From: Oscillospiraceae bacterium
Lineage (GTDB): Bacteria > Bacillota > Clostridia > Oscillospirales > Oscillospiraceae
NCBI GenBank assembly: GCA_015067945.1
Contig: SVLM01000007.1
Span: 19,778-83,777 of the forward strand
Reading direction: 5' to 3'
Length of the DNA: 64,000 bases
Positions 1 to 64,000 of this stretch are shown piece after piece. Positions within the stretch are counted from its first letter, which is position 1; each line of letters opens with the position of its first letter. A model generated the notes under the pieces. The model did not search any database. It worked only from the letters and a program-made list of their open reading frames with translations, and was not told where the DNA came from. Both the position numbers and the translations under genes were made by a program.

Positions 1-769
1 TGGCCATGAGCCGATCCTCCGTTTCATTGGACATATAGCCCATTTCCACGATGGTTACCGGAACATTGCACCAGTTGATACCGCTCATGGTATCCGTTTC
101 CCACACAAACTGCCTGTTCGCTCCAGTGCTGCTGACCATTTCATCCAGTACAAATCTGGACAGCTTCACCGACGCATCATACAGATTTGCATTATAGGGA
201 TTATTCTCGGTCTGGCAGATGGTCATGATGCCGTTGGTAGCCGGATTCTCCGACCCGTTGGCGTGAATACGGATGAACGCATCCGCCCCCAGTTCGTTTG
301 CCACCGCCGCACGCTCGGCGTTGCTGATATTGACATCATGGGTGGTGCGGATCATCACTACCTCATAGCCACGCTCTACCAGAATGTCCCTTACCAGCAG
401 TGCAACGGTCAGGTTCAGCTCATACTCTTTCAAGCCGGTAAATTTGCCCTGGGTACCACTGCTGACCTTGGCCTTCATTTCCGTTGCACCGGGGCCAATC
501 GGTTCTTTTTCGGAATTCCCCTTCGCCTGATGCCCCGCATCGATGACGATCAGATATTTTTCCGGCTCTGTGGGCGGTTCCGTCGGGGGTGATATAGGTT
601 CTGTGACCGGCTCGGTGGTGACGGTGGGATGCGTTGCTTCCGTAGGTTCCGTGGTCTGCTCCGTAGCCGTTGTGCCGGAATCAGGCTCTGCCGGCTGCAC
701 ACAGCCAAACAGTATTCCTGCCAAAAGCAACACCGCGAGCAAACCGGTAAGGATTTTCTGCAATGCCAT
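1..769 (-). CDS. N-acetylmuramoyl-L-alanine amidase (Amidase_3), lipoprotein signal, C-terminus cut by window edge
   Basis: Reverse-strand translation [31 protein letters not shown]...[15 protein letters not shown]...[12 protein letters not shown]...[15 protein letters not shown]; Amidase_3 motifs and lipobox LFGC. Confidence 0.85.
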
Positions 770-1016
770 TGCAAGCACCTCCTTTTAGTACTGTTATTGT
801 ACCATAGCCGCATCCCGGTTGCAATCATCTTGTGCACTTCCCACAACAAATCCAAAAAATATACATTTTTCATTGGATTCTCCGCATTTTCCAGTGCTGA
901 GCAGTCAAATCCCAATGTTTTGCAAATATTTCGTACGCATTTTGAACAAATTTATGTCGCAAGACAAAAAAATTATGTATATACTATGAAAAGTTGAAAA
1001 AATTCTAATTTTTGGA

Positions 1017-1045
1017 TTGATTTTGGAAGAACTTTGACTTACAAT
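1017..1045 (+). promoter_or_regulatory. sigma-A type promoter upstream of trmL-pgk
   Basis: TTGATT-17 nt-TACAAT. Confidence 0.5.
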
Positions 1046-1082
1046 ATGTTGGCAAGCCGAAAAGAGGCAAGAGGTGAAACAA

Positions 1083-1574
1083 ATGCTCAATATCGTACTG
1101 GTCGAGCCGGAGATTCCGCAAAATTGCGGCAACATCGCCCGGACCTGTGCCGCCACCGGTTGTCGGCTGCATTTGATCCGCCCGCTGGGCTTTGACATCT
1201 CAGAAAAGGCTGTCCGCAGGGCAGGCCTGGATTACTGGAACATGGTCGAAGTCCAGGACTACGAAAACCTTGACGATTTCTTTGCCAAAAACGATGTCCG
1301 GCAAATGTGGTGTCTTTCCACAAAAGCACCCCGTAGCTACACAGAGGCGAATTTTGCCGACGAATGCTATTTGTTTTTCGGAAAAGAAACCAAGGGTCTT
1401 CCCGAAAGCTTCCTGAAGGCACATTATCCGCAGTGCGTCCGGATCCCCATGCGTGCCGACGCCCGGAGTCTGAATCTGAGCAACGCCGTGGCCATCACCG
1501 TTTTTGAGGCTCTGCGGCAGTTGGATTTCCCCGGTCTGTCCGATCAGGGTCAGCTCCACAACAACAATACTTAA
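1083..1574 (+). CDS. trmL: tRNA (cytidine(34)-2'-O)-methyltransferase (SPOUT, TrmL)
   Basis: MLNIVLVEPEIPQNCGNIARTCAATGCRLHLIRPLGF...LFFGKETKGLP...IPMRADARSLNLSNAVAI. Confidence 0.92.
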   Translation: MLNIVLVEPEIPQNCGNIARTCAATGCRLHLIRPLGFDISEKAVRRAGLDYWNMVEVQDYENLDDFFAKNDVRQMWCLSTKAPRSYTEANFADECYLFFGKETKGLPESFLKAHYPQCVRIPMRADARSLNLSNAVAITVFEALRQLDFPGLSDQGQLHNNNT

Positions 1575-1599
1575 ATAACCAAAAATTGGAGGAATTATC

Positions 1600-2799
<1,200 letters not shown>

Positions 2800-2819
2800 T
2801 ATCCAAAAAATAGATAACA

Positions 2820-2908
2820 CTGTCATTGCGAACCAGTCCTCAGACTGGTGTGGCAATCTCCTTCGTTTGGAGGGGATTGCCACGGCCGCTGACACAGCCT
2901 CGCAATGA
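2820..2908. repeat. palindromic intergenic repeat (TGTCATTGCGAACCAG...GGCAATC...GATTGCC...CGCAATGAC)
   Basis: Outer arms GTCATTGCGA/CGCAATGAC, inner GTGGCAATCTCC/GGGGATTGCCAC. Confidence 0.75.
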
Positions 2909-2964
2909 CCCTAACTTTGTAAATTACATCGACTTTTCGATGCATATATAAGGAGAAATTCAAA

Positions 2965-3744
2965 ATGAACAGAAAGTATCGTAAGACCGTCATTGCCGGT
3001 AACTGGAAAATGAACAAGACCCCCTCCGAGACCAAGGAGTTTATGGCTCAGCTGAAGAACATTCTGCCCAAGGGCCGCTGGTGCGATATCGCTCTGTGCG
3101 TTCCCGCCGTCTGCATCCCCGCTGCTGTCCGTGCTATGCGTGATACCCGCGTGGGCATCGGTGCCGAAAACTGCAACGCCAACGCCTCCGGTGCTTACAC
3201 CGGCGAAATCGCTACCAACATGCTGGTAGACGCCGGCTGCAAGTATGTCATCATCGGCCACTCCGAGCGTCGTGAGATGTACGGTGAGACCGACGCTGAT
3301 GTCAACGCCAAGGTTCTGGCCGCTCTGGACGCAGGTCTGGTGCCCATCATGTGCTGCGGCGAGACTCTGGAGCAGCGTGAGAACGGCATCACCGCTGAGC
3401 ACATCACCATGCAGATCAAGCTGGGTCTGAAGAACGTCCCTGAGGACAAGATCCGCAAGGTTGTTATCGCCTACGAGCCCATCTGGGCCATCGGCACCGG
3501 CCTGACCGCCACCCCCGAGCAGGCTGAGGAAGTCTGCGAGATGATTCGCTCCGTGGTCCGTAAGCTGTACTCCTCCAAGAACGCCCGTGCCATCTCCATT
3601 CTGTACGGCGGTTCCATGAACGAGAAGAACGCTTTCGAGCTGCTGGCACAGCCCGACATCGATGGCGGCCTGATCGGCGGTGCTTCCCTGGTTCCCGAGA
3701 AGTTCGTCAAGATCATCGAAGCTGCCAACCAGCCCACTGTGTAA
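2965..3744 (+). CDS. tpiA: triosephosphate isomerase
   Basis: AGNWKMNKT, IIGHSERR, AYEPIWAIGTG, ILYGGSM. Confidence 0.98.
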   Translation: MNRKYRKTVIAGNWKMNKTPSETKEFMAQLKNILPKGRWCDIALCVPAVCIPAAVRAMRDTRVGIGAENCNANASGAYTGEIATNMLVDAGCKYVIIGHSERREMYGETDADVNAKVLAALDAGLVPIMCCGETLEQRENGITAEHITMQIKLGLKNVPEDKIRKVVIAYEPIWAIGTGLTATPEQAEEVCEMIRSVVRKLYSSKNARAISILYGGSMNEKNAFELLAQPDIDGGLIGGASLVPEKFVKIIEAANQPTV

Positions 3745-3750
3745 CTGATT

Positions 3751-3779
3751 AAAGGGAGCAGCTTCCGCTGCTCCCTTTT
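3751..3779 (+). terminator. Rho-independent terminator after tpiA
   Basis: AAAGGGAGCAGCTTCCGCTGCTCCCTTTT. Confidence 0.75.
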
Positions 3780-4842
3780 GCCATATATTCCCGAAAGGAG
3801 GGATTCCGTGAAAACCCAGGTGATACCCGCCAACCATCCGAATGTTGCACAAAAAGCCGCAGAAATTATTCAAAGCGGCGATGTAGTCGCCATTCCCACC
3901 GAAACTGTATACGGCCTTGCTGCCAACGGGCTCAGCGAAGATGCGGTTTCCCGGATTTTCGAGGTAAAGGGTCGTCCTTCCGACAACCCTCTGATCCTGC
4001 ACATTTGTGACGCAACACAGATCGATCTGTACTGCCATGATGTGCCGCAAAGTGCCTATCGGCTGGCCCAGCTGTTCTGGCCCGGTCCGCTGACCATGGT
4101 TCTGCCCGCAAAAGATACTGTCCCCAAACGTACCACCGGTGGCCTGAGTACCGTGGCTCTGCGGTGCCCGGACAGTGAAATTGCCAGACAGATCATCCAG
4201 CTTTCCGGCGTGCCTTTGGCCGCCCCCTCCGCCAACATTTCCGGCAAGCCCTCCACCACTACCGCAGAACACGTACTGCATGACCATGGCGGTAAGATCC
4301 CCCTGATTGTAGACGGCGGTGCCTGCCGTGTCGGTGTGGAATCCACCATCGTGGATCTGACCGAGGAACGTCCCCGGCTGCTGCGTCCCGGTGGAATTAC
4401 CCCGGAGCAGCTGATGGCCGTGTTAGGGGATCTGGTAGTGGACAAGGCCGTTACCGCTCAGATCGACAAGGACGCCGTGGTGAAAGCCCCCGGCATGAAA
4501 TACCGCCACTATGCCCCCACCGAACCGGTGATCATCGTAGCCGGCGAGCGTGAAAAGGCTGCCGCCTACATTCACCGGCATTTTGAACCCGGTGACCGGG
4601 TACTGTGCTTTGAGGAAGAATTGCCGCTGTACGCAGATTGCAATCCCTTGTCCTACGGCAAGGAGGCGGATGTCAGCACCTTGTCTGCCGGTCTGTTTGC
4701 CGCTCTGCGGGAGTTGGATGACGGCAGCATTGGCAAGGTATATGCCCGTTGCCCCGTGGGCGGTGGCGTAGCCTACGCTGTGCAAAACAGGCTGAAAAAG
4801 GCCGCAGCCTTCCATATTGTAGATGCGGAGGTGGCACAATGA
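3778..4842 (+). CDS. L-threonylcarbamoyladenylate synthase (Sua5/YwlC family)
   Basis: VVAIPTETVYGLAANGL...KGRPSDNPLILHI...PSANISGKPSTT plus C-terminal Sua5 domain; true start may be GTG near 3808. Confidence 0.92.
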   Translation: MPYIPERRDSVKTQVIPANHPNVAQKAAEIIQSGDVVAIPTETVYGLAANGLSEDAVSRIFEVKGRPSDNPLILHICDATQIDLYCHDVPQSAYRLAQLFWPGPLTMVLPAKDTVPKRTTGGLSTVALRCPDSEIARQIIQLSGVPLAAPSANISGKPSTTTAEHVLHDHGGKIPLIVDGGACRVGVESTIVDLTEERPRLLRPGGITPEQLMAVLGDLVVDKAVTAQIDKDAVVKAPGMKYRHYAPTEPVIIVAGEREKAAAYIHRHFEPGDRVLCFEEELPLYADCNPLSYGKEADVSTLSAGLFAALRELDDGSIGKVYARCPVGGGVAYAVQNRLKKAAAFHIVDAEVAQ

Positions 4843-5414
4843 TTATTGGCATTACCGGCGGTTCCGGTTGTGGCAAGACCACCCTTTTGACCGTCATTGA
4901 AGAAATGGGCGGGCTGATTTTGGATTGCGATGCCATCTATCACGGACTTTTGCAAACCGATTCTTCCCTGCTGGAGGCTATTGAAGCCCGTTTCTCCGGC
5001 ACAGTCCGTGGCGGCGTATTGGATCGAAAAGCTTTGGGCAATATTGTCTTTGCCGAGGAAGCCGCTTTGGCGGACTTAAACCGCATCACCCACAGTGCCG
5101 TTCGGGCGGAGGTCCTGCGGCTGTTGGCGGTTCAACCGCAGCTGGCAGCCATCGACGCCATCGGTCTGTTTGAAGGCGACTTGGCTACCCTGTGCGATGT
5201 AACCATAACCGTCACCGCACCGGAGGAAGATCGTGTTCGACGGCTCATGGAGCGGGACGGCATCACAGAAGACTATGCAAAAAAACGCATTGCCGCCCAG
5301 CATCCGGAAAGCTGGTTCCGGGAAAAATGCGACTACGCACTGCAAAATGACGGCACGCAGGCCCAATTTCGGGAGAAATGCCTTGCATTTTTGCACAGCT
5401 TGGATATAATGTAA
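4839..5414 (+). CDS. coaE: dephospho-CoA kinase
   Basis: MIIGITGGSGCGKTTLLTVIEEMGGLILDCDAIYH; ATGA overlap with upstream CDS. Confidence 0.92.
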   Translation: MIIGITGGSGCGKTTLLTVIEEMGGLILDCDAIYHGLLQTDSSLLEAIEARFSGTVRGGVLDRKALGNIVFAEEAALADLNRITHSAVRAEVLRLLAVQPQLAAIDAIGLFEGDLATLCDVTITVTAPEEDRVRRLMERDGITEDYAKKRIAAQHPESWFREKCDYALQNDGTQAQFREKCLAFLHSLDIM

Positions 5415-5439
5415 CCATCAACACAAGGAGGATACTGAT

Positions 5440-6825
5440 ATGACTACTGAAGAACTCCGCGAGTCCCTCATCGCTGCTCCCAAAAACGGCTACGCCCGTA
5501 TTTCCGCTGAGGATCGGGTGGAAATGGAAGACTACTGCAAGCGATACATGGCTTTCATGGATGAAGCCAAGACCGAGCGTGAAGCCACCACCTGGGCCGT
5601 CCGGGAAGCAGAAAAGAATGGCTTTAAGCCTTTCGTCCCCGGTATGGATGTAAAGCCCGGTGACAAGATCTACTACAACAACCGTGACAAAGCCATCGCT
5701 CTGGCCGTCATCGGCACGGAATCTCTTGATAAGGGTGCCAATATTTGTGCTGCCCACGTGGACTCCCCCAGAATGGACCTGAAGCCCAATCCCCTGTACG
5801 AAGATGCTGAAATTGCCTATTTCAAGACCCATTACTACGGCGGCATCAAAAAGTACCAGTGGGTCACCGTCCCTCTGGCACTGCACGGCGTAGTGTACCG
5901 CAAGGACGGCAGCGTCATCACCATCACCATCGGTGAAGACGACAACGATCCCATCCTGATGGTCTCCGACCTGCTGATCCACCTGTCCGCTGACCAGATG
6001 CAGAAGACTGCCGGCAAGGTCATTGCCGCCGAGCAGCTGAATGTCATCCTGGGCACCGAGCCTCTGGAGGGCGAGGGCAGCGACCTGGTGAAGCTGAATG
6101 TCATGAAGTTCCTGAACGAAAAGTACGGCCTCATCGAGTCCGATTTCCTGTCCGCTGAGCTGACCATCGTGCCTGCCGGCCGCTGCAGAGAGGTTGGTTT
6201 TGACCGCAGTCTGATCAGTGCTTACGGCCATGACGACCGGGTCTGTGCCTATGCCGAGCTGGAAGCTCTGTTCTCCATCCCCACCCCCACCAAGACCGCT
6301 GTCTGCATTCTGGCCGACAAGGAAGAGATCGGCTCCGTGGGCATCTCCGGCATGCAGAGCCAGTACTTTGAGCACTTCATGGGCGGTCTGTGCGACGCTC
6401 AGGGTGTCAAGCTCTTTGACTGCTTTGCAAACTCCTTCTGCCTCAGTGCAGACGTGAGCAACGCTTACGACCCCAACTTCCCCGAGGTCTCCGACCGTCG
6501 GAACAATTCCATGCTCAACTACGGTGTTTCCATCTGCAAGTACACCGGCCGTGGCGGTAAAGGCGGTGCCAGCGATGCTTCTGCCGAGGCCATGGGTCAC
6601 ATCCGCACCACCTTCGAAAATGCCGGTGTTATCTGGCAGATCGCCACGCTGGGCAAGGTGGATCAGGGCGGCGGCGGTACTGTTGCTGCTTATATGGCTA
6701 ACCGGAACATCGTCACCGTGGATGCCGGCGTGCCCGTGCTGAGCATGCACGCTCCTCTGGAGCTGGTTTCCAAGCTGGACTGCTACGAAACCATGCTGGC
6801 CTGCAAGGCAATTTATCTGGCATAA
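5440..6825 (+). CDS. M18 family aminopeptidase
   Basis: AAHVDSPRMDLKPNPLYE, ADKEEIGSVG, 461 aa. Confidence 0.93.
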   Translation: MTTEELRESLIAAPKNGYARISAEDRVEMEDYCKRYMAFMDEAKTEREATTWAVREAEKNGFKPFVPGMDVKPGDKIYYNNRDKAIALAVIGTESLDKGANICAAHVDSPRMDLKPNPLYEDAEIAYFKTHYYGGIKKYQWVTVPLALHGVVYRKDGSVITITIGEDDNDPILMVSDLLIHLSADQMQKTAGKVIAAEQLNVILGTEPLEGEGSDLVKLNVMKFLNEKYGLIESDFLSAELTIVPAGRCREVGFDRSLISAYGHDDRVCAYAELEALFSIPTPTKTAVCILADKEEIGSVGISGMQSQYFEHFMGGLCDAQGVKLFDCFANSFCLSADVSNAYDPNFPEVSDRRNNSMLNYGVSICKYTGRGGKGGASDASAEAMGHIRTTFENAGVIWQIATLGKVDQGGGGTVAAYMANRNIVTVDAGVPVLSMHAPLELVSKLDCYETMLACKAIYLA

Positions 6826-6836
6826 GGATCAAAAGC

Positions 6837-6868
6837 AAAAAGTGCGTACCGCGGTACGCACTTTTTTG
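6837..6868 (+). terminator. Rho-independent terminator
   Basis: AAAAAGTGCGTACCGCGGTACGCACTTTTTT. Confidence 0.8.
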
Positions 6869-6923
6869 TTTACTTTTAGGTCGGTTAATGGTACAATGTA
6901 TGTTTGAAAGGAGGCGGCTATAA

Positions 6924-8078
6924 GTGCGTGATTTTATCCAGGAACTCAAACGTTTTTTCCGCAAGGGCGACATGGTACTTTTGATTATGTGTCTGGCAAT
7001 ATCGGCCTTTGGCTGCCTCATCATTGCCAGTACCAATAACCACCGCGTTTTTACGCGGTACGTCCTTATTCAGGTTCTCGCCATCGGCCTTGGCGTGGCA
7101 TCCTATGCTGTTTTTTCCTCCATCGATCTGGAGTTTTTCTCCGAGCATCGCAGAGCCCTGATGGTGATCAGTTTGGCACTTTTGGGACTTTTGATTCCCT
7201 TTGGTACGGATCTGGGTTCCGGTAACAAGAGCTGGCTGGCCCTTCCTTTGATTCCCTTTAATATCCAGCCTGCGGAAATTTGTAAGATCACATATATTCT
7301 GATCGCTGCTTCGGTGATGACCTCCCATCAGCACAATCTATCCTCCTTCCGTTCCGTGCTGCACATGGGTGTTTGCCTGCTCATGCTGTTCGCAGCCAAC
7401 ATCGTACTATCCAAAGACTTGGGCGTTTCCCTGATTTATGTGTTCATTTTTGTCGGCATGGCTTTTTCCGGCGGTGTAAAGCTGTATTGGTTCGGCCTTG
7501 CAATCGGCGGCACTGCAGCCGCCTGGCCCTTCCTGTGGGAACATTTCTTTAGCGGCAGACAGAAGCTGCGTATTGAAGCACTGTTCAATCCTGCCGTCGA
7601 TCCGCTGGGTACCGATGTCCGCTACCACCTGAAACGAAGTCTGGACACCCTTACCGGCGGCGGTGTGATGGGTCAGGGCCTTTTTAATGGCAACCGGGTA
7701 CAAGCCGGTGCTCTGCCCGCCCAGCATACGGACTTTATCTTCTCCGCCATCGGCGAGGAAATGGGCTATATTGGCTGTTTTTTGGTGCTGGTAATGCTAT
7801 TCGCCCTGGTGGGCCGATGCATTTGGGTGGGCTGCCAGAGTCCGGACTATATGCGTCGCATGGTTTGTTTTGGCACCGCTTCTGCTCTGATCTTCCAGAT
7901 TTTCGTCAACGTCGGTATGTGCATCGGTGTGGTTCCGGTTATCGGCCTGACCCTGCCGCTGATCAGCTACGGCGGTAGTTCCATAGTTACAATCTATGCC
8001 ATGCTGGGCCTGGTGTCCGGCGTTTATGCACGCCCCGCCCCCCGAAGTCACGAACGGTATATCCGTCCACCTCGATAA
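6924..8078 (+). CDS. rodA: FtsW/RodA/SpoVE family SEDS glycosyltransferase, RodA-like
   Basis: Polytopic; GLSYGGSS-like PLISYGGSSIVTIY, QHTDFIFSAIGEEMGYIG. Confidence 0.88.
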   Translation: MRDFIQELKRFFRKGDMVLLIMCLAISAFGCLIIASTNNHRVFTRYVLIQVLAIGLGVASYAVFSSIDLEFFSEHRRALMVISLALLGLLIPFGTDLGSGNKSWLALPLIPFNIQPAEICKITYILIAASVMTSHQHNLSSFRSVLHMGVCLLMLFAANIVLSKDLGVSLIYVFIFVGMAFSGGVKLYWFGLAIGGTAAAWPFLWEHFFSGRQKLRIEALFNPAVDPLGTDVRYHLKRSLDTLTGGGVMGQGLFNGNRVQAGALPAQHTDFIFSAIGEEMGYIGCFLVLVMLFALVGRCIWVGCQSPDYMRRMVCFGTASALIFQIFVNVGMCIGVVPVIGLTLPLISYGGSSIVTIYAMLGLVSGVYARPAPRSHERYIRPPR

Positions 8079-8110
8079 TTTCTCATAAACACGAACCTGC
8101 AAATCCCACA

Positions 8111-8146
8111 GCAGTCTCCGGATTTTCGCCCGGAGACTGCTTTTTT
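8111..8146 (+). terminator. Rho-independent terminator
   Basis: GCAGTCTCCGGATTTTCGCCCGGAGACTGCTTTTTT. Confidence 0.8.
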
Positions 8147-8192
8147 GTAAATATCTTTACAAAAACTTAATGTATCCTGCCTTTGCTATTCA

Positions 8193-8221
8193 TTGACGAA
8201 AGGTGTCGTCTGTGTTACAAT
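8193..8221 (+). promoter_or_regulatory. sigma-A type promoter
   Basis: TTGACG-17 nt-TACAAT. Confidence 0.55.
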
Positions 8222-8286
8222 GCAACTCGTGTATTGGCTGTGTCCTTTTCGGAGACAGACCTCTCAGATTTTGGAGAATTACCATC

Positions 8287-9729
8287 ATGTCGACACATTA
8301 TGACACCTTGCCCGTGCAGGCCTCTGCTATGGTTCGCCTTCGTCGGCACCCTGTCTGCATGGCAATTGATCACTTTCTGCGCACGCCTTGGTATTTTCTG
8401 GTTATCGGAGCATTGACCCTGCTGTCTGCCATGTTCTCCCTGGAATTGGTGACCTATACCTGTTTTATTGCCATTGCCATCTTTGTGGCGTTGTTGGGCA
8501 GGGATTTACTTCCTCTGACTCCGCTGATTGTATTAAGCTATATTGCCCCCTCTGTTACCAGCAACCCCGGTGTGTATAACGCATCTGTTTTTTCCGGATC
8601 CAGCGGCATTTATTTGCTGTGTATCGCAGGCATTTTTGTGCTTTGTCTGTGTTTTCGGCTGTGTACCGACCGGCAGATCGGGCGAAAAGCGTTTCTCTCC
8701 CGCAAACGCAGCCTTCTTTTTGGTATGCTGATATTGGGAGCTGCATATATGCTGGGCGGTGCCTTCAGCGGCTACTATACCGCAAACCTTCTTCGCAACC
8801 TTCTTTTCGCATTTATCCAGTTTCTTTCCGTGATCCTATTCTATTATCTCTTCACCGGCGGCATTCAGTGGCCTTCTGTACCCAAAGCATACCTTGCATG
8901 GACGGGATTGTGCTTTGGTGCCGTGATTTTCGCAGAAATCCTACACATTTACCATGTAAATCAGGTGCTTGTTGGCGGACAGATTGATCGCGACCGAATT
9001 TTCAGCGGTTGGGGCAATTGCAACAACATGGGTACGATGCTGGCCATCGCCATTCCTTTCGTATTCTGGCTGGCTTGCAACAGCAAGCGTATATGGCTTT
9101 ACGAGATCATCGCACTGGCGTTTATGGGAGGGGTTGTGTTATCCTGCTCCCGTGGCTCCATTTTGATGGCTGCTGCTGTATATATCATCTGCTATGTGGT
9201 TTTGTTCTGCCGGAGGGTCTTTGGCCTCAGGGGTTGCCTGGTGCGACTGGGAATTCTCTTTGGTTTGATCCTGACCCCCGTTTTGCTGTACCGGGAGAAT
9301 ATTGTCGTTCTGTTTGAATCCTTACTTTCACGAGGCTGGGAGTCCAGTGAGCGTCAAGAAATCTATGCAGAAGGCATGAAACAGTTTTGGCGTTTTCCCG
9401 TATTTGGCGGCACCTTCTATCCAACGGAATATATACCCTTCGACTTCTCCATGGTGCAATCCTTTTCGAATATTTTTCCGCCCCGTTGGCACAATACCTT
9501 TGTGCAAATATTGGCATGCTGTGGTTCCGTAGGCTTGTCCGCCTATATCTTCCACCGTATCCAAACCATCCGACTTCTTCTGCACAAACCCAACACAGCA
9601 AAGTTTTTCATTGGGTTGAGCCTTTTTGTCCTGCTGGGAGCCAGCATGGTGGATTGTCACTTTTTTAACATCGGCCCCACTCTGTTCTACTCCGCATCAC
9701 TGGCCTTTGCAGAAAAGATTACCGATTGA
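8287..9729 (+). CDS. O-antigen ligase/polymerase-like polytopic membrane protein
   Basis: ~10 hydrophobic segments, RGW.SS...GMKQFWRFPVFGGTFYPT..., PPRWHNTFVQILACCGSVGL typical of Wzy/WaaL-like family. Confidence 0.65.
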   Translation: MSTHYDTLPVQASAMVRLRRHPVCMAIDHFLRTPWYFLVIGALTLLSAMFSLELVTYTCFIAIAIFVALLGRDLLPLTPLIVLSYIAPSVTSNPGVYNASVFSGSSGIYLLCIAGIFVLCLCFRLCTDRQIGRKAFLSRKRSLLFGMLILGAAYMLGGAFSGYYTANLLRNLLFAFIQFLSVILFYYLFTGGIQWPSVPKAYLAWTGLCFGAVIFAEILHIYHVNQVLVGGQIDRDRIFSGWGNCNNMGTMLAIAIPFVFWLACNSKRIWLYEIIALAFMGGVVLSCSRGSILMAAAVYIICYVVLFCRRVFGLRGCLVRLGILFGLILTPVLLYRENIVVLFESLLSRGWESSERQEIYAEGMKQFWRFPVFGGTFYPTEYIPFDFSMVQSFSNIFPPRWHNTFVQILACCGSVGLSAYIFHRIQTIRLLLHKPNTAKFFIGLSLFVLLGASMVDCHFFNIGPTLFYSASLAFAEKITD

Positions 9730-9740
9730 TTGATGTTCAG

Positions 9741-9769
9741 AAAACCCACCGGAAAACCGGCGGGTTTTC
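9741..9769 (+). terminator. Rho-independent terminator
   Basis: AAAACCCACCGGAAAACCGGCGGGTTTT. Confidence 0.7.
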
Positions 9770-9782
9770 TGCAAAAAAACTA

Positions 9783-9811
9783 TTGCAAAACAAAAAAAGC
9801 TGTGCTATAAT
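9783..9811 (+). promoter_or_regulatory. promoter of tRNA-Gln/tRNA-Lys
   Basis: TTGCAA-17 nt-TATAAT. Confidence 0.7.
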
Positions 9812-9848
9812 ACCTTAGCGTGTCCGAAACCGGGCGCCGCACCCACAT

Positions 9849-9923
9849 TGGGATGTCGCCAAGCGGTAAGGCACCAGACTTTGACTCTGGCATTCGTAGG
9901 TTCAAATCCTGCCATCCCAGCCA
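9849..9923 (+). tRNA. tRNA-Gln (anticodon TTG), CCA encoded
   Basis: Cloverleaf TGGGATG...CATCCCA, anticodon loop CTTTGAC, GGTTCAAATCC T-arm. Confidence 0.95.
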
Positions 9924-9926
9924 CCC

Positions 9927-10002
9927 GATCCGCTAGCTCAGCCGGCAGAGCAACTGCCTTTTAAGCAGTGGGTCCGGAGTTCGAATCTCCGGCGGATCAC
10001 CA
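9927..10002 (+). tRNA. tRNA-Lys (anticodon TTT), CCA encoded
   Basis: Cloverleaf GATCCGC...GCGGATC, anticodon arm CTGCCTTTTAAGCAG, GTTCGAATC. Confidence 0.95.
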
Positions 10003-10037
10003 AAAAAGCAGCCACCCTGATGGGTGGCTGCTTTTTT
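10003..10037 (+). terminator. terminator of tRNA operon
   Basis: AAAAAGCAGCCACCCTGATGGGTGGCTGCTTTTTT. Confidence 0.85.
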
Positions 10038-10043
10038 GATTCA

Positions 10044-10055
10044 CGGAGATTCGAA
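10044..10055. repeat. 12-nt inverted copy of the tRNA-Lys T-arm 3' strand
   Basis: CGGAGATTCGAA is the reverse complement of TTCGAATCTCCG in tRNA-Lys. Confidence 0.7.
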
Positions 10056-10101
10056 TGATCTAAATACGACGCGGATGAGTGTCGCACTTACTGCAAAAAC
10101 A

Positions 10102-10224
10102 GGGCTCCCTTGTGTAAAGGGAGCTGGCCAAAATCTTTGATTTTTGCCTGAGGGATTGTTCCTAATATCCACAACCCCTCCGGGCAGGCTAACGCCTGCC
10201 CACCTCCCCTTACACAGGGGAGGC
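10102..10224. repeat. imperfect inverted-repeat element (GGCTCCCTTGTGTAAAGGGAGCTGGC ... CACCTCCCCTTACACAGGGGAGGC)
   Basis: Two self-palindromic arms in inverted orientation, intergenic. Confidence 0.75.
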
Positions 10225-10237
10225 TTTGATCTGAACA

Positions 10238-10423
10238 TTACTTCCCCTTCTCCTTCTCGCTGACCGTACCAAAATAGAACGAAATCACACTGGACACAAT
10301 GATCATCACATTATCCGGGCTGATCTGCCCCCGGAAGGCCATCACTGCGAACACGGTAATAACCACCATGGTCACGATGGTTTTGACCTTGATCAGTGCT
10401 GCCAGATTCTTTAAAAACTCCAT
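10238..10423 (-). CDS. phage holin-like small membrane protein
   Basis: MEFLKNLAALIKVKTIVTMVVITVFAVMAFRGQISPDNVMIIVSSVISFYFGTVSEKEKGK; AGGGGGGA RBS; next to amidase. Confidence 0.7.
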   Translation of the reverse strand: MEFLKNLAALIKVKTIVTMVVITVFAVMAFRGQISPDNVMIIVSSVISFYFGTVSEKEKGK

Positions 10424-10434
10424 ATTTTCCCCCC

Positions 10435-10692
10435 TCACTGCATATGCACCCGCTCTAAATCGCCGATCCGGTGATTGATCACCTTGATCTGCTCCTCCAC
10501 TACCGGCATACGCCGGGCAAAGCCGTTATGTTCCCGTACCTCCCGGGTCAGTTCGTCGATTTTGGTATCCGTCACCGCCTGGGATACCCGCAGGGCATTT
10601 TCGCTCCGACGGGCAGTGACCATACAGGTAACCACCACGCCCACCAGAGAAAGGCCGCCGGTAATCAAAGCCGTTATGATCGCCTCACTCAT
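10435..10692 (-). CDS. small membrane-anchored coiled-coil protein (phage lysis-cassette, XhlA/hemolysin-like)
   Basis: MSEAIITALITGGLSLVGVVVTCMVTARRSENALR...EHNGFARRMPVVEEQIKVINHRIGDLERVHMQ. Confidence 0.6.
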   Translation of the reverse strand: MSEAIITALITGGLSLVGVVVTCMVTARRSENALRVSQAVTDTKIDELTREVREHNGFARRMPVVEEQIKVINHRIGDLERVHMQ

Positions 10693-10702
10693 TGTCGACC
10701 CC

Positions 10703-11635
10703 TCATTCCATGCCCAGCAGGCAACGCCAGGTCTTATTCCTTGCAGTGATCTCCCCATCGACCACGCAGCCGTGATCCGTCTGGTAGGCCTTCACCGCGG
10801 CGGTAAACTTCCGCCCGGCAATGCCATCAATTTCGCCAACCTGCGTATAACCCAAGTCATGCAGCCGCTGCTGTACGATCTTCACCGCAGGATGGCGGTA
10901 ATTTTTCACCGCCGACAGCGTAGGCGTTTTTCCCAGTGTTTCCGGGCCGGGAATACCATCTACCGTCACTTCCATGACAACCTGCAGTCGCCAAACAAAC
11001 GCCCGGAACGAGTCCCGGAGCTGATCAGTCAGCCACCGGGCGAGTACATCCGCCTCAGTAGCTGCCAGCCGCTGCAGATTGCTGTCCTCCAAAAGCCAAC
11101 GGGTACAGCCTTTGTTGGTATGAAAACCGTGCTCCAAAATCACAGCCGGAGTGCCAACGGCATGCGCGGCTCGGAGAACGCCATAATAATCATCCTTATA
11201 ACCGTTTCCATCCCGATCATACTCCGATTCCCGGGCCACCATACGAACGCCTACCCCCATCAGCGACGACACCGCCTCTGCCAACAGCTTGCCGATCTGC
11301 CGGCTTTTATCATCCAACGGGCCACAGTGGTCATTGACCTGATACAACGCAGAAACCCAGTCCGGTGATTCTGTGGATGCCGCATCGGAATGGAGCGACA
11401 GCAGCAAATCGCAGCCTTTGGATGCCTTGCCCCGGGTATTCAGGCTTACTGTTCGATTCACCCGATCCTTGGTCATCACCACTTCCAGTCCCCTACGCTC
11501 CAGCTCCGCCTTCAGCGTCACCGCCAAATCCCACATTCGCTGGCCCTCACAATATTCGGGCACCACCGGTGATCGGTTATAGTCCGCCCGGTCATGGCCG
11601 GGATCCAGACAAATCCTTGCTGTTTTCGTGGTCAT
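10703..11635 (-). CDS. N-acetylmuramoyl-L-alanine amidase with C-terminal peptidoglycan-binding-like domain (endolysin type)
   Basis: ARICLDPGHDRADYNRSP...CDLLLSLHSDAAST...PAVILEHGFHTNKGC; C-term VKIVQQRLHDLGYTQVGEIDGIAGRKFTAAVKAYQTDHG. Confidence 0.88.
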   Translation of the reverse strand: MTTKTARICLDPGHDRADYNRSPVVPEYCEGQRMWDLAVTLKAELERRGLEVVMTKDRVNRTVSLNTRGKASKGCDLLLSLHSDAASTESPDWVSALYQVNDHCGPLDDKSRQIGKLLAEAVSSLMGVGVRMVARESEYDRDGNGYKDDYYGVLRAAHAVGTPAVILEHGFHTNKGCTRWLLEDSNLQRLAATEADVLARWLTDQLRDSFRAFVWRLQVVMEVTVDGIPGPETLGKTPTLSAVKNYRHPAVKIVQQRLHDLGYTQVGEIDGIAGRKFTAAVKAYQTDHGCVVDGEITARNKTWRCLLGME

Positions 11636-11670
11636 TTTTATTCCCCCTTTTCACCCATGGGAGAAAAACA

Positions 11671-11703
11671 AAAAAAGGTTGCACAAAACTGTGCAACCTT
11701 TTT
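11671..11703 (-). terminator. terminator downstream of metVF
   Basis: AAAAAAGGTTGCACAAAACTGTGCAACCTTTTT. Confidence 0.75.
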
Positions 11704-11718
11704 CAAAATTTATGGATT

Positions 11719-12642
11719 TCAGATGGAAATACCGGCCTTATCCAGGATGGCAGGCACATTCTTTTCTGCACCGATGGCCATGATGTGTACACCATCGCAC
11801 AGATGCTCGTCCTTGATCTTTGCGATCATCTCGGCAGCCATTTCAATACCCAACTGCATGGGCAGACCCTTGATGCCCTTTTCCTTGCCCTCTGCGGCAG
11901 CAGCGGCCAGCCGGTCGATCATGTGCTGAGGCACATCGATACCGGGGACATTTTCATTCATGTACTTTGCCATACCGGCAGTCTTCAGGGGGATAATGCC
12001 GGCCATGATGTGGGTCTTGATACCGGCAGCATCTACCTTCTCCAAGAACCGCTTAAAGGTATCTAAATCGAAAATGCCCTGGGTCTGGATATACATTGCA
12101 CCGGCCTCCACCTTCTGGCGGAGCTTGTTGATCTGCAGGAAGATGGGCTCGTAAACGGGAGTCACAGATGCACCCTTGTAGAACTTGGGAGCACCGCCCT
12201 GCAGCTCATTGCCGCCGCAGTCGCAGCCGGTTTCTTCCATCTTGCTCAGCATCTTCAGAATGCCCACGGAATCCAGGTCGTACACAGGCTTGGAATCCTT
12301 GCAGTCGCCAACCACGGGATGGTCACCGGTCAGAGCCAGCATGGTGTCGATGCCGAAGCTGGCAGCAGTCAAAATATCGCCCATGATGGCCATACGGTTG
12401 CGATCACGGCCGGTGATCTGGAGAATGGGATCCACACCGGCCTGCATCAGCTGGATGCACAGACCGATGCCGGAGGCCTTCAGGCTTGCAGACTGCATAT
12501 CGGTAACATTCACAGCATGGACCTTGCCGGCCAGCAGTGCGGCGGCTTCCATCTGCTCGCTAAAATCGTAACCCTTAGGGGGTGCCATTTCCGCGGTAAC
12601 ACCAAATTTACCGCTTTCCAGTGCGTCTTTTAAAATACTCAT
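11719..12642 (-). CDS. metF: methylenetetrahydrofolate reductase
   Basis: TAEMAPPKGYDFSEQ...NVTDMQSASLK...DPILQITGRDRNRMAIMGDILTAASFGIDTMLALTGDHP. Confidence 0.9.
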   Translation of the reverse strand: MSILKDALESGKFGVTAEMAPPKGYDFSEQMEAAALLAGKVHAVNVTDMQSASLKASGIGLCIQLMQAGVDPILQITGRDRNRMAIMGDILTAASFGIDTMLALTGDHPVVGDCKDSKPVYDLDSVGILKMLSKMEETGCDCGGNELQGGAPKFYKGASVTPVYEPIFLQINKLRQKVEAGAMYIQTQGIFDLDTFKRFLEKVDAAGIKTHIMAGIIPLKTAGMAKYMNENVPGIDVPQHMIDRLAAAAAEGKEKGIKGLPMQLGIEMAAEMIAKIKDEHLCDGVHIMAIGAEKNVPAILDKAGISI

Positions 12643-12645
12643 GTC

Positions 12646-13296
12646 TTACTTCCCCTTCTTCAAGCTGATGGTTCTGGGATAGGCATGGGCAGCGTAGCCC
12701 TTATCCTCACGGGTTTGGGTCAGCTTCTCCAGCTGGCCGGTGGCCTCAAGACGGTTGTAGATCTTGATCCATGCACAATCGTTCTCGGGATTGACCTCGC
12801 ACTTGCCATTCTTCTGGCCGCCGCAGGGGCCGTTGACCAGGCTCTTGGCACACTGGGTGATGGGGCAAACAGCACCGGTCTGACCCAGTACACATTCACC
12901 GCAGAAGCGGCAGGCTTCTTCCCACACACCAAAGCGGACGGCCTCGCCCAGATACATGGTGTTGTTGGAGGGATAAACGGGGGCGTTGCCGGCGTTCTTG
13001 GCAACACACTGGACGCCGTCACCGCAGGACATACAGATGACGCAGTCGGGGTTTGCGGCGTTGATGGCCTTCATTTTGGACTTAACGCCCAGGTTCATAC
13101 AGCAGTAATCTGCAACGGTAGTCGCAACCACCTTCTTGCCGGAGCGCTCCAGCACGGCAGTCAGCTCAGCAATCTGAGGCTCGCCGCCGGTCTGGCAGGC
13201 GGTGGCACAGCTGCCGCAGCCAACAATGCCCACGGTCTTGGCGTCGCCGACCATGGCCATGATTTCTTCAATCGGTTTCTTCTGAGTAATAATCAT
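12646..13296 (-). CDS. metV: methylenetetrahydrofolate reductase C-terminal (zinc-finger/MetV) protein
   Basis: Cys-rich CGECVLGQTGAVCPITQCAKSLVNGPCGGQKNGKCEVNPENDCAWIKIYNRL; adjacent to metF. Confidence 0.88.
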   Translation of the reverse strand: MIITQKKPIEEIMAMVGDAKTVGIVGCGSCATACQTGGEPQIAELTAVLERSGKKVVATTVADYCCMNLGVKSKMKAINAANPDCVICMSCGDGVQCVAKNAGNAPVYPSNNTMYLGEAVRFGVWEEACRFCGECVLGQTGAVCPITQCAKSLVNGPCGGQKNGKCEVNPENDCAWIKIYNRLEATGQLEKLTQTREDKGYAAHAYPRTISLKKGK

Positions 13297-13414
13297 GTAA
13301 TCTTCTCCTTCCGTATGTTGCGGTTTCCGGCTCCTGCCGGACAGGACACATCACTTTCATTATAACGCTTTCAGCGTAAAAATCAACCGCAAACCACAGC
13401 TTTTTTAGAAAAAA

Positions 13415-13443
13415 CACCCAAAATTCCGGAAGAATTTTGGGTG
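13415..13443. terminator. hairpin, possible terminator
   Basis: CACCCAAAATTCCGGAAGAATTTTGGGTG. Confidence 0.45.
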
Positions 13444-13551
13444 AAATGTTATAAATTCAGGCTTTGCGGAAGGAATATATCATTTTCTGGTTTTGTAGCA
13501 CCGTTTCTTGGCTCCCTCTCTGATGGGGCAAAGGTGTCTTCAGTCATTGTG

Positions 13552-13661
13552 CGTGGCAATCCCCTTCGTTGGGGCGATTCACGAATCGCCCACGGACGGC
13601 CAATGGCCGCCCCTACACGCTCTATCGATAGAAATCGTAGGGGCGAGCATTGCTCGTCCGC
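13552..13661. repeat. composite palindromic repeat: truncated GGCAATC unit plus two inverted copies of the GTAGGGGCGAGCA..TGCTCGTCCGC family
   Basis: ACGGACGGCCAATGGCCGCCCCTAC (13592-13615) and GTAGGGGCGAGCATTGCTCGTCCGC (13637-13661). Confidence 0.8.
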
Positions 13662-13693
13662 AAAGGCTCTCTTGTCTAAAGGAGGATGGTTCA

Positions 13694-13821
13694 GTACGCC
13701 GGAAGGGACTCGTATGCGTTGCCGTCCGGGAATGGATGGCAACTAATGTGTTGCCGCCATCTAGCTGGCGACAAGCAACAGTCCACCGGACTGTTGCATT
13801 TAGATGATTCGAGTCCCTTCC
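13694..13821. repeat. element bounded by inverted copies of tRNA-Arg T-arm/acceptor sequence
   Basis: GTACGCCGGAAGGGACTCG (13694-13712, identical to 13880-13898 in the tRNA) and CGAGTCCCTTCC (13810-13821). Confidence 0.75.
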
Positions 13822-13833
13822 CGCACGAAGTGC

Positions 13834-13878
13834 GAAATAAAACAGAGGATACCCGGATGGATATCCTCTGTTTTATTT
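13834..13878 (-). terminator. terminator of tRNA-Arg
   Basis: AAATAAAACAGAGGATA...TATCCTCTGTTTTATTT long stem. Confidence 0.75.
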
Positions 13879-13880
13879 GG

Positions 13881-13954
13881 TACGCCGGAAGGGACTCGAA
13901 CCCCTGACCTACTGGTTCGTAGCCAGTCACTCTATCCAACTGAGCTACCGGCGC
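13881..13954 (-). tRNA. tRNA-Arg (anticodon ACG)
   Basis: Reverse strand GCGCCGGTAGCTCAGTTGGATAGAGTGACTGGCTACGAACCAGTAGGTCAGGGGTTCGAGTCCCTTCCGGCGTA. Confidence 0.95.
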
Positions 13955-14119
13955 ATACGCTCAAGTGCCTAAGTATATTAGCACAACACTTTGGAAAATG
14001 CAAGTCTTTTTTTCAAAAAATGCAGATATTTTTTATTTGTGTTCTTCCCCTCCATTTTCCGCCTATTGACACCGTCCGAGACTTTGATGTAAAATAATAA
14101 AAAACAAAGGAAGGTAGCC

Positions 14120-15166
14120 ATGGAGCGGACAATATTACAGCAATTACCCGGCACCCTGCTTCCATGGTATGGTGCAAACAAGCGGGATCTGCCCTGGCGG
14201 CAGGATCGTGACCCCTATCATATTTGGCTGTCGGAGATCATGCTCCAGCAGACTCGGGTAGAGGCAGTCAAGGGCTACTACGCCCGTTTTCTGTCTGCTC
14301 TTCCCAACGTTGAAGCTCTCGCGAGCTGTGACGATGACGCCCTGCACAAGCTGTGGGAGGGACTTGGTTACTACTCCCGGGTGCGGAATCTGAAGAAAGC
14401 TGCCCGGGTGATCATGACCGACTATGCCGGTCACTTCCCCACACAACACCCGGACATTCTGGCACTGCCCGGCATTGGTGAATACACCGCCGGAGCGATC
14501 TGTTCCATCGCTTTTGATCAGCCCCGTGCCGCCGTGGACGGCAATGTACTTCGGGTCATTTCCCGGATTCTGGACGATGCCACCCCCATCGATCAGACAG
14601 CCTTCAAAACTGCTGTCCGCGTGGCGTTGGAGGACATTTATCCAGCCCAGGCCGGCGATTTTACCCAAGCATTGATGGAGCTGGGTGCAACGGTCTGCGG
14701 TCCAAACCGTCAGCCGGATTGCGACAATTGCCCCTGCCAGGCATTCTGTTTGGGATACAGGAACGGTACCGCCAAACAATTGCCGGTAAAATCTCCGAAA
14801 AAACAGCGAAAAACCGAGGATATGACGGTTTTCGTTCTATCCTGCGACGGAAAATACGCCATCGAAAAACGCCCCAACACCGGTCTGCTGGCAGATCTGT
14901 GGCAATTCCCCAACCTGCCGGGGCATTTAGAGCCTCAGGAGGCTTTGGCAGCAGCTGAGCAGTGGGGTTTGCGTCCCCGGACGCTGCACCGTCAGGTACT
15001 GTGCAAGCATATTTTTACGCACATTCAGTGGCAAATGCTGGGCTATTATCTGGAAGTGGCCGAACCAACCGGCGATTTTGTTTGGATGACCACCGACGAA
15101 ATCAACGCCACCGCCGCCCTGCCCACCGCATTTCGACAATTTTGGGAGGAAATTTTCCATGTTTGA
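14120..15166 (+). CDS. mutY: A/G-specific adenine glycosylase
   Basis: LPWRQDRDPYHIWLSEIMLQQTRVEAV..., LPGIGEYTAGAICSIAF, CDNCPCQAFC Fe-S loop, NUDIX-like C-term. Confidence 0.96.
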   Translation: MERTILQQLPGTLLPWYGANKRDLPWRQDRDPYHIWLSEIMLQQTRVEAVKGYYARFLSALPNVEALASCDDDALHKLWEGLGYYSRVRNLKKAARVIMTDYAGHFPTQHPDILALPGIGEYTAGAICSIAFDQPRAAVDGNVLRVISRILDDATPIDQTAFKTAVRVALEDIYPAQAGDFTQALMELGATVCGPNRQPDCDNCPCQAFCLGYRNGTAKQLPVKSPKKQRKTEDMTVFVLSCDGKYAIEKRPNTGLLADLWQFPNLPGHLEPQEALAAAEQWGLRPRTLHRQVLCKHIFTHIQWQMLGYYLEVAEPTGDFVWMTTDEINATAALPTAFRQFWEEIFHV

Positions 15167-15941
15167 TTTTCATATGCACAGCACCGTGTCCTGCGACGGT
15201 CACGATGCACCGGAAAAAATGGTTGCCGCTGCAGAGGCCATGGGGCTGCGGGAGATGTGCTTCACAGATCACATCGACGACGATCCTTTGGGTGATTCCT
15301 CCCAATGGCAGTACACCCTGGAGCAATACAACGCCGGCTATAACCACCTGAACAGTGATAAAGTCAAGATCCGCTTGGGCATGGAATTCGGTATGTTGGT
15401 GGACAATCAGGCTCTGCTGGCTGGGCGCAGCCGGGAACGACACTATGATTTCATTATCGGCTCGGTGCATTTTGCCGATAACGTAGATACGTACCTTCCG
15501 GCATTCTGGAAAAACCGGACAGTGCCTGAAGCAGAGCAGTTGTTCCTGCAAACCACACTGGACTGCGTCAACGCCCACGACGATTTCGATGTTCTGGGTC
15601 ACCTGACGTTCATCAGCAAAGCCCGGATCCACCCCACCCACGCCCCGATCAGTCTGGAAACCCATAAGGAAGTTGTTGCGGAGATTTTTAAGGTACTGAT
15701 TTCCAAGGGCAAGGGCATCGAGATCAACACCAGCGGCGTTGACCGCTGCGGTGCGTACCTGCCCAGTGCCGACTATCTGCGTCTGTTCAAGGATCTGGGC
15801 GGCCAGATCGTTACCGTGGGTTCTGATGCCCACGCCTCTGACCGGGTGGGCCAGTACTGCGTAGAAGCCTGTCAGATCGTGCAGGATATCTTCGGCCATG
15901 TCTGCACCTTCGAAAACCGGCAACCAATATTCCACAAATGA
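15159..15941 (+). CDS. hisJ: histidinol-phosphatase, PHP family
   Basis: MFDFHMHSTVSCDGHDAPEKMVAAAEAMGLREMCFTDHID...GSVHFAD...VGSDAHASDRVG. Confidence 0.88.
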   Translation: MFDFHMHSTVSCDGHDAPEKMVAAAEAMGLREMCFTDHIDDDPLGDSSQWQYTLEQYNAGYNHLNSDKVKIRLGMEFGMLVDNQALLAGRSRERHYDFIIGSVHFADNVDTYLPAFWKNRTVPEAEQLFLQTTLDCVNAHDDFDVLGHLTFISKARIHPTHAPISLETHKEVVAEIFKVLISKGKGIEINTSGVDRCGAYLPSADYLRLFKDLGGQIVTVGSDAHASDRVGQYCVEACQIVQDIFGHVCTFENRQPIFHK

Positions 15942-15951
15942 TGAATCCTCA

Positions 15952-16121
15952 GCCCCCGCTTGTAAGAGGGTAGCGAGGCGAATCTAAATAAAATCGCGAA
16001 AGCGATCACATTAGACTTTGCAGCTTTGCCGATATTAGGCAATTCGACTGGGGGATTTCGCAATTTGCCTTCCACCCCAGCACGTGTGCTGGGGCACCCC
16101 CTCACAAGTGCGGGGGCAAGC
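15952..16121. repeat. long imperfect palindrome / MITE-like element with internal hairpins
   Basis: Arms GCCCCCGCTTGTAAGAGGGT and ACCCCCTCACAAGTGCGGGGGC; internal ATCGCGAAAGCGAT and CCCCAGCACGTGTGCTGGGG. Confidence 0.7.
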
Positions 16122-16133
16122 TTTTAAAAACGC

Positions 16134-16168
16134 ACCGCCACTATCCACAACGGATAGTGGCGGTTTTT
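16134..16168. terminator. hairpin terminator
   Basis: ACCGCCACTATCCACAACGGATAGTGGCGGTTTTT. Confidence 0.7.
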
Positions 16169-16267
16169 GGTAGAAATGGCATATCTTGTTGGTGGGCGGT
16201 TGACTTTGCCGCCAAAATTGCATATAATAAAGAATGCTAAAATGGATAAGTATGGCAGGTAATCATT

Positions 16268-18262
16268 ATGGCTACTAAAAAACAAACACAATACGGAAAC
16301 GACAGCATCTCCTCGCTCAAGGACGAGGAGCGTGTTCGCAAACGCCCTGCGGTTATTTTTGGCTCTGACGATCTGGAAGGCTGTAAGCACGCAGTTTTCG
16401 AAATCCTCAGCAACGCCATCGACGAGGCTCGGGAAGGTCACGGTGATCTGATCATCGTCACCCGTTACGAGGACTTAAGCGTGGAGGTTGAGGACTTCGG
16501 CCGCGGTTGTCCTGTGGACTATAATGAAAAAGAAAAGCGGTACAACTGGGAGCTGGTTTTCTGCGAAATGTACGCCGGTGGTAAATACGGCGAAAACGGT
16601 GAGAACTACGAGTATTCCCTGGGCTTAAACGGTCTGGGTGCCTGTGCTACCCAGTACACTTCGGAATTTTTCGATGCCACCATTCATCGTGACGGCTTCC
16701 GCTACGATCTGCACTTCGAAAAGGGTCGCAACAAGGGCGGTTTGAAGAAAACCGAAACCGACCGGGGTCGGAAAACCGGCTCGTTGTTCCGCTGGAAGCC
16801 GGACAAGCAGGTCTTTACTGATATCAACATTCCGGCAGAATATTACCGGGACGTGCTGCGTCGTCAAGCAGTTGTGAATCAGGGCATCACCTTCCGCTTC
16901 CGCAACCAGGTCGGCGGCAAGTTCGAAACGGAGGAATTCTGCTACGTCGGCGGCATCAAGCAGTATGTGGAAGAGCTGGTGGGTGACAACGCCTTCACCA
17001 TGCCCATCTACTGGGAAGCCGAACGACGGGGTCGCGACGCGGACAACCGACCGGAAATGAAGCTGAAGATCACCGCCGCATTCTGCTTCTCCAAGCAGAT
17101 CAATCACACAGAGTACTATCACAACTCCTCCTGGCTGGAATACGGAGGCAGCCCTGACAGAGCCGTTCGGCTGGGCTTCACCGCGGCTTTTGACAAATTC
17201 CTGAAGGAAAATAACAAATACAACAAGACCGAAACCACCAGGATCATCTATCAGGATATTCAGGATTCCCTGGTGATCATCACCAACTGCTTCTCCACCA
17301 TCGGCTGCTTCGAAAACCAGACAAAGAAGTCCGTCAACTCCAAATTCACCCAAGAGGCTATGACAAACTTCTTCAAGGAGCAGCTGCAGATTTGGTTCAT
17401 TGAGAACAAGCAGGAAGCCGAACGGGCTGCTGAGCAGGTTCTGATCAACAAGCGGGCAAGAGAGTCCGCTGAAAGAACCAGATCCAGCATGAAGAAGAAC
17501 CTCAATGCCAAGGTGGACATCGCCAACCGGGTACAGAAGTTCGTGGACTGCCGCACCCGGGATGCCTTTGTCCGGGAGCTGTATATCGTGGAGGGCGACT
17601 CCGCATTGGGCAGCGTCAAGCTGAGCCGTGACGCAGAATTTCAGGGCATCATGCCCGTCCGCGGCAAAATTCTGAATTGCCTAAAAGCAGACTACAACAA
17701 GATCTTCGGCTCCCCCATTATCACCGATCTGATCAAGGTTTTAGGCTGCGGTGTGGAGATTCAGGGCAAAAAGGCCAAGGATCTGAGCAGCTTCGATATC
17801 GACAGCCTGCGTTGGAATAAGATCATCATCTGTACCGACGCCGATGTGGACGGATTCCAGATCCGTACGCTGATCCTGACCATGCTCTACCGGCTTTGCC
17901 CCACCCTGATCCGGGATGGCTATGTGTATATCGCAGAATCTCCTCTGTTTGAGATCACCTACAAGGGCAAGACCTGGTTTGCATACAACGAGGCGGAGAA
18001 GAGAAAAATTCTCGAGGTGGATCTGGAAGGCAAAAAGCCCGACAGCATCCAGCGTTCCAAGGGTCTTGGCGAAAACGATCCGGACATGATGTGGATGACC
18101 ACCATGAATCCGGAAACCCGCCGGCTGATCAAGGTTATGCCCGAGGACGCCGAGCGTACCGCCCATTACTTTGACGTTCTGCTGGGTGATGCACTGAACG
18201 AAAGAAAGAACTTCATCGCGGAAAACGGTGCCAAATATTTGGATATGGCCGATATTTCGTAA
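16268..18262 (+). CDS. divergent type IIA topoisomerase subunit B (GyrB/ParE-like)
   Basis: GHKL ATPase (EILSNAIDEA, EDFGRGCPVD, LNGLGACAT) and TOPRIM (YIVEGDSALGSV, CTDADVDGFQIRTLILT, PVRGKILN). Confidence 0.88.
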   Translation: MATKKQTQYGNDSISSLKDEERVRKRPAVIFGSDDLEGCKHAVFEILSNAIDEAREGHGDLIIVTRYEDLSVEVEDFGRGCPVDYNEKEKRYNWELVFCEMYAGGKYGENGENYEYSLGLNGLGACATQYTSEFFDATIHRDGFRYDLHFEKGRNKGGLKKTETDRGRKTGSLFRWKPDKQVFTDINIPAEYYRDVLRRQAVVNQGITFRFRNQVGGKFETEEFCYVGGIKQYVEELVGDNAFTMPIYWEAERRGRDADNRPEMKLKITAAFCFSKQINHTEYYHNSSWLEYGGSPDRAVRLGFTAAFDKFLKENNKYNKTETTRIIYQDIQDSLVIITNCFSTIGCFENQTKKSVNSKFTQEAMTNFFKEQLQIWFIENKQEAERAAEQVLINKRARESAERTRSSMKKNLNAKVDIANRVQKFVDCRTRDAFVRELYIVEGDSALGSVKLSRDAEFQGIMPVRGKILNCLKADYNKIFGSPIITDLIKVLGCGVEIQGKKAKDLSSFDIDSLRWNKIIICTDADVDGFQIRTLILTMLYRLCPTLIRDGYVYIAESPLFEITYKGKTWFAYNEAEKRKILEVDLEGKKPDSIQRSKGLGENDPDMMWMTTMNPETRRLIKVMPEDAERTAHYFDVLLGDALNERKNFIAENGAKYLDMADIS

Positions 18263-18284
18263 TGACACAACATTTTAGTTTATT

Positions 18285-18310
18285 GTAGGGGCGAGCATCG
18301 CTCGTCCGCA
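18285..18310. repeat. GTAGGGGCGAGCATCGCTCGTCCGCA palindromic repeat copy
   Basis: Same family as 13637-13661 and 53976-54000. Confidence 0.75.
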
Positions 18311-18355
18311 GAGCCCTTTCCGAAGGGGAGGGCATTATCGAAAAGGAGCCAGGTT

Positions 18356-20605
18356 ATGGCACGAAAGAAAAAAGAACCTGAAAAGAACAAGAAAGAACTG
18401 AACACAGACCATGTGGTCGGTCTGGTCGGTTCTACCTATGAGCAACCCATCTCCGAAACTCTGGAGATCAACTACATGCCCTATGCCATGTCGGTGATCG
18501 TATCCCGTGCGATTCCCGAGATCGACGGCTTCAAGCCTTCCCATCGGAAGCTGCTGTATACCATGTACAAAATGGGTCTTCTGAAGGGCAGTCGCACCAA
18601 GTCTGCCAACATCGTGGGTCAGACCATGAAGCTGAACCCCCACGGCGACGCCGCCATTTATGAAACCATGGTTCGTCTTTCCCGTGGCAATGAGGCCCTG
18701 CTGCACCCCTTTGTGGACTCCAAGGGCAGCTTTGGTAAAGTCTACTCCCGGGATATGGCCTACGCCGCCTCCCGTTACACCGAGGCTAAGCTGGACAGCA
18801 TCTGCAGCGAGCTTTTCCGGGATATTGATTCCGATACTGTGGAAATGGTGGACAACTATGACGGCAGCATGAAAGAACCCAGCCTTCTGCCCACCACCTT
18901 CCCAAATGTGCTGGTGGCCGCCAATCAGGGCATTGCCGTCGGCATGGCCAGCAACATCTGCTCTTTCAACCTGAAGGAGGTCTGCGATACCGCCATCGCT
19001 TTGATGGAGAATCCCGACCACGATATTTTGGAAACCCTGCCCGGCCCGGATTTCTCTACCGGTGCAGAATTGCTCTTTGACGAGACCACAACCCGGGAAA
19101 TCTATTCCACCGGTCGGGGCAGCTTTAAGCTCCGTGCAAAGTGGCGTTATGTCAAAGAAGGCAACATTATTGAAATTTACGAGATCCCCTACTCCACCAC
19201 CGGCGAAGCCATTATGGATAAGGTAGCGGAGTTGATCAAGGCCGGCAAGATTCGTGAGATCAACGATATGCGTGACGAAACAGACCGGTACGGTCTGAAG
19301 CTGGCCATCGACCTGAAGCGTGGTGCAGATCCGGATAAGCTGATGCAAAAGTTGTTCCGCATGACCCCCCTGCAGGACAGCTTTGCCTGCAATTTCAATA
19401 TCCTGATCGCCGGAATGCCCCGGGTCATGGGCATTGCGGAGATTTTGGAGGAATGGACTGCATGGCGTACCGAGTGTGTCAAACGCCGTCTGTTCTACCA
19501 GATCCAGAAGAAGGAAGACCGCCTGCACCTGCTGAAGGGTTTGGAGCGGATCCTGCTGGACATCGACAAGGCCATCCGCATCATCCGGGAAACGGAGCTT
19601 GAAAATGAAGTTATTCCCAATTTGATGATTGGGTTTGGAATCGATGAAATTCAGGCAAACTATGTAGCAGAGATCAAACTGCGTAACATAAACAAGGAAT
19701 ATATCCTGAAGCAGACCAAGGCCATCTCTGAGCTGGAAAAGGAGATCGCTGAGCTTAACTCCATCCTGAAAAGCCATACCAAGCTGCAGAAGCTGATCAT
19801 TGCTGAGCTGAAGGAGGTATCGGAGAAGTACGGTCAGCCCCGTAAGACTCAGATCATCTACGAATCCGCTCAGGTTGAGCCGGAGGATCCGGAAGACGAT
19901 ATTCCCGACTATCCTGTTACGCTGTTTGTTTCCAAAGGTGGCTACCTGAAGAAGATCACCGCCCAATCCCTGCGGATGAGCGGCGAGCAGAAATTCAAGG
20001 AAGGCGACAGCCTTGCCTTCAGTGTGGAGACCACCAACAAGGCAGAGATTCTGGTCATTACCGACAAGTTCCAGTGCTACAAATCCCGTCTGTCCGACTT
20101 TGAGGACGGCAAGGCCTCCCTGTGGGGCGACTATCTGCCGGGAAAACTGGAAATGGAACGGGACGAAAATGTGATTCAGGTGCTGCTGCCCGGCGATTAC
20201 AAGGGCTTTGTGCTGTTCTTCTTCGAAAACGGCAAGGTGGCCAAGGTGCCGCTGAACGCCTACGAAACCAAGACCAACCGCAAAAAACTCACCGGTGCCT
20301 ACTCTGACAAGAGTCCGCTGAAAACCGCCATGGCTTTGCAGACCGATGAGCAGGTAGCCGTTTACACCACCGACGGACGGGCCGTGATCTTCTCCACCGC
20401 CCAGCTGCTGCCCAAGACCACCCGCAATACCCAGGGTGTGGGCGTTGTGTCCCTGAAGAAGAAAGCTGCCGTCAGCCATGCGGTAAAGGCTGCCGACAGC
20501 GGCATTGCCAACCAAAGCCGTTACCGCACCAGAACGCTCCCCTCTGCCGGTGCGATTCTGAAACCGGAGGACGCTTCGGAAAAACAACTCAGCTTTGATG
20601 TCTGA
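18356..20605 (+). CDS. divergent type IIA topoisomerase subunit A (ParC-like)
   Basis: MPYAMSVIVSRAIPEIDGFKPSHRKLLYTMYKMGL..., catalytic AASRYTEAKLDSI, no QRRGGKG GyrA box seen. Confidence 0.9.
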   Translation: MARKKKEPEKNKKELNTDHVVGLVGSTYEQPISETLEINYMPYAMSVIVSRAIPEIDGFKPSHRKLLYTMYKMGLLKGSRTKSANIVGQTMKLNPHGDAAIYETMVRLSRGNEALLHPFVDSKGSFGKVYSRDMAYAASRYTEAKLDSICSELFRDIDSDTVEMVDNYDGSMKEPSLLPTTFPNVLVAANQGIAVGMASNICSFNLKEVCDTAIALMENPDHDILETLPGPDFSTGAELLFDETTTREIYSTGRGSFKLRAKWRYVKEGNIIEIYEIPYSTTGEAIMDKVAELIKAGKIREINDMRDETDRYGLKLAIDLKRGADPDKLMQKLFRMTPLQDSFACNFNILIAGMPRVMGIAEILEEWTAWRTECVKRRLFYQIQKKEDRLHLLKGLERILLDIDKAIRIIRETELENEVIPNLMIGFGIDEIQANYVAEIKLRNINKEYILKQTKAISELEKEIAELNSILKSHTKLQKLIIAELKEVSEKYGQPRKTQIIYESAQVEPEDPEDDIPDYPVTLFVSKGGYLKKITAQSLRMSGEQKFKEGDSLAFSVETTNKAEILVITDKFQCYKSRLSDFEDGKASLWGDYLPGKLEMERDENVIQVLLPGDYKGFVLFFFENGKVAKVPLNAYETKTNRKKLTGAYSDKSPLKTAMALQTDEQVAVYTTDGRAVIFSTAQLLPKTTRNTQGVGVVSLKKKAAVSHAVKAADSGIANQSRYRTRTLPSAGAILKPEDASEKQLSFDV

Positions 20606-20619
20606 GACCCGGAGGAAAT

Positions 20620-21483
20620 ATGAAAAAAGTCTATCAATCAGGATTGTGGTTCAGTAAGATCATTTTGGGCAGTGTTATTTTCTCTGTAGGTTTTAACCTT
20701 TTCCTTGGACCCAATGATCTGAATGCCGGTGGTATTTCCGGCCTTGCCATGATTGTTGCACACCTGCTGGGCTTCGGCTCTGTGGGTACGATCGTCATTG
20801 TCATGAACGTCCCACTGTTTATCTTGGGTGGCATGAAGATCGGCAAAAAATTCCTGATTGGTTCTCTTGTTGGTATGCTGGCTGTGTCCATCAGTCTGGA
20901 CACGTTGACCATCCTGCCGCCAGTCCGCATCGAGCCGCTGATTGAGGCTCTTTACGGCGGTGTGATCTGCGGGCTGGGTCTGGGCATCGTATTTTCTACC
21001 GGCGGTTCCACCGGCGGTTCGGATATTTTGGTGCGTGTACTGAAGCTCCGCTGGGCCAATGTGCCCATCGGCACTATCAATACCATCTTTGACTTCACGG
21101 TTGCCGCACTGACCGGTCTTGCCTTTTGGGATATATCCCGCACTCTTTACAGCGGTGTAGCCATCTTCGTCACCGGTCGCATTATCGACGCGGTAGTCTA
21201 CCGTTTTGACTACTCCAAGGTAGCTTTGATCATCTCCGACAAGCACAAAGCGATCACCAATGTCATCAACCACGATCTGGACCGGGGTGCAACCTACCTG
21301 CACGGCGAAGGCAGCTATTCCCATCAGGACAAAAAAGTGATCCTGACAGTGGTGAAGAAACAGCAGATTGCCGAATTAAAGCGGCTGGTGGTGGAAATTG
21401 ACCCCAATGCTTTTATCGTAGTGCAGGAAGCACACCAGGTTTTGGGCGAGGGCTTCGCACGGTACAGCAAGGATTCCCTGTAA
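20620..21483 (+). CDS. YitT family membrane protein
   Basis: GVIFSVGFNLFLGPNDLNAGGISGLAMI..., FSTGGSTGGSDILVRVL, C-term DUF2179-like. Confidence 0.88.
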   Translation: MKKVYQSGLWFSKIILGSVIFSVGFNLFLGPNDLNAGGISGLAMIVAHLLGFGSVGTIVIVMNVPLFILGGMKIGKKFLIGSLVGMLAVSISLDTLTILPPVRIEPLIEALYGGVICGLGLGIVFSTGGSTGGSDILVRVLKLRWANVPIGTINTIFDFTVAALTGLAFWDISRTLYSGVAIFVTGRIIDAVVYRFDYSKVALIISDKHKAITNVINHDLDRGATYLHGEGSYSHQDKKVILTVVKKQQIAELKRLVVEIDPNAFIVVQEAHQVLGEGFARYSKDSL

Positions 21484-21498
21484 ACAAGGAGCAACACT

Positions 21499-22575
21499 AT
21501 GAAAAAAACCGTGGTCTTTCTTTTGGCTCTGTGCCTTCTGCTCTGCGGGTGTGATTCGCTGTTTGATGGCAGCTACTCCCACGAAGAGCCCCATACCAAT
21601 CAGGGCGGTCAGCTGCCTCAGAACAACATCATTGCGAGCAATTACGACAGCCTTTGCAAATCGCTGACGAGCTTGATCGAAAGTGGCACCCAGAGTAGCA
21701 TTATTTCCGTACCCAACTACGATCAATCCACCATATATACTGACTTCACCAAGGCGATTCAGCAGGTTCGCACCACAAACCCCATCGCCGCATGGGCGGT
21801 GGATGATATCCAGTGGGAGACAGGCTCCAGCGGTGGACAGCTTTCTGTGGCTGTTACCATCTCCTACCTCCATGACCGAGCTGAGATCCGCAAGGTTCAC
21901 CGGGTTTCCGACGCTGGCAGTGCCAATACAATCATCGCCGGCGTACTGAACGATTGCAGTGCCGATGTGCAAATTTTGATCCCCAATTATGAGCCTGTGG
22001 ACTTTCAGCAATTTGTGGAGAACTATTTCAACACGCATCCTCAATCCGTCATGGAGCTGCCTCAGGTTGTGGTTAACATTTTCCCGGAGACCGGAGCAGA
22101 CCGTCTGCTGGAGCTGAAATTTACTTATCAAAACAGCCGGGACGACCTGCGTGCCATGCAAATGCAGGTGCGTACCGTTTTCGAATCCGCTGCTCTGTAT
22201 GTCAGCAGCTACAGTAAGGAATCGGAAAAATTTGAGCAGCTCTATGCCTTCCTGATGGAATTCCTTGTGGAAGGTAATTATGAACTGGAAACTTCCATTA
22301 CCCCGGCATACAGCCTGCTGCGGCACGGCGTGGGTGACAAAAAAGCATTTGCCAACGTCTACGCTGCCATGTGCCGGGAGGCGGGGCTGGATTGCCGCGT
22401 GGTTACCGGCACCCGGGACGGCGAATCCTGGGTGTGGAACCTTGTCTGCATCGATGGCGTATACCGCCATCTGGATCTGCTGCGGTGCAGCCAGCAGAGC
22501 GGCTATCAAAGCTATCCAGACAACGAAATGGACGGCTATGTTTGGGATTATTCCGCATATCCCGCAGCCGAATAA
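21499..22575 (+). CDS. lipoprotein with transglutaminase-like fold, catalytic residues apparently lost
   Basis: Lipobox LLLCGC; GVGDKKAFANVYAAMCREAGLDCRVVTGTRDGESWVWNLVCIDGVYRHLDLL. Confidence 0.7.
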   Translation: MKKTVVFLLALCLLLCGCDSLFDGSYSHEEPHTNQGGQLPQNNIIASNYDSLCKSLTSLIESGTQSSIISVPNYDQSTIYTDFTKAIQQVRTTNPIAAWAVDDIQWETGSSGGQLSVAVTISYLHDRAEIRKVHRVSDAGSANTIIAGVLNDCSADVQILIPNYEPVDFQQFVENYFNTHPQSVMELPQVVVNIFPETGADRLLELKFTYQNSRDDLRAMQMQVRTVFESAALYVSSYSKESEKFEQLYAFLMEFLVEGNYELETSITPAYSLLRHGVGDKKAFANVYAAMCREAGLDCRVVTGTRDGESWVWNLVCIDGVYRHLDLLRCSQQSGYQSYPDNEMDGYVWDYSAYPAAE

Positions 22576-22581
22576 GCAAGC

Positions 22582-22609
22582 AAAAGGCGTGCCGTCCGGC
22601 ACGCCTTTA
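22582..22609 (+). terminator. terminator
   Basis: AAAAGGCGTGCCGTCCGGCACGCCTTTA. Confidence 0.7.
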
Positions 22610-22743
22610 TTCGCCAATTTGTAGGGATATATCAACGCACAGTCATAAAAAATAACTGCCACCTGTCATATCTTCATCCAAATTATCGACTATATAAGTG
22701 TAAGGCACAACCCGGGTTGCCCATATTGGGAGAAAGGAGGAAT

Positions 22744-23298
22744 ATGGAAGATAACCAAATTTTGTCGGCTTTATTTGACCGCAATGAAACCGCCATGACC
22801 GTCCTGTCCGTAAAATACGGCCATCTGTATCGCAGTATCTTGTGGGAAATCCTGGAAAACAGCCAGGATGTTGAAGAATGTGCTAACGACACTCTTTTGG
22901 CCGTCTGGAACAGTATTCCTCCCAACATGCCTCAAAACCTATCGGCCTACATATGCAAAATTGCCCGTCGAATCGGTATTGACCGGCTTCGCTACCAAAC
23001 CCGAAAAAAGCGTGGCTCCGGCTATGCCGTCACGCTTTCTGAACTGGAAAATTGCCTGCCGGACACCCGTTTTTCCAACCCTGAGGATCGTATGCACATC
23101 CGTGCGGTCCTGTCCCAATTCTTAGGGGAGTTGGACATCACCACCCGTGTCCTGTTCATCCGCAGGTATGTGTGGATGGAATCCGTTTCCAGCTTGGCAA
23201 TCCGCTACAATCTAATTGAAAACACCGTTTCAGCCAGACTCAGTCGGGCAAGAAAGAAATTGAAAAAAGTTTTGGAAAAGGAGGAAATAACCCTATGA
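22744..23298 (+). CDS. RNA polymerase ECF-type sigma-70 factor
   Basis: DVEECANDTLLAVWNSIPP...LSAYICKIARRIGIDRLR...ESVSSLAIRYNLIENTVSARLSRARKKLKKVL. Confidence 0.9.
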   Translation: MEDNQILSALFDRNETAMTVLSVKYGHLYRSILWEILENSQDVEECANDTLLAVWNSIPPNMPQNLSAYICKIARRIGIDRLRYQTRKKRGSGYAVTLSELENCLPDTRFSNPEDRMHIRAVLSQFLGELDITTRVLFIRRYVWMESVSSLAIRYNLIENTVSARLSRARKKLKKVLEKEEITL

Positions 23299-24431
23299 AC
23301 CGCACTCCTGAAGAAAAATTATCCGATTATTTAGCTGATATTGACCAAGGTCTTTTGGATGAAGCAATGGCCGTGGACTCTGCGGAAAAGCTGCAAAAAG
23401 CTCGCAAGATTTTGCCCTTTTCCCAAAAGTCTTTGCTTCGATTGGCGGTAGCTGCCATGATCTGCGTCATCCTTTTGGCCAGCATCCTGCCAATTCTCCG
23501 CAGTCCTGCACCCCCGGCAGGGGCAGGTCAGCTGGATGTGCCGCCCAGCCTTATGGAACCCACCTGGGGCACAAGACCCACCGATCCTACAACTCCCCTG
23601 GATTCTACAATTCCCAGTATCCCTATTGAATCCCTGGATCCCCCCTGGGAAATCGTTGGAACAAATGTCTCCATTGATTCAGCGGATATGCTGAATTATT
23701 ATTCCGCCCTGTACCTGCTTTCCCAGCAGCACCAAACCAGTCTCACTGCCGCGGGCAGCAGCTCCGGCTATAGTCTGACCCTTTTGGACGAACTGGATAT
23801 CCCCATCGGCGAAACCTACCCTCAATTCCCAGCAGACGATCTGCCTCTGCCGGAAACCGAACCGTCGGAATGGGGAAGCGGATATGACACAGACAACACC
23901 GAACCACCGGATACCACCGAAGGCCCACCGATTGCACCCTCTACCCAACCCACTGAGCCAAAAGACGAGTTTTATTACTACGATATTGACCCAAGTGCCC
24001 AGTTTCATCTGTCAAAAGTATTATTTTTCCGAATCTATTTGTCCGGTGACGGTTATCTGACACAGAAGATCGGCTCCGGCGTAGTGGATGTGGTCATTAC
24101 CGATTTTGATATCTTCGGCGATTACCTCATCACCTTCAAAAATGGCAATAGTTACTACTCCTGTCTCACCGATGGCAAGAGTCCAACCGAATATCGGTTT
24201 ACAGCACACAAGTATATTCAAGGATTTCAGGTCGTGAAGAATCTGGCACTGCAGGATCATCGATTTAATGTACAATTTGATGAAAACGGCCAGGCAACCT
24301 ACTTTTCCTGCAACTACTTTGAGGAAGGCGAATGTCCGGTGCTGGGAAAGACTTATATTGCCGAAGTCAGCGAGAATTTAACCTTAGCGGAATTGGAAGA
24401 ATACTTCCGCTCCGTGAAAATTCACCAATAA
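23295..24431 (+). CDS. single-TM protein, probable anti-sigma factor partner of the ECF gene
   Basis: 4-bp overlap with sigma gene; N-term cytoplasmic, one TM (LLRLAVAAMICVILLASILPIL), Pro/Thr-rich extracellular part. Confidence 0.6.
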   Translation: MNRTPEEKLSDYLADIDQGLLDEAMAVDSAEKLQKARKILPFSQKSLLRLAVAAMICVILLASILPILRSPAPPAGAGQLDVPPSLMEPTWGTRPTDPTTPLDSTIPSIPIESLDPPWEIVGTNVSIDSADMLNYYSALYLLSQQHQTSLTAAGSSSGYSLTLLDELDIPIGETYPQFPADDLPLPETEPSEWGSGYDTDNTEPPDTTEGPPIAPSTQPTEPKDEFYYYDIDPSAQFHLSKVLFFRIYLSGDGYLTQKIGSGVVDVVITDFDIFGDYLITFKNGNSYYSCLTDGKSPTEYRFTAHKYIQGFQVVKNLALQDHRFNVQFDENGQATYFSCNYFEEGECPVLGKTYIAEVSENLTLAELEEYFRSVKIHQ

Positions 24432-24442
24432 CCCTCACACAC

Positions 24443-24475
24443 GAAAAAGGCGTGCCATCCGGCACGCCTTTTTTA
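24443..24475 (+). terminator. terminator
   Basis: GAAAAAGGCGTGCCATCCGGCACGCCTTTTTT. Confidence 0.75.
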
Positions 24476-24481
24476 TGTTTG

Positions 24482-25645
24482 TCAATCCACCAAATCGAAG
24501 GTGATCACCGTGTGATAAACACCGCCATCTTCTTTTTGGAGAGTATCGTTAATGGTTTGTTGAATGCTCGCCTTTTGACCAGCCATGTCGTGGGGTAACG
24601 CCACGTCAAAAATTAGATTGCTGTGCCCCGTGCCGCGAACCATGCGAAAATCATGTAGAGTCAGCCGGGAATCCAAGCCTGTGAGGATGGATTCGATTTC
24701 TTTTTTCACCGCCTGGATCTCCGGATCGTCAGTCACCACCGGATCATAGTGAATCACCAAATGAACCTGGTGCTTTTCAAAACACAGCCGTTCCATATCA
24801 TCGATGATCTCATGGCACACCAAAGGGTCTTCTTTCTGATCCATTTCCACATGGATGCTGGCAAACCGCTGTCCAGGGCCATAGTCATGCACCATCAGGT
24901 CGTGCCAGCCCAGCACCCGGTCATTGCCATCCAAAACCCGGACGATCTTTTGCCGTAGCTCTGGACTGGCGGCTTCGCCCAGCAGAGGACTGATGGTCTG
25001 CTTTGCCAAATATGCACCGCTGTAAAGGATGAACAATGCCACCGCCATACCCATGTAACCGTCCACCGCCAGATGCGTTAGTTGCTCCACAACCGTTGCC
25101 AACAGAACTGCACCAGTGGCAATCACATCGTTGCGGCTGTCTGCGGATACCGCCAGCAAGGCGGTAGAATCAATGAGTTTTCCCAGCTTGCGGTTAAACA
25201 GGCACATCCACAGCTTCACCGCCATGGACGCAGCAAGAACCACTATCAGCGGTACAGATACCACCACCGCAGAGGGGTGAAGAATCTTGTCCAGAGAGGT
25301 CTTGACCAGTTCGAAGCCGATGACAATGATCAAGGCCGCAACCGCGAGACCGGATAAGTATTCAAATCTGGCATGGCCGTAGGGATGCTCGCTGTCTGCA
25401 GGCTTTTCCGCCAGCTTAAAGCCGATCAAGGTCACGATGGAGCTGGCAGCGTCGGAAAAGTTGTTCATGGCATCAGCAGCTACCGATACCGCACCGGCCA
25501 GAATGCCCACCACCAGCTTGGCTGTCGCAAGCAGCAGATTACAAAAAATGCCAACTGCACCGGAAAGCTTGCCGATTGCCGCCCGTGTTCCCGACTCCTG
25601 CGGATTCCGATTTCGTATAAATAGTTTCAATAACAATTTTGTCAT
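24482..25645 (-). CDS. cation diffusion facilitator family transporter
   Basis: AADAMNNFSDAASSIVTLIGFKLAEKPADSEHPYGHARFEYLSGL; CDF C-terminal domain. Confidence 0.92.
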   Translation of the reverse strand: MTKLLLKLFIRNRNPQESGTRAAIGKLSGAVGIFCNLLLATAKLVVGILAGAVSVAADAMNNFSDAASSIVTLIGFKLAEKPADSEHPYGHARFEYLSGLAVAALIIVIGFELVKTSLDKILHPSAVVVSVPLIVVLAASMAVKLWMCLFNRKLGKLIDSTALLAVSADSRNDVIATGAVLLATVVEQLTHLAVDGYMGMAVALFILYSGAYLAKQTISPLLGEAASPELRQKIVRVLDGNDRVLGWHDLMVHDYGPGQRFASIHVEMDQKEDPLVCHEIIDDMERLCFEKHQVHLVIHYDPVVTDDPEIQAVKKEIESILTGLDSRLTLHDFRMVRGTGHSNLIFDVALPHDMAGQKASIQQTINDTLQKEDGGVYHTVITFDLVD

Positions 25646-25710
25646 AAAAACCTCCGAACATTACATATATTGCTTGGAAGCTATATTGCATAAATAGAAA
25701 AGATAGGTAA

Positions 25711-26088
25711 TTATTTTAAGTCCTCACTGAACACAAATTGTGTGTTGACAGGAATTTTGAAATACTCATTATCTCCATTGTCAATTAGTATGAGTGTATT
25801 TTCATCTTTGATTTCAAACCGAAACGTTGTGCTTTGCGAGGTGGCAATAATCGTTCCATTCACCACCTCATATGTGCCATATTCTGCATAAGAAATAACT
25901 GCTCCAGTCCCAAATAGAAATTTATTTTCCTTTGCATTCAAGTATAGATACGGCGTAAACATTTCCTCGTAATTGCCAACAGCATAATAATTGCCGGATA
26001 GCAAAGAAGGGACATTGCTATTAGAAGTACAACCGACAGCGGAAACCAAAACAATTATACAAACAAAACAACACAGTATTTGCTTCAT
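25711..26088 (-). CDS. small lipoprotein of unknown function
   Basis: MKQILCCFVCIIVLVSAVGCTSNSN...; ATGA overlap with upstream four-helix-bundle gene. Confidence 0.65.
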   Translation of the reverse strand: MKQILCCFVCIIVLVSAVGCTSNSNVPSLLSGNYYAVGNYEEMFTPYLYLNAKENKFLFGTGAVISYAEYGTYEVVNGTIIATSQSTTFRFEIKDENTLILIDNGDNEYFKIPVNTQFVFSEDLK

Positions 26089-26438
26089 TTCACATTCTCC
26101 TTTGCGGTTTTGCAAGAGGCGATGAGTAATCTGCGAATATTGCCGCACAGTCTCTCGGCGTATTGATAGGTAGTACTATCGATCCTCTTGGTTTCATGCA
26201 TCAATTTTAACCAACAACTCGTTTCGTTTGATTCTTTCAATGCGATTTCCAGCTTTGCAACAAAGTCTTTCTTGCTCTGTGCGTACTGTGCTTCGTGAAT
26301 ATTAGCTCCAACCGATGTACCAGCCCTTGCAAGCTGATCGGTCATATAAGAACTTTTCGGTGCAGTGATACCGTCAGCAAGATTCACAATCGCAACCGCA
26401 AATTCAAAAGACAACGCAAGTAATTTGTTTTCAGACAT
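26085..26438 (-). CDS. four helix bundle protein (S23/IVP-like)
   Basis: MSENKLLALSFEFAVAIVNLADGITAPKSSYMTDQLARAGTSVGANIHEAQYAQSKKDFVAKLEIALKESNETSCWLKLMHETKRI; conserved QLxRAgTSVgANIxEAQxAxSKxDFixKlxIAlKEsxEtxyWLkLl pattern. Confidence 0.9.
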   Translation of the reverse strand: MSENKLLALSFEFAVAIVNLADGITAPKSSYMTDQLARAGTSVGANIHEAQYAQSKKDFVAKLEIALKESNETSCWLKLMHETKRIDSTTYQYAERLCGNIRRLLIASCKTAKENVK

Positions 26439-26460
26439 GCAAGCACCTTCTTTCATGATC

Positions 26461-26489
26461 GTTATAACACAATTCCTTGCGTTTTGCAA
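26461..26489 (-). promoter_or_regulatory. promoter of the four-helix-bundle gene
   Basis: Minus strand TTGCAA-17 nt-TATAAC; -35 box lies in the inverted repeat of the hairpin array. Confidence 0.5.
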
Positions 26490-26664
26490 TGACATATCGC
26501 ATTCGCGATATGATATACGGCAATGCCGTGTGATATATTTGCGATGCAAATATGATATAATATCCGTTCCTTCATATGCCGAAGGCATATATCATCGCAC
26601 AACAGTGCGATATCATATCGAAGATATATCACCCGTTCCGAAGGGAACGGATATCATTGCAAAA
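26482..26664. repeat. array of seven short hairpins nested within 11-bp terminal inverted repeats (TTTTGCAATGA / TCATTGCAAAA)
   Basis: Hairpins at 26493-26512, 26517-26529, 26535-26553, 26574-26590, 26594-26611, 26615-26627, 26633-26650; secondary long-range stem ATATCCGTTCC (26560-26570)/GGAACGGATAT (26644-26654). Confidence 0.85.
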
Positions 26665-26701
26665 AGCCCCTTTTGTCTGGTAGACAAAAGGGGCTTTTTG
26701 C
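26659..26701 (-). terminator. terminator of tRNA-Gly
   Basis: GCAAAAAGCCCCTTTTGTCTGGTAGACAAAAGGGGCTTTTTGC. Confidence 0.85.
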
Positions 26702-26702
26702 A

Positions 26703-26778
26703 TGGAGCGGGTGACGAGGCTCGAACTCGCTACCTCCACCTTGGCAAGGTGGCGCTCTACCGGATGAGCTACACCCGC
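26703..26778 (-). tRNA. tRNA-Gly (anticodon GCC), CCA encoded
   Basis: Reverse strand GCGGGTGTAGCTCATCCGGTAGAGCGCCACCTTGCCAAGGTGGAGGTAGCGAGTTCGAGCCTCGTCACCCGCTCCA. Confidence 0.95.
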
Positions 26779-26887
26779 GGAACAAGTGACATTATAGCAC
26801 TAATTTTCATTTTGTCAACACGAAATTTCGCTTTTTTTGAAAAAAGCTTCTTGCAGGGCAAGGTGCTTCCCTGCCCTGCAAAAATCT

Positions 26888-27169
26888 TCAATCCTTCTTC
26901 AAAAGCGTTGCGTAGCCTTTGCCGTACTGCACGCATCGGGACACCCGGCTCAAGGTGGCCGATGAAATATCGCCCTGAGCGATGACCTGATTATAGGTAT
27001 TGCCCTCCAGCAGCAGCCGTGCCGCACGGACACGCTCTGCCATATTCTCAATTTCCTTCTGTGTGCACAGATCCGTGAACAGTGCCTCGCAGTCCTCCAC
27101 AGATTCCAGGCTGGTAATCAGCCGGTACAGCTCCTGAATACGCATTTTCTTATCCGTCATGGCAGGCAT
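26888..27169 (-). CDS. YerC/YecD family TrpR-like DNA-binding protein
   Basis: LYRLITSLESVEDCEALFTDLCTQKEIENMAERVRAARLLLEGNTYNQVIAQGDISSATLSRVSRCVQYG. Confidence 0.93.
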   Translation of the reverse strand: MPAMTDKKMRIQELYRLITSLESVEDCEALFTDLCTQKEIENMAERVRAARLLLEGNTYNQVIAQGDISSATLSRVSRCVQYGKGYATLLKKD

Positions 27170-27175
27170 CCTCCG

Positions 27176-27886
27176 TTATTCCGCGTCAAACCGACGGCTT
27201 AAAAAGGCCCGGGTCTTTTCGCTTTTGGGATTCTCAAAAACTTCCTCCGGGGTACCCATCTCCTCGATGACCCCGTCTGCCATATATATTACCACATCTG
27301 CTACACATTTTGCAAATGCCATTTCGTGAGTAACCACGATCATGGTGTGATTTTTTTGCTTTAAGCCCCGGATGACTCGCAAAACCTCATCCGTCAGCTC
27401 CGGATCCAAGGCACTGGTAGGCTCATCAAAGCAAAGGATCTCCGGCTGCATGGCCAACGCTCTGGCGATTGCCACCCGCTGCTGCTGACCGCCGGACAGC
27501 TGCCAGGGATAAGCGTCCAGCTTATCCGCCAGTCCCACCTGCCCCAGCAAGCTTTCCGCTTTTGTGCGAATATCGGACTTGCCGCCGATTTTCAGCAGTT
27601 TGGGTGCCAGGGTCACATTTTCCAGTGCCGTATACTGGGGAAACAGATTAAAATTTTGAAACACCAAGCCAAACTGCTGTCGGCTTGCCGGTTTTCCCTC
27701 CACCAGAATTTCTCCGGAGTCCGGTGTTTCCAGAAAGTTCAGGCATCGCAGCAGCGTGGTCTTTCCGCTGCCGGAGGAACCGATGATGGCCAGCACCTGA
27801 CCCTGCTCCAGAGAAAAGCTGACGCCCCGCAGAACCTGGGCTTTATCAAATTGCTTTTGAAGTCCGTTTACCTGCAACAGTGCCAT
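27176..27886 (-). CDS. amino acid ABC transporter ATP-binding protein
   Basis: IIGSSGSGKTTLLRCLNFLETPDSG, LSGGQQQRVAIARALAMQPEILCFDEPTSALDPEL. Confidence 0.95.
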   Translation of the reverse strand: MALLQVNGLQKQFDKAQVLRGVSFSLEQGQVLAIIGSSGSGKTTLLRCLNFLETPDSGEILVEGKPASRQQFGLVFQNFNLFPQYTALENVTLAPKLLKIGGKSDIRTKAESLLGQVGLADKLDAYPWQLSGGQQQRVAIARALAMQPEILCFDEPTSALDPELTDEVLRVIRGLKQKNHTMIVVTHEMAFAKCVADVVIYMADGVIEEMGTPEEVFENPKSEKTRAFLSRRFDAE

Positions 27887-27889
27887 ACG

Positions 27890-28537
27890 TTAACCTCTGA
27901 AATAATTAAGCTTTTTCTCCACGGTGCTGAACAGAATAGTCAGCAACCCGTTGAACACCAGGTAGAATGCACCGGTGTAGAACAGCGGCCAAATCAAACC
28001 GCTTTTAATGAAGGATTCGCCGGCCCAGATCACCTCGTATACCGCAATGATCCGTGCCAAGGCAGTATCCTTGACCAAGGTGATGATCTCGTTGCTCATA
28101 GGCGGCACGATCCGCTTAACCACCTGCAGCAGCACCACCCGAAAGAAGGTCTGAGACCTGCTCAGTCCCAGCACCTGACCGGCTTCCCATTGTCCCTGGC
28201 TGATGCTTTCAATGCCGCCCCGGTAGATCTCGGCAAAATAACAGGCGTAATTGATGGAAAAGGCCACAATCACCGCCGTAAACCGGGGCAATGCACGCAT
28301 ATGGAATATCAAACCCGGTCCGTAGAAGATCACCATCAGCTGCAGCATCAAGGGCGTGCCGCGAATGACCCAGATGAAGCCCCGGATCAGCCACCGCAGG
28401 GGTTTGATCCGGCTCATGGAGCCAAAGCATACCAGCAAGCCCAGGGGCAGAGAAAACACCAAAGTCAGTGCAAAAACCTTTAGCGTTTCCTCAAAGCCCT
28501 GCAAAAGCTGCAGCGTTACCGACAGAAACTGTCCCAT
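27890..28537 (-). CDS. amino acid ABC transporter permease
   Basis: RGTPLMLQLMVIFYG..., AEIYRGGIESISQGQWEAGQVLGLSRSQTF. Confidence 0.95.
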   Translation of the reverse strand: MGQFLSVTLQLLQGFEETLKVFALTLVFSLPLGLLVCFGSMSRIKPLRWLIRGFIWVIRGTPLMLQLMVIFYGPGLIFHMRALPRFTAVIVAFSINYACYFAEIYRGGIESISQGQWEAGQVLGLSRSQTFFRVVLLQVVKRIVPPMSNEIITLVKDTALARIIAVYEVIWAGESFIKSGLIWPLFYTGAFYLVFNGLLTILFSTVEKKLNYFRG

Positions 28538-28541
28538 AGCT

Positions 28542-29327
28542 TTACTTAATGTCGGCCAAAGTCAATCCGTACTTATCCGCCAAGGTCTTCAGGGTGCCGT
28601 CGGCCATCAGCTTCTTCAGGAAATCATTGAGCTTTGCGGTCACATCGGAATCCTTACGGAAGCCAATGCCGTATTCCTCCTCAGTCAGAGAAATGCTCTT
28701 GGCCAGATCGGCATAGCTGGTGCCGGCACCGGTCATATTGTTGGCCATGGTAATATCGATGACGCAGGCATCGGCAGTACCGGCGGCTACCTCCATCAAA
28801 GCATTGTCCTGATACTGTACTTCGATCAAATTGGTAAAGCCTGCTTCCTTAGCGGCGTCTTCGCCGGCAGAATCATTTTCCACCGCAACGGACAGATCCT
28901 TCATGCTCGCCACATCGGGATACTGAGCGATTTTATCGGCCTTCATAACAATGACCTGAGCATTCAGTACATAGGGAATGGAGCAGGAGGTATTGTTCAG
29001 CACATCATCACTGATGGTCATGCCGTTCCAGATCACATCGATCTGCTTGGTTTCCAGCTCGATAAACTTCTTGCCCCAGTCAGCTATGACAAAAAACTCG
29101 ATCTCTACGCCCAGCTCTTTTGCAAACAGGGTAGCCAGTTCCGCATCAAAGCCGGTCCAGTTGCCGTTTTCATCCTTAAAGTCCATGGGTGCGTACTCGG
29201 TGATGCCCACCACGAGCTTGCCCTTGTTCTGAATGTCCTTCAGATCCGAGCCGGACTCCTGGACACAGCCAGCAAAGCAGCCCAGCACCAACAAGATAGC
29301 CATTACCATTGCGAACATTTTTTTCAT
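28542..29327 (-). CDS. amino acid ABC transporter substrate-binding lipoprotein
   Basis: ILLVLGCFAGC lipobox; GKLVVGITEYAPMDFKDENGNWTGFDAELATLFAKELGVEIEF. Confidence 0.93.
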   Translation of the reverse strand: MKKMFAMVMAILLVLGCFAGCVQESGSDLKDIQNKGKLVVGITEYAPMDFKDENGNWTGFDAELATLFAKELGVEIEFFVIADWGKKFIELETKQIDVIWNGMTISDDVLNNTSCSIPYVLNAQVIVMKADKIAQYPDVASMKDLSVAVENDSAGEDAAKEAGFTNLIEVQYQDNALMEVAAGTADACVIDITMANNMTGAGTSYADLAKSISLTEEEYGIGFRKDSDVTAKLNDFLKKLMADGTLKTLADKYGLTLADIK

Positions 29328-29596
29328 AAGAATCCATCCTTTCGTCCCCGTGGGGATTTGTTGTGATGGCCGTATTATACTTTATCGCTTTAGCGTTGTA
29401 AAGTGTTATTTTGCAATTTTTGGTCATTTTGTAGGCCTGCACAAAAACAAGCTCCGCTTTGGCACTTTAGTTTGGTAAAGTTATACCGTTTGCAAATTGT
29501 TTACATTTTCCCGACCCTCATCCACCCTTACATCCGTTGACGGACAATAAAAAATATGGTATACTAATATTGAACACAAAACAGGAGGTGATCGCC

Positions 29597-29686
29597 ATGG
29601 TAAATGCTGTAAGCCGGTGGGGCTTTTTGTGCGTTACTGTGGGACACCGATCAAATAGAAATAAAGCGAACATAGTAAGCACATAA
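29597..29686 (+). CDS. very short ORF with strong SD, possible degenerate type I toxin-like transcript
   Basis: AGGAGGTGATCGCC-ATG; MVNAVSRWGFLCVTVGHRSNRNKANIVST then hairpin terminator. Confidence 0.3.
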   Translation: MVNAVSRWGFLCVTVGHRSNRNKANIVST

Positions 29687-29722
29687 GCTGCACCGAATGA
29701 TGGGCAGTTTGTGTGCTTTTAA
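29676..29722 (+). terminator. terminator AAGCACATAAGCTGC...GCAGTTTGTGTGCTTTT
   Basis: Imperfect stem followed by T run. Confidence 0.6.
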
Positions 29723-29876
29723 ATTTTTATGGAATTTTGTATCGAATCGGGGAAACTTTTCACTCTTTGTAAGTGAGAGCAAAAGTGGGAGGTGTTTCCG
29801 ATGAAGTAATATGTCACGGTGTGGGTGCTTGTTAGGCTGCATCACGCCGTATACCGGTATTACCAGGAGGCAATTT

Positions 29877-30332
29877 ATGAAAAATGTTTGTTTGTTTTTG
29901 ATCGTTGTTCTTTTGCTTGGTTGCTTCGCAGGGTGTCAGGAAGCACAGGAGGGCACAAAAGGTCCGATCCAGAACGAGGACGGAACCTTGGCCGACTGGA
30001 TGAAAAGAGAAATAGAGAGAAATGGCAGAGATGTAACTTGGTACGAGGACGGTTCACCATCGGGTTATCGCTACTATGGAACAGAGAATGGATATGTTTT
30101 TCTGTTTATCGCCGGTGGTGGGCAAATGACCACTACAAAAGTTATTGGAAATTGTAGATTCACCTATCCAATCGACTTTTATTTAACGGCATATAAAGAC
30201 GGAGAATTCTATTGGCTGGAAGATCTTTATAACGAAGGCATACTGAGTGACGAGTGTATTGCGAGAATATGCGATGCACACTATGGACAGGGTACTGCCG
30301 CTCCACCATTAGCTACAGTGCCTAATGAATAA
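29877..30332 (+). CDS. small lipoprotein of unknown function
   Basis: MKNVCLFLIVVLLLGCFAGCQEAQEG...; lipobox; AGGAGG RBS. Confidence 0.65.
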   Translation: MKNVCLFLIVVLLLGCFAGCQEAQEGTKGPIQNEDGTLADWMKREIERNGRDVTWYEDGSPSGYRYYGTENGYVFLFIAGGGQMTTTKVIGNCRFTYPIDFYLTAYKDGEFYWLEDLYNEGILSDECIARICDAHYGQGTAAPPLATVPNE

Positions 30333-30353
30333 TCTGTTAAAGAGGAGGAATTT

Positions 30354-32003
30354 TTGCTTATGCAGAGGTTTAAACTATTATGCGTCGCATTGGCTGTCAT
30401 GCTACTTTTTTCGTGTATGGATGTGGGTATCATGAATAGTATAGCAGTTGGCGAAGAAAAAAAGGTTAGTATGGTCTTGGAAGAACAAAAACTTTATGCT
30501 TCGGCTACAATCAATGACGATTTTGATGACAGCCATATCATTGTTGTTTTATCAAATGCAGCAAGTCTCGCTAAATTTCAGTATAGACTCAATGATTTTT
30601 CTGAGGTTAACTGTAAAAGCATCACAAATATGACTCAATCCTCTACAGATATCGTTGCTACAAAAATATCCGAAGAGAAAATGTCCGAACAGCGTGATGC
30701 CTCTTCAGAATATGTAACTTTTAGTGGCTACCACGAGGTCAACACCGAGGAATTTAATCAAATTTTGTTACTTGAGCTGGCTGAGCCGGGAAAAGAAAAT
30801 GTTTTAGTAGCGATCAATAAACTGGAGCAAAGAACAGATGTGATATATGCTGGGCCGAACTACTTTTTGGACTGTGAAGCAAATGAAGCCTCCGAAACTT
30901 CGCTGGTACGAACATCATCGAATGATTTAATATCAGAGCAATGGGCTCTCGATACAATTAATCTGCCGGATGCTTGGGAAATTGAGATTGGCATGACCCG
31001 TAAAGTAGTTGTTGGTATTATTGATAGTGGAATTGATGGATCACATCCTGATTTCGGATACGCAGTAAATGCTAGTAAGTCCAGAGATATTGATACTGAT
31101 GGGGTTGCGCACACTGTAACCGTAGCAACAGATTCCACTGGGCATGGTACCATGGTTGCAGGTGTTATTGGTGCGATGTCTCATAATACAATTGGTATTA
31201 GTGGCGTGAATTGGGATGTAGAGCTTGTTTCGTTGAAACTATTGCGAAATAGTCAAGGAAAAAGCTCAGTAGCAGCAATGATAAAAGCACTCTTGGTGGC
31301 GCAAGAGTTAGGAGTGCAGATTCTTAACATGTCTACCCATATAACTGAATACAATGGTTATGTGCCAGGAATAACGCAAGCGGCAAACGCATTTGGTGGG
31401 CTGATTGTTTGTGCTGCAGGAAATAATGGTACCGAACTTCAATCAAACCATATGTTATACCCAACCTGTCTTGATATTGATAACATGATCGTAGTTGGTG
31501 CTTCAACAAGGTATGACTATGTTTGGATTGATTCTAACTACAGTGCTGAGATTGTGGACCTGTTCGCTCCTGGACACTATATACTGAGCACATACCCTAC
31601 AGCAATGTGTAGCAGTGATACTTGCTCTCCCTTTGAACACCACTCAAATGGCTATCACTACGGAGATGGAACTTCGTTAGCTGCTCCTTATGTAACTGGC
31701 GTGGCGTCCTTGTTAATGGCAATGTATGCTGATTATACCATAAGCGTGGATGCCATGATATACCATATCAAAAATGGAGTAGATGTTATGCAGCCCTATC
31801 AAGGGAAATGCGTAACCGGGGGCAGATTGAATGCATACAAGGTATTAAGTGAACATAACTTTGCACTAACATGTGACCAGTATGATTCGACGCGTCATAG
31901 AGGGTATTGTTTATGTGGTGATGCTAAGCTTATGCCGCATACATGGATCTATACGGGCGATATGAGAATTTGCTCAGGCTGCTCATATTACGAATATATC
32001 TGA
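30354..32003 (+). CDS. S8 family (subtilisin-like) serine peptidase, secreted/membrane
   Basis: VVGIIDSGIDGSHPDFG, STGHGTMVAGVIGA, AAGNNGTE, GDGTSLAAPYVTGVASLL. Confidence 0.92.
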   Translation: MLMQRFKLLCVALAVMLLFSCMDVGIMNSIAVGEEKKVSMVLEEQKLYASATINDDFDDSHIIVVLSNAASLAKFQYRLNDFSEVNCKSITNMTQSSTDIVATKISEEKMSEQRDASSEYVTFSGYHEVNTEEFNQILLLELAEPGKENVLVAINKLEQRTDVIYAGPNYFLDCEANEASETSLVRTSSNDLISEQWALDTINLPDAWEIEIGMTRKVVVGIIDSGIDGSHPDFGYAVNASKSRDIDTDGVAHTVTVATDSTGHGTMVAGVIGAMSHNTIGISGVNWDVELVSLKLLRNSQGKSSVAAMIKALLVAQELGVQILNMSTHITEYNGYVPGITQAANAFGGLIVCAAGNNGTELQSNHMLYPTCLDIDNMIVVGASTRYDYVWIDSNYSAEIVDLFAPGHYILSTYPTAMCSSDTCSPFEHHSNGYHYGDGTSLAAPYVTGVASLLMAMYADYTISVDAMIYHIKNGVDVMQPYQGKCVTGGRLNAYKVLSEHNFALTCDQYDSTRHRGYCLCGDAKLMPHTWIYTGDMRICSGCSYYEYI

Positions 32004-32020
32004 TTGACAATTTTATACAT

Positions 32021-32053
32021 CCCCGGGAATGAAAATTCCCGGGGGCTGTTTTA
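32021..32053 (+). terminator. terminator after peptidase gene
   Basis: CCCCGGGAATGAAAATTCCCGGGGGCTGTTTT. Confidence 0.7.
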
Positions 32054-32089
32054 CCAAAAGCTGCATCGCAGGTTTTTCAATTTCCCCTC

Positions 32090-32118
32090 TTGTTTTTTTC
32101 GTGGAATGGGGTTATAAT
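32090..32118 (+). promoter_or_regulatory. sigma-A type promoter
   Basis: TTGTTT-17 nt-TATAAT. Confidence 0.55.
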
Positions 32119-32148
32119 ACAACGAGAAATCAATAAGGAGGTCCTATT

Positions 32149-32379
32149 ATGGCCGTTAAGATTGAAAAAGAAACCATCATTGGTGATGTGCTGGATATCG
32201 CACCCCACGCTGCCCCTCTGTTCTTTGCCATCGGCATGCACTGCCTGGGCTGCCCCTCTTCCCGGGGCGAGACCGTTGAGGAGGCCTGCATGGTCCACGG
32301 TATCGACTGCGACGCTTTCCTGGCTCAGCTGAACCACTTCCTGGAGGCTTACGAGGCCGACCAGCAGAGCAAGGCTTAA
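32149..32379 (+). CDS. DUF1858 domain-containing protein
   Basis: IIGDVLDIAPHAAPLFFAIGMHCLGCPSSRGETVEEACMVHGID. Confidence 0.9.
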   Translation: MAVKIEKETIIGDVLDIAPHAAPLFFAIGMHCLGCPSSRGETVEEACMVHGIDCDAFLAQLNHFLEAYEADQQSKA

Positions 32380-32391
32380 TTCACCGGCAAC

Positions 32392-32424
32392 GCCGTCCCG
32401 CACCGCCGGGACGGCACTTTTTTT
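32392..32424 (+). terminator. terminator
   Basis: GCCGTCCCGCACCGCCGGGACGGCACTTTTTTT. Confidence 0.75.
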
Positions 32425-32466
32425 CACCAATTGATCAGGATTTACCCGACCGCTTTGCACTGATCA

Positions 32467-32588
32467 AATTAAAAATGGAAAATTGACAATTGAAAGTCAA
32501 GGTGTGTGCTTTGCACACATATTTAAATCATTTCCGAAGGAAATACCACAATTTTCAATTTTAAACTTTTAATTTTCAATTCTCAATT
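32467..32588. repeat. AT-rich inverted-repeat element (AAAATTGACAATTGAAAG ... AATTTTCAATTTTAAACTTTTAATTTTCAATT) with two internal tri-loop hairpins
   Basis: TGTGTGC-TTT-GCACACA (32503-32519) and ATTTCC-GAA-GGAAAT (32530-32544). Confidence 0.75.
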
Positions 32589-32635
32589 CGCACCAAAGAG
32601 CGACAAGCTGAGATTAACCCACCGGAGGAATCCCC

Positions 32636-33316
32636 ATGAAAATCCCCTTGTCTGACCGCCTGCGGGCCTGCTGCAATTTCATATCCCCCGGCGACCGGGT
32701 GGCGGACATCGGCTGCGATCATGGGTATCTGAGCATTTACCTGATCACGCAATGTATCGCCTCATCCGTGATTGCTTCGGATATCAACGAAGGGCCTCTG
32801 CACAGTGCAATGATCAATGCAGAAAAATTCGGTATCCGGGAGAGGATCGCCTTTTACCTGAGCAACGGCGTTCAGAATATCCCCCGGGATTTCGACACCT
32901 TGGTATGTGCCGGCATGGGTGGAGATACCATGATCTCCATTCTGGAGGCCGCCCCCTGGCTGCAAAACGGTCAATACCGCCTGATTCTGCAATGCCAAAG
33001 CAAGCGTCCCATGCTGCGGCGGTACCTGTCCGACCATGGCTGGCACATCGCCCGGGAGACGCTGGTGAAGGAAGGAAAATTCTTCTACCCCATTATGGAA
33101 GTCATTTATGCTCCCGGTCACAGCCTGACCGATGCCCAGTGTCATATTTCCCCCGCCCTGCTTGCCGACCGCTCTCCCCTGCTGCCGGAATTTATCCGTT
33201 GGGTCACCGGTGGCCTGCAAACCGCGGTCAAGGGTCTTGCCCGTACCGGCGGTGAAAAATATGTGCAGCAAAAGAAGCTTCTGGAGGAACTTCAATCCCT
33301 CCACATACCCGAATAG
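32636..33316 (+). CDS. trmK: tRNA (adenine(22)-N(1))-methyltransferase
   Basis: LSDRLRACCNFISPGDRVADIGCDHGYLSIYL..., VCAGMGGDTMISIL. Confidence 0.92.
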   Translation: MKIPLSDRLRACCNFISPGDRVADIGCDHGYLSIYLITQCIASSVIASDINEGPLHSAMINAEKFGIRERIAFYLSNGVQNIPRDFDTLVCAGMGGDTMISILEAAPWLQNGQYRLILQCQSKRPMLRRYLSDHGWHIARETLVKEGKFFYPIMEVIYAPGHSLTDAQCHISPALLADRSPLLPEFIRWVTGGLQTAVKGLARTGGEKYVQQKKLLEELQSLHIPE

Positions 33317-33328
33317 GAGGTATTAACT

Positions 33329-34120
33329 ATGACTACCGTTGCCGACATTCTAAAATATATAGAATCAATTGCTCCCGGGTACATGAAAGAAAGCTGGGAC
33401 AATGTGGGTCTGCTCTGCGGCAGCAAAGCCGCCCCGGTGACCAAAATTCTTGTGGCCCTGGATCCTTTTGAGGGCGTTTGCCGGGAGGCAGCGGAATGGG
33501 ATGCCGATCTGATCGTGACCCACCACCCCCTGATCTTTCAGCCGCCAAAATCGATTACGGACGAAACTTCTGTGGGCCGGGCTATTATGGCACTGTGTGC
33601 CGCCGGAATCAGTGCCATCAACGCCCACACCAATTTAGACTGTGCCCCCGGCGGTGTCAACGATGTGCTGGCTGACATTTTGGGTCTGAAAGCCACCGAG
33701 GTCATCGCTCCCGCCGGCACCAACGAGGACGGTTTTCCCTACGGCCTGCTTCGCTGCGGCCATGTGGATCAGCAGCCTTTGGAGGCTTTCCTGTCCCACG
33801 TCAAAACCGCCTTGGGCTGCAGTGGTCTGCGTTATGTAAACTCCGGAAAGCCGGTTTCCAAGGTCGCCGTTGGCGGTGGAAGCTGTGCCGGTGCCATGCT
33901 GGACGCTGTGGCTGCCGGTTGTGATACCTTTGTCACTGCCGATGTGCGATACAATCAGTTTTGGGATGCCCGGGATCTGGGCCTGAATCTCATTGATGCC
34001 GGTCATTTTCAAACGGAGAATCCGGTAGTTCCCGTCCTTGCTGCAAAACTTGCCGCCGCTTTCCCGGATGTGCAGGTAAAAATTTCCGAAACTCATGCCG
34101 ATTGCATGAAATTCTATTGA
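33329..34120 (+). CDS. Nif3-like dinuclear metal center hexameric protein
   Basis: SWDNVGLLCG, DLIVTHHPLIF, NAHTNLDCAPGGVNDVLA, VTADVRYNQFWDA. Confidence 0.93.
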   Translation: MTTVADILKYIESIAPGYMKESWDNVGLLCGSKAAPVTKILVALDPFEGVCREAAEWDADLIVTHHPLIFQPPKSITDETSVGRAIMALCAAGISAINAHTNLDCAPGGVNDVLADILGLKATEVIAPAGTNEDGFPYGLLRCGHVDQQPLEAFLSHVKTALGCSGLRYVNSGKPVSKVAVGGGSCAGAMLDAVAAGCDTFVTADVRYNQFWDARDLGLNLIDAGHFQTENPVVPVLAAKLAAAFPDVQVKISETHADCMKFY

Positions 34121-34191
34121 TTTTTGTCATATTTGGTGCTAAAATAGATTGGAATTTTTGAAAGATCACTTAACGAAGGGAAGATATAAAC

Positions 34192-34929
34192 ATGTCCGGA
34201 CATTCCAAATGGCATAACATTCAAAAAACCAAGGGTGCACAGGACGCCAAGCGTGCTGCCGCCTTTACCAAGATCGCCAAGGAGCTGATCGTAGCTGTTA
34301 AGGAGGGCGGTGGCATTACTGACCCCGCCAACAACTCCCGTCTGGCCACGGTCATCACCAAGGCCAAGGCCGCCAATATGCCCAACGACAACATCAAGCG
34401 TTGCCTGGAAAAGGCAGCCGGTGCAGGCGGCGGTGACAACTACGAATCCATCACCTATGAAGGCTACGGCCCCGGCGGTGTTGCCGTTATTGTTGAAACC
34501 ATGACCGACAACCGCAACCGTACCGCCGGTTCCATGCGTCACCACTTCGACAAGTTCGGCGGCAACCTGGGTGCTTCCGGCTGCGTCAGCTGGTCCTTCG
34601 ACAAGAAGGGCGTGCTGGTCATCGACAACGAGGACGGCGACTATGACGAGGATACCGTCATGATGGATGCCATGGATTGTGGTGCTGACGACTTTGAGGC
34701 CGAAGAGGACTGCTTCACCATCTACACCGATCCCGACGACTTTAACGCCGTGGCTGATGCTATGGCCGCCAAGAAGTACACCTTTGCTTCCGCACAGATC
34801 GAAATGGTTCCCCAGAACTATCAGAAGCTGGAAAGCGAGGAGCACATCAAGCTGATGGAAAAGCTCATCGACATCATGGAAGATGACGACGATGTGCAGA
34901 ACATCTGGCACAACTGGGAACAGGAATAA
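34192..34929 (+). CDS. YebC/PmpR family DNA-binding regulator
   Basis: MSGHSKWHNIQKTKGAQDAKRAAAFTKIAKELIVAVKEGG. Confidence 0.95.
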   Translation: MSGHSKWHNIQKTKGAQDAKRAAAFTKIAKELIVAVKEGGGITDPANNSRLATVITKAKAANMPNDNIKRCLEKAAGAGGGDNYESITYEGYGPGGVAVIVETMTDNRNRTAGSMRHHFDKFGGNLGASGCVSWSFDKKGVLVIDNEDGDYDEDTVMMDAMDCGADDFEAEEDCFTIYTDPDDFNAVADAMAAKKYTFASAQIEMVPQNYQKLESEEHIKLMEKLIDIMEDDDDVQNIWHNWEQE

Positions 34930-34933
34930 TTGC

Positions 34934-34966
34934 AAAAAATCACCCTGCCGCAGCAGGGTGATTTTT
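34934..34966 (+). terminator. terminator
   Basis: AAAAAATCACCCTGCCGCAGCAGGGTGATTTTT. Confidence 0.8.
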
Positions 34967-34968
34967 GT

Positions 34969-35928
34969 TTAAGTAGTTTCCGGGGTCACGGATTCGGTAG
35001 GTTCGATACTTTCCGTGGGTTCGACGCTTTCCGTGGGTTCGATGCTCTCAGTAGGCTCAACGCTTTCAGAAGGCTCGGTGTTTTCGGAGGGTTCGGTACT
35101 TTCAGAAGGCTCTGTTCCTTCGGAGGGTTCGGTACTCTCAGAAGGTTCAGTTCCCTCGGAAGGTTCTGTGCCTTCAGAAGGTTCTGTGCTTTCGGAAGGA
35201 TTGCTGGGATCGGTAGGCTCGGTCTCGCCGCCTACAGGACGGGTCTCCACCGTGTGGCAAACGCTGCACTCGCGGGTCTCCTTCGTCTCATCCGTCGGAT
35301 CTAGAACCCAATCACTAAATTCGTGGCCGGTAGCAGCAATGGTCTGGGTCTTCTTGATTGTGCCGCAGGCAGTACATTTCTTGCCGTCGTAGCCATCTTC
35401 CGTACAAGTGGCATCCTTGTGGACATCCTGGTTGTAGCTATGGCCGGTAGCTGCCACGGGATCTCTCAGTTCTGTATGGGTGCAACGCTTGCAGCTAAAC
35501 AGCATGCCGCCCTGGGCGGTGCAGGTAGCCGCCTTTTGCACACCCTCATCCAGATCGTGACCCAGCACATCCTGACCGAAGACCATCTTGGACTGACCGC
35601 AGGCACACCGGTAGAAGCTGTAGCTGGGGGTGGTGCAGTTGGCTTCCTGGGTGCGAATCAGCTCGCTATAGTCATGCACGTGTCCGGTGGGGTCAGTGAT
35701 CTCCGTCGGCTCAGTGCTTTCCGTGGGCACGATGCTCTCGGTGGGCATAGATTCGGTTCCGGAAGGCTCGGTGCTTTCCACATTGGGGGGCGTAATGGCA
35801 GGGGGATTATTCAAGGCTTGCAGCATCGGAGCCACCCGGCTCACCACAACGCCGCCGACAACGACCGTCATCACCAAAAAACCGCACAGAACGATCGTGA
35901 GAATATTCTTCAAAGACATTTGGGGCAC
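34969..35928 (-). CDS. single-TM protein with Cys-pair motifs and C-terminal EPSEG/EPTES repeat tail
   Basis: TM near N-term (IVLCGFLVMTVVVGGVVVS), repeated CTxxGYDGKKCTACG/CTAQGGMLFSCKRC units, then low-complexity repeats. Confidence 0.75.
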   Translation of the reverse strand: MPQMSLKNILTIVLCGFLVMTVVVGGVVVSRVAPMLQALNNPPAITPPNVESTEPSGTESMPTESIVPTESTEPTEITDPTGHVHDYSELIRTQEANCTTPSYSFYRCACGQSKMVFGQDVLGHDLDEGVQKAATCTAQGGMLFSCKRCTHTELRDPVAATGHSYNQDVHKDATCTEDGYDGKKCTACGTIKKTQTIAATGHEFSDWVLDPTDETKETRECSVCHTVETRPVGGETEPTDPSNPSESTEPSEGTEPSEGTEPSESTEPSEGTEPSESTEPSENTEPSESVEPTESIEPTESVEPTESIEPTESVTPETT

Positions 35929-36074
35929 TCCTTTCGATTTCCTTCATTATAGCTCCAAAAAAACATAATTGCAACCCCAAGAATCCATTTCTGTACAAAA
36001 TCCCAACCTTGACATTGCCTTCCTCGGGAGGTATAATTTGGGTATGTACCTATAGAAGAAAGAGAGGTATTTTC

Positions 36075-37871
36075 ATGTTCTGTGAAAAATGTGGTGCCCA
36101 GGTTGAAAACGACAGCAAATTCTGTCTGAACTGCGGCTCCCCCGTTACTCCCCAGGCCGCCCCGGTGGCTGCTGCCGCCCCTGCAGGCCCCTCCGCCATG
36201 GCCAAGTTCTTCTCCAACAAGAAGAATGTGACCATCACCGCTATTGTCGCCGCCGTGTTGGTGGTCGCAATCGTGGCAATTATCATTGTTGCTTCTCTCC
36301 CCAAGCCGATCTACATGGACGATTACATGAAGATCGAATACTCCGGCCTTGACGGCATGGGTCATGCCTACATGACCGGCGACGGCGAAAAACTGAGAGA
36401 AGACCTGAAGAAGCATATGTCCGAAGCCGAGCTTGAGGTTATGATGACCCGGTTGATGAAGCAGGGCATGACCTTCGAGCTGACCAAGACCGACGAGCTG
36501 TCCAACGGTGAAAAGATTCCTCTTCTGCTGGAAGTGGATAACGACATCGCAAAGGAATACGGCGTCGTATTCAAGCTCAGAAGCGATACCACCACCGTCA
36601 GCGGTCTGAAGGCATCCACCCTTTTGGATCTGTTTGCCGATCTGGTCATTACATACGAGGGCTACGCTCCCAACGCTTATGTTCAGGTGGAGACCAAGTC
36701 CGACAACGCATTTATCAAGGAATACGTCAACTACAGCGTTTCCAATGGCTACAATCTTGAAGAAGGCGATACCTTTACCATAGAGGCTTACTTCTCCAAT
36801 TCCGTTGCCGAGGATCAGGGCTACCTGATCAAGGAAACCACCAGAGAGTACATCGCCACCGATGTACCCGTTCCCGTGGAGCTGGATCTGTTTGCCGACC
36901 TGGAGATCACCTACACCGGCTGTGAGCCCTACGCCAAGGTAACCGTTACCTCCAAGTCCACCAACGAGTTCATTCAAAACTATGTTTCCTACTATGTCTC
37001 CAACGGCAAGAACCTGAGCGAAGGCGATGTGTTCACCGTCAATGCCAGCTACTCTTCCTACACCGCTGAGCAGCAGGGCTACATCATCAATGCAGACTCC
37101 AAGGAGTACACCGCCACCAACCTGCCCGAGCCTGTGGAGCTGAATGTCTTCGACCATGTGGAGGTCATCTTCACCGGTATCGAAGGCAAGGGCAAGGCTA
37201 CCTATAAGGTCGTCACCGACGATGTGTTTGTCAAGAACTATGTCCGCTTCCAGTTCAACAAGTCCTCTAACCTGACGGAAGGCGAGACCATCGCCCTGAT
37301 CTACTCTGTCGTCAGCTATGTGGATCCTCTGGAATACGGCTATACACTCAGCGAGACCACCTCCAAGAACTTCACCGTGCCTGCACTGGGTAAGAACCTC
37401 ACCAACTTCACCGACCTGAGCAGCGAAGAGCAGACCCGCGTGATGGATTACGTCCTGAAAGAGGCTGAGGGTTATCTGACCAAGGAAGGTGCTGCTGCCT
37501 CCGGTCTGACCCTGTACAACACCGGCTATTCTGCCGGCAACCAGCTGAGCAACGCCACTTCCCTGTCCAACCTGACGCTCGACTCTGTGATCTACGGCCA
37601 GCAGGGCAGCTGGGTCACCACCGATTACCTGGTGTTTGTGGTTACCGTGGACATCGCCGGTCACCCCAATCTCCCCGCTACCAACGGCAGTGCTACTGGT
37701 CACTACTACTTCTATCTGTCCAGCCCCATTGTGAAAGCCGACGGCACGCTGGAAAATGATCTGGAAAGCAGCCTGGTCCGTGGCAATTACTGCTATAAGA
37801 GCTACGAAGATCTGTGCGAATTCTATCTTGACAACTTTAAAAACCAGGTTGTTTTCGAACCGAACGCCTGA
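36075..37871 (+). CDS. zinc-ribbon domain protein with TM and tandem extracellular repeats
   Basis: MFCEKCGAQVENDSKFCLNCGSPVTP; TM; repeats of YVxYxVSNGxNLxEGDxFTV type. Confidence 0.85.
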   Translation: MFCEKCGAQVENDSKFCLNCGSPVTPQAAPVAAAAPAGPSAMAKFFSNKKNVTITAIVAAVLVVAIVAIIIVASLPKPIYMDDYMKIEYSGLDGMGHAYMTGDGEKLREDLKKHMSEAELEVMMTRLMKQGMTFELTKTDELSNGEKIPLLLEVDNDIAKEYGVVFKLRSDTTTVSGLKASTLLDLFADLVITYEGYAPNAYVQVETKSDNAFIKEYVNYSVSNGYNLEEGDTFTIEAYFSNSVAEDQGYLIKETTREYIATDVPVPVELDLFADLEITYTGCEPYAKVTVTSKSTNEFIQNYVSYYVSNGKNLSEGDVFTVNASYSSYTAEQQGYIINADSKEYTATNLPEPVELNVFDHVEVIFTGIEGKGKATYKVVTDDVFVKNYVRFQFNKSSNLTEGETIALIYSVVSYVDPLEYGYTLSETTSKNFTVPALGKNLTNFTDLSSEEQTRVMDYVLKEAEGYLTKEGAAASGLTLYNTGYSAGNQLSNATSLSNLTLDSVIYGQQGSWVTTDYLVFVVTVDIAGHPNLPATNGSATGHYYFYLSSPIVKADGTLENDLESSLVRGNYCYKSYEDLCEFYLDNFKNQVVFEPNA

Positions 37872-37895
37872 TTGAATTGAAAGGAGAAAACCAAT

Positions 37896-38702
37896 ATGTT
37901 CTGTAAGTATTGTGGAAATGAAGTTCCCGACGGTTACGTATGTAACTGCCCCGAGGCCGCCGCTGCCCGTGCAGCCGCTGAAGCTCCCGTAGCCACTGCT
38001 GCTCCTGCAGCTCCCGCTGCAAGCCCCGTTGGCGATGCCTTCAAGGCTCTGCCCACTTCCGCCAAGTCTCTGCTGGCCAACACCGAAGGCCCCGGCACCA
38101 ATGTGATCACCGGTGCTATCTACGCTGCCGGCAGCCTGATCCTGAACATCCTGGCATGGGTGCTGATCGTTGCCGGTCTGCTGGGCAGCCTGAAGAGCGA
38201 AGTCGGTAACATGGCATGGGATTACATGAAGAAGATGTTCGATGGCATCTACGGCTATGCTGTTCTGGGCGGTCTGTGGACCTGCGTGATCCCCATCGCT
38301 CTGTCCATTGGCATCATCGTTGTCGGTCAGCTGATCCGCAAGGAGAAGGTCGACATCATCCCCGCTTTCACCACCGCCGCCAGCATCAGTGTTGCTCCCT
38401 CCGTGGTCTTCCTGGTTGGTGCCCTGTTCACCACCTTCCTGGGTGGCGTTGGCGTGTTCCTGATCCTGGTCGGCATCATCATGGCTATGGCTTCCAACTA
38501 CAAGCTGATCGCTAAGTTCGTTGCCAACACCAATGGCTTCATCGGTGGCTTGATCACTGCTGCTATTATTGCTGTTGTGATTGCCCTGATGGCTTGGGTT
38601 GTTTCCGGTGTTCTGACCGGTTATGTCGAGGGCCCCATGGCTGAGAACCTGGGTGCCGGTATTGAAGACATTCTGGGTCTGATTCTGGGCGGCGGCTTCT
38701 GA
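37896..38702 (+). CDS. zinc-ribbon polytopic membrane protein
   Basis: MFCKYCGNEVPDGYVCNC..., Ala-rich linker, ~5 TM segments. Confidence 0.8.
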   Translation: MFCKYCGNEVPDGYVCNCPEAAAARAAAEAPVATAAPAAPAASPVGDAFKALPTSAKSLLANTEGPGTNVITGAIYAAGSLILNILAWVLIVAGLLGSLKSEVGNMAWDYMKKMFDGIYGYAVLGGLWTCVIPIALSIGIIVVGQLIRKEKVDIIPAFTTAASISVAPSVVFLVGALFTTFLGGVGVFLILVGIIMAMASNYKLIAKFVANTNGFIGGLITAAIIAVVIALMAWVVSGVLTGYVEGPMAENLGAGIEDILGLILGGGF

Positions 38703-38722
38703 TTATCTCACCTTAATATCAC

Positions 38723-38760
38723 AAAGCAGCCTTTCCCGGTTGGGAAAGGCTGCTTGTTTT
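38723..38760 (+). terminator. terminator
   Basis: AAGCAGCCTTTCCCGGTTGGGAAAGGCTGCTTGTTTT. Confidence 0.75.
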
Positions 38761-38769
38761 TATTATTCC

Positions 38770-40748
38770 TTAAGGCAGATACTGGGCAAAGAACAGTTCG
38801 CTGCGATTGTTTGTATCAAAGAGGTTATTATACTGAATATACCGATACTTTCTCAGCCACTCCGCTTCTATGCCGGATGCCTCCTGATAGGGAACGAATT
38901 TTTTCAGACTTGGTGAATAGAAGCCGTGGGCATTCATGGCAGGAATCGCATTCTCCACATCGGACAGAAATTGGTAATACGGAGGCAAATCCATATCGGC
39001 AGCCTCGAACAGATACAACGGCAGGTAATTCAGGCTTGTACCGGATACTTCCTTCTCCTCGATATCGTAGTTCGCCCACACAAAGAACGGTACTTTATAC
39101 TGGAGCATCCGCTCATCCAATGTTTCAAAGGATCCGCCGTGGATCTGCTCATAAAGCTCATTTTCCACGCTGGGGAAATGATCGCCAAAGAACACCAAAA
39201 CCGTCTTTTCCTCGGATTTCTCCAATTCAGAGATCAAATATTCCAAAGCCTTGTCAGATTCATGCAGCACAGATAAATATTGCTCTGCCCGGGGATATTC
39301 TTCACCATAGCCTTCCAGCTTGATGGTTTGCTCGTAGTTCTCGCCAACATACTTATAGCCGCCATGGTTTTGCATGGTGATGCCAAAAATAAAGGCAGGC
39401 TCTTTAGAATCGCTTTCTGCCAGTTTGCCCAGCACATACTCATACATTTCCCGGTCGCTGATCCAGTTTCTCAGCATATTCTCTTTGGGATAGTCCTCCT
39501 CAAACGTGCTGAGGCCAAATCCCAGCCGGGGATACACATTGGGTCTGTTCCAGTTTTTCGCCAGGCAGGGATGGGTGGCCATGCAATCATAACCGTAGGA
39601 CTCCAAAAGCCAGGTCAGCGAGAAAGTATCTGTGCGAATATACTGCTGATACGGCACGCTGCCCATGGGCAATGTGCCCATGGAGACGCCGGTGAGAAAT
39701 TCAAATTCGGAGTTTGCTGTAGAGCCGCCGTAGGCCGATGCATAGGCATAGCCGCGAATCGTGTTTTCCGTGAGAGAATCGTAAAACGGCAGCACCGGCT
39801 GGTTGGTTTGCAGACCATCTCCAAGCACCCGAAAATCCACAAAGGACTCATTCATAATGACGATAATATTTGGTCTTTCCTCCGCCGGGTCAGCATCCTG
39901 CCGGTAAGGCTCCTCGATAGCCCCTATTTCATCCTTGGAATAGCCATCCGGTGCGGTAATGAACGCATCACGAATACTGGCGATATAGTTCACATAGAAG
40001 CCGTTCATCGTGCTTCCTGATGTATTGAAGCTGCATGTTTCTACCTTCCATGCACCCAAAACCACAATTACCAGCAGTGCGATGCCGGGGATCACACTCA
40101 GCCAGCGGAAGCGGCTGCGTTTACGGTCAAGGCTGTCACCAAACGAGAACTGACAAAGCAGCATCAGTGTCAAAACACCGGCTCCCAAAGCCATGCGGAA
40201 GGTGATCACCGGAGCATACTCCCCTACGACTTCCAACGCCGTTCCCAGTGCGTACAAATCGGAAAACAGCATATCCCGCCCCCGGAATTGCCATACATAG
40301 CAATTGATCACCGCAATAGCAAACAGAAGTAACGCCGTAATACTGACTGACAGTTTCCATCTTCCGATGCACGCAAAAAGCAGGCAAAACAGTGCAAAAA
40401 TAAAGGCAATATTCAGAACAATCAGCTTTTTCTCCATCAGCCAGATCGTAATGGTATCCAGTGCGGTCCAGCTCCATAAAAGCACACCGCAGGCCACCGC
40501 CAGACTCCAGCACGCGTTGAGAGCGTAATGCACCACCGACTTATGGGCAGTGATATCCACCGCTCCCACAAAGGCAAACAGCAAAAACATCGGAATTGCC
40601 AAAATGGCCGGATTGCTGATTTTTGGGGTGCCCTCAAGGAAGCTGTTGCGAAGAATCACCATTGCCATGGCGAAGATGCCGCCCAGCAGAAGGCTGATTC
40701 CGAATTTTACCGACTTGAGGGAGAATTTAAACGAAATATAGGATTTCA
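38770..40748 (-). CDS. LTA synthase family protein (sulfatase-type)
   Basis: ERPNIIVIMNESFVDFRVLG..., YASAYGGSTANSEFEFLTG, FFGDHFPS; probable TTG start with GGAGGG RBS. Confidence 0.9.
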
Positions 40749-40963
40749 AAGCATACCCTCCGAGATTGTTTGGTCTTCCCGCCACAAAAGAACCATCAGA
40801 TTTATTCTAATGTTAGCATAGTCTCTTCCATTTTACAACCTTTTTCCCCATATTCCCTGCCCAAACACCCCATCATCCGGAAAACAGTACATTTTATATT
40901 GACGAAAATAGACCCAAATAGTAAAATATAAATAGGTTTTTATAACAGAAAGGAGACACTCCC

Positions 40964-42373
40964 ATGAGCAAGCACGCCCAAAAGTCAATTTGTAAAGCAC
41001 TCTCCTTATTAATCATCGCCGCACTGATTTTCATGTCCTTTGCGGCCTGTTCCCCCTCCGATTCCAAGCCCGCCTCCACTTCCACCCTGAACGGCATTTC
41101 CCTCGGGGACTTCTCTATCGTTTATGCCGACGAAAGCTACGGTTACAACGAGCGGGCAGCCCAGTACATCCAGTCCGAAATTGCCAGCCGCACCGGCCTG
41201 AATCTTGCTGTGCTGAAGGACAGCGATGCCACCTCCGGCACCTATGAGATCGTGGTGGGCGACACCTCCCGGGACATCTCCTCCCGCTTAGAGCCGGTGG
41301 CTGACAGTGTTCAGTTTAACATTCTGGCAGAGGATACCCAGATTGCAATGGAGGGCGAGTATTTCGTCATCGCCGCTGCGGCGTATTACTTTGTGAACAC
41401 CTACATTCCCGAAAACAACCACAATGCCGAGATTCCCAAGGAAGTTACCACCCATGAACCCATTGTGGAATCCCCGGATAACTACATCCTCATGATCGGC
41501 GACGGCATGGGCCCCAACCAAACCCTGCTGTTTGAGGCCATGACCAACAACCGGGAATTTGGCCACGGTGAAGACACCTTCTTCGGCTATTATCTGCCCT
41601 ACTCCGGCTTCCACAGGACCGGATCCTTGACCGGTGTGACCGACAGTGCCGCCGGCGGTACTGCCCTGGCCTGCGGCATCAAGACCATCAATTACTATGT
41701 GGGTCAGGACAAAGATCACAACCCCGTCCAGTCCATTACCGAGCTGGCAGGCTCTTTGGGCATGGCCACCGCAGTCATGTCCACCGAGGCCAATACCGGT
41801 GCAACCCCTGCCGCCTTCTCCGCCCACGCAGACGACAGAGAGCTTTCCTCCGACATCATCCCCAGCCAAGCTCAGCTGAAGCAGACATACGGCACCATCA
41901 TTGAGTGCGGCTATGACTATTACAACACCAATGGCGTAAAGAATATCTGCAAAAAAGTGACCAACACTCTCAACACCTTGAGCGAGGATTCCGACGGTTT
42001 CTTCATGATGTACGAGGAGGCCCATACCGATAAGCACAGCCACACAAACGACATCGCCAAGGCCTATGATGCCATGATCCGGTTCAACCGTGTGATCGCC
42101 GTGGTGATGGAATACGCCTTCTATCACCCCAACACCTTGGTCATCATCACCGCTGACCACGAAACCGGCGGCTTGACCGAACAGGACGGTAGCTTTGTAT
42201 ATACCTCCGAAGAGCACACCGGAGTGGATGTACCCGTATTCGCTTACGGCGTCGGCGGGGAGCTGTTCCACGGAAAGACCATTGAAAATGTTCAGATTCC
42301 CATGACCCTCGCCAGCTTTATGGGTGTTAACGATTTCGGTGACCAGACCACCTTCAAGCCTTTGGCGGAATAA
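40964..42373 (+). CDS. alkaline phosphatase, lipoprotein
   Basis: LIFMSFAACS lipobox; ILMIGDGMGPNQ, VTDSAAGGTALACG, VIITADHETGG. Confidence 0.93.
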   Translation: MSKHAQKSICKALSLLIIAALIFMSFAACSPSDSKPASTSTLNGISLGDFSIVYADESYGYNERAAQYIQSEIASRTGLNLAVLKDSDATSGTYEIVVGDTSRDISSRLEPVADSVQFNILAEDTQIAMEGEYFVIAAAAYYFVNTYIPENNHNAEIPKEVTTHEPIVESPDNYILMIGDGMGPNQTLLFEAMTNNREFGHGEDTFFGYYLPYSGFHRTGSLTGVTDSAAGGTALACGIKTINYYVGQDKDHNPVQSITELAGSLGMATAVMSTEANTGATPAAFSAHADDRELSSDIIPSQAQLKQTYGTIIECGYDYYNTNGVKNICKKVTNTLNTLSEDSDGFFMMYEEAHTDKHSHTNDIAKAYDAMIRFNRVIAVVMEYAFYHPNTLVIITADHETGGLTEQDGSFVYTSEEHTGVDVPVFAYGVGGELFHGKTIENVQIPMTLASFMGVNDFGDQTTFKPLAE

Positions 42374-42400
42374 CGAAGCCAACAAGCAAAGATATAAACC

Positions 42401-42437
42401 AAGACCTCCGGCTTAAGGTTAAGCCGGAGGTCTTTTT
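42401..42437. terminator. terminator
   Basis: AAGACCTCCGGCTTAAGGTTAAGCCGGAGGTCTTTTTTT. Confidence 0.75.
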
Positions 42438-42451
42438 TTATCCTATAAAAA

Positions 42452-43432
42452 TCAGACAGTGAGAACTACCTTACCCACATTCTGGCCCTTGTACAGAATA
42501 TCATGGGCGGCCTCTGCCTCCTGTATGGGCAGGACCTTATAAATGGTGGGCTTGACCTCACCGGTGGCAACCTTGGGCCACACATCCCGAACCAGGCTGG
42601 CCAGGATCTGAGCCTTCATCTCCGGCGTACGGGAACGCAGGGTGCTGCCGATGATGCGGACATTACGGACATAAATGTTCTTCAAATCGATCTGGGTGAA
42701 CTGACCGGCCAATGCCGCGATCATGATCCAGCGGGCACCGTGAGTCAGATAGTGGATGCACTTGCCCATGATCTCACCGCCCAGGCAGTCAATGGCCACA
42801 TCCACACTGTGACCATTCTCCAGCTCTTCCTTCAGCACCATGGAAATATCTTCCTTGGTGGTAACCACCACTCTGTCAGCATTCAGATGGGTGATGGATG
42901 CGGCGATCTCCTCCGTCAGAACGGTGGTGATCACCCGGACGCCAAAGGCCTTAGCCATAGGAATGATCACGCTTGCCAAGCCGCTGGCACCTGCGTTCAT
43001 CAGCAGTGTGTTGCCGGGCTTGATGTTGCCCTCAATGAACAGATTCAGATAAGCTGTGGCAAAAGCCTCAGGAATTGCCGCAGCCTCCACCATGGAGCAG
43101 TTTTCAGGCACGGGCATCAGCATATCGTACTTCACATTGGCAAACTCCGCGTAACCGCCGCCACCGAGCAAAGCACAGACCTTGTCGCCAATTTTCCAAT
43201 TGGACTTCTTAGCAGCTTCTTCGCCCACTTCCACAATGGTACCGGCGATTTCCAGACCCATCCATTCCGGACAACCGGGAGGGGGCGGATAGTCACCTTC
43301 ACGCTGCATCAGGTCAGCACGGTTCAAAGCGGCTGCCTCGATCTTAACGAGGCAATCCTCCTTGCCACAAATGGGATTGGGAACATTGTCCCAACGCAAA
43401 GAACGGTCATCATTTACGAGAATCGCTTTCAT
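42452..43432 (-). CDS. zinc-binding/quinone-oxidoreductase-like dehydrogenase
   Basis: AALNRADLMQREGDYPPPPGCPEWMGLEIAGTIVEVGE; MDR fold. Confidence 0.92.
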   Translation of the reverse strand: MKAILVNDDRSLRWDNVPNPICGKEDCLVKIEAAALNRADLMQREGDYPPPPGCPEWMGLEIAGTIVEVGEEAAKKSNWKIGDKVCALLGGGGYAEFANVKYDMLMPVPENCSMVEAAAIPEAFATAYLNLFIEGNIKPGNTLLMNAGASGLASVIIPMAKAFGVRVITTVLTEEIAASITHLNADRVVVTTKEDISMVLKEELENGHSVDVAIDCLGGEIMGKCIHYLTHGARWIMIAALAGQFTQIDLKNIYVRNVRIIGSTLRSRTPEMKAQILASLVRDVWPKVATGEVKPTIYKVLPIQEAEAAHDILYKGQNVGKVVLTV

Positions 43433-44115
43433 ACACTCAATTCCTTTCTTGTTTTAAATAGAATTCCGGTTTGAATACCGGGATCATGAGATAACAGAAT
43501 TTGATACTGGGAAGTTCCATACTTCTCCAGGAACTCCAGAGATTTTTGGGGATCGTGGCTGACCCCCGTGGGAATGTGCCGGTGGATGCAAACCGGCAAA
43601 TAGCATTCATCGCCGCCAAACACCAGACACCCTTGCGGTGTGCTGAGCAGTGCAATGCTGGAACCCACGCTGTGTCCGCCGATTTTTAAGACCTTGACGC
43701 AATCGGCAACGATGCATTCCTCCGCAAAGGAAACCACGACAGTTTCCGGGTGGATGTAGGAGTGATCCTTGCGGTACTCCTCTTCCTGAATGTAGATCAC
43801 CGCATTCGGAAAATGGTGAACACCCTGAATATGATCATGGTGGGCGTGGGTTATGATCACATCTGTGATCTGCTCAGGCCGGATGCCGTAGCTGCAAAGT
43901 GCAGTGGCGGGAGATACATGGTCTGCCAATACAAATCCGGGCAGGTCATCACATCCGGCATCAATGAGTATTTTTCTATCCCCTATTTCGATCAGGTAAA
44001 GTAGAAATCCGATAGAATGTACGGTGTTGGGATCACCGCCGGACAGCACCATACTCTCCAACATCGTCGACCGGCCATAGCATATCCCATGGACAGTCAA
44101 TTTTTCACATTTCAC
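43429..44115 (-). CDS. MBL-fold metallo-hydrolase (N-acyl homoserine lactonase-like family)
   Basis: ILIDAGCDD, VIITHAHHDHIQGVHHFPNA, GHSVGSSIALL; probable GTG start overlapping upstream stop. Confidence 0.85.
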   Translation of the reverse strand: MKCEKLTVHGICYGRSTMLESMVLSGGDPNTVHSIGFLLYLIEIGDRKILIDAGCDDLPGFVLADHVSPATALCSYGIRPEQITDVIITHAHHDHIQGVHHFPNAVIYIQEEEYRKDHSYIHPETVVVSFAEECIVADCVKVLKIGGHSVGSSIALLSTPQGCLVFGGDECYLPVCIHRHIPTGVSHDPQKSLEFLEKYGTSQYQILLSHDPGIQTGILFKTRKELSV

Positions 44116-45094
44116 AGCACTGCAATACCAGCTTGTACAAAGCAAGCTCATAGTCGTAGGTATAGGGATTTTCCTTTTCGCCCTTAACCATATAACCAAA
44201 GGTTTCCATCATACAGCCGTAGCGGGTAAATTTCTCGCTGCGGTAGGAAGTGATCTGGGTGCCGCTGGGGCCGGGGATGTACTCGGAGCAATCCGTAAAC
44301 TGTCCGCCCTCCGGGGGCCGGATCTCCAGGGGCTTGATCTCTACTGTACCCCTGCTGCCGCTGATCTCCAGCTGGCGGCGGTTAAATCCGCCATATTCCG
44401 TACAGCAGGCCTTGGCAACGGACACGCCGCCCTCATACTCCAGAACAAACATACTCAAGTCCTTGGATGTAACGCCTTCCACACCCGTGGATCGGGTATA
44501 GGAGGTAATCTTCTTCGGCATACCCTGCAGCTGCACGATCAGGTCGATCAGGTGGCAGGTCAGATAAAAGCTCATGCCACCGGGCAGAGTTTCCATCCAC
44601 TGCCGTTTTTCAGGCTTCAGATGGGTATTCATCTGGGCGTTGACCGAAAAAATTTCACCAAACTCCCCTGCCTTGGCCCGGGCAAGGATCTTACTGATAA
44701 TGGGGTTGTAGCGGTACATATAGCCCAGGTGAAGCACCAAGTCCTTACTGCGTACCAGCTCGATCAGTGCCTCAAAATCTGCCAGGTGGAAGCCACCGGG
44801 CTTGTCCATATGGATATGCTTGCCCGCCTGAGCCGCAAGGGTTGCATATTTGACCAGGTTCACTTCCTCGGTTTCGATCACCACTGCCTGAATGGTGGGA
44901 TCTCCCAGAATCTCCTCCAGCGACAGCTCCTTCGCACCGGCAAAGAATGGCAGGAAGTGATCAAAACGACCCCGTTCAGTCTCAGGGATGTGATATCCCG
45001 CCACCTCAAACATTTCCGGCAGCTCCTGCAGGGTTTGAAAGATATCGCAGTGATCGTGACCAATGCCGATTTGGGCAATTTTTACCTTGTTCAT
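44105..45094 (-). CDS. Gfo/Idh/MocA family oxidoreductase
   Basis: MNKVKIAQIGIGHDHCDIF..., AAQAGKHIHMDKPGGF; ATGA overlap with upstream CDS. Confidence 0.9.
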   Translation of the reverse strand: MNKVKIAQIGIGHDHCDIFQTLQELPEMFEVAGYHIPETERGRFDHFLPFFAGAKELSLEEILGDPTIQAVVIETEEVNLVKYATLAAQAGKHIHMDKPGGFHLADFEALIELVRSKDLVLHLGYMYRYNPIISKILARAKAGEFGEIFSVNAQMNTHLKPEKRQWMETLPGGMSFYLTCHLIDLIVQLQGMPKKITSYTRSTGVEGVTSKDLSMFVLEYEGGVSVAKACCTEYGGFNRRQLEISGSRGTVEIKPLEIRPPEGGQFTDCSEYIPGPSGTQITSYRSEKFTRYGCMMETFGYMVKGEKENPYTYDYELALYKLVLQCCEM

Positions 45095-46110
45095 ACCAGC
45101 TTGCTCCAATCAAATTGTACCAGCGGGAAGGTCTTTTCCGTAGCCAGCCGGTGATAGACCTCCGGGGCATTTTTGGGTGCATGCACCTCCGCCACCATAG
45201 AGGTAAAATCCAGCCGGCCTGCCAGCACCAGCTTCTGCAGTGCCTTCATATCGTCCATCGTGGTCCACATGCCGGGATAAGACTCCATCTGGGGACGGGC
45301 GTTGGTGTGGGCACCGATCATGGTAATGCCGGGGGCATGGACTTTTCTGTAGTAATCGATGGTAAAATCCGAATTCCGGGTGCATCCCAGCAGGGCAACC
45401 CGGCCAAACTTTGCCATGCAATCCAGTACCGTATCCAAGGCCTTGCCGTTACCGGTGACCTCAATGGCAACATTAACACCGCCGCCGGTAATGGTCTTAA
45501 CCTTCTGTGCAAACTCAGGTTCAAAGGGATCCAGTGCATAGTCCGCACCCAGCAGCAATGCCTCCTCCCGCTTCTGGGGAACGGGATCCACCGCGATCAC
45601 CGGTGCCGCACCGGCAGCACGCAGGAGCTTCACCGCCATCATGCCCAGAATGCCCATGCCCATAACAATGGCACTTTCGCCGATTTCCAAACGGCACTTC
45701 CGAATGGCAGCCAGAGGGAAGGTGGCGATATGCCAGATGGCTGCCTCCTGGAAGGTGATGCCATCATCCAATTTACACAGGTTCTTTTCTTCCACTTCCA
45801 AATATTGGCTGTGTGTGGTGTGGAGCATGGCCACCCGATCCCCGGGCATGACAGCGGTCACGCCTTCGCCCACACTAAGTACGATGCCAGAGGTAGAATA
45901 GCCGCTTCTTCGGGGAAAAACGACCTCCTTTTGCACCTTCGACGGACTGACGTTGGGGTCGCCGGTGAGATTTGCCCGCTCAGTTCCGCTGCTGACAGTG
46001 GAAAATGCGGTCTGCACGATGACCTTTCCGGGAGCGGGGTGCATATCAAAGGCTTCCTCGATCAACTCTGCAGTGTTCACCCGGGTGAACACAATGGATT
46101 TTCTGCACAT
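45091..46110 (-). CDS. zinc-dependent alcohol dehydrogenase-like (MDR) protein
   Basis: STVSSGTERANLTG, VGEGVTAVMPGDRVAML, SAIVMGMGILGMMAVKLLRAAGAAPVIAVD. Confidence 0.88.
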   Translation of the reverse strand: MCRKSIVFTRVNTAELIEEAFDMHPAPGKVIVQTAFSTVSSGTERANLTGDPNVSPSKVQKEVVFPRRSGYSTSGIVLSVGEGVTAVMPGDRVAMLHTTHSQYLEVEEKNLCKLDDGITFQEAAIWHIATFPLAAIRKCRLEIGESAIVMGMGILGMMAVKLLRAAGAAPVIAVDPVPQKREEALLLGADYALDPFEPEFAQKVKTITGGGVNVAIEVTGNGKALDTVLDCMAKFGRVALLGCTRNSDFTIDYYRKVHAPGITMIGAHTNARPQMESYPGMWTTMDDMKALQKLVLAGRLDFTSMVAEVHAPKNAPEVYHRLATEKTFPLVQFDWSKLV

Positions 46111-46229
46111 GAAATCACGCCTCCCAAGCGTTTTAGTATATCTTCATTATAGCAGGTTGACTGCCGGGATAAAATATGGTATTCTCTAAATAGCAGGTAA
46201 ATTTCTCTACTTTTCAAAGGAATTTGGAC

Positions 46230-46982
46230 ATGAATAATACACAATTCTCGAATAGCTTTAAATTCCGGGTATACCGCTTTGAAAAATATCGGCACACAGA
46301 TATGCGAAGCGGTGCGGAATATCATTTCGTTGCCTGCCTGCGTAAGGGAAGATGCAGGATCGTCACAAAATCCCAAACACTGGATCTGCAGCCGGGGGAT
46401 GTGTTTTACATTCCCAAAAATTTACCCTACCAGTCCTACTGGCAGGGTGATCCGGCCATTGAATTTGCATCCTATGGTTTTCACTATTTCCCCAATGCAG
46501 AGGCACGGGTATACCCCTTGCAGAAAATTCAGGCAACGCCGGAAGATATGGAGCGAATTGACAGGGTGATCCAAAATGGTGAATACTGCAGTGGTGCAAT
46601 TTTTCGGTTTTATGAGCTGCTGAGCAGGTTGCTGCCGGGGATGACCTACATCGCCCAAAACAACCGGGAAGCCTTGCTGATCAAAGCGGAGCAGCGGCTG
46701 CGTGAGAACCCTCACATCAGCATGGGTGAGCTGGCCAAATTCTGCGGCATCAGCGAATCCGGGCTGTATATGGCTTTCAAACGTTCGGCAGACTGTACGC
46801 CCAACGAAATGCGGCAGCGCGTGCTGCTGGAACGGGCAACAGAGCTGCTGGAGCAAACAAATCTTTCCGTCGAGCAGATCAGCGATATGCTGCGGTTCAG
46901 CTCCTCGTCCTATTTCCGAAAAATACTCAAGCAGCATACGGGCCTGACCCCCACTCAGATCCGCAAAGGCTCCTCGATGTAA
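46230..46982 (+). CDS. AraC family transcriptional regulator
   Basis: C-terminal double HTH: LAKFCGISESGLYMAFKRSADCTPNEMRQRVLLERATELLEQTNLSVEQISDMLRFSSSSYFRKILKQHTGLTPTQIRK. Confidence 0.92.
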   Translation: MNNTQFSNSFKFRVYRFEKYRHTDMRSGAEYHFVACLRKGRCRIVTKSQTLDLQPGDVFYIPKNLPYQSYWQGDPAIEFASYGFHYFPNAEARVYPLQKIQATPEDMERIDRVIQNGEYCSGAIFRFYELLSRLLPGMTYIAQNNREALLIKAEQRLRENPHISMGELAKFCGISESGLYMAFKRSADCTPNEMRQRVLLERATELLEQTNLSVEQISDMLRFSSSSYFRKILKQHTGLTPTQIRKGSSM

Positions 46983-47071
46983 CCAAGCGATTCCTATAAG
47001 CCATTTCGGTTACCTTGACAGCCCTAACAATGTATATTATACTGACTTTACCAAATTCAGGGGGTAAGCAT

Positions 47072-47800
47072 ATGCATAAAAAACTGTCTGCTTTCATTTT
47101 AGCTTTGCTTTTAATCTTTACTCTACCCATATCTGCCAGTGCCAACTCTGCAGAACCACCGGGTATGACGATCATCGTAGAGAATGCCCCGGATGATATC
47201 TCATTGACTTTGGAGCTGGTTGAGGAACCGGAGTATGCGGTCCGTATCCAACAAGCACAGAAGAGCTGGGAAGTCTATTTTCGTCTGTACTATTATTTCG
47301 CACCCGGTACGCTGGACGGTGCTGTTATCCGGGTGGAAAGCAGCGAAAAAAGCTTTACTTGTCCATTGCCGGACGGTGTGCATAGCGGATATAACAATTT
47401 GCTGACACTGGATTTTGAAACGCAAACGCTCACCGTCGGTCAGCGTTGGTGGCGGCAGCCATTACTGACGGCAGTGCGTGTCACCCTGACACTACTGACC
47501 GAGGGACTGATCTTCTTTGCCTTCGGCTTCCGAAGCAAGCGAAGCTGGATCGTATTCTTTGCCGTAAATCTGGTAACGCAAGGATGGCTCAATGGCATTA
47601 TAAACAGTTCCGCATTCAGCACCGGATACTGGCTTATTGGGTTATACCTTGCGGAATTTGTGATCTTCATCGCCGAAGCCATTACGTTCCCACTGGCCAC
47701 CAAGGAAAAGATGAAATGGCAGTGTCTGCTGTACGCTTTTGTGGCAAACGCTGCCAGTCTGATTGCCGGTCTGCTACTGATCCGGTACTTGCCTATTTGA
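47072..47800 (+). CDS. membrane protein of unknown function with signal peptide
   Basis: MHKKLSAFILALLLIFTLPISASANSAEPP...; four C-terminal hydrophobic segments. Confidence 0.7.
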   Translation: MHKKLSAFILALLLIFTLPISASANSAEPPGMTIIVENAPDDISLTLELVEEPEYAVRIQQAQKSWEVYFRLYYYFAPGTLDGAVIRVESSEKSFTCPLPDGVHSGYNNLLTLDFETQTLTVGQRWWRQPLLTAVRVTLTLLTEGLIFFAFGFRSKRSWIVFFAVNLVTQGWLNGIINSSAFSTGYWLIGLYLAEFVIFIAEAITFPLATKEKMKWQCLLYAFVANAASLIAGLLLIRYLPI

Positions 47801-47803
47801 ATA

Positions 47804-47839
47804 GAACTGCCCTCCGGCTTTATGCCGGAGGGCAGTTTT
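47804..47839. terminator. bidirectional terminator
   Basis: AACTGCCCTCCGGCTTTATGCCGGAGGGCAGTTTT. Confidence 0.75.
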
Positions 47840-47853
47840 GGGCTAGAATAATC

Positions 47854-48666
47854 TTACTTTTGGTTCTCTTCCATAGAATGAAAAACGATTACCATATTTG
47901 GGGCAAATTTCAAAAGCGAAGAACTAATTTCTTCAGCTGCGACAGCCATCCCATGAATACGTAAGCCATCTGGAAAAGAGACTTCATTTACAAAACTGAA
48001 TCCGCCCTTAGGATCATAGAACTTTGCATCGGGATCAAACTGTTTATATTGATTCACCGTCATATATGCCTGTACAATATCCCCGTTTTTTGTTTCACAG
48101 GCACACAGAACATAATCAGGATAGCTGGGAATAACACTAATTGTAATTGTAGCTTTGGGGACGATAGATACAATGTCTACATAAACTGGACTTAGTGTTT
48201 TTACCTCCTCGCTATAAGCATCTTCGCTGCTCTCTTTAACTGGATCTGTCCTCCTTGCATCCACAGACAGATAATTAATAATTAGCTCATCTTTTTTTAA
48301 AGCAACATTTGTTTTCACATGCTCGGCTGATACTACTCTGCCATGAATTCGTAGGCCCTCTGGATAATATACCGGCACATAAAACAAACCAGGCTCAACA
48401 TCAGGATCCAGTTGGAAATATTCACTTGAATCTATCGCAATCCAAACCGTTGTCCCGGAGGTAGTTTCACATTGGCAAATAATGTCATTATCTGTTTGAT
48501 AGCCATGTGCTCTTCCCATTTCAGGAACAATAGAAACAACATCTACATATACATAATCCTTAATCTCAGAATTTGGAGAGAATTCTGTCTCAGTTTTTCC
48601 TGCTGCACATGAAATCAAAATGAGACACAATGAAAACACCAAATATATATACGCGGCTTTTTTCAT
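47854..48666 (-). CDS. lipoprotein with internally duplicated domain
   Basis: CLILISCAAG lipobox; two copies of VYVD(V/I)VSIVP...C(Q/A)CET...YPEGLRIHGRVVSAE / FPDGLRIHGMAVAAE. Confidence 0.75.
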   Translation of the reverse strand: MKKAAYIYLVFSLCLILISCAAGKTETEFSPNSEIKDYVYVDVVSIVPEMGRAHGYQTDNDIICQCETTSGTTVWIAIDSSEYFQLDPDVEPGLFYVPVYYPEGLRIHGRVVSAEHVKTNVALKKDELIINYLSVDARRTDPVKESSEDAYSEEVKTLSPVYVDIVSIVPKATITISVIPSYPDYVLCACETKNGDIVQAYMTVNQYKQFDPDAKFYDPKGGFSFVNEVSFPDGLRIHGMAVAAEEISSSLLKFAPNMVIVFHSMEENQK

Positions 48667-48696
48667 ATTTCCTCCTAAACATAAATACTAAGGGTA

Positions 48697-49692
48697 TTAT
48701 GCCGTCGGCATATTGTCTCTTCTGGCACGGTCATACTCTGCCCAATTAGCCATCGACTGGTTAGCTCTTGCGGTAATTGCTGCGTTTGCAGCCGTAAGCT
48801 TTGCCGACTCTTGTATTGACGACATATAGCGATCTTGTTGACCTGCCATGGTCTTCAACTCTGAGGCAATATCCCGGGCAACACTATTGCTTTTGGCTAC
48901 TTCTTCGTACAAAAGCACCTGATTCTGCTGTATACTAGATAGATGGTATGCCAATTGATTGGAAAGTGCTCCAATTTGTAGATTCATCTTATCAAGATTC
49001 TCATTTACAATATGTAATCCACCTACGATTTGATTGCCCATAAGTTCCGCTTCGTATAAATCATACATTCCATTGGTGCCTTCTAATTCCGTTCTCCGCC
49101 CCGAATCCAAATATTCACAGAACCGCGATATAGGTATCAAAGAGCGGTATTTGATATAGATAATATTTACTGCATAAAGATTGTCTAACGCAGCCCTTGT
49201 TTGTGAGATAATTGCATTGACAGAAGACATCTGATACCGCAGACTGCTGTTGAAACGCATAATCTCTTCGCTCTCTCGGGCAACACGCATATCTTCTAAC
49301 CTAAGTGCCTTCTCGTACTGTGCCAGATCATCGGCGTATTTTCTTTCCGCTTCACGCACTTGTCTTTCGTACTCGGCCTGTGCCTCCTGTGCTTCTCTCT
49401 TAATCTTATTGTCGCGTATTTTTCCGGCTGCATAGCCTGCTGCAAGGCCCACAGGACCGAAGAACAAACCTACACCTGCACCAATAAGTGCCCCCTTAGG
49501 CTTACCACCATTGTCATCGTCCGCTAATTGCGGTTGTTGAACTACAGCTCGCACAGGCGGATTAATCACGCGTTTTGTAGGAATGCTTTTCTCTTCGCTT
49601 TGCAATACCGATAAAGTTCGATTAAGCATATACAGATCTAGCTCGAGTAACCGCACCTCCTCTAAGTATCTTCGAAGTATGTCTTTATCCAT
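48697..49692 (-). CDS. coiled-coil protein with central glycine-zipper segment, unknown function
   Basis: GALIGAGVGLFFGPVGLAAGYAAGKIRDNKIKREAQEAQAEYERQVREAERKYADDLAQYEKAL. Confidence 0.7.
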   Translation of the reverse strand: MDKDILRRYLEEVRLLELDLYMLNRTLSVLQSEEKSIPTKRVINPPVRAVVQQPQLADDDNGGKPKGALIGAGVGLFFGPVGLAAGYAAGKIRDNKIKREAQEAQAEYERQVREAERKYADDLAQYEKALRLEDMRVARESEEIMRFNSSLRYQMSSVNAIISQTRAALDNLYAVNIIYIKYRSLIPISRFCEYLDSGRRTELEGTNGMYDLYEAELMGNQIVGGLHIVNENLDKMNLQIGALSNQLAYHLSSIQQNQVLLYEEVAKSNSVARDIASELKTMAGQQDRYMSSIQESAKLTAANAAITARANQSMANWAEYDRARRDNMPTA

Positions 49693-49757
49693 ATCAGTCT
49701 CCTCCGTTTGTATTCGGTTTTAAATATCGTTTTTGTAATATATTATATATTATCATT

Positions 49758-49973
49758 ATGAAATATAATATGTCAAGAGGGACGGTGATCAATTTGGGAA
49801 AATTTATCGCACGAAAACCTGAAAAAGAGGTTATCTCCATGCGTATTTCCATGGATACGCTCCAAATACTTGACGAGAAGGCATCTGCCATTGGCATCAG
49901 TAGAAACGAGCTTATTAATCAAATGATACTATTTGCTCTTGCTAACATGGCTGACTCAACGACAGATGGGTAG
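49758..49973 (+). CDS. small ribbon-helix-helix-like DNA-binding protein
   Basis: EVISMRISMDTLQILDEKASAIGISRNELINQMILFALANMA. Confidence 0.7.
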   Translation: MKYNMSRGTVINLGKFIARKPEKEVISMRISMDTLQILDEKASAIGISRNELINQMILFALANMADSTTDG

Positions 49974-49999
49974 AACCCCGCCATTTTTGTGCAGCATAA

Positions 50000-50036
50000 A
50001 AACAGACCTCTGAGTTTTCGACTCAGAGGTCTGTTG
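50000..50036. terminator. bidirectional terminator
   Basis: AAACAGACCTCTGAGTTTTCGACTCAGAGGTCTGTTG. Confidence 0.7.
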
Positions 50037-50048
50037 ATTCTAAGGAAA

Positions 50049-51047
50049 TTACTTCAGGCTCTCTTCCACAGCAACAGCCACGGAAACGGTCATGCCGACC
50101 ATGGGGTTGTTGCCTGCGCCCAGGAAGCCCATCATTTCCACGTGGGCAGGGACGGAGGAAGAACCGGCAAACTGTGCGTCGCCGTGCATACGGCCCATGG
50201 TGTCGGTCAGGCCGTAGGAAGCGGGGCCGGCAGCCATGTTGTCGGGGTGCAGAGTACGGCCGGTGCCGCCGCCGGAAGCGACGGAGAAGTACTTCTTGCC
50301 CTGCTCGATGCACTCCTTCTTGTAGGTACCGGCAACGGGGTGCTGGAAGCGAGTGGGGTTGGTGGAGTTACCGGTGATGGAAACATCCACGCCCTCGTGG
50401 TGCATGACGGCAACGCCCTCGCGGACATCGTCACAGCCGTAGCAGTTAACGGCAGCACGCTCGCCGGTGGAGTAAGGAATCTTCTTGACGATCTTCAGCT
50501 CGCCGGTGTAGTAGTCGAACTGAGTCTGCACATAGGTGAAGCCGTTGATGCGGCTGATGATCTGAGCAGCGTCCTTGCCCAAGCCGTTCAGGATAACCCG
50601 CAGGGGCTCCTTACGAGCCTTGTTGGCAGAGCGAGCGATGCCGATCGCGCCTTCAGCAGCAGCGAAGGACTCGTGGCCTGCCAGGAATGCGAAGCACTTG
50701 GTCTCGTCCCGCAGCAGCATAGCACCCAGGTTGCCGTGGCCCAGACCGACCTTGCGGTCCTCAGCGACGGAACCGGGGATGCAGAATGCCTGCAGGCCGA
50801 TGCCGATGGCCTCAGCAGCCTCAGCAGCGTTCTTAACGCCCTTCTTCAGAGCAATGGCAGCACCAACGCAGTAAGCCCAGGCGACGTCCTCAAAAGCGAT
50901 GGGCTGAATGCCCTTAACGATCTCATAGGGATCAAAGCCCTTAGCCACGCAGATCTCGCGGCATTCTTCCACGGAGTTCAGGCCGTACTGTGCCAGGACA
51001 CCGTTGATTTTGTCGATTTTTCTCTCGTAACCTTCAAACAAAGCCAT
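50049..51047 (-). CDS. GGGtGRT family protein
   Basis: YFSVASGGGTGRTLHPDNMAAGPASYGLTDTMGRMHGDAQFAGSSSVPAHVEMMGFLGAGNNPMVGMTVSVAVAVEESL. Confidence 0.9.
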   Translation of the reverse strand: MALFEGYERKIDKINGVLAQYGLNSVEECREICVAKGFDPYEIVKGIQPIAFEDVAWAYCVGAAIALKKGVKNAAEAAEAIGIGLQAFCIPGSVAEDRKVGLGHGNLGAMLLRDETKCFAFLAGHESFAAAEGAIGIARSANKARKEPLRVILNGLGKDAAQIISRINGFTYVQTQFDYYTGELKIVKKIPYSTGERAAVNCYGCDDVREGVAVMHHEGVDVSITGNSTNPTRFQHPVAGTYKKECIEQGKKYFSVASGGGTGRTLHPDNMAAGPASYGLTDTMGRMHGDAQFAGSSSVPAHVEMMGFLGAGNNPMVGMTVSVAVAVEESLK

Positions 51048-51062
51048 TTTCGTGTCCTCCTC

Positions 51063-51755
51063 TTATTCGTGGCGGGGATCGATGTACTTGGCAGCACCGG
51101 CGAAGCGGCCGTAGGAACCCTTGGCCTTCTCCAGAGCGGTGGCGGCATCGTCGCCCTTCTTGATGAAGTCCATCATCTTACCCAGATTGATGAACTCGTA
51201 ACCGATGATCAGGTTGTCCTCGTCCAGAGCACAGCGGGTAACGTAACCCTCAGCCATCTCCAGGTAACGGGGGCCCTTGACCTTGGTGGCAAACATGGTG
51301 CCAACCTGGCTGCGAAGACCCTTGCCCAGGTCTTCCAGAGAAGCACCCACGGCCAGGCCGTCCTCGGAGAATGCGGACTGGCTGCGACCGTAAACGATCT
51401 GCAGGAACAGCTCACGCATGGCGGTGTTGATGGCGTCACAGACCAGATCGGTGTTCAGAGCCTCCAGAAGAGTCTTACCGATCAGGATCTCGGAAGCCAT
51501 AGCGGCAGAGTGGGTCATGCCGGAGCAGCCCAGAGTCTCTACCAGAGCCTCTTCAATGATGCCCTCCTTCACGTTCAGGGTCAGCTTGCAGCAACCCTGC
51601 TGAGGGGCACACCAGCCGATGCCGTGGGTGAAACCGCTGACATCCTTAATTTCCTTGACCTGAACCCACTTGCCCTCTTCGGGAATGGGAGCGGGGCCGT
51701 GATAAGCACCCTTGGCCACGGAGCACATATGTTGCACTTCGCTACTGTAAATCAT
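51063..51755 (-). CDS. NifU/IscU-like iron-sulfur scaffold protein
   Basis: GWCAPQQGCCKLTL..., ETLGCSGMTHSAAMASEILIGKTLLEAL; adjacent to GGGtGRT gene. Confidence 0.85.
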   Translation of the reverse strand: MIYSSEVQHMCSVAKGAYHGPAPIPEEGKWVQVKEIKDVSGFTHGIGWCAPQQGCCKLTLNVKEGIIEEALVETLGCSGMTHSAAMASEILIGKTLLEALNTDLVCDAINTAMRELFLQIVYGRSQSAFSEDGLAVGASLEDLGKGLRSQVGTMFATKVKGPRYLEMAEGYVTRCALDEDNLIIGYEFINLGKMMDFIKKGDDAATALEKAKGSYGRFAGAAKYIDPRHE

Positions 51756-51989
51756 GGCAATTTTCCTTTCTTTTCAAAGGCGGCAGTCCGCCTTTATGAT
51801 TTTCCGCGAATATTATACTCTCAACGAACTAAATTGTCAATCGTTCCAAAAAGAAAGTCGGTACATTTTTGCATGATTCCACAATTTTTCTACACAGCAC
51901 AATTCTACTATTTTCCTGCGGCTGTCTTGCATTCCCAGCTTTTTCCGATTATAATGACAAATAAGAACAGCTATGAAGGAGTGCTTCCT

Positions 51990-52997
51990 ATGCGACGTTA
52001 TCTGCTTCCCCAATCCGGCAGTTTTTACAAAGCGAATATGCATTGCCACACCACCGTTTCCGATGGCAGAATGACCCCCCAGGAGGTCAAGGAACACTAT
52101 ATGGCCAACGGATATAGCATCGTGGCTTATACCGACCATCATGTTTTGATTCCACACCCGGAGTTGAAGGAAGAAAACTTCCTCCCGCTGTACGGCGTGG
52201 AGTTGAATGTGGACGAAATCGAGGGCCCGAACCGTGCCAACGGCAAAACCTGCCACTTTAACCTGATTGCTTTGGAAGAGGACAACTTGATCCAGCCCTG
52301 CTATCACCGCAGCAAGTACATGGGCGGCAACGCAGAAGCCCATCGGAGCAAAGTGTGTTTCGACGAAAGCCTTCCGGACTACGAGCGGGTTTACACCGGC
52401 GAATGTCTGACTGAAATGATGGAAACCGCCCGAAAGCAAGGCTTTTTTGTCACCTACAACCACCCCACCTGGTCCCGGGAACGCTATCCCCAGTACATGA
52501 ACTACCACGGTATGCACGCCCTGGAGATCATCAACTACGGCTGTTTGGCCAGTGGCTACGAAGATTACAACCCCCGGGTCTACGACGACCTGCTCAGCGA
52601 TGGCCGCCGGATCTATGCGGTAGCCGGTGACGATAACCACAAGCTTGCCCATACCTGCGGTGGCTTCACCATGATCAAAGCCGACAAATTGGCGTACCGG
52701 GCTATCACTTCCGCCTTGGAGCAAGGCCACTTTTACGCATCCACCGGTCCGCTGATCCACGAGCTGTGGGTAGAGGACGGAAAGCTTCACATCACCTGCT
52801 CCGATGCTTATCAGATATCCTGCCACAAGCAGATGCCCCGTCGGGATAAATCCTTCCGGGCAGACCCCGGCCAAGTGCTCACCGAGGCCGTATTCGACAT
52901 CGCCCCTGGGGACGGCTATGTGCGGCTGACCGTTACCGACCACAGCGGCCACCATGCCGTGACCAATGCCTACTTCCCCGACCAGCTGTTTGACTAA
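51990..52997 (+). CDS. PHP domain-containing protein
   Basis: MRRYLLPQSGSFYKANMHCHTTVSDGRMTPQEVKEHYMANGYSIVAYTDHH; AAGGAG RBS; upstream part of ORF is antisense to GGGtGRT/NifU genes. Confidence 0.88.
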   Translation: MRRYLLPQSGSFYKANMHCHTTVSDGRMTPQEVKEHYMANGYSIVAYTDHHVLIPHPELKEENFLPLYGVELNVDEIEGPNRANGKTCHFNLIALEEDNLIQPCYHRSKYMGGNAEAHRSKVCFDESLPDYERVYTGECLTEMMETARKQGFFVTYNHPTWSRERYPQYMNYHGMHALEIINYGCLASGYEDYNPRVYDDLLSDGRRIYAVAGDDNHKLAHTCGGFTMIKADKLAYRAITSALEQGHFYASTGPLIHELWVEDGKLHITCSDAYQISCHKQMPRRDKSFRADPGQVLTEAVFDIAPGDGYVRLTVTDHSGHHAVTNAYFPDQLFD

Positions 52998-53000
52998 GCA

Positions 53001-53029
53001 AAAAGAACCGCCAATGGCGGTTCTTTTTT
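53001..53029. terminator. bidirectional terminator
   Basis: AAAAGAACCGCCAATGGCGGTTCTTTTTT. Confidence 0.75.
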
Positions 53030-53033
53030 ACGT

Positions 53034-53951
53034 TCATTTCAGTGTGTGAAATATTTCTTTTGTGATGCTTCGGTACTCCGCCAAATCCGTGGTTTTTCGC
53101 AGCTTTTTCCACAATTTTTCATGATTTTCGAAGTAACCTATGAGAAATCCCCAATTTTCTTTCAACCGGAACATGGCATTGCGGCTGCCGCCAAAGGCCA
53201 CCAAATAGGCCTCCAGCAGTTCATCGCAGAAGTTTTCCAATTTCCCGATATCCGTGCCACCGGGGCTGAGCATACCCGGGTCGCCAATCAACCCCCGGCC
53301 GATCATGATTGCCTGCACCTGGGGAAATTCCGCTTGAATCTTCTCCGCATCCGCCATCCTCAGCACATCACCGTTGTAGCACAGGGGATTTTTGCTGTTT
53401 GCCACCGCGTAGCGGAATTGCTCCATATCCACGCCGCCGGTGTAAAACTGCTTGCGTACCCGGGGATGGATCGTCAGCTCTTTGATCGGATAGCGGTTAT
53501 AGATTTCCAGCAAAGCCGGAAATTCTCCGCTGTCTGTCACGCCCAGCCGGGTTTTTACAGAAATTGGCAGTGGTGCGGCGGCGAAGATGCTGTCCAGAAA
53601 GCGATCCAGACTATCCGGATCTGCCAGCATACCGCTTCCCTTCCCTTTTGCCGTTACCGTGCCGGAAGGACAGCCCAAATTCAGATTGACCTCCTCATAC
53701 CCCCGATCCCGGATCACCTGAGCCGCCCAGAGAAAATCCTCCGGAACCTTGGTCAGCAGCTGGGGAACGGCAGTAAATCCTTCCGTATCCGCAAAGGGCA
53801 GCTCCCGCTCCTCCCGGTTGGTCAGTGTTCTATGGACCGTGGGTGAAATAAAGGGCATATAGTACCGGTCAACACCGGGGAAATATTTATGATGCAGCCG
53901 GCGGTAGATGCTGTCTGTCAGCCCCTCCATGGGTGCGAAATAGTATTGCAT
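53034..53951 (-). CDS. tRNA-dihydrouridine synthase family protein
   Basis: MQYYFAPMEGLTDSIYRRLHHKYF, EEVNLNLGCPSGTVTAKGKGSGML, CYNGDVL. Confidence 0.92.
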   Translation of the reverse strand: MQYYFAPMEGLTDSIYRRLHHKYFPGVDRYYMPFISPTVHRTLTNREERELPFADTEGFTAVPQLLTKVPEDFLWAAQVIRDRGYEEVNLNLGCPSGTVTAKGKGSGMLADPDSLDRFLDSIFAAAPLPISVKTRLGVTDSGEFPALLEIYNRYPIKELTIHPRVRKQFYTGGVDMEQFRYAVANSKNPLCYNGDVLRMADAEKIQAEFPQVQAIMIGRGLIGDPGMLSPGGTDIGKLENFCDELLEAYLVAFGGSRNAMFRLKENWGFLIGYFENHEKLWKKLRKTTDLAEYRSITKEIFHTLK

Positions 53952-53975
53952 AGTGTGCTCCTATCGTAAGGACTT

Positions 53976-54108
53976 GTAGGGGCGAGCAATGCTCGTCCGC
54001 AAAGCCTTCTCCTTTTTTGTCAGCCCGGTCGTCTTGTAGGAACCGATTGAGGCACATTGCCCATCCGACATAGTATTAAACCAGCGGACGACCAATGGTC
54101 GCCCCTAC
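53976..54108. repeat. 133-bp element with ~25-bp inverted ends GTAGGGGCGAGCAATGCTCGTCCGC / GCGGACGACCAATGGTCGCCCCTAC
   Basis: Ends match 22/25 in inverted orientation and are each self-palindromic. Confidence 0.8.
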
Positions 54109-54128
54109 ATTTATCCTCATTAAATCAC

Positions 54129-54158
54129 AAAAGCCGCCCTTTTGCAAGGGCGGCTTTT
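54129..54158 (-). terminator. terminator of RNase J gene
   Basis: AAAAGCCGCCCTTTTGCAAGGGCGGCTTTT. Confidence 0.75.
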
Positions 54159-54161
54159 GAT

Positions 54162-55817
54162 TCAGATTTCCATAATGACGGGCAGGATCATCGGATTCCG
54201 CTTGGTCATCTTATACAGATACCCGGACAGATCATTTTTAATAGCAGCCTTAATAGTCGTCCAATCCCGGCTGCGACGGCGGCTGCAGCGTTCGATGGCC
54301 TCCAAAGCCACTTCACGCAGCTCCTCCATCAGCTCCTCGGACTCCTTCACATAGATAAATCCCCGGGTGATGATATCCGGTCCGGAGATCACGCTGCCGT
54401 CCTGACTGCTCAGGTTCACGCAGACTACAATCATACCATCCTGAGCCAGATGCTTGCGATCTCTGAGTACCACACTGCCCACATCGCCTACGCCGGTGCC
54501 GTCCACATAGACCTTGCCGGCAGGCACAGTGCCGGCCACCTTGCAGGTCTTGCCGGTCAGCTCAAAGACAGTGCCGATTTCACCGATGCACACATGGTTT
54601 GCCTTGACGCCCATCTGCTGGGACAGCTTGCCGTGGATCTGCAGCATCCGCTGCTCGCCATGGACGGGAATGAAAAATTTGGGTTTGCACAGAGCGTGAA
54701 CGATCTTCAGCTCCTCCTGGCAGGCGTGGCCGGAGACATGGAGGCCCTCGCTCTTCTCGTAGACCACATCCGCACCCTTACGGTACAGTTCATTGATGAT
54801 TTTGGAGACCGCCTTTTCATTGCCGGGGATGGCAGATGCAGAAATGATGATCCGGTCACCGGCGGTAATATCCACCTGCTTGTGGGTAGAAAATGCCATA
54901 CGGTACAGGGCGGACATATTTTCGCCCTGACTTCCGGTGGAAACGATGACTACCTTGTTTTTCGGCAGACTCTTGATAGCACCCAGGTCCACAATGGTGC
55001 CGGGCTTGACCTTCAGATAGCCCAGCTCCTGAGCCACCTTCAGCATATTTTCCATGCTCCGTCCGGTAACAGCCACCTTTCTGCCGTAACGCTGTGCCGT
55101 GGCAAGCACGGCCTGAATGCGGTGCATATTGGACGCAAAAGTGGTCACGATGATCCGCTGATCACAGTTTTTAAACTGCCGGTCCAGACTCTCTGCCACC
55201 ACATTTTCGCTGGGGGTATAGCCTGCACGCTCCACATTGGTAGAATCGCACAGCAGAGCCAGTACACCCTTATTGCCCAATTCACCCAGTCGGGCCAGGT
55301 CGGTCATGCCGCCCTGAGCGGTGGGATCGATCTTGAAGTCGCCGGTCATGACCACAGTACCCACCGGGGTATGGATGGCGAAGGCCACCGCATCGGCAAT
55401 GGAATGGTTCACATGGATAAACTCCACCGTAAAGCAACCGGCTTTGACACTGTCACCGGGCTTATGGGTAATCAGCTTGACGGTATCCGCCAGCCGATGC
55501 TCCTCCAGCTTCAGCTTGATCAAGCCATTGGTCATGGCGGTGCCGTGAATGGGACAACTCACCTGCTGCATGCAGTACGGAATAGAGCCGATATGGTCTT
55601 CGTGACCGTGGGTAATGAACATACCCCGCAGCTTCTTCTGATTTGCCACCAGATAAGAAAAATCCGGAATCACCAGATCCACGCCGTACATTTCTTCATC
55701 CGGAAAACCAACGCCGCAGTCCACCACGATCATATCTTTTCCGTATTCCAGAACGGTAATGTTTTTGCCGATCTCATCCAAACCACCCAGGGGGATAATT
55801 TTCAATTTCTCAGCCAA
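54162..55817 (-). CDS. rnj: ribonuclease J
   Basis: LKIIPLGGLDEIGKNITVLEYGKDMIVVDCGVGFPDEEMYGVDLVIPDFSYL, FITHGHEDHIGSIPY, HVSGHA, FIPVHGE. Confidence 0.95.
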   Translation of the reverse strand: MAEKLKIIPLGGLDEIGKNITVLEYGKDMIVVDCGVGFPDEEMYGVDLVIPDFSYLVANQKKLRGMFITHGHEDHIGSIPYCMQQVSCPIHGTAMTNGLIKLKLEEHRLADTVKLITHKPGDSVKAGCFTVEFIHVNHSIADAVAFAIHTPVGTVVMTGDFKIDPTAQGGMTDLARLGELGNKGVLALLCDSTNVERAGYTPSENVVAESLDRQFKNCDQRIIVTTFASNMHRIQAVLATAQRYGRKVAVTGRSMENMLKVAQELGYLKVKPGTIVDLGAIKSLPKNKVVIVSTGSQGENMSALYRMAFSTHKQVDITAGDRIIISASAIPGNEKAVSKIINELYRKGADVVYEKSEGLHVSGHACQEELKIVHALCKPKFFIPVHGEQRMLQIHGKLSQQMGVKANHVCIGEIGTVFELTGKTCKVAGTVPAGKVYVDGTGVGDVGSVVLRDRKHLAQDGMIVVCVNLSSQDGSVISGPDIITRGFIYVKESEELMEELREVALEAIERCSRRRSRDWTTIKAAIKNDLSGYLYKMTKRNPMILPVIMEI

Positions 55818-56005
55818 AGTAAAATCAATACTCCTTTCAAATTAGCCGTGCAAAAGCAGGCACCCGCCTCATCCCGGAAAAAGCCCTGAATCGCCATCCC
55901 GGTCAGAAAACGCCTGCTTGATTATGTTTGTGGGGAAAGCACCAGCCGCAGTGCCCTCCAAAATATGGCCGGGGTCAGCCCATCCCGGCACATTGTACAA
56001 GTATT
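55818..56005 (-). promoter_or_regulatory. structured 5' leader of RNase J with extended -10 promoter (TGCTATAAT)
   Basis: Three CCGGGATG repeats, stem AAGCAGGC/GCCTGCTT, GCCGGG...CCCGGC hairpin. Confidence 0.4.
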
Positions 56006-56166
56006 ATAGCACATTTTTTGCAAATGTACACAATTATTTTTCGTCGGGCTTTGACAGATCCCGCAAATTGGAATTAGGCAGGCTGACTCACGCCTCTCCC
56101 ACAGGGAGAGCCAAGATCATGGTGCGGACAGCGTAATAATTTCTTATTAATTATTGTGAAAATCTG

Positions 56167-56195
56167 TTGCACCTTTGCTTTTCATTTGCTATAAT
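56167..56195 (+). promoter_or_regulatory. promoter of gdpP operon
   Basis: TTGCAC-17 nt-TATAAT. Confidence 0.65.
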
Positions 56196-56250
56196 ATCGG
56201 GTAAGATGAAAGTACTATCGGCTCTATACCCTTTTTAAGGAGGCGTTCAT

Positions 56251-58227
56251 ATGAATAAAAAGCTGGGAAGACTGTTCTGGCCCGGACTTTGGCTCTATTT
56301 TGTCTTCATGGCCGCTTTTGTGGCGGCGGCGGCTCTGCTGGGGCAGTATGTGCTGGCCGCGGCAGAAGGTGCCGTCATGCTGTTGGTGATCACCTTTTAC
56401 ATTTATTGCCGGATAAAGCGGCGTCGCACCATTCAGCAGTTTGTCAAATCCGCCTTTAATTCCTACGAATCCGTCAGCGGTACAGACACCCCCTTCCCCA
56501 TGGCCTTAATCCGTCTTGGCGACAACAGTCTGATCTGGGCCAATGACCGATTCAGCCAAATCACCGGTTACCAGTCCAAGTATCTGGAGCAGCCCCTGCA
56601 CGGAATTCTGCCCGGTCTGTCCACCGAGTGGCTGGCCTCCGGCAAACACGAATACCCCTACGATATGACCATCGGTGATCGTCGCTACCGGATCTATGGC
56701 ACCACCACCCGGGCAGACGACCCGGAGCAGACCGTGCTGGCCATGTTGTACTTCAGCGACCTGACCGAGCTGTATCAGGTTCGGGACGAATACATCCGCT
56801 CCCGTCCTGTGGTTTCCATCATCCTCATCGACAATTATGAGGAGCTGATTAAGAACCTTTCCGAAAGTGCCATCTCCAACCTGAACGCCCAGATCAACGA
56901 TGTGATCACCAAGTGGTGTGAGCCTTGCCACGGTCTGCTGCGTAAAATGGAACGCAACCGGTTCCTGTTTGTGTTTGAAAAGAAGGATCTGCAGCAGGCA
57001 ATCGACAACAAGTTCACCCTGCTGGAGGATATCCATGAGGTTACCAGTCCCTCCGGTCTTGCCGCCTCCATCTCCATCGGCATCGGTGTTGACGGCAGTA
57101 ATTTCGACGAAAGCTATAATTTCGCTGCTTTGTCCATCGAAATGGCCTTAAGCCGCGGCGGTGACCAGGCCGTTATCAAGGATCGGTTCAATTTCACCTT
57201 CTACGGCGGCATCGCCAAGGAAGCCGACCACAGAAGCAAGGTTCGCTCCCGTGTAACCGCCAATTCCCTCATGGAGCTCATCAGCCACAGCAGTCAGGTG
57301 TTCATCATGGGTCACAAGAATGCCGACATGGACGCTGTTGGTGCCGCCATGGGCATCAGCTGTATGTGCCGTAAGAAAGGCAAGCAGGCACACATCGTGC
57401 TGGATCTGGAGAACAATTCCGCCGAACGGCTGATCGAGGAGATCCGTCAGGTTCCGGAATACCGGGATGTGTTCATTTCCGCTCAGGATGCTCTGTTCCT
57501 GGCAGATAACCATAGCACACTGGTGGTCGTGGACACCAACCGCCCCGACCAAGTGGAGAGCAAAGCTCTTCTGGAGTCCATTTCCAAGGTCTGTGTGGTG
57601 GATCACCACCGCAGAGCCGCGGATTATATCAACCCTGTGGTAGTAAACCTGCACGAACCCTATGCTTCCTCCGCTGCAGAGCTGGTTACCGAACTGCTGC
57701 AGTATTCTGTGGAAAAAACCGACGTTATGCCCATTGAGGCCAAGAGCCTGCTGGCAGGTCTGTTTCTGGACACCAAGAACTTTAATGTCCGCACCGGCGA
57801 ACGAACCTTTGAGGCCGCCGCCGTCCTGCGTCAGTGGGGTGCGGAGACTGTGGAAGTCAAGAAGCTGCTGCAGTCCGACTTCCAGGACACCATGGCCAAA
57901 TATCAGATCATCAAGGCCGCACGGCTGTACCGTCAGGACATTGCCATCGCGGCACTCAACAGCACCACCTCCCGTACCCTGGCAGCACAGGCTGCAGATG
58001 AGCTGCTGAACATTTCCGGCATTTCCGCTTCCTTCGTGCTGTACCCCGATGAGGATCAGGTGTTCGTGTCCGCCCGTTCCATCGGTCAGACCAATGTACA
58101 AATGATTCTTGAGCCCTTAGGCGGCGGCGGCAATACCGCTACAGCCGGTGCTCAGATCCGCAATACCACCGTCAAGGATGTGCTGGATAAGCTGGTGGCA
58201 TCCATTGACCAATTCTATGAAGAATAA
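56251..58227 (+). CDS. gdpP: DHH family c-di-AMP phosphodiesterase (GdpP type)
   Basis: 2 TM, degenerate PAS/GGDEF, then FIMGHKNADMDAVGAAMGI..., VVDTNRPDQVES, CVVDHHRR, GLFLDTKNF. Confidence 0.92.
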   Translation: MNKKLGRLFWPGLWLYFVFMAAFVAAAALLGQYVLAAAEGAVMLLVITFYIYCRIKRRRTIQQFVKSAFNSYESVSGTDTPFPMALIRLGDNSLIWANDRFSQITGYQSKYLEQPLHGILPGLSTEWLASGKHEYPYDMTIGDRRYRIYGTTTRADDPEQTVLAMLYFSDLTELYQVRDEYIRSRPVVSIILIDNYEELIKNLSESAISNLNAQINDVITKWCEPCHGLLRKMERNRFLFVFEKKDLQQAIDNKFTLLEDIHEVTSPSGLAASISIGIGVDGSNFDESYNFAALSIEMALSRGGDQAVIKDRFNFTFYGGIAKEADHRSKVRSRVTANSLMELISHSSQVFIMGHKNADMDAVGAAMGISCMCRKKGKQAHIVLDLENNSAERLIEEIRQVPEYRDVFISAQDALFLADNHSTLVVVDTNRPDQVESKALLESISKVCVVDHHRRAADYINPVVVNLHEPYASSAAELVTELLQYSVEKTDVMPIEAKSLLAGLFLDTKNFNVRTGERTFEAAAVLRQWGAETVEVKKLLQSDFQDTMAKYQIIKAARLYRQDIAIAALNSTTSRTLAAQAADELLNISGISASFVLYPDEDQVFVSARSIGQTNVQMILEPLGGGGNTATAGAQIRNTTVKDVLDKLVASIDQFYEE

Positions 58228-58239
58228 GGAGATCTAACC

Positions 58240-58686
58240 ATGAAAGTTATTTTGCTGCAGGATGTAAAAGGCAAAGGCAAGAAAGGTCAGATGATCGAGG
58301 TTTCCGACGGCTACGCCAGAAACTTCATGCTGCCCAAAAAACTGGCCATTGAGGCTACCGCCGACGCCATCAACACCATGCGTATGAACGATAAGGCCAC
58401 TCAGGAACGCATCGCCAAGGAAAAAGCCGAAGCTCTGGCTCTGAGCAAGCAGCTGCGGGAGATGACCCTGGTGGTCACCGCCAAGGGTGGCGGTGCAGGC
58501 CGTCTTTTTGGCTCTGTTACCAACCAGGAAATCGCCGACGCACTGAAGGCAAAGTCCGGTATCACGCTGGACAAGCGGAAAATCGTCATTTCCGATCCCA
58601 TCAAGTCTGTCGGCACCTACACCGTCAACTGCAAGCTGGGCTATGAGATCACCGCACCTCTGACTGTGAAGATCGAGGAAGCCTGA
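58240..58686 (+). CDS. rplI: 50S ribosomal protein L9
   Basis: [36 protein letters not shown]. Confidence 0.97.
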
Positions 58687-58723
58687 GCACTCCATATACA
58701 GAAAAAGAGAGAGGAGGCCCCCC

Positions 58724-60064
58724 ATGGATGAAGAATTGCTGAACAGTCAACCACCTCATTCACTGGAGGCAGAGCAGTCTGTTCTGGGTTCGATTCTGAT
58801 CGACAGCCAGTGCGTCGCGGATGTCATTGGCATTGTTCGTGCAGATGATTTCTATCTGCAGCAGAATCGGGAGATCTATCAGACCATCTACACCATGTTT
58901 AACTATTCCCAGGTCATCGACCCGGTCACCGTACTGGATAAGATGAAAGAGCTGGGTTTCTACAACGACAAATCCCGGGATTACATTCTCCAGCTGATGG
59001 AGATCACCCCTACCGCCGCCAATGTGGTGCGGTATGCCAATATTGTCCGGGAAAAAGCCATGCTCCGGGGCCTGAAAAAGGCCGGTACGGAGATCGTGGA
59101 GCTGGTATCCTCCGAAACCGGTTCCCCGGCAGAAATGCTGGAGCTGGCCGAGAAGAAGATCTACGCCCTGCGTAAAGGCGAGCGGGAGGATTCTTTAGAG
59201 CATATCGGCACCGTTTTGCATAAGGTTTTTGACCGACTGACCGAGCTGAGTCAGTCTGACTCTGCAATTCCCGGTCTATCCTCCGGTCTGCGGGATCTGG
59301 ATCACAAGATCAACGGCCTGAACAAGTCTGACCTGCTGCTGGTTGCCGCCCGTCCGGCTATGGGCAAATCCGCATTTGCCCTGAACCTTGCGTTGAATGT
59401 CGCCAAAAAGTATAAGAAAACCGTGGCCATTTTTAATCTGGAAATGTCCCGGGAGCAGCTTGCCATGCGTTTGCTGGCCAGCGAAAGCTTCATCGAGCTG
59501 CAAAAGCTGGCCACCGGTAAGCTTAGCGAGGAAGAGTGGACCAAGCTGTGCATGGCTTCTGCCGCTTTGAGTCAGGTGGATATCCGTATTGACGACAATC
59601 CCACCGTTACCGTAGCGGATATCAACGCAAAGTGCCGCCGTCTGGGTGACGATCTGGCATTGGTGGTCATCGACTACCTGCAGCTGATGCAGGGCTCCGG
59701 CTACGGCAAGAATAGTGACAACCGCGTCAATGTGGTCAGCGACATTTCCAGAAGCCTGAAGGTCATGGCCAAGGAACTGAATGTTCCCGTGGTCTGCCTG
59801 AGCCAGCTTTCCCGTGCTGTGGAAAGCCGCACCGACAAGCGGCCCGTTCTGTCCGACCTCCGGGAATCCGGTGCTATCGAGCAGGACGCAGACTCGGTTA
59901 TGTTCCTGTACCGGGATGACTATTACCACGAAAATTCCGAAGAAAAGGGCATTTCCGAATGCATCGTAGCCAAAAACCGCCATGGCGAGACCGGCACAGT
60001 AAAAATGCAATGGTTTGGCCAATACCAGCTCTTTACCGACCGGGAGTGGAAGCATGCTGACTGA
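58724..60064 (+). CDS. dnaB: replicative DNA helicase
   Basis: PPHSLEAEQSVLGSILID, ARPAMGKSAFALNLA, VVIDYLQLM, LSQLSRAVESRTDKRPVLSDLRESGAIEQDAD. Confidence 0.97.
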   Translation: MDEELLNSQPPHSLEAEQSVLGSILIDSQCVADVIGIVRADDFYLQQNREIYQTIYTMFNYSQVIDPVTVLDKMKELGFYNDKSRDYILQLMEITPTAANVVRYANIVREKAMLRGLKKAGTEIVELVSSETGSPAEMLELAEKKIYALRKGEREDSLEHIGTVLHKVFDRLTELSQSDSAIPGLSSGLRDLDHKINGLNKSDLLLVAARPAMGKSAFALNLALNVAKKYKKTVAIFNLEMSREQLAMRLLASESFIELQKLATGKLSEEEWTKLCMASAALSQVDIRIDDNPTVTVADINAKCRRLGDDLALVVIDYLQLMQGSGYGKNSDNRVNVVSDISRSLKVMAKELNVPVVCLSQLSRAVESRTDKRPVLSDLRESGAIEQDADSVMFLYRDDYYHENSEEKGISECIVAKNRHGETGTVKMQWFGQYQLFTDREWKHAD

Positions 60065-61334
60065 TCTGCTGTCCCAGCTTCGTCGCTATGATATGGTGCA
60101 GCCCGGGGACACGGTATATGTGGCCGTATCCGGCGGAGCGGACTCCATGGCCCTGCTGTGGGGTATGTACCTGCTCCGGGAGAAAATGGGTATAAAATTG
60201 GCTGCGGCCCATTTTAACCATCACCTTCGGGGTGCAGAATCTGACCGGGATGAGGCCTTCGTCCGGGAGTTCTGTGACCGCTGGGATATTCCGCTGGCGG
60301 TAGGTCAGGGGCAAGTCACCCCCGGCAAGAAGGGTTTGGAGGCTGCCGCCCGGGAAGCCAGGTATGCATTTTTACGCAGCCTGCCCGGTAAAATCGCCAC
60401 TGCCCACACTGCCGACGACAACGCCGAGACGTTACTGCTGCACCTGATCCGTGGCACCGGCCTGAAGGGGTTGGGTGGAATCAACCCCGTGAACGGCATT
60501 GTGATCCGCCCTATGCTGGATGTCACCCGGCAGCAGGTGCTGACCTTTTTGGAAGAAAATCACATCCCCCATGTGGAGGACAGTTCCAATGCCGGCGACC
60601 AATTTCTGCGTAACCGCCTGCGACATGATATTATGCCGCTGATCCTGCGGGAAAATCCCCGGCTGGCAGAAAACCTATCCGCCACCGCCCAGCGACTGCG
60701 GCAGGATGAGACCGCTTTGGCAGAGCTCTCCCGTTTCGACGAACTGCCTACAGTGCCACAGCTGCAAAGTCTCTCCCCCGCCCTGCGCAGCCGTATGCTG
60801 GAGCAATTCCTGCAGCAGTGCGGCGTAAGAGAACCGGAAGCCAATCACATTGCTTTGGCGGAAAGTCTGGTGTTTTCTCCAAATCCCTCCGCCCGGGCCA
60901 ATTTCCCCGGCAATGTAACCATCTGCCGCAATTATGACCGGCTGGTGCCGGCCCCCGAAAGCGTTGCACTGCAGCCCATTTCCCTGCCGGAAAGCGGCAC
61001 GGTGGAGTTGCCCGAATACCGTCTGCGAATTACCGTCTCCCCCGCAACCGAAATCATCAATACCGCCGATACCTTTACTGTCTGCCCGGAGGGACAATTG
61101 TTCCTACGCAGTCGGCAAAGCGGCGATAACATCCGCCTCCCCGGCGGTACAAAATCCCTGAAGAAGCTATTCATCGACCGTAAGATCCCTGCTGCAGCCC
61201 GGCAGCAAATCCCCATTCTCTGCGACAGCAGAGGCATCCTTGGCGTGGTCGGCATCGGCGTCCATCTGGACCGGGCCGCCGACACCCTGCCCGCCGCAAC
61301 CGTCCGTTTTGAAACTCTGGAACACACCATATAG
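60054..61334 (+). CDS. tilS: tRNA(Ile)-lysidine synthetase
   Basis: VYVAVSGGADSMALLWGM, HFNHHLRGAESDRDE, THTADDNAETLLLHLIRGTGLKGLGGI-like motif. Confidence 0.95.
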   Translation: MLTDLLSQLRRYDMVQPGDTVYVAVSGGADSMALLWGMYLLREKMGIKLAAAHFNHHLRGAESDRDEAFVREFCDRWDIPLAVGQGQVTPGKKGLEAAAREARYAFLRSLPGKIATAHTADDNAETLLLHLIRGTGLKGLGGINPVNGIVIRPMLDVTRQQVLTFLEENHIPHVEDSSNAGDQFLRNRLRHDIMPLILRENPRLAENLSATAQRLRQDETALAELSRFDELPTVPQLQSLSPALRSRMLEQFLQQCGVREPEANHIALAESLVFSPNPSARANFPGNVTICRNYDRLVPAPESVALQPISLPESGTVELPEYRLRITVSPATEIINTADTFTVCPEGQLFLRSRQSGDNIRLPGGTKSLKKLFIDRKIPAAARQQIPILCDSRGILGVVGIGVHLDRAADTLPAATVRFETLEHTI

Positions 61335-61345
61335 AAAGGCTTGTT

Positions 61346-61888
61346 ATGGATAAAGATATCGAAAGCATTTTACTGTCCGAGGAGGATATTCAAAACCGCA
61401 TAAAGGAACTGGGTCAAATTCTGACGGAAGAATACGCAGGGAAAAATCCCGTGATCATCGGCGTTATGAAGGGCGTTGTGATCTTCTTCTCCGACATGAT
61501 CAAGCAGATCAAGGTACCCTGCCAAATGGATTTTATGTGGATTTCCTCCTATGCCGGCACAACTTCCACCGGCAACATGGTGGTACGCAGTGACATCTCT
61601 GCCGACATTGAAGGCCGCCACGTGCTGATCCTTGAGGACATTTATGACACCGGCAATTCCCTGACCTTTGTCCGGGAGCATCTGTTGAAGAAGAACCCTG
61701 CCTCCCTGAAGATTTGCACCCTGCTGGACAAGCCTTCCCGCCGCAAACACGGCATTACCCTGCAAGCGGACTATGTGGGATTTGAAGTGCCCAACGCATT
61801 TGTGGTGGGCTACGGTCTGGATTACAACGAATATTACCGGAATCTGCCCTATATCGGCATCCTGAAACCGGAAGTTTACACAGATTAA
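61346..61888 (+). CDS. hpt: hypoxanthine phosphoribosyltransferase
   Basis: [58 protein letters not shown]. Confidence 0.95.
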
Positions 61889-61901
61889 AGGAGAACCTGA
61901 T

Positions 61902-63788
61902 TTGAAGAAAAGACGTCCTTTTTCCATAATTCTGTATATCGCGATCCTTGCACTGGTCTTTTCGCTGATATTCGGAATTTTCGGAAACGGCACAGATGAT
62001 GTGCCTTATTCCACCGTGGTCAAGCTTTTGGCAGACGGCCAGGTGAAGAGTTTTGTAGTGGAAGGCGATAAAATCGCACTGTCTCTGCACACACCCTACG
62101 ACGGCAAGTCGGAGCTGATCTGCGACTTGGCAGATGCGGCCAGCTTCCGTGCTCAGGTACAGGATATTTTGGATATCCAGACTGCCACCGGCCGACTGGA
62201 ATCCTACCATTTTGTCCCTCAGCAGGGTTGGTCTGCCTTTGATTTTGTGCTGCCCCTGCTGATTGTCGGACTGGTTTTGCTGATCCTTTGGTTCCTGCTG
62301 ATGAGCCGTGCTCAGGCTGCCAGTGGCGGCGGTCCTGCCAACAATTTTGGCAAGGCTCGCACGACCCTGGGCGTACCCGGCGATAAGAAGGTCACCTTTA
62401 ACGACGTAGCCGGTGCAGACGAAGAAAAACGGGAACTGCAGGAAGTGGTTGACTTCCTCCGGGATCCCGAGAAGTTCACCAAGATCGGTGCCCGGATCCC
62501 CCACGGCCTGCTGCTGGTAGGCCCTCCCGGTACCGGTAAGACCCTGCTTGCCAGAGCCGTAGCCGGTGAGGCCGGTGTTCAATTCCTGTCCATCTCCGGC
62601 TCTGACTTTGTGGAGCTGTATGTTGGCGTTGGTGCCAGCCGTGTCCGTGATCTGTTTGAGCAGGCCAAGAAGCTGGCTCCTGCTATCATCTTCATCGACG
62701 AGATTGACGCAGTAGGCCGTAAGCGTGGCTCCGGCTTGGGCGGCGGCCACGACGAAAAAGAGCAGACCCTGAATCAGCTGCTGGTGGAAATGGACGGTTT
62801 TGCCCGCACTGAGGGCGTGATCGTTCTGGCAGCCACCAACCGTCCCGACATTCTGGATCCCGCCCTGCTCCGGCCCGGCCGTTTTGACCGCCAGATCTAT
62901 GTTGGCGTTCCCGATGCCAAGGGTCGTGAAGAAATTCTGAAAGTACACGCCCGGAACAAGCGGCTGGATAGCTCCGTGGATTTGAAGGTCGTTGCTCTGT
63001 CCACCTCCGGCTTTACCGGTGCGGATTTAAGTAACCTTTTGAACGAGGCCGCCATTCTGGCCGCCCGGGACAACCGTCCGGTGATCAACATGGAGGACCT
63101 GAACGAGGCCATGATGAAGATCCTGGCAGGTCCCGAAAAACGCAGCCGCGTCCGGCTCGCCAAGGATCTGCGGATCACCGCCATTCACGAGGCCGGCCAC
63201 GCAGTGGCTATGTACAACCTGCCCACTCACGACCCGGTGAAGCAGATTTCTGTGGTACCCCGGGGTCAGGCACTGGGCTTGACCTGGAGCATGCCTAAGG
63301 AAGATTCTGCCCACCTGACCCGGAACGAAATGTACGAGCAAATCGTATCCCTGCTGGGCGGCCGTGTGGCTGAGGAGCTGTTCCTGGGCGACATTTCCAC
63401 CGGAGCATCCAACGACATCGACCGGGCCTCCAAGCTGGCACGGGATATGGTTGCCCGCTACGGTATGAACAAAAACCTGGGTACTGTTTCCTATTTGGGC
63501 GGTGGTGAGGTGTTCATCGGTCGGGATTACCAGACCACCAAGAGCTACTCCGAGCAGGTGGCCGGCACCATTGATCAGGAGGTCAAGCTGCTGATCGACA
63601 AGGCCTATCAGCACTGTGCCGACATCCTCAGGGCAAACGAAGCCAAGCTGATGCAGGTTGCCGATTACCTGGTCGAGCACGAAACCATGACCGGCGATCA
63701 GTTTGCCGCCTGCATGGAAGGCCGTGAAGTAGGCGAGGCCTCCTCCACTTCCCTCTTTGATGAGCATATTTCTAAGGAAGAAGAGTAA
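61902..63788 (+). CDS. ftsH: ATP-dependent zinc metalloprotease FtsH
   Basis: TTG start; [47 protein letters not shown]. Confidence 0.97.
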
Positions 63789-63797
63789 ATAAAAATA

Positions 63798-63845
63798 TAG
63801 GGACGAGCAGTTGCTCGTCCACGGACGGCCAATGGCCGCCCCTAC
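63798..63845. repeat. tandem inverted copy of GGGGCGAGC/GGCCAATGGCC repeat family
   Basis: TAGGGACGAGCAGTTGCTCGTCCACGGACGGCCAATGGCCGCCCCTAC. Confidence 0.75.
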
Positions 63846-63911
63846 AATTGCATTACAAACCCCCGGCAGATGCAAAATTGAACAGAACCAGTAAAAACGG
63901 ACAATAGACAA

Positions 63912-64000
63912 AATCCCCCCTGATGTAGGATAATAACTACACCAGGGGGGATTAATTATGAGCAAACGAAGATACACCAATATGGTTGCCTTACTGCCCA
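63912..64000 (+). mobile_element. possible start of an IS/transposase-like gene (HTH protein), truncated by window edge
   Basis: 17-bp inverted repeat AATCCCCCCTGATGTAG/CTACACCAGGGGGGATT just before ATG at 63958 (MSKRRYTNMVALLP...). Confidence 0.35.

Follow-up and report, generated by a model that had tools for sequence, protein, structure and literature searches.

Organization of the tRNA-Gly locus

The window analysed here is a 64-kb stretch of a draft genome (1.97 Mb in 42 contigs, labelled G000). Read on the minus strand, the locus comprises a tRNA-Gly(GCC) gene, a terminator stem, a 183-bp hairpin array, −35 and −10 elements, a gene of the S23 family (IVP gene) and a lipoprotein gene, in this order. 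The individual features are:

26818-26791, minus strand: promoter of tRNA-Gly, perfect sigma-70 type (TTGACA, 16 nt, TATAAT)
26703-26778, minus strand: tRNA-Gly (GCC), found with ARAGORN; its 3' CCA directly precedes the unit
26658-26702, minus strand: terminator hairpin with a perfect 21-bp stem, abutting the CCA
26482-26664, no strand: hairpin array of 183 bp whose ends are 11-bp inverted repeats; the spacers read TGATAT in one half and ATATCA in the second
26493-26512, 26517-26529, 26535-26553 and 26574-26590: hairpins 1-4 of the array
26594-26611, 26615-26627 and 26633-26650: hairpins 5-7 of the array
26557-26570, no strand: left arm of a central long-range stem, ATAATATCCGTTCC
26644-26657, no strand: right arm of the same stem, GGAACGGATATCAT
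26584-26659, minus strand: match to Gut-1 (RF01706), 57.7 bits (gathering score 50)
26487-26563, plus strand: second, inverted match to Gut-1 (RF01706), 46.5 bits, under the gathering score
26461-26489, minus strand: IVP promoter read from the sequence (−35 TTGCAA at 26484-26489, 17 nt, −10 TATAAC at 26461-26466)
26085-26438, minus strand: IVP gene, 117 aa (PF05635/TIGR02436, S23 family four-helix bundle)
26085-26088, minus strand: ATGA overlap of the IVP stop with the downstream start; homology to the congener G141 breaks here
25711-26088, minus strand: exchangeable downstream gene, here a lipoprotein without known family, a GNAT-type acetyltransferase in G141

The original prediction for this locus had described a promoter for the IVP gene (TTGCAA, 17 nt, TATAAC), an ATGA overlap of the IVP and lipoprotein genes, and a merging of the right array end with the tRNA-Gly terminator. 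All three are present in the sequence, the last as the perfect 21-bp stem at 26658-26702, and the −35 element lies inside the distal terminal repeat of the array. The perfect 11-bp inverted ends that had been proposed, TTTTGCAATGA (26482-26492) and TCATTGCAAAA (26654-26664), were read directly; the seven hairpins are all at their assigned places in the array, and the additional longer stem, ATATCCGTTCC/GGAACGGATAT, is real. Every sequence detail given there was borne out. A 167-aa open reading frame (26085-26588) reaching into the array was discarded as a mere upstream extension of the frame, the natural start being the ATG at 26438 with its RBS. Elsewhere in the window, a gene for a YerC/TrpR-type regulator (26888-27169) adjoins amino-acid ABC transporter genes of GlnQ/GlnP/periplasmic type (27176-29327), both judged by their translations only.

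Membership of the IVP gene in the S23 family, as originally proposed, is supported by PF05635 (81.8 bits; cut-off 33.8) and TIGR02436 (90.3 bits; cut-off 24). The AF2 model (pLDDT 91.4) contains four helices and resembles S23-family structures (2rld, TM 0.90; 2gsc, TM 0.84), with the DGR protein Avd being more distant (4dwl and 8ub7, TM 0.76-0.81). Relatives with the S23/Avd fold form pentamers; we know of no catalytic site in this four-helix bundle. Comparison with G141 gave a dN of 0.015 and a dS of 0.101 for IVP, consistent with purifying selection.

The coupling to a lipoprotein gene that had been predicted stands as far as the ATGA overlap is concerned. The lipoprotein is not a fixed part: in G141, homology ends at the IVP stop and an acetyltransferase takes its place. 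At other loci, the gene that is coupled by ATGA, or simply comes next, looks like an acetyltransferase, a Nudix hydrolase or one of many other proteins (translations inspected), with a nucleotidyltransferase (Pfam NTP_transf_2) among them. The downstream genes are thus diverse, and ATGA coupling is found in part of the loci.

Structure and conservation of the hairpin array

A hairpin-cluster scan of the whole 64-kb window returned the array block, one weak three-hairpin cluster and nothing else; the same scan of five shuffled windows gave one three-hairpin cluster. Stem covariation had been put forward as a check on the array. Across eight arrays of the TGATAT type, both sides had changed in 19 of 68 stem pairs, which 0 of 500 shuffles reached. 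The spacer is the most constant part of arrays of this type (95.5% conserved, compared with 91% for stems and 55% for loops).

Gut-1 matches both halves of the array, in opposite orientations, and both matches were missed in the original prediction; only the minus-strand half scores over the gathering threshold. Further Rfam matches in this block, Thr leader and PyrR among them, are weak and were rejected, being far under their thresholds and resting largely on the terminator. Each half is like Gut-1 in sequence and structure. Unlike the Rfam model (PMC2864571), which describes one stand-alone half, the halves here form an inverted pair beside a terminator and often an IVP gene. Our analysis suggests that the Rfam 'Gut-1 RNA' is half of a hairpin array and not a free-standing small RNA, so that an accepted Rfam small RNA would be part of a repeat element.

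Arrays, tRNA genes and IVP genes occur together

Scanning genome contigs with an IVP alignment identified 574 relatives, of which the best 80 were taken; 68 of these had full upstream sequence. Being made up of the nearest relatives, this sample of 80 loci favours the hairpin form. The named relatives are metagenome-assembled genomes of Clostridia/Oscillospiraceae, mostly from herbivore guts. The data are mostly drafts of this kind, one per species, and several loci were read by eye.

Co-occurrence of arrays and four-helix-bundle genes, a check proposed at the outset, was confirmed: at least four short hairpins lie within 330 bp upstream of 61 of the 68 IVP genes, compared with 42 of 319 control genes, the controls being other ORFs at the same loci. 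Likewise, 44 of the 68 IVP genes, compared with 13 of the 319 other ORFs, have a co-directional tRNA within 700 bp upstream. At all 38 loci with a tRNA within 330 bp, the order reads CCA, terminator hairpin, array (printed sequences inspected by eye); an automatic filter requiring a perfect stem of at least 8 bp scored 27 of the 38, and 26 of these 27 stems begin 0-1 nt after the CCA. A sigma-70-like promoter stands between array and ATG at 40 of 74 related loci (6.8 expected from shuffles). Among 121 genomes of the same family, Gut-1 is present in 22, PF05635 in 26 and both in 13 (Fisher p = 1.7e-5). Many arrays have no adjacent IVP gene. Cassettes of terminator, array and gene without IVP were also seen (L206, L204 (G141)), two of them in tandem and each with a promoter-like site.

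The same unit is found at different sites

The unit extends from the base after the tRNA CCA to the IVP stop. Near-identical units behind tRNA-Tyr, -Ser, -Ala and -Pro, and one without a tRNA, are alignable from the base after the CCA to the IVP gene. The alignment includes the terminator, and the sequences diverge past the IVP stop. In related units, the terminator moves with the unit and not with the tRNA. Between G141 and the window, array and IVP gene are 97% identical and the flanks 88% and 81%. Most congeners carry a plain terminator in the tail of tRNA-Gly; others carry TGATAT, TGAAGT or TGAAAT arrays. Three further tRNA loci (C41, C4 and C1) agree between G000 and G141 up to the end of the tRNA and then continue with different terminator-array-gene modules or none. 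One unit at unrelated sites, with a defined left edge, meets the general criterion for a mobile element, and 26085-26702 is probably a single instance of an S23-type unit that is, or until recently was, mobile.

The earlier suggestion of a possibly mobile element is supported in its main part. Sequence comparison shows site-hopping and exchange between congeners; the chemistry of movement and the right-hand boundary of the unit are inferred. The proposed search for empty sites yielded presence/absence polymorphism whose left edge falls precisely at the tRNA CCA, the right edge being imprecise; none of the sites was cleanly empty between two intact flanks. Among the loci compared, no right-hand end with a target duplication could be defined, and no excision, circle or movement of the unit was observed.

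No copy of the tRNA-Gly 3' end was found within 4 kb of the window tRNA-Gly, and classical insertion by a tRNA integrase was rejected for this site on that ground. In G141 (L204), a 20-nt copy of the tRNA 3' end lies between two tandem cassettes behind tRNA-Asn. Copies of 3' ends were found for 6 of 96 tRNAs, compared with 0 for 5' ends. Within the window, the 3' end of tRNA-Arg (13878-13954, minus strand) recurs as a 19-nt copy ~165 bp downstream of the gene, and tRNA-Gly has comparable 19-21-nt 3'-end copies downstream at two other loci (L158, L159). The copies behind tRNA-Arg and tRNA-Gly are possibly a second, short kind of tRNA-tail insertion. A hairpin, GCAACAGTCC-NNN-GGACTGTTGC, recurs in tRNA tails of the same genus (L158, L174, L204, L207), some copies being close to tRNA 3'-end copies.

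Spacer type follows the IVP clade

The spacers were grouped by type (TGATAT, TGATGT, TGAAGT, TGAAAT, TGAATT and others) and placed on a tree of 73 IVPs. Spacer type requires 9 changes for 9 types, compared with a mean of 33.9 for shuffled labels (matched in 0 of 300 shuffles). The tRNA isotype requires 27 changes (shuffled mean 27.8) and is as scattered as shuffled labels. Spacer type thus tracks the IVP clade while tRNA isotype varies; therefore, repeat and protein stay together while the site changes. Such agreement is in part expected, because linked parts are co-inherited. The idea of a nucleic-acid-binding protein with its cognate array gains from this co-variation and lacks binding data: that IVP binds the spacers of its own array is an inference, and binding has not been shown. 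Alternatively, selection on a regulatory site could account for the constant spacers and the 97% identity.

Solo arrays in terminator loops

One genome (G061) contains 29 matches to Gut-1. We compared eight near-identical arrays of ~310 bp, each bracketed by two long hairpins; at least eight solo arrays are present, and all those compared lie in terminator loops. Their outer flanks are mutually complementary (score 20.4 for matched and 12.1 for mismatched flanks; permutation p = 5e-5), because they are the two arms of host terminators. Six PF05635 genes were inspected in G061 (98% complete); not one has a TGATAT-type array or encodes a close relative of the window IVP. The presence of TGATAT-type solo copies without a cognate IVP among the genes inspected is unexplained.

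IVP genes beyond Clostridia

S23/IVP proteins have been known in 23S IVS since the early 1990s, and their function has gone unexplained for some 30 years. One paper (PMC4990558) still calls the origin and function of S23 unclear and refers to an early suggestion that the ORF has a role in mobility. We found tandem heptamers beside PF05635 genes on plasmids from five phyla (Cyanobacteriota, Bacteroidota, Spirochaetota, Chloroflexota and Bacillota), in many cases with opposite orientation on the two sides of the gene; examples are (TAATTCG)n / (CGAATTA)n from Nostoc and (TTAGTGA)n from Bernardetia. The best lag-7 identity had a median of 0.80 in 28 flanks, compared with 0.40 at 198 control positions (MWU p = 2e-16); these loci are not all independent, being mostly from Nostoc or close kin. 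In the Coxiella 23S IVS, heptamers (GACAGAT) lie just before the S23p ORF, in strain-variable number (PMC4990558).

The 23S IVS with an S23p ORF (Leptospira, Coxiella; PMC4990558) is like the present unit in having a PF05635 gene, a hairpin-associated site in a stable RNA and inverted ends. The Coxiella heptamers directly upstream of the ORF and the suspicion of a selfish or mobile nature are further likenesses. In contrast to the 23S IVS, the present unit is located outside 23S rRNA, either in terminators or 3' of tRNA/5S genes. It intersperses hairpins with its repeat unit and includes a terminator of its own, in many cases also a promoter, and an exchangeable gene that is coupled to it. Of the criteria for a 23S IVS, an S23p ORF within the element is met, and insertion in a 23S helix (9, 25 or 45) is not.

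Several IVP genes behind tRNAs (L086, L092, L094, L105, L107, L109-L112) have bare (ATTCACT)n/(AGTGAAT)n heptamers. In these loci, a further copy of the terminator's right arm stands between the two heptamer blocks and is complementary to the left arm together with the CC of the tRNA. Two gut phage scaffolds carry an array with IVP, one of them behind tRNA-Arg. IVP genes also split other operons, separating hsdS from hsdR and cas2 from cas1 (among L352, L308, L345, L350); in the same set of loci, an IVP gene between helicase and N6-methylase genes was seen in two phyla. IVP genes in cas loci have been reported (PMC3936711). In the literature covered, which excludes preprints and most subscription journals, these cas loci (PMC3936711) and the Coxiella IVS heptamers (PMC4990558) were the only links found between a four-helix-bundle gene and a repeat.

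A proposed class of mobile element

Recurrence behind many tRNAs, together with a motif that tracks the protein tree, suggests a mobile element and a testable role for the S23 family. The family is now linked to a defined repeat that varies along with the protein, to a defined edge of insertion (the tRNA CCA) and to exchangeable coupled genes, and the main part of the original interpretation is upheld. The most far-reaching interpretation, which we put tentatively at a probability of roughly 0.4, is an undescribed class of mobile element in which an S23 protein and its own heptamer/hairpin array, without a known transposase or RT, enter the hairpins of genes for stable RNAs (at the 3' ends of tRNAs, at terminators and, by extension, in helices of 23S rRNA) and mobilize diverse coupled genes. 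There is a fair chance that this S23/IVS-type element is a new mobile-element class, a novelty judged without preprints and most subscription journals.

In the reading that we prefer and consider fairly likely, the mobile or recently mobile unit comprises, in order, the perfect terminator hairpin after the tRNA 3' CCA, the array with its family-specific heptamer-like spacers, a sigma-70 promoter and the IVP gene, followed by an exchangeable gene translationally coupled through ATGA. The most likely role of the IVP pentamer is to bind its own array at the spacers, probably as folded single strands or cruciform DNA, and to help to copy or join the unit behind new terminator hairpins, chiefly those at tRNA 3' ends. 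Another enzyme, as yet unidentified, is probably needed, because the four-helix bundle has no known catalytic site. Solo arrays could spread into terminator loops too. Fold-back DNA synthesis is a lead only, hinted at by terminator arms that recur on either side of bare heptamers (L094, L105) and by tRNA-end copies in inverted orientation (L207). The role of the protein and its part in movement are inferred. If the proposal holds, the tRNA tails of gut Clostridia would be sites of gene exchange.

Other movers

The arrays may instead be mobile with IVP as a passenger or regulator, the mover being a RAYT, a tRNA-targeting integrase, or host recombination together with snap-back synthesis at hairpins; we consider this possible, if doubtful. 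Integron cassettes and tRNA-targeted elements combine small exchangeable genes, structured recombination-like sites, tandem cassettes and tRNA 3' ends as sites. The present unit shares these features; unlike them, it has no integrase, sits behind many tRNA isotypes and shows no duplication of the tRNA end at the window. The flanking direct repeat of the tRNA 3' end expected for tRNA-targeted elements is met at L204, where the 20-nt tRNA-Asn copy between cassettes, like the 6 of 96 tRNAs with such copies, speaks for another mover; the window tRNA-Gly without one speaks against it, as does the lack of a tRNA sequence common to the different tRNA sites that a classical integrase could use. Inverted or repeated terminator arms (L094, L207) resemble fold-back synthesis, and the G061 solo arrays lack a cognate IVP among the genes inspected; against this, spacer type tracks IVP and not the site.

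A RAYT is present in 15 of 22 genomes with Gut-1 arrays compared with 26 of 99 others (p = 3e-4), and in 17 of 26 IVP genomes (p = 3e-4). REP/REPIN families with RAYT (PMC2817692, PMC3116915, PMC8266576) are also like the arrays in being many-copy intergenic palindromes with non-autonomous copies and a pairing of protein and repeat. The arrays, by contrast, have no GTAG tag and no adjacent RAYT, and the REP-RAYT criterion is not met. Despite the co-occurrence, RAYT was rejected as the cognate mover: where palindromes were seen, the inspected RAYTs carry their own GTAG-tagged REPs (for example L330, L331, L334, L315) and not the array spacers. In G000, one RAYT (L330, C12:67494-67937) is flanked by its own REP palindromes, GTAG and then GGGAGGGT-CTTG-ACCCTCCC.

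RNA or DNA as the working form

Alternatively, the block could be a regulatory or processed RNA, either a Gut-1 small RNA or an attenuator of IVP, with a function in RNA only. Gut-1 is an Rfam family first found in human-gut metagenomes and rated as certainly an RNA, of unknown role and not cis-regulatory (PMC2864571); its stems covary, and several loops are UUCG-like on the IVP sense strand. We nevertheless find this unlikely. At the window and at the 40 of 74 related loci with a promoter-like site, the array would lie outside both main transcripts, because it stands between the terminator and the IVP promoter. It is also symmetric, with two inverted halves, has copies in terminator loops of unrelated genes, and folds as exceptionally as single-stranded DNA (z = −8.6) as it does as RNA (z = −6.7). 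Without transcript data, we infer that the array works as DNA and not as RNA.

Operator cluster or retroelement

The array could also be an operator cluster through which IVP controls the coupled downstream gene, the units moving only by homologous recombination around tRNAs. The promoter at the array end, purifying selection on IVP and the diverse, in part ATGA-coupled downstream genes are compatible with such control. We judge this quite improbable, since homologous exchange lacks a common left flank, because homology begins only past the CCA of different tRNAs, and solo arrays occur in at least eight unrelated terminators.

A retroelement that depends on a DGR-type or other RT acting in trans, with IVP in the place of Avd, is very unlikely and was rejected. 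Despite the shared fold (4dwl, 8ub7; TM 0.76-0.81) and an RVT_1 gene beside a weak, Avd-like PF05635 match on another contig of the window's genome (C38), no RT, template or variable repeat lies near the unit, so that the DGR criterion is not met, RT is unassociated with arrays (5 of 22 genomes with Gut-1 arrays and 33 of 99 others; p = 0.45), and the array-rich G061 and G072 (at least 95% complete) gave no RVT_1 match. The RVT_1 gene with its weak PF05635 match (G000 C38:71846-73204) is probably a DGR with Avd in the window's own genome.
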